Source: Aurantiochytrium sp. KH105
Lineage: Eukaryota; Sar; Bigyra; Thraustochytrida; Thraustochytriidae
Length of the DNA stretch: 64,000 bases
NCBI GenBank assembly: GCA_003116975.1
Contig: BGKB01000004.1
Location: forward strand, 310,001-374,000
Direction of reading: 5' to 3'
Shown piece after piece: positions 1 to 64,000 of this stretch. The notes under the pieces were generated by a model. It searched no databases and had not been told where the DNA came from. It worked only from the letters and a program-made list of their open reading frames with translations. Made by a program: the position numbers and the translations under genes. Numbering within the stretch: the first letter of the stretch is position 1; the number at the start of each line of letters is the position of its first letter.

Positions 1-536
1 GGGTTGTCGAGGCCCACGTGCAGCGCCTCGCAGGCAAATGTCAAGGTTTCTTGCTTGTGGGCTTCGAGTGGTGACGCAATAACGAGACGCTCTGCGTTGT
101 CGCGCGTGACCATGTAGACGAGCTTTTGCTTTTCGACGGCGGCCACCATGATGGCGCGGCCCGAAGGGTCAACAGCGATGTATTGCCCCGCTACCGCGCG
201 GCGACAGCCGCTCTTGCCGTATTTCTCGCAGTGCGTGCGCACAAAGCGGCCTGCCTTGGCCTCGTAGGAGAGCACGGCAAGCTGGCCCGAGTCGGAGCCA
301 ACGACGAGGACATCCTTTGTGGCGCCGCTTGGCCGAAGGGCGCGCACGCTACGGCACACGCCAAAGGCCTCGGCTACACAGAGCGAGCGCACGCCGTTCC
401 CGTCGCAACGGAGGAGCTCGAGTCGCGCGCCGTGGTTCACGACGACCTCGTGCGCCTTGGCATCGCCACTGAAGTTGCCGTACACGGCGCCGCCGCACCC
501 GCCGCCGGCAGTCAGGCCCAGCGCGTACAGGTGCAT
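1..536 (-). CDS. SF3B3: Splicing factor 3B subunit 3 (SF3B3/RSE1), N-terminal part, runs off left edge
   Basis: This is the first 178 codons of the SF3b 130-kDa subunit, a beta-propeller scaffold of the U2 snRNP that contributes to branch-site recognition and is related to DDB1 and CPSF160. Translating the minus strand from the ATG at 536 gives a start like MHLYALGLT, then VYGNFSGDAKAHEVVV, LVVGSDSGQLAVLSYE, KYGKSGCRRAVAGQYIAVDP and SPLEAHK. These line up block by block with the known SF3B3 N-terminus (GNFSG, VVGSDSG, FGKSGCRR, AVDPKGRA, EKQKLVY, SSPLEAHK). The frame is open to base 1 with no intron. The full family protein is about 1,200 residues, so most of it lies outside the window. A 186-codon frame on the opposite strand over this stretch is a shadow. 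Confidence 0.95.
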   Translation of the reverse strand, partial: MHLYALGLTAGGGCGGAVYGNFSGDAKAHEVVVNHGARLELLRCDGNGVRSLCVAEAFGVCRSVRALRPSGATKDVLVVGSDSGQLAVLSYEAKAGRFVRTHCEKYGKSGCRRAVAGQYIAVDPSGRAIMVAAVEKQKLVYMVTRDNAERLVIASPLEAHKQETLTFACEALHVGLDN

Positions 537-1385
537 CGCGCCACGCCCTCGCGGGCCTCTTTTGCTGCCCTTCTTCTCCGCAAGCCCGCCTGCACGAGCT
601 TGCTCGGACGCGCGCTGCGCTCGCGGTCGTTGCTCCTCTGCCCCACTCGCTTGGACAGCGAGCGGCGTATCCTCTCTCGCGCTTGATGATGGGGCGCCGT
701 TTTGGGGGCCGATAGGGACCCCGATTTCAGGGTACGGCGCACGGGGGAAAAATTGAGATCGTCGCGATGAACCAACCAACAAGATCTGTCGTGGCAAGAG
801 CAGCAACAATGAATGGGGAGCAGGCCTTTGGACAATGATAATAAGGTTTTCATGGATTTGATTGCACGAAGAAAGTGTCGTTGTTGATGGTTTTTGTTGG
901 GTGTCTGTGCCAGAAAAGTCGAAAAAGGATCATTGTTTGTAGCCGCCCGCGAACTTCACATGACGACTCGGCGATAATGCACTCAAGTTTGTAGTACTAT
1001 TTTTTCTAACTAATCAAGGCTCTCGCGCAGGTCGACATGGGACCAAAACGATAACCAAATTATTAAAATTTAACTCGTCACCTCGTTCGCAGCGACTCCA
1101 GAGGATGATTGAATCAAACAGCCCAGAATGAGTGAGGATAAGACACAACAATCAAAAATCAAAACGACGCCTTGGCAGGGCGACAAACAACTTGGGCGAT
1201 GACTGAATGAACAGGAGCAAAGAGGAAATCTTCAAAGAAGATGAAATCTTTGAAATCTTTGCAAACAATCTCTCATTTGCCACAAGAACTGTCTCTCGAC
1301 GCGCCCTCGCTCCGTAGCGAGCGAGCCAGCGGGCGGGCAGGCAGGCAGGTAGCCAGGCAGGTTAAGAAGTGCGGGCGAGCGCGAG
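537..1385. promoter_or_regulatory. Divergent intergenic region between SF3B3 and the secreted-protein gene
   Basis: The two flanking genes are transcribed away from each other, so both promoters must lie in these roughly 850 bases. The centre (about 950-1230) is AT-rich compared with the flanks and has an AT run near 1058-1075. Next to the right-hand gene, GGCA-type short repeats occur at about 1334-1362. I see no gene here. Confidence 0.5.
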
Positions 1386-2078
1386 ATGATGCGAGGACGC
1401 GTGTGGACTCTGGCCTTTGTGGTCTGCGCAGCTGCGTGGGCCAGGGCACTCGGCAGCATGTCTTCACCCTCGGTCATTTGCAACTTTGACGCAAGCTGGA
1501 GCCGCTTTGTCCTGCGGCACCCGGACAGCGGCGCAAGGGTGAGAGTCTTACAACGGACCGGGCCTGGCGATGAAGATCATCAGGGAATTGACATGAACGT
1601 CGAGCGTCTTGACCCGAACAAGAAGTTGAATCAAGGGCGGCAGCATCATTCAGGAGAAAAAGGGACCTCCAAGGCCCAGCAGCAGATGCCCTCATCGAGG
1701 CCAAGAATATCGAGCAGCATGGAGGGCAGATTTGTGCGAAGCTCTGTCAAGCTGCCAAAAACTATTCCTGCAAGTGCACTCGTGTGGACCTCTATCGATG
1801 GGGCCGTTCATTTCGTCCGCGTAGAATCGCGCACAAAGAAATTTGCCTATCATTGGTTCGAGTACCATGGCAACAAGCTCTTCGCGCACTTTGTTGAGAC
1901 TGACATGATGAAGGAACCTGAGCTCCGCGCATCCCTTTGGGACCCGGCGCGTACCATGTGGATCGTGCTCGCTCCGGGCCAAGCGCGCTGGGTTTCTCAA
2001 GATGATCCTGTCGAGGTTCATCAATCGTTGCCCAATCTTCTTTTCAAGGGGACTTTTCTAGACAACGGCAAAGCATGA
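1386..2078 (+). CDS. Predicted secreted protein, unknown function
   Basis: I do not recognise a family for this 230-residue product. The N-terminus looks like a cleavable signal peptide: MMRGR, then a hydrophobic stretch TLAFVVCAAAWA ending in ARA-LG, which fits an A-x-A cleavage site near residue 21. Residues 60-115 are polar and probably disordered, rich in K, S, Q and R. The last 110 residues look like a beta-rich folded domain with aromatic pairs (HWFEYHGNKLFAHFVE, ARTMWIVLAPGQARWV). There is only one cysteine in the mature part, so it is not a disulfide-rich effector. Two adjacent ATGs (1386, 1389) are possible starts. The clean frame and plausible signal sequence support a real gene, but no homology was established. 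Confidence 0.6.
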   Translation: MMRGRVWTLAFVVCAAAWARALGSMSSPSVICNFDASWSRFVLRHPDSGARVRVLQRTGPGDEDHQGIDMNVERLDPNKKLNQGRQHHSGEKGTSKAQQQMPSSRPRISSSMEGRFVRSSVKLPKTIPASALVWTSIDGAVHFVRVESRTKKFAYHWFEYHGNKLFAHFVETDMMKEPELRASLWDPARTMWIVLAPGQARWVSQDDPVEVHQSLPNLLFKGTFLDNGKA

Positions 2079-2090
2079 CATATTCGTCTC

Positions 2091-2340
2091 GACGTGCATG
2101 GACGTTTTGAGCAAATGTCACGATGCCATGTCTCATGAAGCTCCGAAGCACTCCATCAAATTGGTCATCATTCTCTCGTGCATACCTGCGATGGACTTAC
2201 AATTTCAAAACCTCTTCACAGGTGAGCAATCAAATGCAGACGTGCATCGATGTGCACGCGCGTCTTGAGCAAAATTTGCGATGTGGTGTCTCATGAAGCT
2301 CCGAAGCACACCATCGGGTTGGTAATTCTCTCGCGCAAGT
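2091..2340. repeat. Imperfect direct repeat of about 100 bp, two copies
   Basis: Copy one starts at 2091 and copy two at 2239, both with gacgtgcat. Both contain ttgagcaaa, then tgtctcatgaagctccgaag at 2129 and 2287, then a ccatc...ttggt...attctctcg stretch. The offset drifts from 148 to 158 bases, so the copies have diverged by small indels. They lie directly after the stop codon of the secreted-protein gene, in its likely 3' region. Confidence 0.8.
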
Positions 2341-3977
2341 CACTATGGTCACTGCTCCCACCCATTAAGCCCCCTCCCCAACCCTCCCGAAAAAAAGCAA
2401 GAGGTAGGCCCTAGATCTCGTGTCTGCCTCTCAACATATCGCTACCGTTGCGATGATGAGACCCACTCGCTCGTCCATCAATCGATCGCACGGATCATAC
2501 GTACCAATCTCTATCGCCCGGGCCCTTCAAGTTCATCATTCGTTCTTTCGTTCTTTACGCTTCTTCGGCGTCACCGCACCCTCCTTCACATCGCGTGCTC
2601 TTCCTAGGAGGAAGCCTGGGCGCCGCGACCAAAGGCAACTTCCACGCGTCGCATCTCTCGCGCGCCTTTGCCACTATCGCCTCTGTGCAGCTGCCACTCA
2701 ACACCCACCGCCTCGGCCGCCATCGTGGCGCGGCCCTCGCGGACCGATTGTGTTTTTCACGCGCTGTTATATACCAACCTCACCCGAATCCCATGCACGC
2801 ACGCGCGCGCTGCACGGCGACCACCACAACCTCAGCTGGGCGCTCGTGATCAGCTGCAGCTGGCTGATCGATCGCCATCATCCCCGTGAACTCCTCCGGC
2901 ACGCGCTTGGCCGACATCCGCATGCCGTCCTCAGCCCCGGCCTTGTCGCATCGACCTGCTGCAGCCGCAGCTTTCGCGACTCCTACGTGGCCTCCGAGGC
3001 CTCGCACGCTGCTGCAGCTGCTTCTGCTGCGCTGCTGGTGCTGCAGCGCGGCGTCCTGGAGCGATGGGATCCGTGTCGGCGACCGCGGACTTCATGGAGT
3101 TGCGCAGCATCGACAGGATAATTAGAGTAGAAATGGAAGAGAGACGCGCCGTGTGCACGCGCTGGCTCGGCGGGGCCAGCGCCGCCACGGCCGGCACGAG
3201 GTCCGGGACCCGCGGCAAACCTGCGGCGAGGCGAGGGCGGAGGGAGGCAGCGAGGGAGGGAAGGAGGAGGGAGGCACGCACGTGCGCGCCAAGGAGGGGG
3301 GGAGCGAGGGAGGGAGGGAGGGAGCGAGCCGAGGACGGAGCGAGAGCGAAGACGGCACTGGTTCGAGGCGCGGCCGCACGTGCCGCTGTGCACTAGTGGT
3401 TGGGGGGCGAGCGGCATGGAATGGAGACAGTGGAGAATAAGGATTTACCACTGCAGCTGCGGGCGGCGCGTGCGCGGGAAGGAGGGGTGGCGAGGTGGGT
3501 AATGGAGGACAGGGCGTGGTAGAGGAGACAAGGGTAGAGTGTAGAACAGTGGTAAAGGTCTGCGATGTGGGTAAATATGCAAGGGTTTCGGAGTGGGCGT
3601 AGGACAGAAAGATGCGGGGGAAGTACCCGCACAAGCGAGTGGAGAGAGGAGGGGAAACGGCGGCAGTGGATCGCGGGGGGTCGCCACTGGGGCTGTCCAA
3701 TGGCGCACGATTTGCAAGCGGAGATCAATTCCAGTTCCACCTACCTTGAGCGAGGAGCACGCGCGCGCGCTGTCGCTCACGGCCGTGCGCCCGTCGCCCG
3801 CGGCGCGCCGAGGCTCGCGGACCTTCTCTTCTCTTGCCCGCCCATTCGCGCGCGCGCATACCGCGGTCGGGGTGGCTGTCGTTTCTGATTCGAGCTGGCG
3901 CTCGAGGCAGGTATCGATTGTCGTAGAAGAAGGGACAGGAGACCTTGCCTTGGTGAAGCAACAAGCTTTTCGGCAAG
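2341..3977. other. Intergenic, no supportable gene; purine-rich tract
   Basis: Several overlapping open frames of 75-230 codons occur on both strands, but all have low-complexity, arginine/alanine/serine-rich translations typical of GC-rich noncoding DNA. About 3225-3350 is a purine-rich tract of gggagg/gaggga units on the plus strand. The last few hundred bases should contain the promoter and leader of the downstream transporter. Confidence 0.5.
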
Positions 3978-5314
3978 ATGAGCTGCGACATGTATGGCGA
4001 TCTGGACACGATCCTGAGCAACAGCTCGTCCGAGCTCAGGTCTGTCATCTGCAATAATGAGACCTTTTTGGACTCCTGCCTCGACGCTTGCGAGCAAGAG
4101 GACTGCAATGACTCTGGCGATTCGACCCTCGATATTGTGTACACGGTGGTTATCCAGGTGCTTGTGTTTCTTCTTGTGTTTGGCCTGGCGGGATCGGTAG
4201 GTACGTGAAAATGAAATGCGGCGTCAAGCCCTCACATCGCCTCGCATCACGTGCGATTGAAAGTGTCCACAGGCAGGTGTGCTTTCTCGCTCCTCGTATG
4301 AACTTGTGCGCGAATCATCTCATTGGGATCAAGAGACTAACCATTGCTTTTGCCATGCGCGCGACAGACTTTAACCACTTCCATCAGCGATTCCGATCAC
4401 GAGGTGTTTACATTGGTCTTCTGAGCCAATTTATTCTGATGCCTCTCATTGGCTTCCTGGTCGTCGCCATGTTTCAAACCCAGCTCGAGCCCCTGTACGC
4501 TGTCTCGCTCCTTATTATTTGCGCATCCCCTGGTGGCTCATACAGCAACTGGTGGTGCAATCTCGTGAATCTTGACCTCGCACTTTCGGTCGCAATGACT
4601 ACCGTAAGCACCATTTGCAGCGCCTTCATGCTTCCCGTCAACGTCATCATTTATGTCGAGCTTGGCTACAAGAAATTGGACCCGGACAATGCTCAGGAAA
4701 TCATTGACTTGCTTCCGTACACCACAATTGCCTACACTCTGGCAAACGTCATTGTCGCTGTTACCACGGGTCTCTACTTTGGATACAAGTTTCCGGCAAG
4801 GATGAAGACCGTCAATCTCATCGGCACGTGCGCCGGTTTCTTGTCAATTATCCTGGGTGTCGTGGCTAGCTCGACTAGCTGCGCTGAGCCGTGGAACCAG
4901 GATGCCGTTGTGTACTATGGCACCTTGCTTCCGGTCGTCCTGGGCATTGTTCTCGCCATGGGCTTTGCAACGCTCGCACGCCTCCCGCAGCCCCAGCGGG
5001 GTGCCGTCTCCATCGAGACCGCATACCAGAACACTGGCATTTCTCTCGCCGTTGCGCTTTCCCTTGGACCCAAGGGTCGTGCTGCTGCCATCATCCCTGT
5101 CGCATACGGCGCTTGGGAAGCTGTTGTTTTTGGTATTTACGCTCTTATGTGCTGGTACATTGGCTGGACGCTCTCTCCCCCTGAGGAGAAGCTCTGGGTT
5201 ATTCTGGTCAACAGCTACCAGGACCGTATTGAGACTGACCCGCGCTACAATGGTGGCTCCGTTGTGAAAGCGGCCGACAGCAAGGCTGTCGTAACGAGGG
5301 TTCAAGCCGAATAA
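3978..5314 (+). CDS. SLC10-family (bile acid:sodium symporter type) membrane transporter, two exons
   Basis: The product is a sodium-coupled organic anion carrier of the SLC10/NTCP-ASBT fold. Exon 1 is 3978-4200 and exon 2 is 4368-5314; joined they give 389 residues. The N-terminus (1-48) is polar with Cys residues and two possible N-glycosylation sites (NSS, NET), as in extracellular N-termini of SLC10 proteins. The first membrane segment is about residues 50-72. The family core follows: GVYIGLLSQFILMPLIGF, ICASPGGSYSNWW, LDLALSVAMTTVSTI, and the sodium-site helix ETAYQNTGISLAVAL (compare ETGMQNTQL in animal members). About nine membrane segments are visible; the C-terminal tail is short and soluble. 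Substrate cannot be read from sequence; bile acids are unlikely in a microbe, so a sulfonate, steroid-like or other organic anion is possible. Confidence 0.93.
4201..4367 (+). other. Spliceosomal intron in the SLC10 gene
   Basis: The donor is gtacgt at 4201 and the acceptor ends gcgacag at 4367, giving 167 bases. Exon 1 ends with the first base of a codon (g) and exon 2 begins with ac, so splicing restores a GAC codon. The reading then continues from the first membrane helix into the next conserved block. Without splicing the first frame stops at 4206-4208. It is the only intron I can support in the window. Confidence 0.88.
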
Positions 5315-5774
5315 TCAAATGTAGGTGTTCTCATGCCCCCAAGCGTGAGTGAAGCATGCGGTGTTGCCTGCAATTTAGCGCAGCCCCCCATACCTTTTTA
5401 AGAAAATAGACTCTGGTGTGTTTGTCTGGTTTACGTTCTGGCCTTGCTCATAATGCTTTTCGCTCGCATGCATTTTAGGTTAAAACTTCTCTTTTTCTAC
5501 AAAGAACAACGATGGAAAAGCGAGCGAAAATGGAATAGCAAGATGGATTACCGACCGCGGAAGTGTAGGCCAAAAACAAGTTGCTTGATGGCCCACTGGG
5601 TACGCACTTTCGAGAAAGGAATGTGAGCTGACTTGCGATTACGTCGGGTACGATTTGATCGAGGGCGATTTGACCTGGATCCTAAGGTCAGCCAGAATCT
5701 GTAAATCCCAGCACAACCAAGATGTAATTTACCATTTCTACATCAAACGTAAAAGTAATGATTACTTTGAATGT
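5315..5774. other. Convergent 3' intergenic region
   Basis: This AT-richer stretch separates the stop of the SLC10 gene (plus) from the stop of the acyl-CoA reductase gene (minus). It should hold both polyadenylation regions. I see no gene in it; a 60-codon frame at 5444-5626 has no recognisable features. Confidence 0.5.
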
Positions 5775-8669
5775 CTAGACAGCACCGGCAAATAGACGGC
5801 GAATGGCGCGAAGCTGCGTTGTGTCGCCATCAGCAGCAGAAGAGTACTCCTTGCCCTTGGGAGGCTTCTCAGGCTCCATGCGGTAGAGGGAATTGAGAAT
5901 GGCCGTGGTGAGCGAGGGCGCGAGAACGTGACCCCATGAAGCGTATCGACCCAGCGAAGACTCAACGCGAGGCTCCTTGGTGACGATAGCCCGCTCAATG
6001 AGCTCGGCGGCCTTATCCGGCGTCAAAAGGTCAAGATGATCGTACTTTGACGCACCAGGACCCGTGACCATGTTGGTTTTCACCAGCGGCATGTACACAT
6101 TGCTCACCTTGACGTTGTCCGCAGCGACCTCGGAGGCGATGCATTTCATTGATTCCGTCAATGCGCACTTCGATGCAACATATGCGGCAAATCGACCCAC
6201 GTATGTCTGCTGCGAGATGGATCCAATGTTGACAATGTGACCTTGTTTCCGCTCGCGCATTCCTCGAAGCAGGTCGAGCGTGACACGAATTGATCCGTAA
6301 AAGTTCAGGTTCATGAGACGCTCAAAGTCGTGGAAACGATCGCGTGTCTCAAACTCAATTGAGCGCCGAATCGAGCGCCCTGCGTTATTGATCAAAATGT
6401 CAACTGTGCCGTACTTGTCCATGACCTTGTCCAGCATATCGTATGTTGGGCCTTCCTGCGCCAAGTCGGCCGTGAAGACATCCGCAGTTCCGCCTTGGAT
6501 CTCGATATCGGCACGCACAGCCTCGAGCTTGTCGGCAGACCGTGCCACCAGAATCACGTGCGCTCCAGCCTTGGCCAAACGCATCGCAACAGTCTTGCCA
6601 ATACCGTCAGAGGCACCCGTGACCATGACGACCTTGTCGCGCACGACTCCACGAAGCGCGGACGGCTTCTCGAGTCGAGGATCCAGGAAACGCACATAGT
6701 AGTCCCAAAGTCGCCAGGCATACTTGTCGAATCGAGGGCATCGGACACCCGTGCCCTCGAGCGCAGCTCGCGTCTCGGTATCATCGTAGTCTGTGTTCAT
6801 GGTCATGTAGGCAGCCGCACTTTCGGGAATCTCAAAGAGGTTTTTGGCAAGAAACTCGGGAGCGTGCATCAAAATCGGAATGTCCGCCACGCCATTCCAA
6901 AACTTGGGCGGGACCACGGCCTGCAGAAATTGCGGAATGCGCGCCGAGAATGACGGCGTCCCCGCGGCCGCAGCCAGCGTGTTGAGAATCTCAATCACTG
7001 TCATGGGCGACGGGTCGACGAGATGGAAGGACTTGCCGTTCAGCCCAGGATCTTCGTTATGCGCAATCGTATCCATTGCCTGCACCACGAAATCGACGGG
7101 GACAATGGGGATCGCGTTGCCTTCGATGCAGGGGAGAACGGCAGACGACGGGAGGAATTTGCGTAAATGCTGCAGCGGCTTAAAGTAAAAGTAAAGGCCG
7201 TCAACCTTTTCTGCCTCGCCCGTCTGCGAACTTCCCACCACAATGCCCGGTCTGTAGACCCGGAAGTCGCCCTTGCACTTGGCACGCACGAGCATCTCGG
7301 CCTCAAACTTGGTGCGCGCATAAGGGTTGTTGAATTCCTGGCCCTCGTCAAGGTTTTCCTCGAACCAAATGCCATCATGACCACCAGCGACCACGATGCT
7401 GCTCACATACTGAAAGCACGTGCCCCACGCATTAAAGAGGGCGTTGGCAAACTCTACGGCGTACATGGTGCCCGACACGTTGGCGCGCTCATTGTGCTCG
7501 AGTGACTTTGTCATGTCGTAGCTAGCCGCCAGATGGAAAAAGTGATCCACGCCAGTCCCAGAGTTCTTTCCTCCGCTGGTCAGCTGCTTGAGGACGCTCT
7601 TGTCGAGTCCGAGTCCAGGCTCGCTAATGTTGGCATCTACCGGAATCACCCGCGAGGCAACTTCGCCGCCGAAGCGCTGATCAATCTTGGCCAGCAGCTT
7701 GCCGCGCGAGGACGCCCGCGTGAGAGCAAAGATGACCGAATTCGGGTTCCGCGCAATCAGTTCGCCAATGAGAAAGGAGCCAATGAAACCGCTCGCGCCC
7801 GTCATGATGTACACAAGACCGCCATCCTCCGTGGCGGCGTTCATGAGCTGGGCGACAGTGTCGGCCGAGACAGGACCAGTGCCGTCGTAGGTGATGTCGG
7901 TGGTCTCGGCATTGCGCGCCTCCTCGTCGAGCACAGCGTCCTCGGCATGCTCGGCTGCGGAGCGCGAGTCGCTCGCGAAATCCGGGGCAAAGCGACGCAC
8001 GTGCTCGACGTACTTTTGCATGGCCACGTGTTTGGGCATGTCAAAAAGGTTGGCCCAGGCACGCCAGCGCGCGTATCGCTCGCGACTAAAGCCGCGCGGC
8101 GCGGCCACATTGCATGGTCCGATCGTCGCCTGTTTGTACAAGGAGATGAGCAGCGAGCGCGAGTTGCGGTTCGCAAAGATGGGGCTGCGACGCACAAACT
8201 CGGTTGCCTGCTCAAACTCGCGCTCGATCACCTGCGGATCAACGGCCTGATTGTGCCTGCTCCCGCGGAAGAGCTTGTTCTTGGAGCTCCGGCTCGCGCG
8301 GCGGAAGAGCCCGCCAGCCTTTGCCTTGGCGTTGCTCGCGCCGGTCGCCGCAGCCCGTCGGGGCGCGTTCAGCGAGTCGGTCGAGTCGACACCCGTCATA
8401 ACCCAGTCTGGGTCGATGCTGCGCACTTCTTGAATGTAGCGCTTCATGGCGGCCTCTTTGGGCAGGCCCAAGACCTTTTTCCGCGCCATAAACTTGGCGT
8501 GCTTGACCACGTTCATAGACGAGGGTGCCTTGCTCACGTCGACATCTCCCTTGACCGCCTGGTTCCACAGCGCGTACACGCGCAGCTTCTGGTTGTTCGA
8601 CGCCGTCCCCACGAGCGCGTTGCCAAAGTGCTCCGCCGCCAGCTCGAACTGCTCCTCGAGCGTCGCCAT
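5775..8669 (-). CDS. Fatty acyl-CoA reductase with two N-terminal acyl-CoA-binding domains
   Basis: The 964-residue product is predicted to reduce fatty acyl-CoA, through the aldehyde, to fatty alcohol. Residues about 5-90 and 148-232 are two ACBP domains (YALWNQAVKGDV and LYKQATIGPCNV match the YKQATVGD core; both end in an AMxxYI/V helix). From about 285 a Rossmann domain of the NAD_binding_4/thioester-reductase type begins (TGASGFIG), with its YxxxK pair in NPYARTK near 443. From about 678 a classical SDR domain follows (TGASDGIG, NNAG near 760, YVASK near 826). The two-reductase order is that of bacterial alcohol-forming acyl-CoA reductases such as Maqu_2507 of Marinobacter (about 660 residues), with the extra 280 residues being the ACBP pair. 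It fits wax-ester or ether-lipid precursor supply. The ATG at 8669 is immediately before the first ACBP domain. Confidence 0.93.
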   Translation of the reverse strand: MATLEEQFELAAEHFGNALVGTASNNQKLRVYALWNQAVKGDVDVSKAPSSMNVVKHAKFMARKKVLGLPKEAAMKRYIQEVRSIDPDWVMTGVDSTDSLNAPRRAAATGASNAKAKAGGLFRRASRSSKNKLFRGSRHNQAVDPQVIEREFEQATEFVRRSPIFANRNSRSLLISLYKQATIGPCNVAAPRGFSRERYARWRAWANLFDMPKHVAMQKYVEHVRRFAPDFASDSRSAAEHAEDAVLDEEARNAETTDITYDGTGPVSADTVAQLMNAATEDGGLVYIMTGASGFIGSFLIGELIARNPNSVIFALTRASSRGKLLAKIDQRFGGEVASRVIPVDANISEPGLGLDKSVLKQLTSGGKNSGTGVDHFFHLAASYDMTKSLEHNERANVSGTMYAVEFANALFNAWGTCFQYVSSIVVAGGHDGIWFEENLDEGQEFNNPYARTKFEAEMLVRAKCKGDFRVYRPGIVVGSSQTGEAEKVDGLYFYFKPLQHLRKFLPSSAVLPCIEGNAIPIVPVDFVVQAMDTIAHNEDPGLNGKSFHLVDPSPMTVIEILNTLAAAAGTPSFSARIPQFLQAVVPPKFWNGVADIPILMHAPEFLAKNLFEIPESAAAYMTMNTDYDDTETRAALEGTGVRCPRFDKYAWRLWDYYVRFLDPRLEKPSALRGVVRDKVVMVTGASDGIGKTVAMRLAKAGAHVILVARSADKLEAVRADIEIQGGTADVFTADLAQEGPTYDMLDKVMDKYGTVDILINNAGRSIRRSIEFETRDRFHDFERLMNLNFYGSIRVTLDLLRGMRERKQGHIVNIGSISQQTYVGRFAAYVASKCALTESMKCIASEVAADNVKVSNVYMPLVKTNMVTGPGASKYDHLDLLTPDKAAELIERAIVTKEPRVESSLGRYASWGHVLAPSLTTAILNSLYRMEPEKPPKGKEYSSAADGDTTQLRAIRRLFAGAV

Positions 8670-8838
8670 CGCGCCCGCCTCCGCCCCGCTCTCGCGCGCT
8701 CTCCTGCTCCGGGCCTCCGACCCTCCGACCGTGATCGCCGCGCCGCCGGCCTGCCCTTGCTCGCTCCCTCGCTTGTGGTTTTGCGGCTTTGCGGGTTTGC
8801 CGCCTCCAGGCGCGGCCTCGAGCTGCGCGGCGGCGGCG

Positions 8839-8869
<31 letters not shown>

Positions 8870-9795
8870 GTGCGGCTGCTGCCGAGAGGGTGCTCGTACT
8901 TCACCTCGCCGTCGCGCGCCGTCTCAAGGCTCGTCGCCAGCGCGTGCACGCGCGCCTTCGCACTTGCCATCTCGGCGCCCAGCGCTTTGCCGCGCCGCGC
9001 CAGGCCGCGCCGCCTGGCGCTTTGCCGCGCCCAGCGCCTCTGTCGCGCTGCGCGGGCTCGGCGGCGAGCGCAGCGCGGTGCCTGCGCAGCGCGGCGCGGC
9101 GGTCGCGGCCAAGCGCGGCCAAGCGCAGCGCGTGGCGGGTCGCGGCGCCGCGGTCCGGGACTCGGCGGCGGCTGGTCCCAAGTGACCCCTGTGCGCGCGA
9201 GTGTGGGTGTGTGCCCCGCAGCGGCGGGCTGCAGCCGCCACTTGTGTTGCGAGCTCGCGTGCTTGCGCGCTTACTTATTGCGATGCGGCTGCGACGCCCC
9301 GAGGCTCCCTGGGCGGCGAGGCCCAGCTAGCGACGGTCCAAGATGCGAGCGCGTAAGGCATTGCACAGCGAGGTTTCCAGCGCGCCGCAGACGTGGGCTC
9401 GCGACGGCGGCGCGGCCGGGACGAGGGATGATCTTGCGAGGGTGAGGGCGACGACGGGGGTGGGAGGAGGGCGAGACGGACGGACGGGCGACCGGCTGGC
9501 AGCGGCCGGAAGGCGAGGGGGAAATGCGGTTTCCTCGGAGCATCATCTGCACTGCAGGACCATCTTACGCATGTCATAATCAGTGTTGTTATCGTTTGTA
9601 TCATTACTTTTGCTTTTTAAAATCTTTTTCAAACATGGCTTGTTAGTGACGAGTTCGTCGGAGGCTCACGAGGCCGCGGCGGCGACGGCGGCGCCAAAAG
9701 TGGCCTCCGCAGTCCCCACGACCAGCACGCTCGGCAGGAGAGTGTGGCGTGCGCGGGACAAGAATGCACAACGATCTTGATCGCGCGCGGTCTCG
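8670..9795. other. Intergenic, no supportable gene
   Basis: It lies between the start of the acyl-CoA reductase gene and the stop of the giant gene, both on the minus strand, so it should contain the reductase promoter and the giant gene's 3' end. Long open frames on both strands are continuations of high-GC shadow frames with alanine/arginine-rich translations. The part near 9580-9640 is AT-rich and is a plausible 3' end region. Confidence 0.5.
8840..8866. repeat. CTG/CAG trinucleotide run, 9 units
   Basis: Nine uninterrupted CTG units on the plus strand, upstream of the acyl-CoA reductase ATG (CAG in the sense of that gene). Similar runs lie upstream of other genes in this window. Confidence 0.95.
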
Positions 9796-12700
9796 TCATA
9801 GAAAATCTTCCGCGAGTTGCGTCTTGATCTGGCTCGAGATGATCTGCCCGACTTCTTTATAAAGCTCCGCGCTCGCTTCTGTCCTGTTACTTATTTGAGT
9901 GAAAGTTCGGTCAAGGTCCCCGAAATTGGCATGATGAACATGTCCTCGTCTACCAGCGCCGTTTGCTATGAGCTGCAGAGTTGGGTAGTCAGCGTCAGGG
10001 CCAAAACCCACAATATGTGCTTCAAAGCCCCTGGTAGGACCGAAGTTCCGAGCAATCTGATCGAGTGTTGACGATGCCTGATCAGCATCCCAAGCCTGTC
10101 CATCTGTCATCATCACAACACACGGTGTTCCTGCCTGTGGATTATTTCGAATGACTTGTTGTGCTGCTTGCATCGCTGGAGAGAAGGCCGTGCCACCGCC
10201 AGATTGTGGGCCAAGTCGCAACACAGTCACGGGTTGAGCTTCCAAAATCAGCGAAGCCTCATCATCAAATTGAATGACGGAGATGAGGTCATTGAGTTTT
10301 TGATTCGAGATGCGTCGTTGTTTAAATTTTTCGACGCAGTTGCCCAGCTCCTGCCAGGGCGCACCAAACATGCTTCCGCTTTGATCGAGCACAAACACAA
10401 AGTGAAGCTGTGGCACCGTCTTCGGATCCGACATTGCCACCTTAGATAGCCAAGTTCGTCGTGGAAGGCTAGAGCCTCCTCCTGCTTGCGATTGAGCTTC
10501 ATGTCGAGATTCTGCACTTTCCTTTTGCAGCTCTTGCATCTTTGTGTACATCTGCTTCGTCGCTTCCGCATTGCAATCTCCCAAAATGGTGACCACATCG
10601 TTCCGCAAGTTGTGGTCGAATGCCGCTTGAATGTCATTTCGCGACTGAGCGCTGGCATCAGCCCGATCATCCCAAAATGCCCGCTGCGACGAAGTCGGGG
10701 ACGAAAAGTCTGCACCGTGACAAGGAGCGTCCGTAATGAGGATCATGAACTTTGCCACCGCAAAGTTCTTTTCCCAGTCTGAAATTTCAGCTGCCATACG
10801 GAGAGCACGTGCAGAATCCTCCGCAACATCGTGGCCGCCATAAGCTGCGAATTCACGGCCATTCTCCAATGTGTTCATAATCTTCGCTGTGTCTTGCGTG
10901 AAGTATGTGAGTTCACCGTCTCCGACCTGAGCCGAAAAGAGTCCAACCGTGTCGTCGTGGAAAGCGTTCACAGAAACGTAAATGTCGATGTCCCAACCAT
11001 ACTCGTCCTTGATACGTTGCTTGATGGACGTCTCTCCTTCTAACATGGCAATGAGCTGGTGCTTGATGCTCGGTAAATGTGCACTCATACTACCTGTGCA
11101 GTCGATGACGAATGAAAGAGCAACAGCGACCTCGTCCGGGGAATTTCCTTGAACGAGCTTTGCGTCTCGCTCCAGCTTGAGCTTTTCCTGCAAGTCTGCC
11201 CATCGATGCCCCCCAAGAATGCTCTCTACGCCACCCAGATCCCGGCCAACGTCATTCTCCAGACTCTCCATCTTCTCTGCGTCGCCAGCATCCGTCACAA
11301 AAAGATGCCGTAGACCTTGGCCCAGCGACCCAGGAATTGCGGCCATCACAGCTTCCGGGTAGCAGTCTTCAACAGCAAAGTCGTCCACACCGATGCTGAG
11401 CGACACACAGCGAATGCCTGCATCTTGCGCGTTGCCAATCTCTTCGCGTAAGTTCTTGGGACTTGAGCTTCGCCCGTCCGTAAGAACAAGCATGAGCTTT
11501 TCGTTGCGCGCATTCGCCGACAAGAGACTTGACGCGGTCCGAACCGCCTCAGCGTCCTCGGTGGCAGTATTGCTTGAGCTCAACGAAACCTGCGCCAGCA
11601 AGGCAAGAACCGTTTCTGCCCCCCATGGCTCGTCAGGGCTCTTGACAATACGAACAGTTCTGCCAAAAGTAACCACGCTGAAGCTGTCAATGCCAATCTC
11701 GTCCAGCGCAAATCCTAGAAGAAGCAAGCTTTGCACTGCACAATCGAGCAGGTGCCCGTGCATACTCTGCGAGACATCCAGAACCAGGCAAATGTCGTAG
11801 CACCGTTTTCCGCCGGCTGTCTTGGCGCTGAAGATCTTCTTGTACTCAAATTTGGTCACGATCGCCTTAATAAGACCGGGGGTGTGGAATTGCGCGCCGC
11901 GCATGCTTGGCCGCTTCCGTGTATAGCGATTGTAAGGGAGAACCACATCCGCAAGAACGTCCGCCAAATCGTCCACGCCCCCAGCAAGGCTCTGGCGAAG
12001 CTTTCGCAGATCCCCGCGCGCGCTTTCGACGCATGAAGAAAGGTTGCGCTGCGTCTCCTCGAGTTCTCTGCGACGAAATTCTAGATTTGCGTTTAGAATG
12101 GTGTCCGTGTCAGCTTGCATGGCAGATGAATGCATGTCCGCCGGCAGATCTCGCTTCTCTGAGTTGAACATGAAGAGATTTTTCTGTGTCCGAGCGGCAT
12201 CCAAGCTCTTCTCGAGAGTGAGAGGCTCGCATCGAATGTGATGAAGCACGTCGCTGCTCAGCATCGACTCCGTCATGGCTTCCGGATGATGGGTGCCTCG
12301 TTGTGTCGGATTCGTTTCTGCTGCAGAACCTGCTGAGCCAGTCAAGATGGCAACGAGTTCTGTCAAACAGCGGAGACTTGCTTCCAGCAACCCAGTCTTG
12401 TTGTTGCCAATGATATCATCCTGGGGAGCTGGGAAATACAGTCGATCGGAAAGCATTTCAAGCGCACGAAACGCGTCCAGATCTCTTGCTTGCGTCGTTG
12501 GGGTCGCGTGCAGTACTGCAAATTTCAAATTAAAGTCCGCTCGCAGTCTAGGAATCTCGGCATGGCTGATATCGTTAGAAAGACCATCGGTGATGAGAAT
12601 CATCACGCGTTGCTCTGCATCCGTTTGAGTCGGTCGCCCACCAAAGACCCTCTCGGCCACAGTGCGCGCGCAGCTCCCAATCTTGCTGCTCTCATTGAAA

Positions 12701-15700
12701 GTAAGACCAGAGATCACCATGTCGCCAACACGAGTATCAAATGGTTCGTCAAGCTCTTTGAGAAGCCTGCAGGTGTTGGGATCGCCAATCGCAGCGACTG
12801 CAAAGCGCTGCTCAAGCTTTCGAAGCACCTCAAGCATAAAGACCAGCGTCTCCATGACCTGTGACCGAATCTGTGTCATCGAACCGCTGTTGTCGACAAG
12901 CACGACAATCTCTACCGGACGAAACGATTTCGTGCTTGAATCCGCCTGACCTCGTAGTTGCGCCAAAGCTTCAGAGACCATTCCTCCAAGAGCACTGCTT
13001 CGAACAAGTCTGGAAAAGGTCCACGACCGCTCTCGTTCAGAGACCCCCATAAACTCATCCCGATACTCTTTCGGGATTTTCATCAATTGGCCGTCAACCA
13101 GATCGGCAGGGTTCATTTCTTCGTAAATCTTGCCAAGGTCCTTCTGCGCTGCTTCTTTGAGAAGCTTCTCAACGCTGTCCGCGTCGAGCCGTGCACTAAT
13201 GTTAGACTTCTGCATCTCCTTCTTCGCTCGCGCACGCTGTTCCAGAGACAAATTTTGTGATTCACTGCCCATGGCACCTTCTTGAGGGCTGAAGATGTCG
13301 GGCACAGTTTGTATCGCGCCATTCGATCCAGTAGCCACAGGTGCAATTCCGCCAGCACGGTAATAACTATTGCCTTGTCGCATTCCGGACGGATCTCGCG
13401 GTTTGAGGCCGTTGGCGATGCGCTGCTGCGAGCCTTTGCTCGACGAACTTGAAGAGTTCTTCCCAATCCCTGCATTTGAATTGTTCTTTGCAAATGAGCT
13501 TCGCTGTTGCCCAACAGCACCAACACTGAAGTAGTTCGGAGGTGTGTACCCGTTTTGTCCGACCGCAGGGGAGAATGATGTGTCGCTCTGAAGCGATTGG
13601 TAAGACTCGGTAAAAGTTGTTGCAGGCTGAGAGCTTGCCTTTCGCGGAACAAAAAAGTCGTGTTCTTCTTCAAAGCTTCTCTGCACATCTTCAAGCGGCA
13701 CCGCAAACTCACTATGACGCCGCACTGCAGTTGGTTCCCACTTTTGCAGCAGCTCCAGCAAGCTCTTGGCAGACATGGAGTCGGACGAAGGGCTTCCTTC
13801 AGGCAAACGGAGCGCGTACATGCAGCGCTGAAAGTCTTGGATTGTAAGCGCTGCAACGGCGGCTTGTCCGATCGCAATACCACCTTGCGCCTGCAACCAG
13901 ATGCTCTTCGTGGTTTGTGACGACAACAACTGAAGTCCAGTCCAAACGAGGTCGTCAGTCGCCGCGGGGGCATTCCCTTCACTGCGTCGCACTCGATCGA
14001 TCTGCTGATAGGCCAACAGCCACTGTTGTGCTCCCTCGCGAATCCGCAATAAATCGTGCAAGACATCAGCACTACTGCCTCGTGCATCGTCAGTCTGAAC
14101 GCTTCTGCAAAGAAACGCATAAGCCTTCTTCGCGTTCTCGATCAGTAATTTAGCCTCATTCAAATCATCAGAGGAAGACCTGCCCCCCTGGGCTGATTCT
14201 TTTCTGTCAAAGTCCTTTTGAAATGCTTCAGGAATGGTCAAAGCGCACGGAAACTTATTAGACGAAGATTTAAGACCCACACAAAGCTTTCTGGGTTCAG
14301 AAATCTCCGGGTCGACTGCTGTTCCTGTCGATCCCACATCCAAAAGTTCAGCAATACGATCTGCACAGCGATCAGCATCGTCGCTGCCTTCTCGCGCTGA
14401 TTTTGTTGACGTCGCTGTTGTCGGAAGCAAGGCAATGTCTGGTCTGAGTCGGTCAAATCCACCTGCCGAATGGGCTTGCACGAGGCCGACTCCTACTAGA
14501 AAGAACGACAAGTCATTCGACACTGAGTCAGACGCTTGAGTGAGAGAAAGACCGAAAGCCAGCGTACTCAGCCTTGACAGGGACTTTTGAAGGTCCTTGT
14601 CAAAGGCTCCAATGACCTGCAAGAGTCCATCAAATGCCTCTGCAGAAAGATTGCCGCTATCTTCAGCGTCCGCGAGCTTCTGTGCCACTGAGTTCGACAG
14701 ATTCAAAGCAGCTTGCAGCTCCGGAGCGTACTTGAGGAGACCTTCCGAGCGAGTCACCTGACCCAAACGGTCTCCGTGATCACCGTCCAACACTCCGACA
14801 AGCTCACGGAACGCCTGCTCGCCCTTTGCAGCCAAAAGGCGTACTGCGCTTCTGGCCAAATGCAAATCGTCCTGTGCGCTTGTATCTGGCGTACTCTCAG
14901 GTCGAAGTGCACTCAAGAGCTCCTTGAAAGTGGAAAGAACACTGCTGCATGACGGTAAAAGACTTTCGTACTTTTCAAGAAAGTTTTGCAGCTCGCCGAT
15001 AGACCGTACGCGAGTCCCCTCCACCACGCCCCCCTTGATGAATGCAGCACGGCTCTTCACTGATGACTTGATTGACTTGTCCACTTTTGAGAGCTTCACG
15101 ACCTCAATGAAAGACTCCAACACCTTTAGTGCTTGCTTTGGTGCCAATACGGACTTGACAGCCTCAAGGCGCTTCTGCTGTTGCTCAGATGCCTCACCGG
15201 CTTGCTGCAAGCAGAACTCTGCAAATGCGAAGTTTGAGTCGTGTCTTCCTTCATGGAGCAAACGCACCGCCTTTATGAATTCATGGGGATTGGCGGCACT
15301 TGAGCCAGGCGCACATTGTGCACTGAAGACAACACTCCTAGCTTTGGTCACTGACTCTTGCCATTTCTCTCGTCTTTCACGTTGCCTACGCTGCCGCAGC
15401 ATCTCGAGACGATCCATCACGAAATCCTCCCCAGATAGACTGTCAAGATCAAACGATTTGTCGTCAGACAGGAGAGCTTTCTCTACAGCATCTTTCGTAC
15501 AATCCGCAAGTTCCGCGAGCTTCTTTAAAATGCTGTGAGCGTTCAGTGCTGCCTCTTCGTCGGCTGGAAGCTCAGCGTCTCCCGCCTCAGCAGGCGAGGC
15601 AGGTGGTGTTGAAGTGCTGGGAGCAGGAGGCACAGGGGGTTGCTCAGCGCTTCTTGCAGGAAGTCCATGCATCTTCCCTTTGTGAAGCTGCTTCTTGAGC

Positions 15701-18700
15701 GTCTTCAAGCGCTTGTATACTTTCAAGAGCACTTCATCTTTTTGGAATGGCTCATAATCATTTTCGGAAAGCAAAGCCTTCTCGACGTTTTTCTCATTGC
15801 GCTCTGCTTTCCCTCTTGACACGAGCAACTCTCCGTGGAGGACGAATCGCGCGAGCAAAACGCCCCTTTCCACAGGACTTAAACCTTGAGTGAATAGCCT
15901 TGCGAGGCTGCGCTCCTTTTCTTTGAGAACCAACTGACGCACGGTTTCGGGGTTTGCATGTGTAGGCTCCAAAATCAATTCAAGAAACCCGAGACGATCG
16001 GCATCGGGCAGCGAACCATGCAAGAGCTCCTCTAGGTCCTTCACAGAAACGAAGTGTTTGCAAACATTGCTAATCGTCTCGTAGACCCATTCGCCTCGCG
16101 AGTTCCGAATCGCTGCTTCGATCAGACGCTTCTGTACTCGCCTCCTCTCGTCGCCAGACTTTGACAAGCAAAAATCAACCAGTGTTTGTGAAAAGCTCGG
16201 GTTGACAGAGTCCCAGCAACTCTTGCTTGCACGCTGCACCGTCAGCGCGGCACGTAGAATGTCGGTGCTCTCAATAGGTCGGTCTTTTGATGTCTCCGCC
16301 AGCTTGAGCCACGAAGCGAAGAGTGGCCGCCCAATGTAACAACCTGAGTTGAGATCTCCAAAAATAGATTCGACCAATCCGCGCGGAGTAGTGTCTTCTT
16401 CAATTAGCGCACCGGTCGCGAAGCGCTTCCAAAGATAGGGCACCGGGCTTCCCATTGAGCCCTTGTCCTCCACAAATAGCTGATCGATCGAGAGGAGCCG
16501 AGCCACATCCACGCGAGGCTCGTTTCCCGCATCTTGCAGGTTGAATTTGGTGAACAAAATGGCCCACGCACTGAATCCGCTTATTGTCTTCTCGACGTGT
16601 TTGGTGATGAATAGAACGGCATCATCAATTGACGGACCCTCGAGAGACTCCCGCATGAGCGCAAGAACGTCCGTGAAGGAAGCTGACGCGTCCCGCACGC
16701 ACACACGGAAAACGAGTTCCGCCACCAGTTCCGGGACGGAACCCTCCATGCGGATCCGATCGATGAGCTCTGGCCGCGGAATGCCCAGATCACTCGCGCT
16801 GAAACCCTTGATCATCGCTGAGGTTTTCCGCTCATCTACGCGCACATCCAGCAATAGGCCATGCGAAACCCCAGTGCACACATCGCCATCCGGTCCAAAG
16901 AAAGCCTCGGAGTCAGCGGTAAAACGAGCGAGGACAAGACAAAGCTGCTCAGGCAGTTTAGACTTCTTCTCCTCCTTCTCACTCTCATTTTCGCTCTGCG
17001 ATTCTGCTGCTGCGGTGTCGAGCTCCAGCTTCAGCTCCCAAGCAGCGCCCTTCTTGATGCCTCCGCGAGCTTGAAAGGGTCCAAACGCTACCGAACTCTC
17101 GGTTTCAGCTTTGTCGGATTGCCTCATCCTGAGAGACGGACTGTTGACCTCGCAATTCTTCTGCAGAATGGTTACGTCCTTGCGTTGGTATGTCAGGTCG
17201 CTGCTGCGCGACTCATTGAAGACTCCGAACGAAGCTGTGACTTCCTGACCAGCCACAGCAGCCTTCACCCTTGCCGAAGTGACCTCTCTTCTGCTGCCTG
17301 ACTTAGAATAGAAGAAGCTGAGCTTTGGCACGGCGAGATGAACCTTGATCCCTCGGCGGCCATTTGCCCGAACAAAAAACGGACGATCTGGACAGCCTTC
17401 GCTCCAGAATGGCACCGTTAGCTCCGCCTGAAAGTCACGCTTTGTCAATGATGCAACATGTACCTGCGTTTCGATATTTACTGGCGATTTCTCCTTGCCT
17501 CCAAATATGACTTCTGGCAGCTTGCTGACACTGCCACCGTCGTGCACCGTAGATCTGACGTGACCGATGTTCTCCACGGCCACCGAATGATAATGTAAAG
17601 CGTCAGGACGAATATTTTCCAGCGAAAACTGAAGGCCTTCGACAGGCCGGAAAACCTCCACCTTACAGGGCCCAATCTTTCCTTCGAGGATGATTTCCAT
17701 ATCTCCCTGGCCCAAAGCTTTGATTAAAAGCTTGCCTTGCGGAGTGCAAGGCTGATTTTCTGTGCCATGAGAGACGAGCAGCAACCGAATGTACCCAGAT
17801 GTTTTTGCGGCAACCTGCAAGTGACTTGTCACTGCAACAAACGCAAAGTCGCGCTTGAAGGTCTCTCCGGCGTCATCAAGGACGACGTCAAGCCCAAGAC
17901 TGAGCGCACTGTAATTGCGTACCTCCAGGAACGCTTCACTGGTCTGGCCTGGTGCAATATGTGGAAACGTAACCTTGGAAGTTGCCACAGCACGTCCCAG
18001 TGGCACCTCGACATCGTACTTGACAGATCTGCTGTTGATGTTCACAGATTCGACACTCACCACAGCAAATGCTGCATCGGGGGCGTCCGTGGCGGGCACA
18101 AGCTTCAATTCTCCAGGAGAAATGGGCAGGTTACTAGTCTGCTTTGACGCGTCTGAGGCAAGAAGGAGCTTGACCCTTTCCTCTCCATTATTCTGGATTT
18201 GCAACGTATTCGCTCCCCAGACATCTTGAAACCAAAGCTTCCCGCTGAGATTCCAGGTCGCACCGGGTGCACTCTTTGGATCCATGCAGAGATGTGAAGG
18301 CAGGCAGATTGGATTTGATGGGAAATTCTGCATCTCTCCTTGGGTCTCTCCCATCGTGGCAATTGCAAAGCAGGGTAGAAGAAGCCGACCCTGTACCGGC
18401 ACATAAGACACCACGTCTTGACCAGCGCAGACCACCAATGAACCTGCAAGCGTTCGGCCCCGCAACGTGCTCACACGGACGTGGAGTTCAGTCGACGACT
18501 TCTCTTCACTCGATTGACCATCAATCCAGAATTGAACTTCGTCAGCAAAGGTCGACGACGAGTCGCTTGAGCCGCAAGAAAGCTGCATCCTCGCTGATGT
18601 GTTAGAGGGCTGAACCGCCACTTTAAGGAAGACAGGTGTCCGACTCAGATTGCGCAGCTTGAGGGTTTTGTACTCCCACAGCGGCTCAATCGTAGCCACG

Positions 18701-21700
18701 AGGTCGTCGAAATTAACGACCGCGGGCGTAAACTCGATTACTTGCTCTTCGATGGTCGCCGCGAAATGGACGAGGTGTTCATCGCTAGATACCGTCGTCT
18801 CGTCGTCCGCATCGGTTTTGTGAATCTCCAAGCGAGCACCAAACGAGTATTCACCGAGGCACGCTCCACAGTCTAGGAAGCACTGCACAACTGCCTGTTG
18901 ATATTTTCGAATGATGATCTTATCCTCAGGCTCGAAGCGTAAAGGCATGTTGAGTGCGGGACCGCGTTTAGAAGATTCCGGACTCGTAGATTGTTCCAGC
19001 GAAAATAAAATGCGGACGTCGCTGGAGGTCGTGTTCTCAAGCATGAGATGCACCACTGCAGATGTATCCGCTTGAACTACAGTGCCAAAGTTCACTCTGC
19101 TCGTTGAGGAAGAGAAGCCCAACTCAGTTTCTGTGTGCTTGATGCCGATGCGACAAAGCGCCATATCTGACATCGAATCTGCACCTTCGAAAACTCCAAA
19201 GCGCTCTGCAGAAGACAGTTGCACGGAAACCTTAGCAGTCTTCTTCTCAATATCAGATGCGGCCGAGAGGAGTTTAAGACGCTGGTCTTGCATGTCGAGC
19301 GTCATGGTCACACTTTGGCACGCTTTACGAAGCTGCCATGTGGTCAAATGCTGATGGTCTTGACCATCTTTGCTGGAACTGCGATTTCCGAAGAGGAAAG
19401 CTCCTTTGACATTGCTCAAACACTGGCGCGCCTGCTCCACGTCCTCTTCTTGGAGACGCTTCGCAAAGACATACGCCCGAAGAGTATACGCGGCCAAACT
19501 TGAGATCTGGCGCATAAGGCTCTCGTGGGCTGCAAAAATTGTCGTTGCACGCAAAATTTCGTTGTCAGCAAATCTCTCCACGATTTGTTGCTGATTTTGG
19601 ATCCTGGGCCTCGAGAGAACCCACGACCAGCCAAGATCCTCTTGATAAGACTCTGCGGCGCTTTGCGCAAGACTTCGAAGGAGGCGATCGCCATCCGATT
19701 TACATTTTTGGAGTGCAAGTTGGGTCCACTTCTTGACAAGGAGTCCCAAAACCTCCTCTGCGCTTTCAAAGATGGTGTCAGACGCACCAGATGCTGCTCG
19801 CAACCCCAGATCGTCAATAGCCTCCTTGAGCTCATTCCGCTGCGTGCACACATCTTCACGCCATCTGGCAAGCATAGTCAAAGCTAATTTGGCTTTCTCG
19901 ACTGATTCAGGCGTTCTGAGGATCCTATCAATGTCTGTGTCACGCTTATTCTCCAGGGCTCGTGTTGCTTCCTCTTTGCTTACCACAGGAGGACCGACGC
20001 CGCAGTTTATGTGAGTAGGTTCACACCGTCTCCACTCAGACCGAGCTCTATCGAGTTCCTTGAGACGCTTGGTGATTGACTTGCTCGACATCTTCGGCTT
20101 CGTTGTCCCGGAAAAGGTGTTCTTCATCCTTTTAACTCCTTGCCAGAGTGTACCGAGTCCCGAGTCGGATGGCTTCTCCTTCCTCTCGAGAGTCAGGAAA
20201 GAACTCGAAAAGCTGAGGGCGAAAGAATTTGGGTCCTCAGACTTTGCCCCGGGTCGCCCTTTGCCTGAGTACGACATTTTAAACCCTACAGAAAGGAAGT
20301 CCGAGACATCGATCAAAAGCTCTACGGGTGATGCAATTCCGTGTAAGTCAAACGTCTCGTCGTGCAGAGGCTTCGGCTCAGAACTGCCTTTTGCCACGGC
20401 TGCATTCGAGGCGTCGGGATCTTCACCGGCTTCATTTGCGTCCGGGGCGCCTTTCTCTTCCTTCGTCTTTGCCTTCTCGTAGACTTTGAGCGTGAGCCTT
20501 GAGGGAAGCTTCCCTGAAGAGAACGTCGGGAGTTTGATGAGCCACCCTTTCTTGGATTCCTTCTTGAGTTTCCAATCGTCATGTTTAACGCGGAATTTGG
20601 CATCCTTTGCAACCACCCAAAGTTCTGAAGTTGCATTTTTGAAAAAATGACCAATCTTTTCGCGCCTCGAGTTCGCGTCGTCGAGCTTCAGGCGTTCTGC
20701 AAGCTTATTTTCAGGAAGCAACTTTTCCTTCGCAGCGTAATGACAGGCGAGAGTGGCCAAGAGTTCGTCTTCAGTGGAGTCAATCTTCTCACCCGTTGCT
20801 TCCCATGTTTGCTTTCTCCTTTTGAACTTCTCCAGAGCGCGTTCGCGTCCCTTTTGGGCGTCTTCGATGATCTTCAGATGACCCGCTAGCTTTTTCTGAA
20901 AGTTTTCCTTCGCAAGATCAACTTCCAACTCCTTTTCTTGAGACAGAGCCGCATTGAGTTTCTCTATCTCGCTTTCGATTCCTGGTTCTCCGGGATAGTG
21001 ACCGTGCGAATCGTTAATGGACTTCAACTTTATAATTGCAGCCTGCATCATCGACGAGCGCCGAGCGACAGAGTGCTCGAGAACACGGTTTAAGTTTTTC
21101 TTCACCGTGGTACTAATGCCCTCGGATGTAGGTGCCTGAAGCACACCGAGAGTGTTCTCGCAGACGTCAGCAAAGTCTTTCACGACGTCTGAGATACCAA
21201 AAGGAAGTTCATCATCGATATCACCGAGCAGCGAGACGTGAATAGCTGCAAAACAATCATGGGCGGCAGAAGCGAGCAAGTTGACGGCTCCATCGTGAGT
21301 TATCGCTTGGACAGGTGCATTTTTCACCTGAGGTTGCTTCACCAAGGCTCGCTGAAAGAAATCTTCGAGCCAGGCACACGTGTACAGTAATGCTTCACGT
21401 GCAAACAAGAAAACACCACGTCGCAGGCTCTGCACTCGCAACCTATCCGATGTCGCGCAGCACATTTCCAAGATCTCTGACGTTCTAGCGCTGAGTCGAT
21501 GAGCAAGCTTGACGGTCTCACTAGGCTTATTCTCAAAATCGCCCGTCCATCTCTTGGCTTCCTTGACAGTAGCTTCAAAGGCTGATAGCAACAAGTTATG
21601 CTCCGGGAACGTCTCCGCTAACCTAACCGAGCGCGAAGAGTCGAAAATGTAACGCTTGAAATGCTTGGCAACGTAAGCAAGGGCCAACGAGGTTTGCTTG

Positions 21701-24700
21701 TACGTGTCAAGACCCTTTTGAAGTGATCGAGACAGTTGAAAGCTACTGCTGGGAACCTTAAACGCCGTGCAAGCGACAGAGCGGTTAATGCTCCAAACGA
21801 GGACCGAGTCAATCTGATTGGAGAGAAGCGCCGATGTTTTGACGACTCGAGTAGCCCAATCGAGCTTAACGAAGTAAGTGTCCCCGCTTCGCTTGAGCCG
21901 ACTTTCGAAGTCCGCGATGATAAGGCCAGCTTGTTCGCTTTGGCTTGCCTTCGTCATGGCCGCACCCTGCAAGAGTGCGTATGCGAGCTGATTGACGAAG
22001 GCACTCGCATCCCTAAGAATCTCGTTCAAGGAATCGCTGCGAACGATTTCTTGTGCCCGCGACAGCTCATCGGAAGCATGAAGCACCTCCTGACCTGCTT
22101 TCACTACATCCGGCATTGCGCCATCACTCTGGCACATCCTCTCGAGTTCACGGAGGGACACCTTTGCGAAAGTCATACTCTTGCGCGCACAGTCAATGTC
22201 CGATGCAATGGGCGACGACTCCACAGAATCAAAGAGCCTTGTGCGGTTCTCCCAGTTCTGCTTTTGGTTTTTTGCATGTTCGGAGGGCTCTGAGCCGTGC
22301 TTGCCAGTGCACTCGCAAAGTAAACTGTATGTTTCGAGCTGAAACTTCGGCAGGTCTTCGAGACGTGCCACTTGTCCAGGCCCAGAATCTTGAATGGCTC
22401 GTTTCGTCAGTCGAAGAGCCTTTCTTATGACTCCGCGGCACTCAGCATCGCCTCCCAGCACTCTATCTGCGTCCTCCCCAAGCTCGTCTAGGGCATTGAT
22501 CGCCATGCTATGCTTTTCTGGCTCGAACATGCAGGCATCCGCAGTCATATATGCCTCCAGAAGCAAGCCTGTCACAGCGTCCTTCTTCCCCTTAGGAACC
22601 ACCGAACACAACTCCAAGAGGCAGAGCGGAAGGGCGCCAGGAATGCTTGGATGGACGCTGCCGGGGAGAGCTTGGCGCAGAAGCTGCTTGAGGCCTGCAG
22701 AGTAAGCTGTTGCTCGCCGCACTCCATCAAACTCTTCGAAAATTCCTTGCTCCTGAAAGTGGTAAGCATCGTAAGAGCTTGCAAGCCGAAAGAAGTCGAG
22801 GTGCATAACGTTAAGGCGTATCGTCGAAAGCTCGACAAGCTCATGATGGGATTGGACAACCTTTCGGAGCGCGTTGTCGCATAAACGCTGAAGAGGGTGC
22901 GTGTTCTGGTCATCTAAAACTCCTTCCTCGCTTGCATCAAGAGCCTCACGCAGGTACCCGACTGAGTCCTCCGTCCCGGGAAGAGCATACCCACCTGGCG
23001 GCTGCAGAATATCCGAAAGCGCTTTCAGCACATCTTTTCGCCCGTCGCCAGAATCTTTCCTCCCGATTTGGGCCAAATAAAAAACACGTGCCCACCCACG
23101 GCAGTCTGCCGCTAGTTTCTCGAATTCGACGTCAAGCAGCTCTGTGTTTGGCGCAGACCTCTTACCTTCAGAGACTAAAGTTTCCTCATTGACATAGGTG
23201 TCACGCTGCGCGAAGGCCTTCTGAAGCTCGCCACCGGCCTTCTTCATATATTTTTCTGTCGTGCCGTCACGCAAACGAGGAGGAAGCTCTCTCATAAATG
23301 CGTGGTCCTTGCGTGAGGCTTCACGCGTAAATTCGACTCGACGCTTCAGGTGAGAAATTTCCCGCTCGAATTCCGCCAACCGAGTATCGTCGATGTTATT
23401 TTCCGGCTCAAGCTGACGCAGCATCTCCTCCAGGCGCACATTGCCCCATGAATCAGACAACTGGGTGTACATCAGTTCGTGAAGCCTGCTCGTCAGGTTT
23501 TGTCGCGCCTTGTGATTCTTGCCTTGTGCGCTCAGCTCTTGGGGTTTGTCAACGAAAGTTGAGCTTGCACTGGGCGTACTTCTATGGAGTGGTGCTGCCT
23601 CAAGCCTCTTAAGAGCACCTTGAAACACCCATGACGTGTCCTTCATGCCAAGAGCGTCAAGCAGTTTGCGTGCTGGTTTGACGACCGTCTTCTGAAAATT
23701 TCCAGTCACGGGCAATTGTGCTGTCCAAATCCCACTCGAATCCTTCTTGAAGTAGTCAAGAACAACTTCGACGATGCTCTTAAAGGTATGCGCTGTTCCT
23801 TGCCCAATCTTCCGGCTTTGTGTGGAGAGAGAATTTGAAATCTCGTTTCGCAAGAGTGCCATGAAACACTCTCCTGCAAAGTTTTGCAAGTCCTGGTAGA
23901 GCTGAGCCGCTGCCTGCTTTGCTCGAGCGGTCGGGTCGTCCGCGGTGTTCTGCAGAGTTTGGAGAATCAACTCACCGGTGAGCATCCGTTTGGTGAGCTG
24001 GGAACCTGACAAGTTCTTGATCCTTGCCAGAATCTCAGTTGCGGCGTTTGCAGAGAGGCCTTTCGCAAACTTTAGAACTTCTTTTGCAACATCAATGGAT
24101 TCTTCAGAAGGCAGTACCTCCGATACGTAATACTCCACGGCCTCTACATAATTGCTCAAGTCCTTCCCCCTTTCAAGTTTAAGCATGAAATCTTCGACTC
24201 GAAAGATGCTTCGACGCACCCTGCTAGTAAGAGCCGAGGCTTCATCTGTTGCCCGAACTTCAGCTCGAGCAGGCAGCTCTTGCACAAAACTTGCTGTTTC
24301 GGTATCCATGAGATCCGTGAGAATAGGCTGCTCGAGCTTCCCATCGGTGGAAAGGAGTGCCTTTGCTCGAAGTAGAGTATCCAGAATGTTGGAGATGCCT
24401 TCGGTCTCGGAGTTTCCTCGAGGCAGACGATGGATTTGAGGAGTGACCAACCCGCGACTGTTTATTGCCGAACGACATATGTTCTCACGCTCATCTTCGT
24501 ATGCATAGTCTCTGGATCTTTCAGGAAGGAGACAAGTGGTATGGCCTTCCCAAAAAACGATGGCAAATGCCGATGGACCTGAAGGGTCAAGTGGGTCGAC
24601 AATAAGTACGACACAGGCATCAGAGGTATCGCATAAGGGCAGAGAAACAGATGAGGGGAGGAGGCGGTTCTGGATGCACACCTTCGCGCGATCGAGAATC

Positions 24701-27700
24701 CAGCACTCATTTTCAGCGCCCACAAATCCTTCCGGAGGTTCGAAGAACATCATACTGGCGACAAAGTTTGCGAGTGGAGATTCCATCGACTCCTTGCTCA
24801 GGTTGGAAAGCATTCGCTTCAGCTTCCAGCTGTCTGCGACGCTCCGCCTTGTTCGGATCTGACGGCGTGTTTCGTTGTCAAGCGCAGACCAGGTCTCAGC
24901 AACCGACGACCAGTCTGCAGCACTCTCGCTTGACCTGTAATGATTCACGAGACTGTCAAGAAGGTGCTGCCCCAACAAATCTTTAGCACCTTCGTAGGTC
25001 TCGTCGATACAAGCGTACAGCTTTTTCTTCACCTCCGCCTCGTCTCGTTTGGCTTCTGCCTCCCTATGGCGTGCGTCTGAGAGGGTACTCTGGGAGTTTG
25101 TCGATGTTTCATCAGCCTCGTCATTGATAGCAGATGTCATCTGTGCTACTTCTTCTTCAGCTTGCTTCCGCAATGACTCCGTCTTGCGAAGTTCGTCGTA
25201 CATTGTTTTGATGGTTTGCGCGCGCGTGGCACAATGCCTTGCAAGATCCGTCTCGAATGCCTGAAGAGCCGACAACATGCCGAGCCTCTCCATTTGAATA
25301 AAGGCCATGTCACCGTTGTCGGACACGTCTACATTCCAAGGTGCACTGAAATACCGTGACAACTCGAGGGATCGGTCTCCTGCACGCGGCAACAACCGAT
25401 TCCAGATCACGTCGAGAAAGGTGATCGAACGCATAAGTTGGTATGCCTCAGATGGTGGGTCTTGAGCGGCTTCAATGATGGCGCCCAGGAGTGAGCGGAT
25501 CCGCGTTGCACTTCGTTGAAGCTCCACATCGCGCTGGCCTTCAAGAGCAAAGCGTTTTGCTGACTGGCCGCCTTCTTCAAGGCCATGACTGACGCTTTCG
25601 AAATCCGACAAAAGACCTTCGCGCACAAAAGATAGCCAGAAGGTCGGCTGTGTCTTCCGATGAACGGATGTCGCTCGGCACAGATATTCCATGAGAGCTC
25701 TCACAAGGTTGTAAAGTTCCGAATCAGGAACACGCAAGCCTTGAACAACAGATGCGTAGTTGCCGAACACCGCATGAGCGCGCTCGAGAATGCAGAGTCG
25801 ATCCACCGCGTTTGTAAGCGACGTATCGTTCACAAATTTCCACAGCGCATTGTGCGCCTTGTCGAATGCAACTTTGACGGAACGGTGAATGTCTTGCAAA
25901 GTGCGAGTGTTCTGCTCTGGATCAACACCAAACGCAGCGAGTAATCCGAAGTCTTCGATTTCATGACGAGCCATGTGAGCCAGATCAGGCCGAATCTCTT
26001 TCTGAAGAAGCATTTCCACAATGTCTTTGGTCACATTCTCGCGCTCTTTTCCAGCTGGTACACTCTCTACGAGACCAACCAGAGCCTCGCCCAATTTCGT
26101 CTCGACAAACGACATTGTTTGGATGAACGAGCGTTTCTGGCGTTTCCACGTGCGAAGCGGGTCTGTTGCATCCCCGGAACGGACAAGGTCGGTCGCCATG
26201 GATGCCTCGGCGACGTTTGAGTCCTTCAAAATCTCCACAAGACCATGTAAGGCGAGTGGGCGGCATGCCGATTGCATGCTTTCAAGGTAAATGTGCCACA
26301 GCGCCCATACGTATACAGAAAGCGGACTAGCTCGGGGTTTGGTCCTTCGCAAGTGAAACCTTCCGGTCGCCAGAACGCGAAGAAGCATGTTCAAAGAGAG
26401 ACACGCGCCTCCTGTTAGTTCGAGCGTCCCGTGGTTCTCGAGCGAGCGACAATGACCGTGAAATCTACGCAAGATTTCTGCGAGTTGACCTGCGCACTCA
26501 ATTCTCGGAAGCATACTGCACACGATCGTATGTAGTGTTCCGCCAGATTTGCAGTCAGCATCGATCGCTGGAAGCCAGAGCCGGATAACACGGTTTAAGA
26601 AGGCCGACGAGAGCTTGAAGCTGTTGATGCGCTCAGCATTCGCCGTGCAAAAGATGCGGAATTCGCTGTGGATCGGGGTTGTTTGGTCGCGACCATCCGC
26701 AGTGAAGACGTCAGAGGAACCGCTCTCAAGAAGCGCCAGGCTAGGGTCTGCCTCGAAGAGCGAGTTGAGGCGTTCTAGTACCTCCGGTGGGGCGCTGTTG
26801 ACGTTGTCGAGAAGTACAAAGTCACCCTCGCGCATTGCTCGCACCAGCTCAGACTCCACGAACTGAAATGCAAGGTCGCTTGCGCTGCTTCCCACTGGCG
26901 CAGAAGACTTTTCGTCCTCAATGATTTGCCTGATCTTGATGTCTTCGTAGACTGTTCGATTGCTCTCAAGCTCGCACCATCGTTGCGCACGGCTAGTTCG
27001 CATGCGCAAGTGGTGACGCTCCTCCGAAGCTGCGAGACTGCTCAACACCGATGCGCTTGACTTGAGAACTGATTGTAAACGAAGCACAGCTTCCAACAAC
27101 TGCTCCAACAATTCGAGCCGGCCAGACCCACCCGAGTTTGCGTTGAATGCGCGTTCGATATCGAAAGCACCTTGAATGTCCGCGGGAAGGGCTTCGAGAA
27201 CCTCCTGTGAAGGAATATGCGTTTTATTCTTGTTTTTCACAATGATTGGAAAAACGTGAGCGAGGAAGAGACGCCATCTGGACATGAGAGACTCGAAAAA
27301 TGGCCGCACGGCAAGCTCTGCGTGCGTCGCGAGCTGGGCTGGGACCCATTGTCCGATCAGATCAGACGTTTCCGTGCTGTCGGTTAAGGAAAGTACCACG
27401 AGCCTGCGCTTCATGAGACGGGCCAGCTCTTTTACAAGAGAAGTCTTGCCTGAGCCAGAGGGTCCTTCGAGCAGAACTGAACGATTGCTCTGGACAACCA
27501 TGCCGAGCGCCTCTAAATGCATGAGAGTGGAGTCCGTGGGCACAAGGCTTGGGGCATCGCTTTCGTGAAGGCCCTGATTGAGATACACGGCTCCAATTCG
27601 CAAGGAGCCAGTAACAGAGCGATCAAGCTCACGAGTAACTCGAGCTTGAAGAAGGTCCTCCACAGGGAGATGTTTGTCAAGAACCTGATTCGCAAGTACT

Positions 27701-30700
27701 TGCTCTTCCGCACTTTGCAGGCCATCGACATAAACGATCGAGGCCAGCCTCTTGAGAATAACGGAACGAATGTCTGTTTGCAAAGGAACATTTTCACTCG
27801 CGAAGTGATCCGTGATATTGGCTGCATTTCCAGCGAGAAGGTCCCGGAGTTTCATCAGATCGCGTAAATTGAAACCGCAGCCACCGTGGCCCTTGCCAAT
27901 CTTTTTTTGTGACGCTAAGTCCTGAAGGTCCCAGTGAATCTCGAAAAGTGCCTCCAAGTGCTCAAACATGAGCACCCTGTCCTCAATGAGCTTTTTAAAT
28001 GCACTCTGGAAGATGTCGAAAAGCTCGTCGCGATTGTACTCCCCCAAACGAACAACAGAAAAGAGATTCTCGATCGATCGCGGGAGCTTGGCGCGACCTC
28101 CTCCAACACCAACAGGATTCATTGTGGCAAAGACTTGCAGGTTGTGGATCGCAATGTCTTCGATTGACCCGGGAACCTTATAAGTGCCTCGCCCGGAGAA
28201 AACGGGCGCGATTGCTTCAAGGGTCTCTGGGGGCGCGAGATTGAGCTCGTCTAGCAGAAGCCACTGTTTCGATTTCAGGGCTTCAATGAGGGGTCCGTCC
28301 TGCCATTCAAAGACGCGTTTTCCGTCCTCTGTGCTGCGGGGAAGTATGGTCCCGAAGAGCTGCTCCGGCGTAGTGTTGGCAGAAAAGTTGATGCGCTTGA
28401 CCTCGAACCCAAGCAGACGCGCAACTGCTTCAACCGAAGCAGTCTTCCCGATACCCGGAGGACCTTCAAGGAGAAGCGGACTTTGCGCTGAGATTGCGGC
28501 AAAAATTCGGGCCACATTTTGCACAGCAGTTTTCGTTACATGCAAGCCGAAACGTTCCAAGCTGGACCTCTGCGAAACCGAATTGTTCATTCTGGCGACA
28601 AGGCCGCCATATTCACACCGAATCAAACGCCCGTCATTGTGTTCAATTTCCTGGAAAGGCGATCGCAGAATTTCCTCGGAGGGTTCAGCGAAGAGAGCGT
28701 CAAGATCTTCTGCTTGATTCACCCGCGCAATGACATTCTTCACGTCACTCAGAGCATTTAGTCCCACGTGAGCCGCTCCATCGAGAAGAAGAAAGCGCAT
28801 ACCAAGCACGGCGAGGCGAGAACGGTCATCTGCTCCTTCAAGTCCATGTTTGGACTGAGCAGCGACAAATCTGCAAACCCTGAGCAAGTCACTGATCGTA
28901 CTTCGCTTTCCGGCCGGCGTTTGCTTCCATTCAAGCAGGACATTGATCAGGTGCTTTGCAAGAGCAACGTTGGCAGGCGCTCCGCCCCCGAGAGCATGCG
29001 CGAGAATATGCGTGATGTCCCTCGTGGCGTCCATCGTGATCTCTTGACCTTCGCGGACTTGAGGCAAGAGAGCTGGAACATGGATCTCCGTGAATCTTGA
29101 CCGTGTCGCAGGACTAATGTTTCGAAGTTGTTGGCCTTCTGCATAGTGAACCGTTGCGAAGACCTGAAAGTCTGGCGAAATGGCAATGTCTTGACCGCTT
29201 GCTGCCCGGGCAACATCTTCAACGAGCGTGAACGCGGGCTCAGGCTCAAACACGCTATTAAGCCGCTCTGGAACAGCTTGGTCAGGAAGGTCAAAGTCCT
29301 CGAAGAGAATCGGCACTCCCGCGGACAAAGCAGACGTGACTGGGCCCTCACAAAAAGCAAAAATTGGATCCCCAGAGGCACTTTCGACAACTTGTTGAAC
29401 CTGTGCATGCAGCCTCTCAGCATGCTCCAACTCTTTGTCGTCATGTGGGAGGCGCTCACGCATAAGGTCAATCGTCGTTATCACTTGGCTGACGCAGGCT
29501 TGAAAAGCGAGAGTATTGCCTTGTGCCGAACGATTCATAAGCTGCATACGGTGAAGGATTTCGAGGTCGAAAACGTGTTCGTCAGCATTTTTATTGTCGG
29601 TGTCACTGATGTTGTCACTCTCGTCATCCGACACCAATTCATGGCGCTGAGGGTGCGAAGCCTGAACATCTCCGCGCAAAGAGGAAGAGCTCCTTGCATC
29701 ACCTTTCTCATCGCTGGAATCGTCAGAAGCAAATGGATCTTCGACACCCTTGCTCTCGTCCGGAGTCTGATCTACCTCGTCATCAGAGCTCAAGAACGGA
29801 TCATCTGGACCATCTTCAAACGCGACAGGTGGAGGGGTAAGCGGTGATTTGGGTCGACTCAATTGTGCGTCGCCACCTGTGTCATTGTCGCTGTCTGCAA
29901 AGGGGTCATCTACTGCCATTACAGAATCAGAGAGCGATGAGCTCTGTCCCGTGGGGTGGCTAACATGAACGAAGCTTGCCGAGCTCTGCGAGCCGGAGCC
30001 GTCAACGGAGGTACCCGATGAAGAAGTATGCGATGCCGAATCTGCATGGGTCCATGATCCTGAAGTATAAGTTTCCGATGAACCGGATCTTGTTTCCAAG
30101 TCGTCGCCTTCGTCGTTCTCGTTCTCAGTATCGTATTGCGCCATCTCAGCGGCAAGGTGATCGCTCGTCTGAGCCTGTTCGAGCTCGTATTCTTCGTCAG
30201 ATCGCAGCTTACCAGCTTGGCGTTCTTCCGTGTGGAAAAGGTTAATTTTTCCGGCCAGAACTGAAAGCGCGCCTTCACACCGAACGATCCAGTCACCAGA
30301 ACCTTGCGTCTCGCGTCGAGCACGCGAAAATGCGCGCTGAAGTACTGATTGCAACTCTTGGAGTGAGGAAGCGGGCGAATAAGGATGGACTTGGCCGATG
30401 AGGTCGCTGGTCTCCGTATCTGGGGACAGATGACACACGACCGGAGACGGCGCATCTGGATTCTTCGCAATACTGCACCAGGTTTCGAACATCGTCGTCT
30501 TGAATGACGTCGGGCCTACCAGGAGAACGGGCTCCTTGTTATTGGCTGCAACGAGCACCTGCGCGAGACACTGCACAAACGAAGACGGAAGCGACTCTGT
30601 GTCAAGCTCTCCGGACTCCATAACGTGTGGAGCGATAAGACTTGCTCGTCGAAGATCCGCATTATGTACAGTAACGTGAAGACCATCAAGCGACACTCGA

Positions 30701-33700
30701 ATGTCGCTTCCGTCTTGTTGAAGTCGCACGGGATGGTGCGGCTCGCTGATGCGAAGAACTTTGGCAACGTTGCTTTTCTGTGTTGCTGTCGTAGCACGCG
30801 ATGCAATGAGCGAGTAGCCAACTCGACACCAATCTTCTGAAGATGGGCGCTCCAACTGGTGAAAGCGGCGCCGCCACTTTACGAGTTCGCGGAATGAAAG
30901 CCGCAGTGTGCGGTCTGGACGCAGCTCGCCATAGACGCGAGACATCAAACGGCTCACATCTCGTGGCACTGGTGGAAGTTCGCGACCATCCAAGCGTTCG
31001 CAGCGCTTTTGAAGGATGACAGAGAGTTCGTCGTCCGCGTCGGGCTGGACGTCAGACGCCGTGCTGTATTCCTTGGCGATGAACACCACAAAGCGAGAAC
31101 GCAGTGTTGGCGGGAGTTGATTGCGGCCCGCAAACTCTCTTCCTGCTGGGTTCTGCGTCGCAAAGAAACGAAATGCAGGGTGCACGGCAACCATACGGTC
31201 AGAGTCTGCGACCCTGACCATCAACGCGCCCTCAAGGAGAGGAGCGAGCATGCTGAGAATGCTGGGGTCGGCGAGATTCAATTCGTCTGCCAAGAACCAG
31301 TCGCCTTTCTGCAAAGCGCGTGTGAGAGGGCCATCGTTGAAAACGAGACCGCCCCCGCTGGGAAGAAAGCTCCCAAAGTAATCGTAAATTGTGGTTGCAG
31401 CTGTATTGTTGACACGCAGGAGACGCTTATTGCTCTGGCGAGCAAGAACACCAACCAGTGCGGTTTTGCCAACTGCAGCCGGGCCTTCCAAAAGAACCGG
31501 ATGACCGCAAAGCTGCGCAAGCTGCACGCCACATGCAAATTGAAGGCGCTCTCCAGTCAACACGATCTTGTTCTGGTCATCTTTGGGGATGTGCTCTTGC
31601 GAGATACTTGCCAGCGCTTCATCCACAGGCTTCCCGTGGACGATGTTATGTGCGGTATCGATGCTTGTCTTCAGATCAAGACTACCGGGGAAGATCCGAC
31701 GCAGACGGTAGGCACTGTCGAGGATTCGAGTTATCGTGCGGAGCTGAACTTCCTTTGCCTGACCCTCCGTCTTCTCCAAAGAAATGAGAGTTTCTGCAAC
31801 CTCGGATACTTGTTGTTCTGCGTCTTCTGTAGAGCCGAGACTTAGGATGACCCGCGCAACCTCTTTGACTTCCTCGCAAAGTGCTTCGTCCCCTTCCGCT
31901 TCAATGGATGGCAGGAAGATAGCTGAGAAACGATTGCTGAGAGCTGGGCTGAGTTCTGTGCATCTGCCTGACGCCTGCCCGAGCATGGTCGCCACCACAC
32001 GAAACGAACCAGGAACCGGAAGCGGCTCGACTTCTCCCTTTTCTGTGAGACGCCAATCAACGGGATCCTCCAAGAGCGGATTCAATCGCTCGAGCACGCA
32101 CGGATCGGCGTCGCTGATATTATCCAAAAGAACCCAAGATCCGTCCTTGAGAGACTGAGTCACAAGGCCATCACGCCAAGCAATGGAGTTTCTTGGCCCA
32201 CCATCAATCCCGCCGGTTGAAACGCTGATTGGCTGTTGGCTACCAATGAGCAACGATGCTTCTGTCTCTCCGGTTAAGTATGCCTGGATACACTCAAATC
32301 CCCGCAGGTCCGCCAAAACTCGCAACGCCACGCTCTTGCCCGTGCCGCAGGGACCAACAATGAGGAGCGGTAGCTGGGAGTGGAGAGCCGCATGTGATGC
32401 AGCAAGCAGACGCTCGAGACGAGGCGTGAATGCGATTGGAGATCTCGGAACCGGGCCTGCGCGGACCTCCTTGAGAATATTTTGAACGTCCACGGCACTT
32501 GAGATGCGTTCGTCAAAAGCATCGAGTATAGACTTTGCAACGCTGTCTTGGAGATCTTCAGCTCGCACAATAGATGCTGCACCCTCGATGCAGATCTCTG
32601 CAAGTCTGACGTCGGGATCTGCGAGACCCGAATTCTCTAGAGCCAACGCAATGTAGTCCTTGACCCAGATTTGCCAGACGTGCGAAAGTCCAAGATGAAC
32701 ACCATATGTCTCAACTACATCAGGGTCGCCAAGCAGGGACGAGACAGCGGCCTGCGCGCGCGCAAGAAGTTGAACCGTTGATTTAAGGAGCTTAAATTCG
32801 CGCGCAACTTCTCTGCCCCCAGCGAGGTCATAAAAGGCATAAATTTCATCCTCCGATGGCTCACTCTTGAAGCGAATCTCCTTGAGCGTATCCGTGCACG
32901 CCTCAACGTTGCGCCAGTCTGCGTATTTGCGTCGCCACAAAGGGGGAAAGATGCTCCACACTCGGTCAAGGGAGTCCATCCGACGAAAACGCCGCGCATA
33001 CACTCGCCAAGTATCTTGCGCAAGCTGTGCAGCGATGTGAGACACATGTGTGTTCGCGTCGATGGAAATGCAGCCTCGCGTGAATCGCACAACGGCGAGA
33101 ACCTCGCGAATCGAGAAAGACGAATACGCTTGTTGCTCGGGGAAACCTGAATCAGCATTGGCTGTGAGCGCGCAGACCTTGTTGTGGAACTCGAGCAGGT
33201 ATTCCACATGGACACTTAGACCCGCGTGCAGATCGAGCGGGAGACCCACGCAAAGCTTATGATGAGCAATTTCAACAAGCTCGGGGGTTGGAAGAGGTTC
33301 GAAGGCGAGAACAATGAACCTTGAAAGCGTCGATGAAGACATTGGCTCGCGTTTGTTCTTGAAGAAGCCAGCGTTAGGGTTTTGCGTGGCGAAAAGTCGA
33401 AAGTCGGGGTGCATTTGAATTTGGCGAAGATGTGATTCCGAATTTGTCGGATCCTTGAGTTTGAGGACTCCAGAGTCGAGAGCCTCTTGGATAGACTGAA
33501 TCACTTGTTCCTCGGCAAGGTTGATTTCATCGAGAAGCAGCCAGTCCCCGCGCGAAAATGCAAGCGTGAACGGCTGTTCCGTCGCCTCAGGACCCTTTTG
33601 CCCAAGTTTAATAGACAAAAGAAGATCGTCAGGGGTGATTGTACGGCTCATGTTGAAGCGAAGCAGGGACTTTCCCGCTTGAGTGGCGGCCGCGAGCACC

Positions 33701-36627
33701 GTTGCACTCTTGCCGGCGCCAGTTGCTCCCTCGAGAAGAATCGGCGAGGGGCTCTTGACCAGTTCAAGGATTCTTCCAATGTTTGCCTGCGTCGTCTTTG
33801 TCTGAACCATGTCATTTTCGTACCGATCCTCAGCAGAAGCTTCGCTAGGATCGCATAGTTGAGGCGGTCCTGCTTCATTTTGAGGGTCGAGGCGGTTGCT
33901 GACTTCCACTAACTCTTCATGTGAAAGCCGATCCGTTGTAGCGTCGAAGGGGCGCCGCTGAAGTGACTCAGCGGCGCCGGTATTCGAGCCCGTTACAGAC
34001 TCCGGCACTAAAAAGCTTGCATGCATTTCCTTCTCGACCGCACTGGGTTCCGTTGGCTGCGAATGAGGCGACTGGCTCAGCGACTTGGCTGTGCGAAAGG
34101 TCGTGTCGAAAAGTTCGCAGCTTTTCTGGTCGAGCCCACTTGCGATCTTGAGAAGCTTAGCAAAGCTGGGCTGGCACTCATCAGTTGAATCCTTGATGGC
34201 TTCCAGCAGGAAGTGGGTGAGAAGAGGTAGTTCCGCGTGCAGCTGCTCTCCTGTGGGCAACCTTGAGTGCACCATACGAATCATATAATCGACGAGTTTG
34301 GCGAGGACCTTACCAGAATCGTCTGCCAACTCTTTAAACTCGCATGCTCCTGTCGCTTCGATAAGAATCCTCGCCAAGGAAGTCATCTGATCTGCCCCGA
34401 AAAATCCAATGATGGAAGTCAGGCCGTCGTCTTCCCATGTGCTGCGAAGAAAGTACGACAGGTTGCTCTTGGACTCAACGAGTCTGTGGACGGTATCCCG
34501 GTCTCCGAGCTTCACAGCAAAGTAGAAGAGCTCTCGAGCCAACAGTTTGCGGGAGTCGTCGAGCTTGCATGCGTAACGAGGCTCGCTGCAGGTCGAGGCT
34601 GCGGTATCATTCTCATCCTCATCCTCATCACCGTCGTCCTCATCATCGTTCTCACCATCATAATCGCTGTCTTCAAGAGTACTCTGCGCAGCGTCGACTC
34701 CATGGACACGCAGCTGACCAGGCGAAGATCCTTCGACGAGCCATAGAGGGGCGACCTCGACAATGCTGGCAGCTAACTCTATGCTGTTGTTTTCGGTAAA
34801 CGTCGAATCCCGACTCGCAAGTTTGAGAAGTTGCGCGGACCCGAGAAGGAGGTCCGGTACGACGGTAGGATGGACGCAGGCCTTTTCAAGCGAGAGAGAG
34901 TTCTTGATGCTTTGCAAGATTAAGTCGCTTTGACGCTGAAGGTTTTCCATGGCCGGGGGAAACCGATCAGCCAGGGCCGCGACTGAAGCCAAAAGTGCGG
35001 GCATCTGATGAGGAAACTCTTGTCCAGAGAGAGACGAAAGTACAGCTGTGGCTGACTCGACGCAGACTGTTGAACGCTGAAAGTAGACGTCTCGGATACA
35101 ATTCGCAAGATCCGGCCAAAGAGAATTCTGTTGCGCGCCTTCCAGAGCCGTCGCGCGAGCAATGAGTTGACCACATGGAAAATCGCCACGGAGTAATTGC
35201 ATCAGAAGTTCTTTGCGAGGCGTTTCATTTGCAACATGGATCATGGCCAGCGCAAGGCGAAGACCTGAGGTCGACGCAAGTCGGTCAGCAGTAGCTCGAG
35301 AGATGCGGAGCACTGCCTCGTCCGACCCATCATGCAGAATCCTGGTGATGACTGGGTATGCAGCATCGAGAATGATGTGGTCTTGCGAACCTCCATTTCC
35401 GAGAGATTCGATGGCAGAAGTGGCCATGCGAGCCGCGGTGTCCAGGATAGTCTGCGTGGAGTCACGTTCGATCTGGTCGGTGACGAAGGCGAAGATTACA
35501 GGCGAGCCCGTTAAATCATAGACTTCGTCAAGGATAGCCAGTGCATCGTGCGAGAGTTCAAGAGCGCACTGAGCTTCATCGTCGGTAACGAGACTTTGCA
35601 GAATCTGCAGGCACGGAGAAATGGAAGCACCGTCTGGAGCAGAAGCAATGCTGTCTCTGCGCTCTCGTCTTTCAGGAATGTTATGCGCGTCGCGAAGCGT
35701 GCGTTTCAGCAGCAAGCACGTCTTAGTGAGCACATCCTGGCGAGCAATGAAACCTCCACCCTCAACGCGAGCGCTGCATGTAGCATCGGACCAGCCCAGA
35801 TGTTCGAGCTGACGAACCCTTTCATCGGAGGAGAGTATCGACGTGTTGGATCGTACGGCGTCGAGGCTGTTGAGCAGGACTCCCTCAAGATCTGCGTTCC
35901 CAGGTGCCATTGCGGTGATGAGAGGGCGGCGCAGCACATGCTCCCAAGAAAATTTGAGAGCATGTTCAAAGTTATTAAGGTCGACTTGCTTTCCGTGGCG
36001 TGAAATGACGTGATGGTCCTCGTACATAAGGAAAGCAATAGCCTCAAGGAGCATCACTCGGCACCCGTCCATCGCATGCGCCGGAAAAAGACGATCGATA
36101 ACTATCTGATGTCCTTGCACTCCCCAAATACGCTCCATCCTCCCGCCACGTTGAAATTTTTCCAGCGATGCACAGAGAGAATAAAATGCGAAAACGAGAA
36201 AGGTGTCCTTAATGAGAACGTGGAAGATCTCTTTGAACACTAGAGTGTCTTTGTAGTCTTCTTCGCGCTCGCCGACGTCAACTGCGCGCAGACTGCTGGG
36301 CATCTTGGGGCTACCGAGTCCCATTTGACGTAGAAGCTTGCCGAGAATGTAGCCAGCAGCAATATGCATTCCGGGATCCTTGATGCGCCAGACAAGGGTT
36401 CCGAGGCATGCATTTTCCGGCCTGATCAGCTCCTTGACGATTTTGGCTCTTTCTTTCTGATTCAAGTCTTGAGGGATGCGGTCAGCCAGCTTGAGCAGCT
36501 TGCGGGCATATCGAGTCGTGTCGGGATTTTCTCGCTGGCCGCTCGCTTCGCTGACCGTGTTCTTGATTGTCTCAATCAGATCCGTCACAAGGGGCCGCAC
36601 AACCACGGCTGTCGCAGCGCTCGCCAT
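9796..36627 (-). CDS. Giant midasin-like protein: six AAA modules, ASH/HYDIN-like region, four VWA domains (single exon)
   Basis: One uninterrupted frame encodes about 8,943 residues (roughly 1 MDa). The ATG at 36627 has a strong context (aagATGg); the frame continues 11 codons further up only to a GTG. Approximate layout: N-terminal helical region; acidic run near 646-680; six dynein-related AAA modules with P-loops near 966 (GATGAGKS), 1424 (GPCGTGKS), 1713 (GPAAVGKT), 2036 (GPTSFKTT, degenerate), 2721 (GPPGIGKT) and 3055 (GPSGSGKT), with Walker B such as LLDEINLAEE and LLDELNLAPP. AAA4 carries a long Ser/acidic insertion. A long helical linker follows, with coiled coil near 5200-5320, then beta domains resembling ASH/HYDIN near 5845-6460, then VWA domains with MIDAS motifs near 7908 (DNSGSM), 8280 (DVSQSM), 8506 (DCTGSM) and 8746 (DQSGSM). 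Canonical midasin has about 5,000 residues and one VWA, so this is a paralogous family. Its cargo is unknown. Confidence 0.92.
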   Translation of the reverse strand: MASAATAVVVRPLVTDLIETIKNTVSEASGQRENPDTTRYARKLLKLADRIPQDLNQKERAKIVKELIRPENACLGTLVWRIKDPGMHIAAGYILGKLLRQMGLGSPKMPSSLRAVDVGEREEDYKDTLVFKEIFHVLIKDTFLVFAFYSLCASLEKFQRGGRMERIWGVQGHQIVIDRLFPAHAMDGCRVMLLEAIAFLMYEDHHVISRHGKQVDLNNFEHALKFSWEHVLRRPLITAMAPGNADLEGVLLNSLDAVRSNTSILSSDERVRQLEHLGWSDATCSARVEGGGFIARQDVLTKTCLLLKRTLRDAHNIPERRERRDSIASAPDGASISPCLQILQSLVTDDEAQCALELSHDALAILDEVYDLTGSPVIFAFVTDQIERDSTQTILDTAARMATSAIESLGNGGSQDHIILDAAYPVITRILHDGSDEAVLRISRATADRLASTSGLRLALAMIHVANETPRKELLMQLLRGDFPCGQLIARATALEGAQQNSLWPDLANCIRDVYFQRSTVCVESATAVLSSLSGQEFPHQMPALLASVAALADRFPPAMENLQRQSDLILQSIKNSLSLEKACVHPTVVPDLLLGSAQLLKLASRDSTFTENNSIELAASIVEVAPLWLVEGSSPGQLRVHGVDAAQSTLEDSDYDGENDDEDDGDEDEDENDTAASTCSEPRYACKLDDSRKLLARELFYFAVKLGDRDTVHRLVESKSNLSYFLRSTWEDDGLTSIIGFFGADQMTSLARILIEATGACEFKELADDSGKVLAKLVDYMIRMVHSRLPTGEQLHAELPLLTHFLLEAIKDSTDECQPSFAKLLKIASGLDQKSCELFDTTFRTAKSLSQSPHSQPTEPSAVEKEMHASFLVPESVTGSNTGAAESLQRRPFDATTDRLSHEELVEVSNRLDPQNEAGPPQLCDPSEASAEDRYENDMVQTKTTQANIGRILELVKSPSPILLEGATGAGKSATVLAAATQAGKSLLRFNMSRTITPDDLLLSIKLGQKGPEATEQPFTLAFSRGDWLLLDEINLAEEQVIQSIQEALDSGVLKLKDPTNSESHLRQIQMHPDFRLFATQNPNAGFFKNKREPMSSSTLSRFIVLAFEPLPTPELVEIAHHKLCVGLPLDLHAGLSVHVEYLLEFHNKVCALTANADSGFPEQQAYSSFSIREVLAVVRFTRGCISIDANTHVSHIAAQLAQDTWRVYARRFRRMDSLDRVWSIFPPLWRRKYADWRNVEACTDTLKEIRFKSEPSEDEIYAFYDLAGGREVAREFKLLKSTVQLLARAQAAVSSLLGDPDVVETYGVHLGLSHVWQIWVKDYIALALENSGLADPDVRLAEICIEGAASIVRAEDLQDSVAKSILDAFDERISSAVDVQNILKEVRAGPVPRSPIAFTPRLERLLAASHAALHSQLPLLIVGPCGTGKSVALRVLADLRGFECIQAYLTGETEASLLIGSQQPISVSTGGIDGGPRNSIAWRDGLVTQSLKDGSWVLLDNISDADPCVLERLNPLLEDPVDWRLTEKGEVEPLPVPGSFRVVATMLGQASGRCTELSPALSNRFSAIFLPSIEAEGDEALCEEVKEVARVILSLGSTEDAEQQVSEVAETLISLEKTEGQAKEVQLRTITRILDSAYRLRRIFPGSLDLKTSIDTAHNIVHGKPVDEALASISQEHIPKDDQNKIVLTGERLQFACGVQLAQLCGHPVLLEGPAAVGKTALVGVLARQSNKRLLRVNNTAATTIYDYFGSFLPSGGGLVFNDGPLTRALQKGDWFLADELNLADPSILSMLAPLLEGALMVRVADSDRMVAVHPAFRFFATQNPAGREFAGRNQLPPTLRSRFVVFIAKEYSTASDVQPDADDELSVILQKRCERLDGRELPPVPRDVSRLMSRVYGELRPDRTLRLSFRELVKWRRRFHQLERPSSEDWCRVGYSLIASRATTATQKSNVAKVLRISEPHHPVRLQQDGSDIRVSLDGLHVTVHNADLRRASLIAPHVMESGELDTESLPSSFVQCLAQVLVAANNKEPVLLVGPTSFKTTMFETWCSIAKNPDAPSPVVCHLSPDTETSDLIGQVHPYSPASSLQELQSVLQRAFSRARRETQGSGDWIVRCEGALSVLAGKINLFHTEERQAGKLRSDEEYELEQAQTSDHLAAEMAQYDTENENDEGDDLETRSGSSETYTSGSWTHADSASHTSSSGTSVDGSGSQSSASFVHVSHPTGQSSSLSDSVMAVDDPFADSDNDTGGDAQLSRPKSPLTPPPVAFEDGPDDPFLSSDDEVDQTPDESKGVEDPFASDDSSDEKGDARSSSSLRGDVQASHPQRHELVSDDESDNISDTDNKNADEHVFDLEILHRMQLMNRSAQGNTLAFQACVSQVITTIDLMRERLPHDDKELEHAERLHAQVQQVVESASGDPIFAFCEGPVTSALSAGVPILFEDFDLPDQAVPERLNSVFEPEPAFTLVEDVARAASGQDIAISPDFQVFATVHYAEGQQLRNISPATRSRFTEIHVPALLPQVREGQEITMDATRDITHILAHALGGGAPANVALAKHLINVLLEWKQTPAGKRSTISDLLRVCRFVAAQSKHGLEGADDRSRLAVLGMRFLLLDGAAHVGLNALSDVKNVIARVNQAEDLDALFAEPSEEILRSPFQEIEHNDGRLIRCEYGGLVARMNNSVSQRSSLERFGLHVTKTAVQNVARIFAAISAQSPLLLEGPPGIGKTASVEAVARLLGFEVKRINFSANTTPEQLFGTILPRSTEDGKRVFEWQDGPLIEALKSKQWLLLDELNLAPPETLEAIAPVFSGRGTYKVPGSIEDIAIHNLQVFATMNPVGVGGGRAKLPRSIENLFSVVRLGEYNRDELFDIFQSAFKKLIEDRVLMFEHLEALFEIHWDLQDLASQKKIGKGHGGCGFNLRDLMKLRDLLAGNAANITDHFASENVPLQTDIRSVILKRLASIVYVDGLQSAEEQVLANQVLDKHLPVEDLLQARVTRELDRSVTGSLRIGAVYLNQGLHESDAPSLVPTDSTLMHLEALGMVVQSNRSVLLEGPSGSGKTSLVKELARLMKRRLVVLSLTDSTETSDLIGQWVPAQLATHAELAVRPFFESLMSRWRLFLAHVFPIIVKNKNKTHIPSQEVLEALPADIQGAFDIERAFNANSGGSGRLELLEQLLEAVLRLQSVLKSSASVLSSLAASEERHHLRMRTSRAQRWCELESNRTVYEDIKIRQIIEDEKSSAPVGSSASDLAFQFVESELVRAMREGDFVLLDNVNSAPPEVLERLNSLFEADPSLALLESGSSDVFTADGRDQTTPIHSEFRIFCTANAERINSFKLSSAFLNRVIRLWLPAIDADCKSGGTLHTIVCSMLPRIECAGQLAEILRRFHGHCRSLENHGTLELTGGACLSLNMLLRVLATGRFHLRRTKPRASPLSVYVWALWHIYLESMQSACRPLALHGLVEILKDSNVAEASMATDLVRSGDATDPLRTWKRQKRSFIQTMSFVETKLGEALVGLVESVPAGKERENVTKDIVEMLLQKEIRPDLAHMARHEIEDFGLLAAFGVDPEQNTRTLQDIHRSVKVAFDKAHNALWKFVNDTSLTNAVDRLCILERAHAVFGNYASVVQGLRVPDSELYNLVRALMEYLCRATSVHRKTQPTFWLSFVREGLLSDFESVSHGLEEGGQSAKRFALEGQRDVELQRSATRIRSLLGAIIEAAQDPPSEAYQLMRSITFLDVIWNRLLPRAGDRSLELSRYFSAPWNVDVSDNGDMAFIQMERLGMLSALQAFETDLARHCATRAQTIKTMYDELRKTESLRKQAEEEVAQMTSAINDEADETSTNSQSTLSDARHREAEAKRDEAEVKKKLYACIDETYEGAKDLLGQHLLDSLVNHYRSSESAADWSSVAETWSALDNETRRQIRTRRSVADSWKLKRMLSNLSKESMESPLANFVASMMFFEPPEGFVGAENECWILDRAKVCIQNRLLPSSVSLPLCDTSDACVVLIVDPLDPSGPSAFAIVFWEGHTTCLLPERSRDYAYEDERENICRSAINSRGLVTPQIHRLPRGNSETEGISNILDTLLRAKALLSTDGKLEQPILTDLMDTETASFVQELPARAEVRATDEASALTSRVRRSIFRVEDFMLKLERGKDLSNYVEAVEYYVSEVLPSEESIDVAKEVLKFAKGLSANAATEILARIKNLSGSQLTKRMLTGELILQTLQNTADDPTARAKQAAAQLYQDLQNFAGECFMALLRNEISNSLSTQSRKIGQGTAHTFKSIVEVVLDYFKKDSSGIWTAQLPVTGNFQKTVVKPARKLLDALGMKDTSWVFQGALKRLEAAPLHRSTPSASSTFVDKPQELSAQGKNHKARQNLTSRLHELMYTQLSDSWGNVRLEEMLRQLEPENNIDDTRLAEFEREISHLKRRVEFTREASRKDHAFMRELPPRLRDGTTEKYMKKAGGELQKAFAQRDTYVNEETLVSEGKRSAPNTELLDVEFEKLAADCRGWARVFYLAQIGRKDSGDGRKDVLKALSDILQPPGGYALPGTEDSVGYLREALDASEEGVLDDQNTHPLQRLCDNALRKVVQSHHELVELSTIRLNVMHLDFFRLASSYDAYHFQEQGIFEEFDGVRRATAYSAGLKQLLRQALPGSVHPSIPGALPLCLLELCSVVPKGKKDAVTGLLLEAYMTADACMFEPEKHSMAINALDELGEDADRVLGGDAECRGVIRKALRLTKRAIQDSGPGQVARLEDLPKFQLETYSLLCECTGKHGSEPSEHAKNQKQNWENRTRLFDSVESSPIASDIDCARKSMTFAKVSLRELERMCQSDGAMPDVVKAGQEVLHASDELSRAQEIVRSDSLNEILRDASAFVNQLAYALLQGAAMTKASQSEQAGLIIADFESRLKRSGDTYFVKLDWATRVVKTSALLSNQIDSVLVWSINRSVACTAFKVPSSSFQLSRSLQKGLDTYKQTSLALAYVAKHFKRYIFDSSRSVRLAETFPEHNLLLSAFEATVKEAKRWTGDFENKPSETVKLAHRLSARTSEILEMCCATSDRLRVQSLRRGVFLFAREALLYTCAWLEDFFQRALVKQPQVKNAPVQAITHDGAVNLLASAAHDCFAAIHVSLLGDIDDELPFGISDVVKDFADVCENTLGVLQAPTSEGISTTVKKNLNRVLEHSVARRSSMMQAAIIKLKSINDSHGHYPGEPGIESEIEKLNAALSQEKELEVDLAKENFQKKLAGHLKIIEDAQKGRERALEKFKRRKQTWEATGEKIDSTEDELLATLACHYAAKEKLLPENKLAERLKLDDANSRREKIGHFFKNATSELWVVAKDAKFRVKHDDWKLKKESKKGWLIKLPTFSSGKLPSRLTLKVYEKAKTKEEKGAPDANEAGEDPDASNAAVAKGSSEPKPLHDETFDLHGIASPVELLIDVSDFLSVGFKMSYSGKGRPGAKSEDPNSFALSFSSSFLTLERKEKPSDSGLGTLWQGVKRMKNTFSGTTKPKMSSKSITKRLKELDRARSEWRRCEPTHINCGVGPPVVSKEEATRALENKRDTDIDRILRTPESVEKAKLALTMLARWREDVCTQRNELKEAIDDLGLRAASGASDTIFESAEEVLGLLVKKWTQLALQKCKSDGDRLLRSLAQSAAESYQEDLGWSWVLSRPRIQNQQQIVERFADNEILRATTIFAAHESLMRQISSLAAYTLRAYVFAKRLQEEDVEQARQCLSNVKGAFLFGNRSSSKDGQDHQHLTTWQLRKACQSVTMTLDMQDQRLKLLSAASDIEKKTAKVSVQLSSAERFGVFEGADSMSDMALCRIGIKHTETELGFSSSTSRVNFGTVVQADTSAVVHLMLENTTSSDVRILFSLEQSTSPESSKRGPALNMPLRFEPEDKIIIRKYQQAVVQCFLDCGACLGEYSFGARLEIHKTDADDETTVSSDEHLVHFAATIEEQVIEFTPAVVNFDDLVATIEPLWEYKTLKLRNLSRTPVFLKVAVQPSNTSARMQLSCGSSDSSSTFADEVQFWIDGQSSEEKSSTELHVRVSTLRGRTLAGSLVVCAGQDVVSYVPVQGRLLLPCFAIATMGETQGEMQNFPSNPICLPSHLCMDPKSAPGATWNLSGKLWFQDVWGANTLQIQNNGEERVKLLLASDASKQTSNLPISPGELKLVPATDAPDAAFAVVSVESVNINSRSVKYDVEVPLGRAVATSKVTFPHIAPGQTSEAFLEVRNYSALSLGLDVVLDDAGETFKRDFAFVAVTSHLQVAAKTSGYIRLLLVSHGTENQPCTPQGKLLIKALGQGDMEIILEGKIGPCKVEVFRPVEGLQFSLENIRPDALHYHSVAVENIGHVRSTVHDGGSVSKLPEVIFGGKEKSPVNIETQVHVASLTKRDFQAELTVPFWSEGCPDRPFFVRANGRRGIKVHLAVPKLSFFYSKSGSRREVTSARVKAAVAGQEVTASFGVFNESRSSDLTYQRKDVTILQKNCEVNSPSLRMRQSDKAETESSVAFGPFQARGGIKKGAAWELKLELDTAAAESQSENESEKEEKKSKLPEQLCLVLARFTADSEAFFGPDGDVCTGVSHGLLLDVRVDERKTSAMIKGFSASDLGIPRPELIDRIRMEGSVPELVAELVFRVCVRDASASFTDVLALMRESLEGPSIDDAVLFITKHVEKTISGFSAWAILFTKFNLQDAGNEPRVDVARLLSIDQLFVEDKGSMGSPVPYLWKRFATGALIEEDTTPRGLVESIFGDLNSGCYIGRPLFASWLKLAETSKDRPIESTDILRAALTVQRASKSCWDSVNPSFSQTLVDFCLSKSGDERRRVQKRLIEAAIRNSRGEWVYETISNVCKHFVSVKDLEELLHGSLPDADRLGFLELILEPTHANPETVRQLVLKEKERSLARLFTQGLSPVERGVLLARFVLHGELLVSRGKAERNEKNVEKALLSENDYEPFQKDEVLLKVYKRLKTLKKQLHKGKMHGLPARSAEQPPVPPAPSTSTPPASPAEAGDAELPADEEAALNAHSILKKLAELADCTKDAVEKALLSDDKSFDLDSLSGEDFVMDRLEMLRQRRQRERREKWQESVTKARSVVFSAQCAPGSSAANPHEFIKAVRLLHEGRHDSNFAFAEFCLQQAGEASEQQQKRLEAVKSVLAPKQALKVLESFIEVVKLSKVDKSIKSSVKSRAAFIKGGVVEGTRVRSIGELQNFLEKYESLLPSCSSVLSTFKELLSALRPESTPDTSAQDDLHLARSAVRLLAAKGEQAFRELVGVLDGDHGDRLGQVTRSEGLLKYAPELQAALNLSNSVAQKLADAEDSGNLSAEAFDGLLQVIGAFDKDLQKSLSRLSTLAFGLSLTQASDSVSNDLSFFLVGVGLVQAHSAGGFDRLRPDIALLPTTATSTKSAREGSDDADRCADRIAELLDVGSTGTAVDPEISEPRKLCVGLKSSSNKFPCALTIPEAFQKDFDRKESAQGGRSSSDDLNEAKLLIENAKKAYAFLCRSVQTDDARGSSADVLHDLLRIREGAQQWLLAYQQIDRVRRSEGNAPAATDDLVWTGLQLLSSQTTKSIWLQAQGGIAIGQAAVAALTIQDFQRCMYALRLPEGSPSSDSMSAKSLLELLQKWEPTAVRRHSEFAVPLEDVQRSFEEEHDFFVPRKASSQPATTFTESYQSLQSDTSFSPAVGQNGYTPPNYFSVGAVGQQRSSFAKNNSNAGIGKNSSSSSSKGSQQRIANGLKPRDPSGMRQGNSYYRAGGIAPVATGSNGAIQTVPDIFSPQEGAMGSESQNLSLEQRARAKKEMQKSNISARLDADSVEKLLKEAAQKDLGKIYEEMNPADLVDGQLMKIPKEYRDEFMGVSERERSWTFSRLVRSSALGGMVSEALAQLRGQADSSTKSFRPVEIVVLVDNSGSMTQIRSQVMETLVFMLEVLRKLEQRFAVAAIGDPNTCRLLKELDEPFDTRVGDMVISGLTFNESSKIGSCARTVAERVFGGRPTQTDAEQRVMILITDGLSNDISHAEIPRLRADFNLKFAVLHATPTTQARDLDAFRALEMLSDRLYFPAPQDDIIGNNKTGLLEASLRCLTELVAILTGSAGSAAETNPTQRGTHHPEAMTESMLSSDVLHHIRCEPLTLEKSLDAARTQKNLFMFNSEKRDLPADMHSSAMQADTDTILNANLEFRRRELEETQRNLSSCVESARGDLRKLRQSLAGGVDDLADVLADVVLPYNRYTRKRPSMRGAQFHTPGLIKAIVTKFEYKKIFSAKTAGGKRCYDICLVLDVSQSMHGHLLDCAVQSLLLLGFALDEIGIDSFSVVTFGRTVRIVKSPDEPWGAETVLALLAQVSLSSSNTATEDAEAVRTASSLLSANARNEKLMLVLTDGRSSSPKNLREEIGNAQDAGIRCVSLSIGVDDFAVEDCYPEAVMAAIPGSLGQGLRHLFVTDAGDAEKMESLENDVGRDLGGVESILGGHRWADLQEKLKLERDAKLVQGNSPDEVAVALSFVIDCTGSMSAHLPSIKHQLIAMLEGETSIKQRIKDEYGWDIDIYVSVNAFHDDTVGLFSAQVGDGELTYFTQDTAKIMNTLENGREFAAYGGHDVAEDSARALRMAAEISDWEKNFAVAKFMILITDAPCHGADFSSPTSSQRAFWDDRADASAQSRNDIQAAFDHNLRNDVVTILGDCNAEATKQMYTKMQELQKESAESRHEAQSQAGGGSSLPRRTWLSKVAMSDPKTVPQLHFVFVLDQSGSMFGAPWQELGNCVEKFKQRRISNQKLNDLISVIQFDDEASLILEAQPVTVLRLGPQSGGGTAFSPAMQAAQQVIRNNPQAGTPCVVMMTDGQAWDADQASSTLDQIARNFGPTRGFEAHIVGFGPDADYPTLQLIANGAGRRGHVHHANFGDLDRTFTQISNRTEASAELYKEVGQIISSQIKTQLAEDFL

Positions 36628-37009
36628 CTTGCTACTTCCTTCCTTGGACGTCTTGTACACTTGGTTTCCTCTTTTGGGAATTCTTGGATGCGGAGTCCTG
36701 TCGGGAGCTCTTTCTTCCCGGTGCTCTCTCCGCTATCTTAGCTCAGAAATGTCCTTCTTGCTCACCCCTTCCCTCGCGTCAAATGAGGTGCAGCAGCTTG
36801 ATCGCGGCCAGTCTGTCGATCGCTCGCTCGTTCGCTCGCTTACTACGCTGTTCGCTTACTTGCTTGCTCGCTCGCTCGCTTGCCCGCTCGCTCGCTCGCT
36901 CGCGCGGGCCTGCCGCGCGGAGCGAGCGAGGTATCCGTCGCGAGGCCGCGCGCGCCTCCTTCGCTCCCGAAGGCGTCACCTTCGGGGTCTGCTGCTGCCG
37001 GCCGTGCCG

Positions 37010-37047
<38 letters not shown>

Positions 37048-37821
37048 ACGTCTGTAGCCGCGACTAAAAAGAAGTATGTTCGCGCGTGGCGAGAACATTG
37101 GCCGTCGCCAGACAGCCAGCTGCCACTTTGGTTGCCTCATATCCGAGGAAATCCGATCAGTCACCACGGACTGGCCCACAGCGGCTGCGCGGCTCGCTGT
37201 GGAGTTCTCTTTTGAAGGTACACTATTACTAGTATGGCCTAGCATGGCTGGTCAGGAGCCCCAGCCACACCACAGCCAGCTTCTTTCATCTTGACGAACC
37301 CAGCTTCACGTCAGAGAACGTCTGTCGCCCGACGCAATTCCAGAGCCAACAAAGCGGCAAGAGGTTGCTGCAGCCCACAGAAACTCGAAATCGGCGCGTC
37401 TCGAGGCAGGCTGCTGCTGCTGGCAGAGCCGCGGCTGCGGTGTACGACAGCGACAGCGGCCACGGCTGCGGCCAGGATTTGTCTTGCAAAAGACCAAGAA
37501 TCATTGCCATCAGCGCGGGTAGGCCGGGACCCATGCGCCAAGAGCCTTCATCCTGATGCTCCGTGATCGTGCTTTTATCAAGAACAGCCGGCCAGTCCCC
37601 GGCCGCTGGGCTGTGTCACGATTTCAACGCTAGTGGGCTCGTTGCATGAGGCAAGAGAGAGAGAAAAGGAAAGGACGGTTCGCTGGTCGCGGCGCGGCGA
37701 GCCCGTTGTGTCACGATTTTTTCAGAGGCTCGGCGAAAAGGAAGCCAGAAGCAAAGTTGAGAGAGTGCAGCCTAGTCATGGAGAAGCGCGAAGTACTTTG
37801 ATGGTATTTGTCGTCTATGTA
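36628..37821. other. Intergenic: promoter of the giant gene and 3' end of CobS
   Basis: Both neighbours are on the minus strand. The stretch contains cgctcg-type repeats (about 36820-36905) and a CTG run. Small open frames on both strands have low-complexity translations and no recognisable domains. I see no supportable gene. Confidence 0.5.
37013..37045. repeat. CTG/CAG trinucleotide run, 11 units
   Basis: Eleven uninterrupted CTG units on the plus strand, about 390 bases upstream of the giant gene's ATG (CAG in its sense). Confidence 0.95.
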
Positions 37822-38949
37822 TTAGTCAGTATGGCATGCTTGGGCAACGCCTTGGCGCGCGAGAAAGCCGCTGACGCCGGGCATGAAGAGCGCGGGAACG
37901 CCGCAAAAGAGGAAGAGGCGGATCCAGGCGGCCGGCGTGAGAGCAGACAAGTCGGCGGTAAGCGTCATGTAGATGAGCGCTTCGGTGAGCATGATGATCG
38001 CGCCAAGATAGTCGCCGATGACGCCTCCGAGAATGGAGCGCGCGTAAAATCCAGAACCCACGATCATGATTGCGAGAACAGCAATGATTAGAACGAGACG
38101 CTCAAGTGGCAATATGAGCGCGCCCACGCCAAGGGCATAGACTGAAGCGAGAATAACGCGGGGCCATGACAAGAGTCCCGCGCGCAGGCACCCTGCAAAG
38201 GTATTGTAGAGGAGGCCTTTGTCGTCGCCTTCATCGTGAACATAGTCGAAAAGACTCACGAGCCACAGCGAGGTGATGCGCGAGCAAGTGTGCGCGACAA
38301 CGAGCGCGCCCTGGACCTGAGCGAGCCCGTGTTCGACATCGCTGCCGAGATCTGCGAGGAGGGCAATTTTAGCTGTCATGAAGAGATTCATGACTACGAC
38401 AGCGTAGGTGCCACATCGAGAGTCCTTCATGATGCGAAGAATTTGCGCGCGAGTCCAGCCGCCACCAAAGGCGTCCGTCGTATCCATGAGGCCGTCTTCG
38501 TGAAAGCAGCCGCTCACCCAGACGCCAGCGAGGGTGGACGCACATGCTGCGATGAGCGGATTCCAAAGCTGCACGAGGGCCTCGTACCAGAGTCCACACC
38601 AGATGCCCACGATGGAGCCTATCAAGGGAAAGTACATCATTCCTGGCACGAGATCTCGAGGGTTATGATCGACAAAGGCTGGCATCGGCAGTCGCGTGAG
38701 GAACATGGCCGCTACAAGGGCCCGCTTGAGCTCCTTGAACCACTCAGCCTCGGCCTCTCCGCCCTCGCTTGCTTCGTTCACGCCGTCTCCCCTGCCTGCC
38801 ACCTCCTCGCTCGACACGACGCCTCCTCTTGTACGCGCTGCAGGTCCGACGTCCTGCTCTTGGCTGGTGGCCGTGTCCCCTTGACCATTCAGGTCGGCGG
38901 TGTCTTCGTCGCCCAGCTTCGACTTCATCAGCGCGTTGTTGGGCGCCAT
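37822..38949 (-). CDS. cobS: Adenosylcobinamide-GDP ribazoletransferase (cobalamin synthase)
   Basis: CobS joins adenosylcobinamide-GDP to alpha-ribazole (or its phosphate), the last condensation in making cobalamin; it is a polytopic membrane enzyme. The 375-residue product has a disordered acidic N-terminus (about 1-75) and then the family body: ALVAAMFLTRLPMP, the catalytic block GCFHEDGLMDTTDAFGGG followed by ILRIMKDSRCGTYAVV (compare GGLHLDGLADTADG and EIMKDSRIGT in bacteria), and several membrane helices to the end. The frame is open upstream to 39006 but begins there with TTG, so I use the ATG at 38949. It is divergent from cobT, 250 bases apart, suggesting co-regulation. Bacterial CobS is about 250 residues, so the N-terminal extension is specific; it could hold an organelle-targeting signal, though it is acidic rather than basic. 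Confidence 0.96.
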   Translation of the reverse strand: MAPNNALMKSKLGDEDTADLNGQGDTATSQEQDVGPAARTRGGVVSSEEVAGRGDGVNEASEGGEAEAEWFKELKRALVAAMFLTRLPMPAFVDHNPRDLVPGMMYFPLIGSIVGIWCGLWYEALVQLWNPLIAACASTLAGVWVSGCFHEDGLMDTTDAFGGGWTRAQILRIMKDSRCGTYAVVVMNLFMTAKIALLADLGSDVEHGLAQVQGALVVAHTCSRITSLWLVSLFDYVHDEGDDKGLLYNTFAGCLRAGLLSWPRVILASVYALGVGALILPLERLVLIIAVLAIMIVGSGFYARSILGGVIGDYLGAIIMLTEALIYMTLTADLSALTPAAWIRLFLFCGVPALFMPGVSGFLARQGVAQACHTD

Positions 38950-39199
38950 GGCTGCGCTGCGCGTGTCCTCGCCCGCGTTCCTGAAAACCTTTTGCGGAGT
39001 CGTCAAGCTTGTGGCTTTCGAGGTTCGCGCAAGAGGTCACGCAAGCTCTCAGGATTTGCTTTTTGCTTTTCCTCGTTGCTTTCCCAAGGTGGAGATTGCA
39101 CGCTATCGACCAATACCAAACCCGCAGCCCGTGCGTGCGTGGCGACGTCTCGACCGAGGACAGGAGCGCGGCGGCGTCAGCAGAAGATAGCTCGACACA
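38950..39199. promoter_or_regulatory. Shared divergent promoter region of cobS and cobT
   Basis: These 250 bases must contain the start signals for both B12-salvage genes, which are transcribed in opposite directions. I see no obvious B12-riboswitch-like structure, and none would be expected in a nuclear gene of this kind. Confidence 0.6.
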
Positions 39200-40342
39200 A
39201 TGACGACGTCTGCTTCGCAACAGGAAGCTGCACGCAAGGCTCGAGAGCGACTTGACGGGCTTGCCAAACCCAAGGGGAGCTTGGGTCAGCTTGAGGTCCT
39301 TGGCGTGCAACTCTGCCGCGCCCAGGCACGTTTTCCGCCCGAAACGGACGCGCTCAAGGTGATCATCTTTGCCGGTGATCATGGCGTCGCAAACCCGGAT
39401 GCGGAGGGCGTGAGCCCCTTTCCGCAAGCCGTGACGCAGTCCATGGTGCAAACCATGGTGGCTGGCAAGTCGTGTGTGACAAGCCTCGCGCGAACCTGCG
39501 GCGCCACTGTAGATGTGGTCGACGTCGGCGTCAAGGGCGAGTATGCGCTTGTTCACCGCGACGAAAGCCTTGTGCGTTTTTACCGGCATCGTATCTGCGA
39601 CGGTACGGCCAATTTGGCTCAAGAGTCGGCGATGAGTCGGCCTGAGGTCGAGGCTGCCATCAAGGTTGGTCGCGACGCCGTGGACCGCGTCTTGGACGAA
39701 GACGGGACGCGAATTTTTGCGATTGGCGAAATGGGCATTGGCAACACAACGCCGGCAAGCGCCATCACAACTCGCCTACTTGGTCTTGAAGATCCAATGG
39801 CACTGGTCGGACCTGGTACAGGTTTAGATGCCGAAGGCGTGCGTCGCAAGGCGGCCGTGGTGGCTCGTGGCCTCGCACGGCAAGCATCTTTGCCAGAAGA
39901 TGCTCTTGAGGTACTCCGAGATCTTGGCGGTGCCGAAATCGCGGCCATGGCCGGAGCATATCTGCAGGGCCCAGCACGTGAAGTTGCTCTCGTGGTTGAT
40001 GGCTTTATATCAAGTGCGGCGGCGTTAGTTGCGGTCAAAATGGATGCGCGTGTAGCGAGCCATTTGATTATCGCTACGCAATCGCCTGAGCCCGGACAAA
40101 GATTCATCATTGAGGAGCTTCGACGTATTGCTGCGGACGTGGTAGAAGATACGAGTTCGGATGCGATGCCCGATCCCCTTTTGGACCTCGGACTGCGCCT
40201 CGGCGAAGGATCAGGCGCAGTGGCAGCGCTTCCTCTTCTCAAGGCTAGCGCTGGTCTGCTCCGCGACGTTGCTACGCTCGACGAAGTTCTTGCCGCAGCG
40301 TCAGCTTCTGCCGAGGCGGACCGGGAAGCGCAAGAGAAGTGA
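39200..40342 (+). CDS. cobT: Nicotinate-nucleotide:dimethylbenzimidazole phosphoribosyltransferase
   Basis: CobT activates the lower base: it transfers ribose phosphate from nicotinate mononucleotide to 5,6-dimethylbenzimidazole to make alpha-ribazole phosphate, the CobS co-substrate. All family blocks are present in 380 residues: RLDGLAKPKGSLGQLE near the start, IIFAGDHGVANPDAEGVSPFPQAVT, VVDVGVKGEYALV, EMGIGNTTPASAITTRLLG, VGPGTGLDAEGVRRKA, GGAEIAAMAGAYL, VVDGFISSAAALVAV, and LLDLGLRLGEGSGAVAALPLL, whose Glu corresponds to the catalytic base in bacterial CobT. Between EPGQ and LLDLGLRL there are about 14 more residues than in enteric CobT. No intron and no clear targeting peptide. With cobS next door it gives most of the nucleotide-loop pathway; a CobU/CobP-like kinase and a CobC-like phosphatase would have to be elsewhere. 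Confidence 0.97.
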   Translation: MTTSASQQEAARKARERLDGLAKPKGSLGQLEVLGVQLCRAQARFPPETDALKVIIFAGDHGVANPDAEGVSPFPQAVTQSMVQTMVAGKSCVTSLARTCGATVDVVDVGVKGEYALVHRDESLVRFYRHRICDGTANLAQESAMSRPEVEAAIKVGRDAVDRVLDEDGTRIFAIGEMGIGNTTPASAITTRLLGLEDPMALVGPGTGLDAEGVRRKAAVVARGLARQASLPEDALEVLRDLGGAEIAAMAGAYLQGPAREVALVVDGFISSAAALVAVKMDARVASHLIIATQSPEPGQRFIIEELRRIAADVVEDTSSDAMPDPLLDLGLRLGEGSGAVAALPLLKASAGLLRDVATLDEVLAAASASAEADREAQEK

Positions 40343-40792
40343 TGCACCAGACACGCACGACAAATTGCTTGTGTCGAATCTTATCATTCTTGATGAGTAG
40401 ACCATTGATAGTTACATTGTTGGGTTAGCATCGCATCATGAGACAATGTTCTTTGGGAAAAGTCTAATAATATCAAGGAGAAAATAATGGTTGCTAATTT
40501 TCGAAGATGACATCAAGTTCTCGCTTTGCATGAGAAATGTTCTCAGCACTCTCTCAGGACAATTTCAATGCAACGTTCCGCGCGGTCACACTGTTCACTA
40601 TTCTTGCACATTGGGAGAAGTAACGAGATGAAAATACTCTGGGCAATGTGCTTGCATGCTGACTGTCTGTGAGTTGCGCCTTTTATTTCGGTATGCCTTT
40701 TGCGAAAGATTCTCCCCCCAACAGGTGGGCCTGACTAACATCCTGATTTCAATGTCAAGAGGAGTAAACATGAAACAGATTAACGAGCAAGC
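40343..40792. other. Convergent 3' intergenic region
   Basis: AT-richer DNA between the cobT stop and the stop of the phosducin-like gene on the other strand, probably both 3' UTRs and polyadenylation regions. No gene seen. Confidence 0.55.
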
Positions 40793-41668
40793 TCACCAGT
40801 CATCGTCGTCGTCATCGTCGAGATTTGCAAGCTTTGCGGCGCCCCTTCGGGTCGCATCCGGAACCTTGGAAACTTTGCGACCAAGACTAGCTGCCTGGGC
40901 CACGGCTTCCACGTGCGCTCTTGTTTCAGCATCGTTGTCTTCGGCTCGCTCACGCGCGACCTCGGCAGCCTCGTCGCGGCGTTCCCTGGCGCCCGCCGCT
41001 AGGTTCGCATCCGTGACGTACTCAAAGACACCCAAGCTTGCGAGGGCGTGCTCCATGGTGTCAACCGTCGACAAAAGGATCCCGCCGCAAAAGTCAAGGC
41101 CCGTGAGTTGCTTGACCATGCGCCCACCATGGTACAAAAACAAGGTTGGCACACTTGCATCGGGCCAGCGCTCGATACAATTGGTAGACAGGATGCGCAT
41201 GAATTTGACGCTGGGCTGACGCGGCGCGAGCTCGCGCAAGAGCTGTGTGCACTTTGCAGACTCTTCAATGCCGTCTTTGAACATTTCTAGCACCACCCAG
41301 CACTCGCGGCTCGCGTCGGTGACTTCGCGAATAAAGTCTTGCCTCGAAAGAGGCAAAACGTCCCCAAAGCGGTGGCGAGCGGCCTCCGCTTTGAGCTCTT
41401 CGAGGCGCTGACGTCGAATCTTTTCGAGGACATCTTCCTCGATATCATCTTCAAGCACGTCGAGTTCTTCGAGCGTTTTGGTGAGCAGTTCTTCGTCCGG
41501 ATCCACTTCCTTTTCTGTGCGCTTGGCGGCCTCCTCGCGCGCTTCTCGCCGCGCTTTGATCTCCTCGCGCTCCTGGATCACGCCATGTTTGATGAGCACG
41601 TCCTCCCACTCTGTGGTTTCCAGTTCCTTGTTCTTGTACGTGGTCGTCGCCGCCGCGAACGACGTCAT
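40793..41668 (-). CDS. Phosducin-like protein (PDCL3/PLP2-type CCT co-chaperone)
   Basis: A 291-residue cytosolic co-chaperone of the TRiC/CCT chaperonin in actin and tubulin folding, by family knowledge. The N-terminus has the PLP2/PDCL3 signature ETTEWEDVLIKHGVIQ, followed by a charged helical region (35-115). A thioredoxin-like domain spans about 116-250 (CWVVLEMFKDGIEESAKCTQLL, VKFMRILSTNCIERWPDASVPTLFLYHGG, LTGLDFCGG). The redox CxxC of true thioredoxins is absent, as in the family. The end is a run of aspartates and a Trp (LDDDDDDDW), as in PLP2 proteins. The ATG at 41668 places the conserved TEW block near residue 17. Confidence 0.93.
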   Translation of the reverse strand: MTSFAAATTTYKNKELETTEWEDVLIKHGVIQEREEIKARREAREEAAKRTEKEVDPDEELLTKTLEELDVLEDDIEEDVLEKIRRQRLEELKAEAARHRFGDVLPLSRQDFIREVTDASRECWVVLEMFKDGIEESAKCTQLLRELAPRQPSVKFMRILSTNCIERWPDASVPTLFLYHGGRMVKQLTGLDFCGGILLSTVDTMEHALASLGVFEYVTDANLAAGARERRDEAAEVARERAEDNDAETRAHVEAVAQAASLGRKVSKVPDATRRGAAKLANLDDDDDDDW

Positions 41669-41773
41669 CTTCCGCTCTGCCGACCGCGGGCGCCGGTCAC
41701 GTCCCCGCCTCCTCGAGCGCGCCCGCTACCTCGGCCTTCCTCACGCTAAAGTTTGCGCGCCCGGGATTGCGCC

Positions 41774-42648
41774 GACCCTTGTATGGGTCACTGACCCTTG
41801 CAAGGGTCTTTGGGTCTCTCTGACCCTTGTACGGGTCGATCATCAATCCTTGTCGAACGTCAATCCTTACGAACGCACGCACGCAGCAGGGCAGATGACG
41901 CTCACGATCGTCATTACTATGAATGGTATCATTTCGGAAAAGACGCTGTGGCCACAGCATGCTTTCTGTATGATCTGAATGAATGGATGAATGATTAGAT
42001 GGATGGATTAGCCTAATGAACTCCTTCTTGCACGTTGCTGTCGCTGTCGCAAGCGCTGCGTGCCAGCATCCCAACTTGAAGGGCCACAGACGCCATGCCA
42101 TGCACAGCAATGCCCCCTTGGATGGGTCATTCTGAACACGCGAAAGAAGAAGAGGGAGGGAGGGGTCGTTCAAGCAATCTGTGTCCGTGTTTCGATTTGG
42201 GCCCTCGTTTTTCACGATTTGGGCCCTCGCAGTTGCGATTTTCCTCGTGGCCTGCCCTGCCTGCTCGTCTGCCTATACCTGCTCGTCTGCATGCCAAGGA
42301 GTGGACTTTTCTCCAACGACCCACCCCGGTCCACTTCCTGGCAATCTTTGCGACGGCTGCGCTCGCTCCAGGCCTTTCGCTCCCCCCCCCCCCCCCTCCC
42401 CCAAAAAAAGAAAAAGAAGAAAAAAACTACGCAAGCCTCCATCCACAATCTCGACCTCGGGATCGATGACCCCCCGCCAGCGCTGCAGCTGCTGCTGCAG
42501 CTGCTGCTGCTGCTGCTGCACGACTTACTTTCCTGGCGCAGATCGCGTCGCGCCCTAACCCAGTAGTATCCGTTGACCCTTGCACGGGTCTCGTGCCTGC
42601 CTGCCTGCCTGCTTGCCTCACAAACCCAGCCGGACCCTTGCACAGGTC
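41774..42648. promoter_or_regulatory. Cluster of a 16-bp palindromic motif, GACCCTTGnAnGGGTC type
   Basis: Five copies: 41774-41789, 41793-41808, 41822-41837, 42575-42590 and 42633-42648. A degenerate copy is at about 42112-42128. The copy at 41793 (gacccttgcaagggtc) is a perfect palindrome; others differ at one to three central or arm positions. Three lie close to the phosducin-like gene, two nearer the GDPD gene. A dyad-symmetric motif repeated only in a divergent promoter region suggests a dimeric DNA-binding regulator, but this is inference. Confidence 0.7.
42483..42520. repeat. CTG/CAG-rich tract
   Basis: Interrupted gctgctgctgcagctgctg units inside the divergent intergenic region. Confidence 0.85.
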
Positions 42649-43676
42649 GGCCGCGACCCACCCTACTCCTACTCTGGCTCCTAGCTCGAGCCCTAGCCCC
42701 CGTCAACATACAAAAGGAAAGAAAGTCCGCATCTTGCGATTTCACCTCTGCCCTCAGCGCCGAATCTTGCCTTTCCCGCACCTCCATCCTCCCGCACCCC
42801 TCCCCCTTCCCCCCCTTTTCGCCTCCCTACACCTGCGTCTCCGCCCTCCCGCCCCTGGAGTTGCCATCTCGGCCCTAAGCCCTGGCCGCGCCCCACACCC
42901 GTTCCCGCGCGCGCGCGTTCCCCCCCGCACGTGGGGGCCTCCACTGGGGGTTTCGATGATGCCGCCTCCTCCTCCCCGGCGCGTCGCCGCGCTCCCACCC
43001 ACCCCCTCCCGCCCACCCAGCGCCGCGCCACGCGCAGCGGCCAGCTGCGAACGGCGCGATGACCGCGGCACCCACCGCGCCACCGCGCCACCGCCACCCT
43101 CCCGCCGCCCCGCCGCCCCGCCCGCCGCCCGACGGCCCTCGGCGCGCGCGGAGCCGGCCGGAGCCGGCGGGCACGCGCCGGACCTGCGAGAGAGCGGCGG
43201 GGGCGACCAAAGAAATGAAATGAAGTGAAATGAAATGAATGAGTGAAAGAACAGCCAGCCAGGCCCAGCCGGTCTCTCTCCTCCTTTGCCTGTCCAGGGG
43301 CGTTTTCAACGATTCCAAAACAAGGGGCGAAAGCAGGCGCGGACCAGGCCCAGCGGCGGCGAGCCGGCAAAGCCGCATCGTGGACGACCCCGCGCGCCCG
43401 ACGCTCCGACGGACGTGCGGCCCCGCGCGGCCGCGCCCCCGCGCGCCCCTCCCCGCCACCACGCGGCGCCTCCTGCTGTGCCGGCGCGAGCGACTCGCGC
43501 CGGGGCGGAGCGCGGGTCCTGGAGCGGAACTCCGCCGAGGACCTCCAGGCTGCGCGACCGCCGCCGAAGCCTCCTCCGCCGCCGCCGCGGGGAGCTCGCC
43601 GCTGCCGCGCGCAGCGACGACTGCCGCCTCCGCCGCGTCGTCCGCGTCGTCGGCGTCGCTGCTCTCGTCGGGCGCC

Positions 43677-44657
43677 ATGGAGACCGTAGAGCTGGAGGAG
43701 ATGCTGCTCATGCCCGAAACGGACCGCAGCGAGGAGTTCGAGCAGCTCGTGGACATGGTGGGCCGCCTCGACGAGATGCTGCTCGAGCGCCTCGTGGCGC
43801 ACAGGGGGTTCCACGCAGTCGGCGACCGTCTGCAACGGCCCCTCGAGAACACCGTCAAGGCCTATCGCGAGGCCGCACAGGCCGGCGTTCGTCTGGCAGA
43901 GTGCGACATCACTCTCACCGCCGACGGCTACCTCGTTCTCTGCCACGACAGCACCACCGAGCGTCTCGCCAAGGACCCGCTTCTCGACTCGGCCAGGCTG
44001 CAAGTCTCTGATCTCACCTGGGCCGAGGCCCAGGCCATCGGCCTGCTCGATGGCTCCTACCTCGCGCTCCTCCAGGACGTCCTCGACCAAGCGCGCTCGT
44101 ATGGCTCCAAGATTGTTGTCGAGATCAAGTCTGGCGCGGATAACGTGGCTCAGGCCCTTGTGCAGACGATCCACGAACGGCCCGAGAACCTCGCCGCCAT
44201 CTCGGTGGTCATGAGCTTTGACGCCGACATCATCACGGCCTTCTCGCAGCACATGCGCTCCGCTGCTCATGATCTCGGTCTCGCGCCCGAGGACATGCCC
44301 AGCATGCTTTTGCTCTTGCGCAATCCGCGCAACCTTGAAGACCAAGACGACGATGTCATCGAGCAGGAGCTCGACTTCTCCCGCCCCGAGGATGCGCTCG
44401 CCATCATGATGGGACACCTCGAAAGGGCCAAGGGCCTCGAGGGTCCCCTCGAAGGTCTTTACATTCAGCTCCACGAGTCCATGATTGTCGACCCGGAGGT
44501 CCGCAAGGTGATTGAGGAGTTTGCCTCGCGGCACGTTCTCGGAATCTGGACTTCCTCGTCGCAGCAGTCTCTCGATTGCGTCGCCACCTGCGAGCAATTG
44601 ATTGAGCTCGGCGTTCGGTTCATCAACACCGATTTTCCTTCCTCTTTTGTCCTTTGA
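43677..44657 (+). CDS. Glycerophosphodiester phosphodiesterase (GDPD) family protein
   Basis: Predicted to hydrolyse glycerophosphodiesters to glycerol 3-phosphate and an alcohol, or a related lipid headgroup substrate. The 326-residue product from the ATG at 43677 (context gccATGg) has the TIM-barrel signature: HRGFH near residue 42, RPLENTVKAYREAAQAGV, ECDITLTADGYLVLCHD (Glu, Asp and His of the active site), and IVVEIKSG further on. The C-terminal part (VRKVIEEFASRHVLGIWTSSSQQSLDC, GVRFINTDFPS) is the usual end of the barrel, where GDPDs have a W-T-V-N type strand and a D-x-P motif. No signal peptide or membrane segment, so it is probably cytosolic. An in-frame ATG at 43239 would add 146 low-complexity residues; I prefer the shorter form. 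Confidence 0.92.
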   Translation: METVELEEMLLMPETDRSEEFEQLVDMVGRLDEMLLERLVAHRGFHAVGDRLQRPLENTVKAYREAAQAGVRLAECDITLTADGYLVLCHDSTTERLAKDPLLDSARLQVSDLTWAEAQAIGLLDGSYLALLQDVLDQARSYGSKIVVEIKSGADNVAQALVQTIHERPENLAAISVVMSFDADIITAFSQHMRSAAHDLGLAPEDMPSMLLLLRNPRNLEDQDDDVIEQELDFSRPEDALAIMMGHLERAKGLEGPLEGLYIQLHESMIVDPEVRKVIEEFASRHVLGIWTSSSQQSLDCVATCEQLIELGVRFINTDFPSSFVL

Positions 44658-45055
44658 AAGTGTTCCGCGCGAGTGATGTGTCTTTCATAATTTTTCTTTC
44701 CCTCCCTCGGCATGAGAAACAAGAATCGACACGAGCAAAGTGGCCGCATGCATTCCTTCTTTTATATATTTCACTTCTCATCCGGTTATCTGATCACACT
44801 CACATGTCTGACACGTATTGTCAGTCTCATTTTCATGTGTATACATTTTTTAGTAGTCATTCGTAGCGTAGCTTTCCTTCTCTTCTCGCTTTTCTGTCTC
44901 TTTGTTTCTCTACATGTATGCGTGGAAAGCGCTGGTCACTCCTTCGATAAGGGTATGTACCTCAAACTATTTCTGTTTGACATCAATCGATTGAGACGGG
45001 AATGCTCCATTTGTTCACATTGACCCACTAACCACCATCGCACCGAACAGAGCAA
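44658..45055. other. Convergent 3' intergenic region
   Basis: AT- and pyrimidine-rich DNA between the GDPD stop and the stop of the scaffold gene on the minus strand. It probably contains both polyadenylation regions. No gene seen. Confidence 0.55.
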
Positions 45056-48000
45056 TCACGAACTTTTGGATGTTGCCGAGAGCGAACGCTTGTAATGGTG
45101 CACAAAGAAAATGTGAACAGCAAATGGATTGCCTGCAGAGAGTAATTTCGGAGGAACCAGCACAAACAAGCCCGCACGGGCACTCGTATTGAGCGCCAAT
45201 ACCGCAGCTTGCTTGGCCGTCAAATGCGACCGATTGGAAGAACTGATTTGCACTGCGTCGACATCATACCCGCAGCATGCCTGTGCGAGATGAAGAACGG
45301 GCAAGCACGTCTTGTGCACCGGGTCTTCGAAACTAACCACATTGCTCGCTGCCGGAAGGCGTGCGTTCGCCCATTGAATAATGACTGGGTCTTCTGGTGC
45401 AGCACACGATCGCGCACCGGCGTCAAGCAGAGCCCACAAGGTCGGCAACGAGAACTCCAACGAAGGAGGCGGGCTCGGAAAGCTTTGCTTTGTCCACAGT
45501 CGCTTTGCAACAAGGAGTTCGAGAACTTCGGCCCGAGACGTCACACGGGACGCACCAGCGCCAAAAAGACTCTCGCAGGCGCGCGCAAGTGTGGCGCTAT
45601 CTTGGTCGCGCAGGTTGGTAAAGGCGCCCACTTGAGCCAAGCGAAATTTGTCGAGCGAGTTCAGCCATGCCCTGATGGCATGCATCTCATCACGGCGCCC
45701 CAAGTTGCCAGGTTTGTCGAGACCAATGAGTTCCGGATGTTTTGCAACCAGAATCCACGCGCATACAGCGACCCGGGAGCAATATGTTTGCGACTGGACA
45801 ATCCCAAGCTGCATCGGGTAGAGTCTGCATCCCATGGCACCAAGTTGCTCTGCAATTTCAGGCCACCGAAGAGGCGCTGCGTCGCATACCTGCAAATGGA
45901 TACTGCGAAGAAGACTGACATCGCTCCGAGGCGATTGCACCGCCTGCTTGACAAACGGATCCAGTTGTCGCTTGCTCGAGGAGAGAGCAAGGTATGACTC
46001 GATGATGCGCACATTGTGAACATGCAAGAGGCTGGCACTCACGCGCGCAATCCAATTCTCGTTGAAAACAAGCGTGCTGGGTGACGTTGGGCCCGCGCCA
46101 TACAGTGCAGCGGCCCACGCTGCAAGCCGCAAGGCTTCGAGATCGCAAAGATCGTCCTCTGGGACCTGTACAAGGCCAGGCAAGACGCGTTCTGCGAGTT
46201 GCACGAGTAACGTGTTGTCTTGGAGCACGAGCTGGGCAAACGCCTCAAGACTCGCAACTTGCACATTAAGCAATTCACCGAGGTGCGCTGCCTGGACAGC
46301 GGACTCGATGGCGCGCGGTGCCTCGACCGGTGGCGTCCACTGCGAGGTGTGAGTCAGCGTGTTACAATAGAAGAAGAGCTGGCGCTTCGGGTCCTTGCTC
46401 TTGACCCACTCCTTTGGAGCCCATGTGGCGCGACGATCCGGACCCTTGAAAAGATAGACGCGATTTGTTGCAGCATCCAAGGCACTCTCCCAGACTTCGC
46501 ATGGAGTCATGTCTGGCGCCATGGCTGGTTCTGGAAGGGGTGGCGGAGCCCGATGCGAACTCGATCGTCGCCTCACGTGTCGGAGACGCGACACACGCTG
46601 CCTTGCCAGAAGTCCTCGTGCGTGCGTCTGTAAAAGGAGCACTGCTCGATGTTCGCGGGGTATGAGCTCACGCACAAAGCTGACCCAGGCTTGGGCCTCG
46701 TCTGGTGAGCTTGCAACCAAGTGTATGATATCGCCGTCGCCGCTTCTGTAAATGGCAAAAATTCGGCCTTCGTCGTCTTGGTCTTTACCACGAGCAAGCG
46801 CCAGGCGTGCGTCGAGCAAGTTGCCAAACGGCACAAATATCTTGCCGCTCGCACGCTCGAGAGGTACGGCGCCCTTCCAGATTGTCAAACCGCCTCGCTT
46901 TCTGCTCGCTTCGACAAGCTGCGCCTTTTGCACATGCTTGGTAGCAGGGGTACCCGTGACAAGATTCTTGACACGTGACACTCGTTTTGCTCGCACTTGC
47001 AAAACGGCGCGCATCATCAGGTCCTGATCGGACGAATCGTCCTCGGACAAGTCTTGGAAGACTTGAGATGATGAGTCCTCGTCGACTTGGAAGCTATCGC
47101 TGTCACTTCCACGGCTGGCACTCAACGACGTATTGAGCAACGCTGGCTCCTCACGCAGATCATTAGCGTGGGACCTTGGACTAGTCGAGGTGACAACTTG
47201 CGGTCCCGAAGTTTCTGCTCTTGCCAGAGAGAACCCACGAGACGGTAATCTTTCCGAATCGGAGCGCGTACTTCCAAAGGAAACCATGCGACGCATGCGG
47301 CTGAATGACTTGAGGCGTGATAAGCCAAGCGAGGGCGATGAAGGTGGCCCAAGGGGTCCACGTGGCGAGGTATTTCGCGGGTTCGTACGGGTTATTCTTG
47401 CGGAAGAAGACTGGGGCGCCGACGTGTGGCGAGCCAATGGGTTTCCTAATTCTTCGTTCATTCTGTTTGGAGGCTGCGCTGTTACGGGACAGTCATTGTT
47501 TGAGTCGACAAGGACTGTCTGATCTCGTTGCGACCTGGCGAAAGCCATTATTCTGCGTCCGCGCAGACCTCGCCATAATGTCTGGATTGCGACTGCTGCA
47601 ATCGTGCAGTGCACATGTGCCATGCTGCGACATTGTCCTGCGAAGTGCCGCGCCAGATCGGGGATGGCGAATATGAGGCTAAGTCGCCGAGGAGATGCAG
47701 ATCTATACAGGTCCACGCGCGCTCCGACCTGGCCTCGGAGGTGCGTGCGAATGCAGAGAATGTCACTTGCAAACACATGAACGGCGAGATCGCCGGCTTG
47801 CGCATCGCGCCATATGGCGATGGCGTCCGCAACGCGGCTGAGACCCACAAAGCGATCGCGCCATTTACGTGAAGTGTAGTGGCGACCCTGCTCGAGCATG
47901 CGCGCGGGAACAAGGGGATCAAGATCCGTGCGTAAAACGCGGAGAAGATCAGCACTAGCATTGCTTTCTCGCACATGGACGTCTTTACGATTGTGACTTG

Positions 48001-48550
48001 CCTCGAGCTGATGTGTCAAGAGCACGTGCAAGATGGCGGCCCGATGATGTGCGAGCGCGAGATCAAGACACGACTGGTTGTGTAATGTTTCCATGGTCAA
48101 GTCCGCACCCCGCGCAAGTAAGAGACGAACAAGGTCTGGATTGTTACCCGTGCACGCCCAGTGCAACGCCGTGTAACCGAGTCCAGGATCCATGGCGTTG
48201 ACATGAGCCCCCTTGTCGAGAAGCGTCATGACAATCTCAAGCTGCGTACTACTTTGCGCGTCTGGGAGGGAGCATGCTGCATGCAAGAGAGAAAAGCCGT
48301 AAGTCCCCTGCTTTTGGACCGCAGCAGCGACAGCAAGAGCCGTGGAAGCGACGGCAGTGACGGTGACCTCTTCGTGAAGCTTGTGCTCGAGACGGTGATC
48401 TGCGTCTCGTCGTTCCACGTTCCGGGGACTCTGCTCACGTTCGAGGCTGCCGGGTGCGGTCGCCAAAGCTTTGCGCAGCGCCGCGGCGTCGCATGTCAGC
48501 ACCGCGACTTCGGCAGCTTTATGCACGGCTGACTCCGACGGAGGCAGCAT
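45056..48550 (-). CDS. Multidomain scaffold: ankyrin-PH-IQ-PH-IQ-WW-CH (fimbrin-like) protein
   Basis: Numbering is from the ATG at 48550 (1,164 residues). Ankyrin repeats are near 80-190 (GFSLLHAACS, GYTALHWACTGNNPDLVRLLLARGADL). A PH-like domain is near 213-300 (KWRDRFVGLS), then an IQ motif near 317 (AVAIQTLWRGLRGRR). A disordered Ser-rich region leads to a second PH-like domain near 550-635, a second IQ motif near 637 (LLLQTHARGLLARQR) and a WW-like element near 735 (FFYCNTLTHTSQWTPP). The last 400 residues resemble fimbrin/plastin CH repeats: EQLGAMGCRLYPM...AKHPEL like the end of CH2, EMHAIRAWLNSL like CH3, DPVIIQWANARL with a matching tail like CH4. They are divergent, so actin binding is uncertain. 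A membrane-associated calmodulin/actin scaffold is the likely role. The frame extends upstream to 48682 but begins with TTG; the apparent signal-like sequence there is probably not translated. The ATG context is weak, so a spliced upstream exon is possible. Confidence 0.85.
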   Translation of the reverse strand: MLPPSESAVHKAAEVAVLTCDAAALRKALATAPGSLEREQSPRNVERRDADHRLEHKLHEEVTVTAVASTALAVAAAVQKQGTYGFSLLHAACSLPDAQSSTQLEIVMTLLDKGAHVNAMDPGLGYTALHWACTGNNPDLVRLLLARGADLTMETLHNQSCLDLALAHHRAAILHVLLTHQLEASHNRKDVHVRESNASADLLRVLRTDLDPLVPARMLEQGRHYTSRKWRDRFVGLSRVADAIAIWRDAQAGDLAVHVFASDILCIRTHLRGQVGARVDLYRSASPRRLSLIFAIPDLARHFAGQCRSMAHVHCTIAAVAIQTLWRGLRGRRIMAFARSQRDQTVLVDSNNDCPVTAQPPNRMNEELGNPLARHTSAPQSSSARITRTNPRNTSPRGPLGPPSSPSLGLSRLKSFSRMRRMVSFGSTRSDSERLPSRGFSLARAETSGPQVVTSTSPRSHANDLREEPALLNTSLSASRGSDSDSFQVDEDSSSQVFQDLSEDDSSDQDLMMRAVLQVRAKRVSRVKNLVTGTPATKHVQKAQLVEASRKRGGLTIWKGAVPLERASGKIFVPFGNLLDARLALARGKDQDDEGRIFAIYRSGDGDIIHLVASSPDEAQAWVSFVRELIPREHRAVLLLQTHARGLLARQRVSRLRHVRRRSSSHRAPPPLPEPAMAPDMTPCEVWESALDAATNRVYLFKGPDRRATWAPKEWVKSKDPKRQLFFYCNTLTHTSQWTPPVEAPRAIESAVQAAHLGELLNVQVASLEAFAQLVLQDNTLLVQLAERVLPGLVQVPEDDLCDLEALRLAAWAAALYGAGPTSPSTLVFNENWIARVSASLLHVHNVRIIESYLALSSSKRQLDPFVKQAVQSPRSDVSLLRSIHLQVCDAAPLRWPEIAEQLGAMGCRLYPMQLGIVQSQTYCSRVAVCAWILVAKHPELIGLDKPGNLGRRDEMHAIRAWLNSLDKFRLAQVGAFTNLRDQDSATLARACESLFGAGASRVTSRAEVLELLVAKRLWTKQSFPSPPPSLEFSLPTLWALLDAGARSCAAPEDPVIIQWANARLPAASNVVSFEDPVHKTCLPVLHLAQACCGYDVDAVQISSSNRSHLTAKQAAVLALNTSARAGLFVLVPPKLLSAGNPFAVHIFFVHHYKRSLSATSKSS

Positions 48551-49029
48551 GGGACCTGCCCGGCCACCTTGTTTGAGGTCTGGGTCTCTGCCAGCGGAAG
48601 GTATCCAAGAAAAGAGGAGACCAAGGAAGACGAGGTGTAGCAATGTGCGGCAAGAGCACGCATGATGAAAGCCACTGTGCAAGGTAAAGGATCAAGAATT
48701 ATCAAGGGGTTGTTTTGTTTTCGTTCGTGATTTGCTGAAAATGGTCAACAATCCTTGTTTGTAAACTTCAAAAGCCAACAAAAAAAAACAAGGATTATTC
48801 CTGGAGAAAACACCGCAATCTTTGTTCATTTCAGACGCGCTGACGTGCAGCTGTTGGTGCCAATGCCCGTTCTTCTTCTGTCTTGTCTTTTCTCTTTCGC
48901 AAGTCAGAAGACCGTGTTCGGCGTCGACGAATTAAAGGTTTGACAGCAGGTTGATCATCGACATGAAGTCTATTGTCCAATCTGCATCGTATGGACCGTA
49001 TGAAGCGAGAACTTTGGATGTCCACCGAG
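48551..49029. other. Intergenic region between two minus-strand genes
   Basis: It holds the 3' end of the SANT-like gene and the promoter or leader of the scaffold gene. The part from 48700 to 48830 is AT-rich. No gene seen. Confidence 0.5.
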
Positions 49030-51048
49030 CTAAACTGGCTTATCGGTTGGCGCAGAAGCCCACAGGTTCGCAGCAGCGTCAAGCTTGTGTTGCTGCTCGC
49101 TGGTGAGATCACCAAAATTGCCAGACGAAATGAGGGTGTGAACTGTTTCGGCAACGACTTGAACGTCCCGCTTGGCCCAGCGCTCGTATTGCAAGAGACG
49201 TTTCAGCTGCTTATCAATGGCTCGAGGTGGACGCTTGATGCCACAAAAAAAGGAAGCATCACAGATGACACGTAGTTCGTGGCGCACAAAGACGCGAGCA
49301 ACGTGCAAGAGCATATTGAGCTCTTCAAGTTTCCATCGACCCTTGGAATAGTCAGTTTTGTCACCATCTTTGGCGTCCGAGGACTCTGCCGCGTGGTGTT
49401 GCGAACCAGATTCGCCCATGCTTCCTGCAAAGTGCTCGCTTGATCTATCTTTGGGGGACGATGCTGATGGCCCGCTGCTCGTTCTTCGTGCAAGATTACT
49501 GCTGTCGTAGTGGCTGTTGCTGCTGGTGCTGCCAGTACTGCTACTGTTGCTGTGCAGTCTACCCTGAGGCATAAGATGCGGTGCGCCCTTTGCACGATCT
49601 TGCTGTGAATGCGGTGGGGGCCGATAGTGTTGGTGTTGCTGCTGCTGCTGCTGCTGCGCCGGGTAGTACTCTTGAAGAGATCCGACGCCGTGCATGCTAC
49701 CGGCATAGCCTGTGTGCGAAGCATGCATTCCCGGGACACGGGTGCCCACCAAAGGATCTGTAGACTCTGGGGGCATGTACGTGTACGGGTGCTGCAGATT
49801 GTGTGCAAGTGCTGCCGCGTTCATGGCTGTTGGTGAGGATGATGCGTTGTTTTGTCGGAGCGTGACGAGACTCGAAGCGGAACTAATGGGGCGAATGGCA
49901 AAGGCAGGCTCGAGACTTTGAAAGTGAGCGTCTTCGGCTGACCTTGCCCGTTGATTCCTTGACGGACCTGGGTGCGCGTCGGCAGCCTCGCTCGCTTGCG
50001 CATGCGCCTGCATTTCTTGCGCTGATGCATACGGTCGATTTCTTGGAGTAAATCCGGCATGGTGCCATGGTACGCCGGGAAAAGGCTCGTGACTGTAAGG
50101 GAGAGGGCTGAGACCAGCGGGAGATGGCGTGCCAGAGGGCGGGCCAAAGCTAAAGGCTGGCGAGAGCGACGGTGACGGTCTACCGGCGTGCATTGCACCA
50201 TACTCAGAAGATTGAGTCTGGTTCTGAAGACTTGCCTGGTTCCAATATTGAGCTTGGGCTTGTGCGTAGGCTTGCGGGTTTCTGGCATCTCCGTATTGAC
50301 CAAGATCCCTATCTTGGCCAGAAGCGTTATCTGACGCGACGACGGACGGTGCGCTGTATGTGGGAGGTGAATGTGCCTGTTTTGAGGCAATGCGCCGGGA
50401 ATCGGTTTTTTGCTTTTTTTGCGTCGTGTATGCCGCAAGGGGAGTGGGCGACAAAGAGGAAGACGATGACGAAGAGGATGATGAGGTGGAAGAAGAGGAA
50501 GAATTTGAAGAACTTGAAGAAGAAGAACTGGAAGCTGGGGCCCACGGCAAGGCAGGTGCTGAACTGCGACGATTTGCGAGCATCCCTGGCCCTGAGCTGA
50601 CACGAGGCGTTGCACGAGAAGGCGGAGAACTGGAAGCGGAAAGCGGAGAGATGATCAGCGAGGGGTGCACGTCGGCGCTTGGACTGTCCTGGTTTGTGGG
50701 CATTCTGGACGAGATGGATGTTTCGGACGATTGCAAACGTTTTGAAGAAGAGGGGAAGGTGGAGGACGAAGACGAAGAAGCGGGCCTCGAGGCGCCGGTT
50801 CCTGGAGAGATGGGCGATATTAAAGGCCCCGGCGAATGCTGCGTGGTTCGCGAGGCGTTGTGTCCGCTCTTTGCATTTCGGGCAGGTGATGCTTTCGTTG
50901 AGGGGTTCGCTCTTTGTCGTTTGGTTGGTTTAGGGGCATTGGTGTTATTGCGTCGCTGGCGTTCTTTGGACGCGGAATCGCCGGCCCCATCATTGAGGTC
51001 AAAGGTTAATGAGATCCAGTCGATCTCTTCCTCCTCGTTTTGACTCAT
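49030..51048 (-). CDS. Low-complexity, probably nuclear protein with SANT-like C-terminal domain
   Basis: A 672-residue product I cannot place in a family. The N-terminus is acidic (MSQNEEEEIDWISLTFDLND), followed by a basic stretch with a possible nuclear localisation signal (KPTKRQRANPSTK). Residues 50-560 are Ser/Pro/Gln/His-rich and disordered, with long serine runs and a poly-Gln run near 475. The only folded-looking part is the end: KGRWKLEELNMLLHVARVF, then a helical segment with RAIDKQLKRLLQYERWAKRD. The Trp, the following acidic pair and the helix pattern resemble a SANT/Myb-type module, but the match is weak. A transcription co-regulator is a reasonable guess. Codon use in the serine runs makes parts of the reverse strand look open; those are shadows. 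Confidence 0.75.
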   Translation of the reverse strand: MSQNEEEEIDWISLTFDLNDGAGDSASKERQRRNNTNAPKPTKRQRANPSTKASPARNAKSGHNASRTTQHSPGPLISPISPGTGASRPASSSSSSTFPSSSKRLQSSETSISSRMPTNQDSPSADVHPSLIISPLSASSSPPSRATPRVSSGPGMLANRRSSAPALPWAPASSSSSSSSSNSSSSSTSSSSSSSSSSLSPTPLAAYTTQKKQKTDSRRIASKQAHSPPTYSAPSVVASDNASGQDRDLGQYGDARNPQAYAQAQAQYWNQASLQNQTQSSEYGAMHAGRPSPSLSPAFSFGPPSGTPSPAGLSPLPYSHEPFPGVPWHHAGFTPRNRPYASAQEMQAHAQASEAADAHPGPSRNQRARSAEDAHFQSLEPAFAIRPISSASSLVTLRQNNASSSPTAMNAAALAHNLQHPYTYMPPESTDPLVGTRVPGMHASHTGYAGSMHGVGSLQEYYPAQQQQQQQHQHYRPPPHSQQDRAKGAPHLMPQGRLHSNSSSTGSTSSNSHYDSSNLARRTSSGPSASSPKDRSSEHFAGSMGESGSQHHAAESSDAKDGDKTDYSKGRWKLEELNMLLHVARVFVRHELRVICDASFFCGIKRPPRAIDKQLKRLLQYERWAKRDVQVVAETVHTLISSGNFGDLTSEQQHKLDAAANLWASAPTDKPV

Positions 51049-54000
51049 GCGCTCGGGGGATGGCTAGCCAGGCTGGGCCTGGCGCAAGACTTGGCACAGC
51101 GAGGTGGGGTGGCTTGGTCAAGCCAGCCAGCGCCCGCCTCCCCCTTCCCTTTGCCGGCCTGAGCCGGCCTCCGTTCTGGTTCTGGTCGCCTCTGCGTGGC
51201 GCGATTCGCCACCTAGGTTTTGTAACGTGGTAGTGTGAGCTAGGGACGTGTGCGCCGCCTTCCGGAGATGTAATCTGCTTGGGTGGAAGGCAGCGTTGCA
51301 GGGCTGACTGACTGGCCCAGAGGCCTGGAGCACAGACGGGCTTATGTATGTAGTATTTATGTATGCGTGTGTGCCCGCGTGCGTCCCCGCTTCTTTTCCT
51401 GTGACCTTGCTTGCGTCCTCGCTCGCTCGTCAGTCGTCGACCTGGCTCGCTTGGCACCTTGCTCGGCGGCTTCTTGCTTGCAGTTTCGACTGATGGATGG
51501 GTGAGTGGGTGGGTCGGTGGGTGGGTGGCAGGCTGGCGTCTCTCGGCGTGTCGTGTGGTGTGCAGGCTCGCTCGCTGTCGCCGCTGAGTCTGCGTCGAAA
51601 CCTGCAACAAAGCAACCCTGAACTGCTGTCCTCGCGGCCCGCTTCCCGCTTGCTTCTTTGGCGCTGCTGTCCTTGTTCTCGCTTGCTTGCTTGCTAGCTT
51701 GCTTGTAACGCGGGCGAGTCCGTGAACGTGAGTTCGTTCAGTCGCTCGTTCGTTAGTTGCGCTACGCACGCTGCGCCGCGTGCTCGCTTTCTTTGGTAGA
51801 GAGGTCGCTTGAATACCCCCCGTCCTAGATGGGGGTGTGCGCTCGCAAAGGCAAGGTCGCGAGCTCGCTCACACTGTCACCACCAGCCAGCTCACGAAGC
51901 GCCGTTTCTGTCCGAGTGCGAAAGCGAGTCGAGGCAAAGGGGCGGAAGCAAGACCACGAGGGCGCTTGTTCTATCCACGTATGCGCCGCTCTCGAGCGCG
52001 CACGCGCGCGGAGTCTTCGGCCTTCTTCGTCTCGGCGGCGGCGGCGCGTCCCCTGCTCTGCAAAAAAGCAGGCAAGCAAGTACACCGAGTCTTCTTTCTT
52101 CTTTCTTTCTTTCCTTCTCCCTCTCTCTCTCTCTCACGGTCGCGAGCGCTTCAGATCGAGCGTTTCGCGTCGAGGAGCGGGTGTCGCGCTCCACCTTGCG
52201 ATTTGGTCGCGGTTCTGCCTGTGTCAGGTCAGGTCACCGTAAGCGAGTCGAGTTGGTCTATCGCGAGCGCCAAGGCGCAGGCCCTCCCTCCTTTATTCCT
52301 TCTTTCTTTTCTTTTTCTCTCTCTCTCTCTCTCTCCCCTTCTTTGCGTTTCTTTCCCTTGTCTTTGTTTTTTCTTTTTCCCTGTCACCCCTTTTGCTCGT
52401 TTCGCTCCGCTCGGCCCGGCGCCGGGTCGCGGCGCCGCTCGCGTCGGCTGGGGCGCCCTCCGCGCGGAGGGAGGCGCGACAGGCAAGCCGCAGGCTCGCT
52501 CGCTCGCTCCCTCCCCGCTTGGTGTCGGCCGGCCGGCCGCCCGGGAGCCCTCTTCTGCCTCGACGGAGAGCGAGGTGGACGGGCGGTCGGTCCCAGCTGC
52601 GCGATGAAGGTCTTCTCGCCCCCTTCGCTTCGCCGCCGCCTGCCTCTCAGCCCGCGCGAGCTCGCGTCCGCGCTCGGCCCGCCGCGTCTGCTCTGATCTG
52701 CTCCGTCCTGGCCGCGACGCGCGACGCTCGGCGCTCGGCGCGGCGAGGCGCGGCGAGGCGGCTCCGGGTTTGCTTGCTTGCTTGCTTGCTCTGCCGGGTG
52801 GCTGGGTCCGCAGAAGTTGGCCGCTAAAACGATCGCGCTCGCTCGAACTGTTTGCCCTTTCGCCCGCCTCGACCTGTGCCGCTGCCGCTCGCTCGCCCCG
52901 GCAGGCTTCGCGGCTTCGACGCGGCCTCGGAGCTCGCTCGCTCGCTCGCTCGCGCCCGCGCGAAGGCGTTTTGGCGCGAGGCGTCGCTGCCGTGCGAGGC
53001 GGGCTGGCGGGGAGAGATAGTTGGATAGATCGGCCGAAGGACGGGTCGATCGAAGGGTTTCTGGGCGCGATGCGATGTGCGGAGACCGCGCTTCTCCTTG
53101 CCGACCGCTCGCTCCTGCGCGGGACCGCGGGGGCGTCCCTCGTGGCGGGCCAGAGGAGCCTGGACGTGGCCGCGTCGCGCCGGCTTTAAAGCGGCCCTTG
53201 CCTCGCTTTGCGGCAGCGCAGCGTGCGCAGTGCAGAGCAGAGCAGAGCAGAGCAGAGCAGAGCGGCGCACGAGAGGCTTTCCTTCTTTCGCCCAACAAGG
53301 GCGCGTGCAGACGCACCGGCTCACCTCGCGGCGCTGCCCGTCGTTGGACCCCGCGCGACACTTGGCAGCGCCGCCTGCGCTTCCGACACGACGCGCACGC
53401 GACCCTGCCTGCCTGCCCGTCTGCCTGCGTGCCTGCGTGCACCGCCGCGCCCTGCGCTGCCTCGCGCCCGCGCCTCTCGATCGCTCGCCAAGATGAGCCG
53501 CGGAGACCGCGATGCGCAAACTGCTGCGCCACGATCTTCTTCTCTTTGTCAGAGCGGGCGAGCGAGCAGCCCTCGTCCGTGCCGCTGCGTCGGGCTTCCT
53601 TCGCCGCGCCGCGCGGCCGCCCGCTCCTCCTCCGCCGCTGCGCTGCGCTGCGCGGCGCCTCGCCGCGTTTTTAGGTTCACCTGGCCGGCGGGGGCCCTCT
53701 TGCTGCATGCTTTCGCTCGCTTGGCTTGCCCGGCTTGCGTGGTCGAGGAATGGGATGCGATGCGCGAGACGAGACGGGGCGCGGAAAAAGAGTAAAACCC
53801 GAACGCAAATGAAGAATTGGAATGGGGCGCAATGAAGAAAACGAATGAATGACATGCAGACAGAGTGAAAAGAAAGAAATAGAAATAGAAATAGAAAAAG
53901 GAAAAGGAAAAAGAAAAAGAAAAAGAAAAGTGTGAAGAACAGAGGAGAGGAAGAAGGGAAAAGAAAGAAGAAAGCTGGAAGGAAAGGAGGAAGGTGAGTA

Positions 54001-55879
54001 GGACAATAGAGTAAAGGAGACGGGGAACTACCCGATCGTTAATTCCAACAAACGATCCACGAAAAAAAAGAAAGAAATGAAAGTAGGAACGGCCATGGAA
54101 AAAGAATGAAAGAAGCGAAGAACTACAAGATCGACCTACGCGCTTTCATCCTAGCTTTCTTTCGATCGAATCGAATAAAAAGGAAAACAAGCACGCAGGC
54201 AAAACCAACCATCGCAAGCAACGATCGAACGAGAGCGGCTGCGGAAAGCAAGGACGCGGAGGAAAGGAAGCCTTGCTTGCTTCCTTGGCTGCGCTCCGCC
54301 TCTTTCCAAATGCCATAGCGTACCTCGCTAGCTCGCTCCAAGTTGTCCTGGACCCGTGCGTCGGCGGGGACGTCGAGGTAAGGCAAGCCAAGGCCAGGCA
54401 AAGCCAGGTAAAGCAAAAGCACCTATCGCCGTGCGTCCGCCACAGCGCCCCACCGCAAGCCCTCCTTTTGCTTCGGCCAGCATCTTTGCAAAAGCTGACA
54501 GCACCTTTGCAGCTTCTCAAGTGTGTGCTGTCCCTCTTGCGACCCCGGGGTCGGCGGTGCCCTCTTCTGCGCCCGCCGCTCTCCCGCGCCTCGCCGCACG
54601 TCGACCATTCTCTTGGCCTTGAGCAGATTTGGGCAAACGAAGGCGAGCAAGCAAGCGAGAAAACAATCGAGAAAGAAAGCAAGTCAGGTTGGAGGGGTCC
54701 ATCTGCCGCCGCCGGGACGGACGCGTCCCCGCGGGCCGGTCGTTGAGGCTGGCCTGCCCTGCCTGCCTGGCTATTGCTCTTCACTTTTTCTCTGTTTTTC
54801 TCCTTTCTTTCTTTCTTTCTTTCTTTGCCGGGCCCGGCTGTGCGAGTTTGTCGCCGGTCGCGGCGCACCGCCTCGGCGCCGCATGCAAGCGACGCAGGCG
54901 AAGCAGGCGACGCAAGCCGCGCACGCCGCGCGAACCGGCGGCGACGGAAGGAAGCGAGGGAAGAAGGGAGGGAGCGAGGGGGTCTCCAGCGGACGAAGAC
55001 GAAGAGGCGCGCCACCCCGTCAAGAACTCTGGCCCGGGCGACCCGCAGTCGCCATGCCACCTGCTTCCAGACGGTGACCCCGCGCCTCACTGTAGGGCCA
55101 AACGGCGCCGAACCCGGGACGCGCGTTGGTGGTCTCCTCCTGCAGCCGCGATGGACACGGTGTGATCTGCGGGCGTAACTGTGGGCGCGCCGAAGCCCGT
55201 GTCCAACTGGGCAAGCGTCCTCCACGCGTGCGTGTCGTGCAAGAGCGGCGGCGACTGGTGGCTGATTGACACGCTTGGCTTCACTGTCAACCAACAACCC
55301 TGGCCACTGCAACAAATAAATCCACCACCACCAACGCCACCAAGAAATGCAACAGGAGCGACCACACCCGCCCTCCCCCCCCCCCCGGAGAGGCAGCCAG
55401 AAGACAACTTTCGCCGACCAGCGCAAGGCAAGCGGTTGCGGCAGCGGCAGCGGCGGTGCGGCCAGCAGCGGCCACAGGAAAGATACGCTCGCTTCCGACG
55501 AACGGGGCGAGCGAAGACCGCCCGCGCACCGTATGCAGTTGGAGCAGGCCAGCGCGACGCAGCGCAGCCCGTTCCAGCCTCGGCGCGAGCGTTTGCCCTC
55601 CCGCGCGTCGGTCCGGACAGACAGACACGACGCAGACGCCGGCGCAGTGCAGTGCAGTGCAGTGCAGGTTGCGCTGCCAGGAAGGAGCCTGGACGACGCG
55701 CAGAGCTAAGCCAGCGAGCTAGCTGTCTGTAGGCTGGCCCGACTGGCTGGCAGGCAGCCTGACGCAGGCAAGCAGCCTCTATACAGCTTCTAGCATCTGC
55801 CCACTAACTATAGCCAGGCAGCTCTCCTCTGCATCCACATCAACCGATCGGCCTTGTTCGCTCAGCCACCAAACAAGCT
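51049..55879. other. Gene-poor, microsatellite-rich region
   Basis: I find no supportable gene in nearly 5 kb. Open frames up to 426 codons occur on both strands, but their translations are Arg/Ala/Ser-rich, lack domains and overlap one another. Recognisable pieces include CT runs (52090-52135, 52312-52336), gagca repeats (about 53230-53262), an almost pure purine tract with gaaata and gaaaag units (53865-53930), ctttctttctt runs (54803-54828) and a cagtg repeat (55645-55668). The part just above 51048 must contain the promoter of the SANT-like gene. Confidence 0.55.
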
Positions 55880-56124
55880 CCGGCTCTGGATGCCTCGAGA
55901 AAGTAAATTATATAAAAAAAATAAAAAAAAATACAGGACTCGGATTCCTTGTAAATCCGACTTTTGCAAATCGTAGGGAAAAATGGTATTCAAGAGACGT
56001 TTTCCCGAGGATGAGAGGGTTAAATTTAAAAAAAAATTAAAGAAAAGGACACATTCTCTCGGTGAGCAGGGGTTTGGCCTAGCCAAGAAAAGACAAAATG
56101 TCGCAATCTAAATTCTTAGGCTAC
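55880..56124. other. AT-rich island
   Basis: A sharp drop in GC with A-runs at about 55915-55935 and 56028-56045, bordered by GC-rich DNA on the left. It lies about 500 bases left of the transposon end. Compositional contrast suggests inserted or foreign DNA, or a 3' end region for the minus-strand frame to its right. Confidence 0.5.
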
Positions 56125-56379
56125 TTAGTCGGCCATTGTGTAGTCGATGAAGCCATTCTTTTCGATCACCTTAATCAATGATTTATACATGGACAACAAT
56201 TCACCTTTGCTGCCTTTCTTTTCTCGAAAGAAATCGACACCCATTCGCACGATGCGCTCGAGCACGTTCAGTCGGTGCTGAGTTTTCTGGCCATGTGNGG
56301 ATCCCTTTCGCCCACTGCCAACAACGCAGGCACGGTTGCTGGCTGGCTGGTGGAACGCCAGAACACAATCGCAAGACAC
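56125..56379 (-). other. Short open frame, possible gene fragment, with one undetermined base
   Basis: The C-terminal 50 residues of this 84-codon minus-strand frame (RLNVLERIVRMGVDFFREKKGSKGELL onward to a stop after YTMAD) look more protein-like than anything else nearby, with mixed charged and hydrophobic residues and normal composition. I do not recognise a family. The base at 56298 is N, so the frame upstream of it is uncertain. It may be the last exon of a gene or a remnant of an older mobile element. Confidence 0.3.
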
Positions 56380-56640
56380 GCGCGATGTCTTTTGCAGCCA
56401 GCCGGCAGCAGCGCCGCTGGCGATGGCCTCTTGCCGTCGCTGTCAATGTGTTGCCTGCCGCTGCCCCTGGTGGAGGGAAAATCTTTGGGGACGCTCGCGA
56501 GAACAAAGGGCGGATTTCGTAATCATCTTAGAATGTTGGCCGGAGAAATAAGCTAGTTCGGGAAAATTACAAGAAGAGGCCTAACCCTGATTCTGGTTTC
56601 ACATGTCATCCACTGGGAAGCGGGGTGTTGAGAGGTGGCA

Positions 56641-56663
56641 GATCATCAATAGACAATATGCAT
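56641..56663 (+). repeat. Left terminal inverted repeat
   Basis: The 23 bases starting gatcatcaatagacaatatg are exactly the reverse complement of 61708-61730. Identity stops at 56664. Confidence 0.95.
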
Positions 56664-56954
56664 CGTCGAAAGAGCCCTATTTCGCTCCAAACCTACCTCT
56701 TCGGCCAAAGTGGCCTATTTACCTTGCGCGATTTTGGGATCCTTGTTCACCTTGTGCATTATCAATTCCCTCGTGCGAAGTCGACCCGTCGTGGTCTGCG
56801 CGCTGGTGGGAGTGTCGCGAGTTGGAAAGCACATTGGTCAGGCTAGTGCCTCGCGAGCTCTCACAGCTGCCCCAAGCGTATATACAACGTTTTTGACGTT
56901 CGACGAGCTCGGTCTCCGTGGTGGTGGTTAGGTTGTCCGCACGTCGTGGGCCTG

Positions 56955-58994
56955 ATGTCGGGCGCGCTTGCAGAGCAAATGTCGGCTGTGAAATCGCCTA
57001 GCAATACGAAATGTTCATGCACACTGAAATGGTGCCAGAATAAACAAGGTCCTTTCCGCACTTCCGAGATTTACAGAAGCAACCGTCACACGAGAACAGA
57101 TGCAGCAGCACTTCGCGAGAGCAAGGCGCGAGATGTAATATTCAACAGATTGCGGCAGAATGTTGCTACAGGGACAAGAGCAAGAAGCCGCTTCCGCTGG
57201 CATCATTTTAACCCAAACTCTTTTGAGTTCGACACACGTAAGACGAACGATTGGGTCTTGAAGTCTGATATAACCCAAGTGATAGCTGCCGAAACGGCAA
57301 TGTCTCCTCCACCGGCTGGTGAGAGGGCTGTATGGAAGACTAGCAAATGGGTACTGGCGAGCGATAAGCTCACACCAAAGTCGATAGCGGAGCGCAGACT
57401 CACAAGTCACATCGCTTCGCCTGAGCGCAGTCAGGCAAAACGCTGTCGAACATCGCGTGCCCGCTATGCAGAGAGTGACGCTGACTATGAGCGCACCCAG
57501 AAGGCGCGAAAGCTTGACGCGAAGCTTGAAGTTGCGAACCAGAGGAGTGATGAGGCAAAGAATGAAATTAGGCGACTGTCACATGAGGCCAGCTCTGCTA
57601 AGAAACGTGCGCAGGCTCTCCTTGTCAAGACCTCGAATGCAAGCCAAGCTGACGCTCGTGCTAATACTCTCTCAGAGAGATTGGCAACTCTTACGGATTT
57701 CACGATTAATGAACTCCAAAGCGACAAAGAAAAGCTGACAGTGTATAATCAGAAACTGACAACAGAGAACAAAGAGCTTCAAGCTGAACTCCAGAAGCTC
57801 CGTGAAGAACGAGACGCTGCCGTCAGCGATTCCAAACAGGCCAAGAAAGAAGCGCGGGCGAAGGCCAAAGAGGCGAAAGATTATTACGCCATTTTGCGAG
57901 AAGCGGTCACAAAAACTTCTTCTTCTCAAGTTCCTCTAAGGTGGGCATCTTTCAAGTCGATTCCGCGCTTCGCCAGAATACTTCGATTTTACACTGGCGT
58001 CAGCGGCGTATCTGCTTTCGACGAAATAGTGTCTGCAGTCCATAATTTCGGTGGCTGTCACGCGAAGCAGCGCAGTGCAGCTACCGCCAAGTGGCAGAGC
58101 TTTCGTGAGGACAAGGGGTTCGCGAAGTCTGAACAAGGACTGAAAAAAAAGCTCAATAGGTCCGAAGCCTCGGACAGTCTTTCAACTCCGTCAAGCAGAT
58201 CGCCCTCTCACCGAAACGCTCCTCTTTTGCTTGAGGACAAACTTCTCATTACGCTGATGATCCTGCGCCTTAATTTGAGTCAGATCGTGATGGGTTCGTT
58301 GTTTGATGTCCACCAATCCACGATATCGCGAACCTTTGAATTCGGCATCCATCTTCTGCATCGTACTTTCTCACGCATGTTTCCAACTCCGTTGCCGTGT
58401 ATGCTGGATGTTACGTGCCCCACAGACGTCTCTGAGCGATTTGGTCACCATACGGTCAGCTGGATTCTTGATGCCACTGAGCTCGAAATTCAAGTACCAG
58501 ACAACCCAATGGCACAGAGTGCAACTTGGAGCGAATACAAGGCGCGCAATACAGCCAAGTTGCTGATTGGTCTGAGTGCTTGTGGTACTATTGCATGGCA
58601 GTCTGCTGCCTATCCAGGACGTATATCAGACCCCAAACTGACAGAGCGATCGGGTTTCTACGAGGTCTGCGCTCACCCGGGTCAAAGCATCATGGCTGAC
58701 AAAGGTTTCGTAATCTTCGATGAGCTGGCCAAGCGAAAGGGTGCATATCTGTACATGCCACCAAAACGATTCAAGGGGCAGCACACGCTTACACGAGAGG
58801 AGGCAAATGACACACGGAAAATCGCAAACTTTCGGATTCACGTAGAGAGAGCAATAAATCGTGTCAAAGACTACCATTGGCTCACTCAAAAGGTCCCAAT
58901 CCACCAGGTGGATATGATAACTGCGGCTTTCAAGGTCGCGTGCTGCCTAGTGAGTCTTAATGGCCCGCCCATCACGGCACCTGCAAAAAAGTAA
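56955..58994 (+). CDS. Transposase, THAP-like N-terminus, coiled coil, HTH and DDE_Tnp_4 catalytic domain
   Basis: This 679-residue protein is a PIF/Harbinger-ISL2EU-type transposase. The N-terminus has a THAP-like pattern: CTLKWCQNK (compare C-x4-C-x-N) and later RWHHFNPNSF (compare C-x2-H-F-x-P-x-x-F), with the third zinc-binding Cys replaced by Arg. Residues about 175-315 are a charged coiled coil. A helix-turn-helix follows (LLLEDKLLITLMILRLNLSQIVMG, QSTISRTF). The catalytic triad is visible as Asp in SWILDATE, Asp in IMADKGF and Glu in RIHVERAINRVK, with the family block AQSATWSEYKARNTAKLLIG between. The frame opens upstream at a GTG (56946); the first ATG is 56955. No intron or stop interrupts it, so it is probably functional. 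Confidence 0.95.
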   Translation: MSGALAEQMSAVKSPSNTKCSCTLKWCQNKQGPFRTSEIYRSNRHTRTDAAALRESKARDVIFNRLRQNVATGTRARSRFRWHHFNPNSFEFDTRKTNDWVLKSDITQVIAAETAMSPPPAGERAVWKTSKWVLASDKLTPKSIAERRLTSHIASPERSQAKRCRTSRARYAESDADYERTQKARKLDAKLEVANQRSDEAKNEIRRLSHEASSAKKRAQALLVKTSNASQADARANTLSERLATLTDFTINELQSDKEKLTVYNQKLTTENKELQAELQKLREERDAAVSDSKQAKKEARAKAKEAKDYYAILREAVTKTSSSQVPLRWASFKSIPRFARILRFYTGVSGVSAFDEIVSAVHNFGGCHAKQRSAATAKWQSFREDKGFAKSEQGLKKKLNRSEASDSLSTPSSRSPSHRNAPLLLEDKLLITLMILRLNLSQIVMGSLFDVHQSTISRTFEFGIHLLHRTFSRMFPTPLPCMLDVTCPTDVSERFGHHTVSWILDATELEIQVPDNPMAQSATWSEYKARNTAKLLIGLSACGTIAWQSAAYPGRISDPKLTERSGFYEVCAHPGQSIMADKGFVIFDELAKRKGAYLYMPPKRFKGQHTLTREEANDTRKIANFRIHVERAINRVKDYHWLTQKVPIHQVDMITAAFKVACCLVSLNGPPITAPAKK

Positions 58995-59012
58995 GCACTG
59001 AATCTTCTTATC

Positions 59013-61473
59013 TCAAAAGCTTACGTCATTCTCTTGATTAGGATCAGCCTCCGCATCATCAGCGCAGAGTTCCGACTCCCAAGCCTCAGAGAGCTCAGGA
59101 GAGATTTTGTCGAGACCTGTCCGTTGTAGCTCGGCAGTCGCGTAGTTGTACCAGAGATCATAGCGAGTTTTCGCCGCATGTTCTTTCGTGTACATAACCG
59201 ACATGCCCGTTTCACCTTCCTCAGTACCTTGCGCGCATACTTCAATGAGCTTGAAGATTTTAGGAATCAATGTGGACTTCTCTCGCATTTGCAAATCCCG
59301 CAGAACGGAATTGACTACAGCAGGAGGGCAGGGGTCGTAGGCTCCACGACCAAGATCATTTGACATGCACACCGGGTTGTGCTTCTTTCTCTGTTCTTGT
59401 TGGGAAGGATCAGCCTTCTCAAAGACGAGATAAGAGATCTCATTGTTCACCAGGTCCTCCTCGACTTTAGCACGTGCCGTGTTCCATTCACAGCGCATAC
59501 TCGTTGGACAGTTGTCGCGCGGGTCTCGGCGACGAAGATTCTGCACGGCTTGTAGCAAAGCACACACGTGCACGCATCCCTGATCAACTCGGGCGGCAGG
59601 GCAGGCGCACATCTGGTCACAGACTTTTGTCACGTACGGAGGCCGTCCGTCCATCGCTTCATGCCATTCGATGGAACAACGCACAAAGACAGGATAGGTT
59701 GAATTGACCATTGACCTTGGGCAGTGAAGCCTGAACCAGCACTCTTTGGCAGGCTTGTCTCCATTCGGTACGAAGTAGGCTGCGAATCCGCGAAGATGTG
59801 TGCGGAAGCAAATGCGCTTGTAACCTTTTCGAAAAACACCTTTCTTCGTACATACGTCCTTGAAATGTTTCTGCAACAACTGTTCCGAGACCAGCGGCGC
59901 TCGCTCTTGCATTTCGCCGATATAGGTGATCCAGCGGTCTGACGGGATGGCGGCAAGTGCAGCCTTGGCTTCGGCGTTGTCTATCAGTGGAAGGTCTACA
60001 TTCCGCCCGCAGTTTCTCAACAGCTGCAGGACGCTGAGGCCCTCTGGGCAACGCAGATTGGTAAGCTGGCGATTCTCTTTCTTTGCTGCTGCTTCAGCAG
60101 CCATTTGGGCACGCACGCTCGCGCGAAGCTCATGCTTTTTCTTGCCAGACGCAAATTGCCCGCGAGTGCGGAGCCAGCGGGCCAACTGGGCAAGCGATGC
60201 TGTGTCAACATGTTCCTCACGCATCTTGGCCCCGATAATAAGGTCTTCTGTGAGCTGCACAGGCTGGACTGTGTCCTGAGGCTGAATCACAGAATAGCCC
60301 CGACCAACGTCATGGTGTTTCGGCTTCTCCCTCTGGCATCCACATCCATCACGCATGCAAAGCAGACCCAGGGAGATGAGGTCCACTTGCTCGCGGTCGA
60401 AGCTTGTTTTGCCGAAACGTACAATGCATCCCGAGTCAATCGCCACCTTCTCATCGAGATAATTGATCTCGCGCTTTGCAAGGTGCAGCGCGATGCCCCC
60501 AAGAAGACCGCCCTTCGCCCTTTTCATGTCCGAGACAACATCCTCTTTGCGTAGTTGCTTCGCGAAAATTGTTGCAGAGAATGTCCGCGAGCTGATCAGG
60601 GTCTTTCCAGCTTTCCAGCGTGACTCCGCGATGCAAGAGCAGCTCCATGACGGACAGTGCCGTTTTTGCCCCAACGCCTTTAAGGTTGTGATAGTCCGAA
60701 TCCACGAGTAACGCGTACGCAAGGCACACAGCGGCCGCCGCTTCACGCGGTTCGCATGCGTGGTGTCCTACAACTCTGTCAATGATAAGACCCAAGTCAC
60801 GTGGACGGTCGCAGAGCGCGTTTGATTCATCTTCTGGCGCAGTATTTGCCGCTGGGTCGTAGAGAATGCCCAAACCGTCCTGCCAGAAGCCCGGTGGGAT
60901 GACAACGACATTTCCGCCGCGGTGAACGAGCATGTCTGAGTCAACTGAGATAATGTATTGGATGGAACCTTCATGGAGCAACGCCACAAGCGTGTGATCT
61001 GCCTCGTAGGGTGCCACCACATAGGGGTATCCCTCCACTCGCAACTGCCTGATGACTGCGTAAACAAGATCACGGGTGACGCCAGCGTTTGCCTTTGAGA
61101 TCTTTTCCATGAGCGCGGTCGAAGGCTCCTCGCCGGCGTTGAGGCAAGCTTGTAGGTCTTCCATCAAACCTTGGACCATTTTATCGCGTTTGTTGCTTCT
61201 TGCAGAGTTCGTGCTTGCCTTTATTTCGTTTGAAACGCCATCGAAGACGACGATAGGGCGAGCGCCCCATGTTTTGAGCTTCTTAAGCCGCCCAATAAAA
61301 CCTTGCACGATGCTAGTGAAGTTGCCCTTTGAGACCTCTTCATGCTGCACGCTCACGTACATGTGCAGCCAGACTGAGGCGTCAATCCCAACATCCTTGT
61401 CGCGCAAGAGTTCATAGAGCTGGACGTTGCGTTGCTTCGAACGTAGTTGTTTGAGCAGCTCCGTAACGCCCAT
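59013..61473 (-). CDS. Transposon partner protein: XPG/FEN1-type nuclease + SAP + SWIM zinc finger (one frameshift)
   Basis: Starts at the ATG at 61473. The first 300 codons are an XPG/FEN1/EXO1-like 5' nuclease with acidic metal ligands present: GIDASVWLHMY, PIVVFDG, APYEADHTLVAL, VDSDML, VDSDYHNLKGVGAKTAL (the last being the helix-hairpin-helix region). Near 60565-60568 the coding frame moves by one base; dropping one base from the run of four restores a continuous frame that runs to a stop at 59013, about 820 residues in all. After the shift come a SAP-like motif (LARWLRTRGQFASGKKKHEL, about 60131-60215) and a SWIM zinc finger (CACP...CVHVC, about 59558-59612). The SAP-SWIM part resembles the second protein of ISL2EU elements, which as I know them end in a YqaJ nuclease; none is seen here. 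Unspliced frames overlap from 60451 to 60746. The shift could be an assembly error, a disabling mutation or programmed. Confidence 0.88.
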
Positions 61474-61707
61474 GGCGACACGAGATCACGCTTCTGGCTT
61501 CTTCGCTCCGAGTCCCACGCGCTCGCTGCTTTTGCGCGCGCAAGCACCCGCGCACGCGCCTCCAGCGCGCAGACAGTCTGCTACGGTTAAGTTGCAGCTC
61601 TGATCTCTTTTCGCGCAAGGCCCTCTCCCTGCTTACCAGTAGTTATTCTGACAGGTGGGGGGTAGATTAAGGAGAAATTGCACGTTTTCAGGCGTTTCAG
61701 AGCACCA
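61474..61707. other. 5' leader of the nuclease gene inside the transposon
   Basis: These bases lie between the nuclease ATG and the right terminal repeat and should contain the minus-strand promoter. A segment at about 61656-61678 is loosely similar, in inverted orientation, to 56679-56699 near the left end and may be a subterminal transposase-binding site. Confidence 0.4.
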
Positions 61708-61730
61708 ATGCATATTGTCTATTGATGATC
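61708..61730 (-). repeat. Right terminal inverted repeat
   Basis: Exact reverse complement of 56641-56663, ending ctattgatgatc. Confidence 0.95.
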
Positions 61731-61774
61731 GATTGCTTGGCTTCTTAACCAAGTCGGCGAATCGATCGATCAAT

Positions 61775-61800
61775 CGATCGTTTGATTGATCAAACGATCG
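61775..61800. repeat. Palindrome with 11-bp arms
   Basis: Arms cgatcgtttga and tcaaacgatcg around a 4-base loop (ttga), 44 bases outside the right transposon end, within a run of atcgatcgat-like sequence. Confidence 0.85.
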
Positions 61801-62100
61801 AGCGAACGCTTCATCGCCTCGAGGATTGACGGGTCGATGGATGACACTTGGCTTGGCTGTGAGTGAGATTCGAAGAGGGGATGCGGAGCGGAGCGATGGG
61901 AAAGAAGCGCGGATCCGGCTCGCTGGACCTGGCGGCAGCCGTGCTGCAGCGTCAGCGGCGGTATGGATGCAGGGTGCGCGGCTGGTTTGTGGGTGGGAGC
62001 AGCGCGGGATCCGAGATCGATCTAGATTGACATGAACGCAAATGCAGCCAACGGGCTTCCATTCAAGGAGCAGTAGTCGTAGGAGGAGGCTGAGTCGCGT

Positions 62101-62180
62101 CGAGCCGCGTCGAGCCGCGTCGAGCCGCGTCGAGCCGCGTCGAGCCGAGTCGAGCCGCGTCGAGCCGAGTCGAGCCGAGC
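62101..62180. repeat. Decamer minisatellite, eight units
   Basis: Eight tandem copies of cgagccgcgt with variants cgagccgagt and cgagccgagc; partial units flank it on both sides. Confidence 0.95.
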
Positions 62181-62355
62181 CGAGTCGACCAGGGTTGAAG
62201 TGTTCGCTAGCTATAGCTAGATAGCCTCAAGAAGAACGAACGCAGGGTCGTGCCACGACCCAGCCAGGTCCACGCGTCGCGGCGCACCGCCTCGGATCCA
62301 TCGCAGCGTCGTCGCATGGCACGGCGAGGCGCGAAACGGCGCGAGGAGGCGGCGC

Positions 62356-62610
62356 GAGGCGAGGCGAGGCGAGGCGAGGCAAGGCGAAGCGCGGCCAATG
62401 ACGTGAGGCGGGCGCGGCGCCCGGACGACTCGGTTCGGGGAAGGTGTGCGCTTGCGAACAAGTGCAAAGCCCCCACAGGAACCGTGCCGCGCAACCGCCG
62501 CGCGATTGAGTACCACCAGTCTCGCCTCGCCTCGCCCCGTCAAGTCTCATTGTTAATCCAACAACTGACAATGCCGTCGCGAGGAGAGGCGAGGTGAGGC
62601 GAGGCGAGGC
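62356..62610. repeat. Pentamer gaggc repeats in both orientations
   Basis: Five gaggc units at 62356-62380, reverse-complement units (ctcgc) at about 62522-62538, and further gaggc units at about 62586-62610. Inverted copies could form a stem. Confidence 0.8.
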
Positions 62611-64000
62611 GGGCTTTCAAAATTGCCGAGTCTTCGCAAGAAGTTGACCCGCTCTATCTGTCAGCTTTGAGGCGGCGGCGATCTATCGGTCGCTGCCGGC
62701 CGGCCGAGCTCACAGATTGAACAAGATATAAGAAAACGCTGACTCGGCTCGCCTTGCCTCGCCCGTACTAATAATAACTTTAACTTTTCAAAAATCACTC
62801 GTGATCAGCATAGCCAGCTGCAGCTGCAGCGGTCCGAAGCGACGAGGCCCTAACGGCTGCCCACGCGGGGAGAACGTTGACTTCGTTGAGGAGATGATCG
62901 TACGATATAAAACGCTCTGCGCGGGCTTGCTTGCTTGCTTGCTTTGGTTGCGGACAGGGTGGCCCATCTCATCCTGGTTCAAATGAAACTCGATCGAGGC
63001 GAGCAGGCTGTTCAGACAAACAAGATCGAGAAAGGCGACTGATCAGCAGTGGCAGCTGCAGTTCACTTTTACAGGACCAACACGATCACATGTCTTGCGG
63101 GTCGCCGGGCTGCCAGGCACATTCCATCGATTCAGCATCAGGATGCTTTCCTACGTCGCCCCAACCGTCCGGCCGGCAGGGATTTGCTACTACGTCCAAT
63201 CAACGACTGCCTCTCGCCTTTTCGCGACATCGTTTCAGCCATCCCTGGATCTTCGTTCCCGCGTGCCAGCTTGTCAGTTGCCATGCCTGTTGGTTGCACC
63301 GCCTTGGCCGTTGCATCGTGCCTTCGAGCCCCCTGCACTCCTTTCGCTCTCCTCTTCATCCAAGAAGGCGCCCCTGCACATTTTTTCCGAGGCTCGTTGC
63401 GTCGCCTCTTCGGCGGTTTCCAGCCGTCTCAGATTATTTTTTTCGTTTCTGCGTCCCGCGGCGCCGCGCGACCTACATCGTTCGCATCGGCCGTTTCCTT
63501 CCAGCACATGGCAGCCAGGACGGACGCACGTCCTCGCTCGACGCAATCGACCTTAGGGACGGGCCGTCCGCGGTGGGTCGATCGATGGACGATCGATCTC
63601 CTGCGCGAGGCCAGAACCCTGAGCAAAGCAGAGCAGTGCAGAGCTCGCTGCAGCTGCCACTGCTGACCGCAGGCTGGCAAGCAATTCCTTCGCTTCGTCG
63701 TGCAGAGAAATTGGAATTCGCTTTCCCTTCCTTTGTCATTTGCTTCCTCCGTCCCGTTTTTTCCGTTCGTTCGTTCATTCTCGATCGATTTTTTATCCAT
63801 CGATCCATCGGGCTCGGGCTCGGGCTCATGCTCGGTCTCCGTACGCTGCGCTCTTTCTCCGGACGCCATTCTGTTCCAGCCAGCCATCGCCCAGGCTCAA
63901 ACTACGCACAGCAGGGGACGCACGCACGACCCCACGTGGCACCGCCGCTCGCGCCGGCTGCCGGGGCTCAGGGACCGCGCTTGACAAGCAAGTAGCCTCC

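Follow-up and report, generated by a model that had tools for sequence, protein, structure and literature searches.

A two-gene PHIS-type DNA transposon of Aurantiochytrium sp. KH105 encodes a DDE_Tnp_4 transposase and an XPG/Rad2-family nuclease

Introduction

Which nuclease can accompany the DDE transposase of a PHIS-type DNA transposon? The question is raised by positions 56641..61730 of a 64,000-nucleotide stretch of the Aurantiochytrium sp. KH105 genome (contig BGKB01000004.1; this whole stretch is called the window), where a transposase gene and an XPG-type nuclease gene lie between inverted repeats. ISL2EU elements encode a DDE transposase with HTH and THAP domains and a second ORF with YqaJ; they average ~4.84 kb, duplicate AT within A|AT|T and are reported from animals only (Han et al. 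2015, PMC4482050). Related Harbinger elements have a Myb/SANT partner and no nuclease (Han et al. 2015, PMC4482050). Among the papers listed in literature searches, which did not reach subscription journals or Repbase reports, none was seen from its title and the opening of its abstract to describe an XPG nuclease paired with a DDE_Tnp_4 transposon.

Results

The stretch 56641..61730 is a genuine two-gene PHIS-type DNA transposon of ~5.1 kb, in which a DDE_Tnp_4 transposase gene (56955..58994, plus strand) and an XPG/Rad2-family nuclease gene (59013..61473, minus strand) are convergent with 18 bp between their stop codons. A promoter and terminator scan of this gene junction detected nothing. 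Both genes were found in the same convergent order at six loci on six contigs of the host genome, named C4 (the window copy), C58, C82, C94, C107 and C26. C26 represents a diverged lineage with the same pairing, the transposase showing 42-51% and the partner 45-52% identity, and pN in this lineage is similar for the two genes (0.35 and 0.37, respectively). The initial annotation, made from the window alone, had proposed a Harbinger/ISL2EU-type transposon with an XPG-family partner in the place of YqaJ. This is borne out by the five further loci and by the lack of a YqaJ match in the element proteins P0001-P0003. No Myb/SANT match was obtained in the partner protein.

Copies without the nuclease gene, or a conserved stand-alone host nuclease gene, had been named as evidence that would count against the pairing; both were looked for within the host genome, and neither result contradicts it. 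C256, C36 and C17 are internal-deletion derivatives in which most of the nuclease and also most of the transposase is missing. C28 lacks most of the transposase and keeps broken XPG pieces. C174, a transposase locus without a partner, contains a stop, and its sequence ends where the transposase does; the left end of the C26 element is also found there. Among the matches listed in the host genome, no full-length stand-alone gene for the nuclease or its C-terminal part was present, only short fragments at C290, C61, C6 and C15. Scans based on short exact peptide patterns confirmed no relatives, either in IMG/VR (queries: the nuclease protein, the transposase and the alignment of each) or in prokaryote genomes (query: the nuclease alignment).

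The transposase frame is open from a GTG at 56946 to 58994 without an internal stop, the first ATG being at 56955. HTH_Tnp_4 was detected at residues 427-475 (58224..58370, plus strand; Pfam 1.5e-11) and the DDE_Tnp_4 catalytic domain (PF13359) at residues 508-669 (58467..58952, plus strand; Pfam 9.6e-36). The C26-lineage transposase matched DDE_Tnp_4 at 1.3e-36. We take DDE_Tnp_4 to be the PHIS-type transposase domain, and the DDE motifs appear to us to resemble those of ISL2EU. D509, D585 and E634 are invariant among three transposase sequences and are presumably the DDE triad. In front of the HTH and DDE domains the protein has an N-terminal Cys/His stretch and a coiled-coil-like part, and it contains a conserved CxCx4C...WHHF stretch. 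No THAP profile matched the transposase; the control of one of these searches likewise gave no match. A PDB search with the transposase alignment returned weak matches only, to the coiled-coil part, and in PHROGs the window protein gave noise and the C26 transposase a single weak match to a transposase (0.0041). The dN/dS of the transposase was 0.24-0.49 in three pairs.

The accessory nuclease belongs to the XPG/Rad2 family. Its XPG_N domain covers residues 1-98 (61180..61473, minus strand; Pfam 5.6e-17). The XPG_I region, with E157, D159, D178 and D180, covers residues 148-189 (60907..61032, minus strand; Pfam 5.4e-8). The expected acidic residues are present in these regions, confirming the XPG metal-binding blocks read from the window at the outset. 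Both domains exceeded the Pfam cut-offs in the window protein and in the element nuclease P0001, and in P0002 XPG_I was just under (24.5 vs a cut-off of 24.9). Further downstream, an alignment to the EXO1-like and FEN1 proteins of the host located D260-Y261 and a GVGAKTAL motif (60655..60696, minus strand), which we take to be H2TH-like. Of the catalytic acidic residues, D31, D78, E157, D178, D180 and D260 are shared with both host proteins; D159 is D in the EXO1-like protein and E in FEN1. K85 and R92 align with conserved positions in both, and these positions presumably have a role in flap binding.

The nuclease is perhaps closest to EXO1 rather than FEN1, judging from sequence matches. EXO1 was the best PDB match (4e-13, and 4.3e-15 with a profile), the PDB matches covering only about the first 200 residues. 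The best NCBIfam match of P0001 was archaeal FEN1 (2e-17), with the FEN1 and Rad2 matches far under their cut-offs and the remainder noise; PHROGs also gave noise for P0001. The host has EXO1-like and FEN1 genes of its own, and their products are 24-33% identical to the element nuclease. The FEN1 label given originally was too specific. The PDB and host searches favour EXO1.

The nuclease gene had been regarded as intact in the window copy, which proved wrong: a one-base frameshift relative to other copies lies at about 60565 (minus strand), the sole gap in the coding part between the window copy and C58. C58, C82, C94 and C107 stay in frame past this point, and the C58 gene is open over 819 codons. 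Elsewhere the gene has suffered in other ways. In C82 the acidic D180 has become G, the XPG part of C94 is interrupted by a stop, and truncation and a frameshift affect the gene in C26. The nuclease gene is under purifying selection. Over 10 pairs each, dN/dS was 0.20-0.54 for the XPG part and 0.17-0.54 for the C-terminal part; 18 of the 20 close pairs from the two parts gave values <=0.38, and two gave 0.544.

The C-terminal ~500 residues are matched by none of the PDB matches of the nuclease. This part is long, conserved and Cys/His-rich, and probably binds DNA or the transposase. The SAP and SWIM labels of the initial annotation are not upheld as firm ones; neither domain matched in Pfam searches of the nuclease. 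A home-made SAP profile marked a SAP-like, unconfirmed stretch at residues 429-446 of the C58 protein (60135..60188, minus strand) with E 0.31, above 199 of 200 shuffles; in the C26 protein it was not found (E 5.1). A SWIM-like, likewise unconfirmed CxCx8CxH motif (C622, C624, C633, H635; 59568..59609, minus strand) is conserved in the C26 lineage. Motifs of the CxCx(n)CxH type arise by chance in 59 of 5000 shuffles, and a home-made SWIM profile reached only E 25 and was beaten by 16 of 200 shuffles.

The window copy is bounded by inverted repeats of 23 bp that match perfectly (56641-56663 and 61708-61730). Their perfection, claimed earlier, holds; their identity with the element ends probably does not, as homology to C58 (99% identical) spans element positions 7 to 5083 and thus stops ~7 bp inside the repeats on both sides. 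Of the 23 bp at each end, probably 13 to 16 bp form the inverted repeat, and the rest comes from the target. AATAGAC...GTCTATT is common to C4, C58 and C28, and the bases further out differ. If an AT duplication is assumed, the element proper would be 56651..61720, with 13-bp terminal inverted repeats at 56651..56663 (plus strand), the inner part of the left 23-bp repeat, and 61708..61720 (minus strand). The outer part on the left (56641..56650), in which the copies differ beyond AAT, would then probably be the palindromic target GATCATCA plus an AT duplication at 56649-56650, and on the right (61721..61730) the AT duplication would probably occupy 61721-61722 and the palindromic target the remaining bases. 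AAT/ATT may instead be part of the inverted repeat itself, which would place the bounds at 56648-61723. Cut at the AGAC boundary, the repeats are perfect in the window copy and match at 11 of 12 bases in C58 and 6 of 12 in C28, and they begin with AG rather than the usual GG. Repeat motifs were not recognisable at the ends of C82, C94, C107, C36 and C17, and a search of the C26 element ends gave no convincing inverted repeat.

The ends of C4, C58 and C28, three of the four copies examined, are compatible with duplication of AT within A|AT|T, although the comparison was anchored on AATAGAC and GTCTATT, which both contain AT, so the result is not independent of the anchors. C4 taken alone is also compatible with GATC. 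The fourth copy, C256, has an altered right end and a 3-bp AAT match only. In C4, C58 and C28 no 3-bp direct repeat was present among the tested boundaries, and a 3-bp TWA duplication was absent. The left flank of the window element is part of another repeat, ending at GAGAGGTGGC, one base short of the 23-bp repeat. This other repeat matches seven further places, and the three that were read all diverge at that end, so no empty site was recovered.

Discussion

We lean towards reading the element as an ISL2EU-like cut-and-paste transposon of the PHIS superfamily, in which an XPG-family 5′ nuclease holds the place that YqaJ has in ISL2EU. Like ISL2EU, it has a DDE transposase with HTH, a nuclease domain in the second ORF, a similar length and ends compatible with the A|AT|T target; unlike ISL2EU, it has XPG and not YqaJ, no detected THAP, and a repeat starting AG instead of GG. 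With PIF/Harbinger it shares two genes and a related DDE_Tnp_4 transposase family. It does not fit PIF/Harbinger in the strict sense: the partner gave no Myb/SANT match, and C4, C58 and C28 showed no 3-bp repeat, TWA included. Membership of another PHIS group such as Pangu, or of a separate new group, seems to us rather unlikely. In Pangu, reported in one heterokont, the repeats often begin AG or GG, ANT (3 bp) is duplicated, no known motif occurs in the second ORF, and the DDE motif is the only domain reported for the transposase (Han et al. 2015, PMC4482050). The AG start of the repeat cut at AGAC, an ORF2 without YqaJ and the AAT match of C256 agree with such an assignment, but the HTH_Tnp_4 domain and the tested boundaries of C4, C58 and C28 speak against it. 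The pairing as such is practically certain not to be an assembly artefact or a chance adjacency: the frameshift in the window copy might suggest one, but the recurrence of the convergent pair at six loci, each on a different contig, rules it out.

Under the ISL2EU-like reading, the transposase would cut at the short inverted ends and insertion would occur at AATT with a 2-base stagger. The nuclease would probably process 5′ strands during transposition, either by 5′-to-3′ resection at the broken donor site, after which repair from a homologous copy would restore the element, or by trimming 5′ flaps left by the donor flank. A comparable task could fall to YqaJ enzymes, which have the lambda-exonuclease fold, and this would explain why either nuclease can act as partner. 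If two unrelated nucleases can fill this place, the accessory step would be nucleolytic, probably on 5′ strands.

A more specific role would be to cut the second (5′) strand at the ends of the transposon, as TnsA does, by removing the 5′ donor flap that is left once the 3′ ends have been cut or joined; from these comparisons we consider it doubtful. FEN1-type enzymes act on 5′ flaps, and the archaeal FEN1 match and the alignment of K85 and R92 would suit this role. The PDB and host searches, however, favour EXO1, and related Harbinger elements manage with Myb/SANT proteins and no nuclease (PMC4482050). It is less probable still, indeed quite unlikely, that an XPG gene of host type was captured and is merely carried along as a passenger, with no part in transposition. 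The host does carry EXO1-like and FEN1 genes of its own, but the element nuclease is only distantly similar to their products, is present in two diverged element lineages, has low dN/dS in nearly all close pairs and has no full-length copy outside the elements among the matches listed. Transposons can capture host genes.

That the element forms a distinct ISL2EU-related lineage, with an XPG-family (EXO1-like) nuclease in place of YqaJ, is a narrower proposal, which we hold tentatively and with less than even confidence. The initial annotation had gone further and spoken of a replacement of YqaJ; as an observed event this is not supported. If the proposal is true, a single transposon superfamily has drawn on two unrelated 5′ nucleases for the same accessory step, and that step becomes identifiable as 5′-strand processing or donor-site resection. 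The range of nucleases known from eukaryotic DNA transposons would also be widened.

In Tn7, TnsA cuts the second strand beside the DDE enzyme TnsB. The likeness is one of working only, in that a DDE enzyme is accompanied by a second nuclease acting on the opposite strand; Tn7 is bacterial and its proteins are unrelated to those of the element. The nuclease of AcademX is of the XPG type. This lineage of the Academ superfamily is likewise a DNA transposon encoding a nuclease (PMC10045372), but it has a transposase of another superfamily and duplications of 3 or 4 bp. The element nuclease resembles Exonuclease 1, Rad2 and FEN1 in XPG_N and XPG_I, in its acidic residues and in the H2TH-like motif, and differs from them in being transposon-encoded and in its long C-terminal part unlike the PDB matches. 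YqaJ occurs in the host genome at two places, both outside the elements, stand-alone and apparently alleles.

Organization of the two-gene element

In the window, the two genes lie between perfect 23-bp inverted repeats (56641–56663 and 61708–61730). An open reading frame on the forward strand (56946–58994, first ATG at 56955) matched the Pfam families DDE_Tnp_4 (9.6e-36) and HTH_Tnp_4 (1.5e-11), which bears out the DDE transposase between inverted repeats reported in the initial annotation. The partner gene is convergent with it on the reverse strand (59013–61473) and matched XPG_N (5.6e-17) and XPG_I (5.4e-8); 18 bp separate the two stop codons. G+C content was 0.50–0.56 in six 1-kb bins over the element versus 0.58–0.62 in four bins outside. 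The left flank (56299–56639) is the end of another repeat, stopping at GAGAGGTGGC; it has seven further genome matches, and the three that were read all diverge at this end. The transposon starts one base past it. To the right of the transposon is a GATC-rich stretch (61721–61810).

The nuclease gene of the window copy had been described as intact. This was not borne out, as it carries one extra base at ~60565, between the XPG part and the remainder, relative to the copy on contig C58. The two copies differ by 45 substitutions and three gap positions over 5.08 kb, the other two gaps lying at the very end of the compared stretch. The frame is continuous at this point in C58, C82, C94 and C107, and the extra base may be an assembly error. 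The C58 gene is open and encodes an 819-residue protein, P0001; the C82 frame is also open, but Asp180 is replaced by Gly.

Copies in the host genome and selection

The two genes are demonstrably paired: they were found together and convergent on C4 (the window copy), C58, C82, C94, C107 and C26 of the 76-Mb host assembly. Identity to the window element was 99% for C58, 93% for C82 and 95% for C94; the C107 copy is incomplete and has additional DNA close to the transposase end. C26 represents a second lineage, with transposase identity of 51% and 42% in its two matches; for the partner, identity is 45% over the C-terminal part and 52% over the XPG pieces. The C26 nuclease gene lacks the N-terminus and is frameshifted. 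C174, a relative of C26, ends abruptly at the transposase gene end and contains a stop. Internally deleted derivatives occur on C28, C256, C36 and C17, with XPG remnants as broken pieces on C28 and small pieces on C256. Partner-gene fragments on C290, C61, C6 and C15 had no transposase among the matches listed there. Genome searches scored the best candidates only, so further copies may be missing.

Loci L006 and L007 (C36, C17) are MITE-like short derivatives in which ~370 bp of subterminal sequence remain, together with a 100-bp fragment of the transposase gene. L019 and L020 (C181, C70) are uninterrupted frames of 508 codons that match the transposase only in its N-terminal Cys/coiled-coil part, with no DDE-part match among those listed. 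These two loci, 91.6% identical to each other, are perhaps alleles. Similar loci were likewise paired on C18 and C89 (93%) and, as fragments, on C290 and C61; the assembly may therefore hold two haplotypes in places.

The partner gene is under selective constraint. Nei-Gojobori counts on close copies gave dN/dS of 0.195–0.544 for the XPG part (10 pairs, nine ≤0.38), 0.17–0.544 for the C-terminal part (10 pairs, nine ≤0.281) and 0.24–0.49 for the transposase (3 pairs), about equal constraint on both genes. Synonymous sites were saturated in comparisons with C26. Between C4 and C26, pN was 0.35 for the transposase and 0.37 for the partner C-terminal part; the two genes have diverged in step.

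Identity of the nuclease

Judged by its sequence, the nuclease belongs firmly to the XPG family. It retains the catalytic residues, whose roles we take from work on FEN1 and EXO1: D31, D78, E157, D178, D180, D260, K85 and R92 are kept in the host EXO1-like and FEN1 proteins (names assigned by eye), and D159 is Asp in the former and Glu in the latter. The best PDB match of P0001 was EXO1 (4e-13; profile 4.3e-15), followed by Rad2 and FEN1, and searching the host genome with the XPG part gave 61.9 bits for the EXO1-like frame and 45.4 bits for the FEN1 gene. Whole-length identity (24% to host EXO1-like, 27% to host FEN1) and the best NCBIfam match, archaeal FEN1 (2e-17), point to FEN1, so EXO1-like is only a leaning. 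Of the "XPG/FEN1 nuclease" first proposed, the XPG domains and conserved acidic residues stood; the specific attribution to FEN1 is disfavoured by the PDB and host-genome scores.

C-terminal part of the partner protein

SAP and SWIM motifs occur in the partner proteins of ISL2EU elements, and both had been assigned here. Between lineages, identity in 40-residue blocks of the C-terminal part reaches 70%, falling to 24–35% at the end. Whole or in pieces, this part matched no Pfam family above cut-off, with weak matches below. Pfam searches of the genome listed 52 places for SAP and nine for SWIM, none within the element. A home-made SAP profile (18 host sequences) gave P0001 an E value of 0.31, with one of 200 shuffles scoring better, and its eight top non-shuffle entries all include the element's own SAP-like stretch; the C26 protein gave E 5.1. 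The SAP domain is thus a weak lead. SWIM is retained as a putative motif: CxCx8CxH (C622, C624, C633, H635) is present in P0001 and kept in C26, CxCx(6–25)CxH occurred in 59 of 5000 shuffles of P0001, and a SWIM profile from four host sequences placed P0001 at E 25, behind 16 of 200 shuffles. A second conserved Cys/His cluster (C372, C377, C379, H387; residues 372–387), located after the XPG part and before the SAP-like stretch, is possibly another metal site.

Ends and target site

Homology between C4 and C58 spans element positions 7–5083 of 5090; at neither end does C58 have the outer bases of the 23-bp repeat. Among nine copies compared, AATAGAC was found at the left end of C4, C58, C28 and C256 and GTCTATT at the right end of C4, C58 and C28; bases outside these motifs vary between copies. 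Neither motif was present at the inspected ends of C82, C94, C107, C36 and C17. Assuming an AGAC...GTCT boundary, the two-ended copies C4, C58 and C28 have A-AT at the left boundary and AT-T at the right one. Han et al. (2015, PMC4482050) describe for ISL2EU an AT duplication within A|AT|T. The three copies are compatible with it but are no independent evidence, as the motifs used as anchors already contain the AT. C4 alone also fits GATC, and C256 has an altered right end with a 3-bp AAT match. Harbinger elements duplicate TWA and Pangu elements ANT; in C4, C58 and C28 no fitting 3-bp repeat was found among the tested boundaries, which speaks against both.

With the AT boundary, the flanks in the window would join to give GATCATCAATTGATGATC. 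This 18-bp sequence is perfectly palindromic and would account for the apparent 23-bp length of the inverted repeat. The 23-bp ends of the initial annotation are perfect in the window; that they form a genuine repeat of this length, whose outer bases C58 has lost on both sides, is the less likely reading.

Origin and possible role of the nuclease

YqaJ and DNA binding are named for the ISL2EU partner by Han et al. (PMC4482050). The element's partner has XPG instead; that XPG replaced YqaJ we infer rather than observe, because the Pfam YqaJ search of the host genome showed no YqaJ-bearing relative of the element. Two places were listed, one each on C11 (L071) and C50 (L072), with frames 305 and 309 codons long. 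They are apparently alleles and stand alone beside a long frame; by eye, the latter resembles an Mtr4-type helicase, and the YqaJ frames have neither XPG nor the CxCx8CxH motif.

The DDE enzyme would cut and join at AATT, and the XPG enzyme would act on 5′ strands. EXO1 acts 5′-to-3′, as does lambda exonuclease, which has the same fold as YqaJ; our first choice is therefore 5′-to-3′ resection of the donor site, favouring repair from a homologous copy. Its main rival is a TnsA-like role in which the nuclease would remove 5′ flaps at the transposon ends.

In the literature searched (titles and abstract starts of the entries listed, 30 of 1,273 for one query and 3 of 3 for another), no description of a PHIS transposon carrying an XPG nuclease was found; the initial annotation likewise knew of none. 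We rate the XPG nuclease as partner as new and the overall element plan as already known. The nuclease of AcademX and AcademH is presumably also of XPG type. Both groups encode a helicase and a nuclease (PMC10045372). A loose parallel only is offered by large DNA viruses, in which FLAP/XPG and YqaJ nucleases both appear among the replication, recombination and repair genes (PMC3493329).
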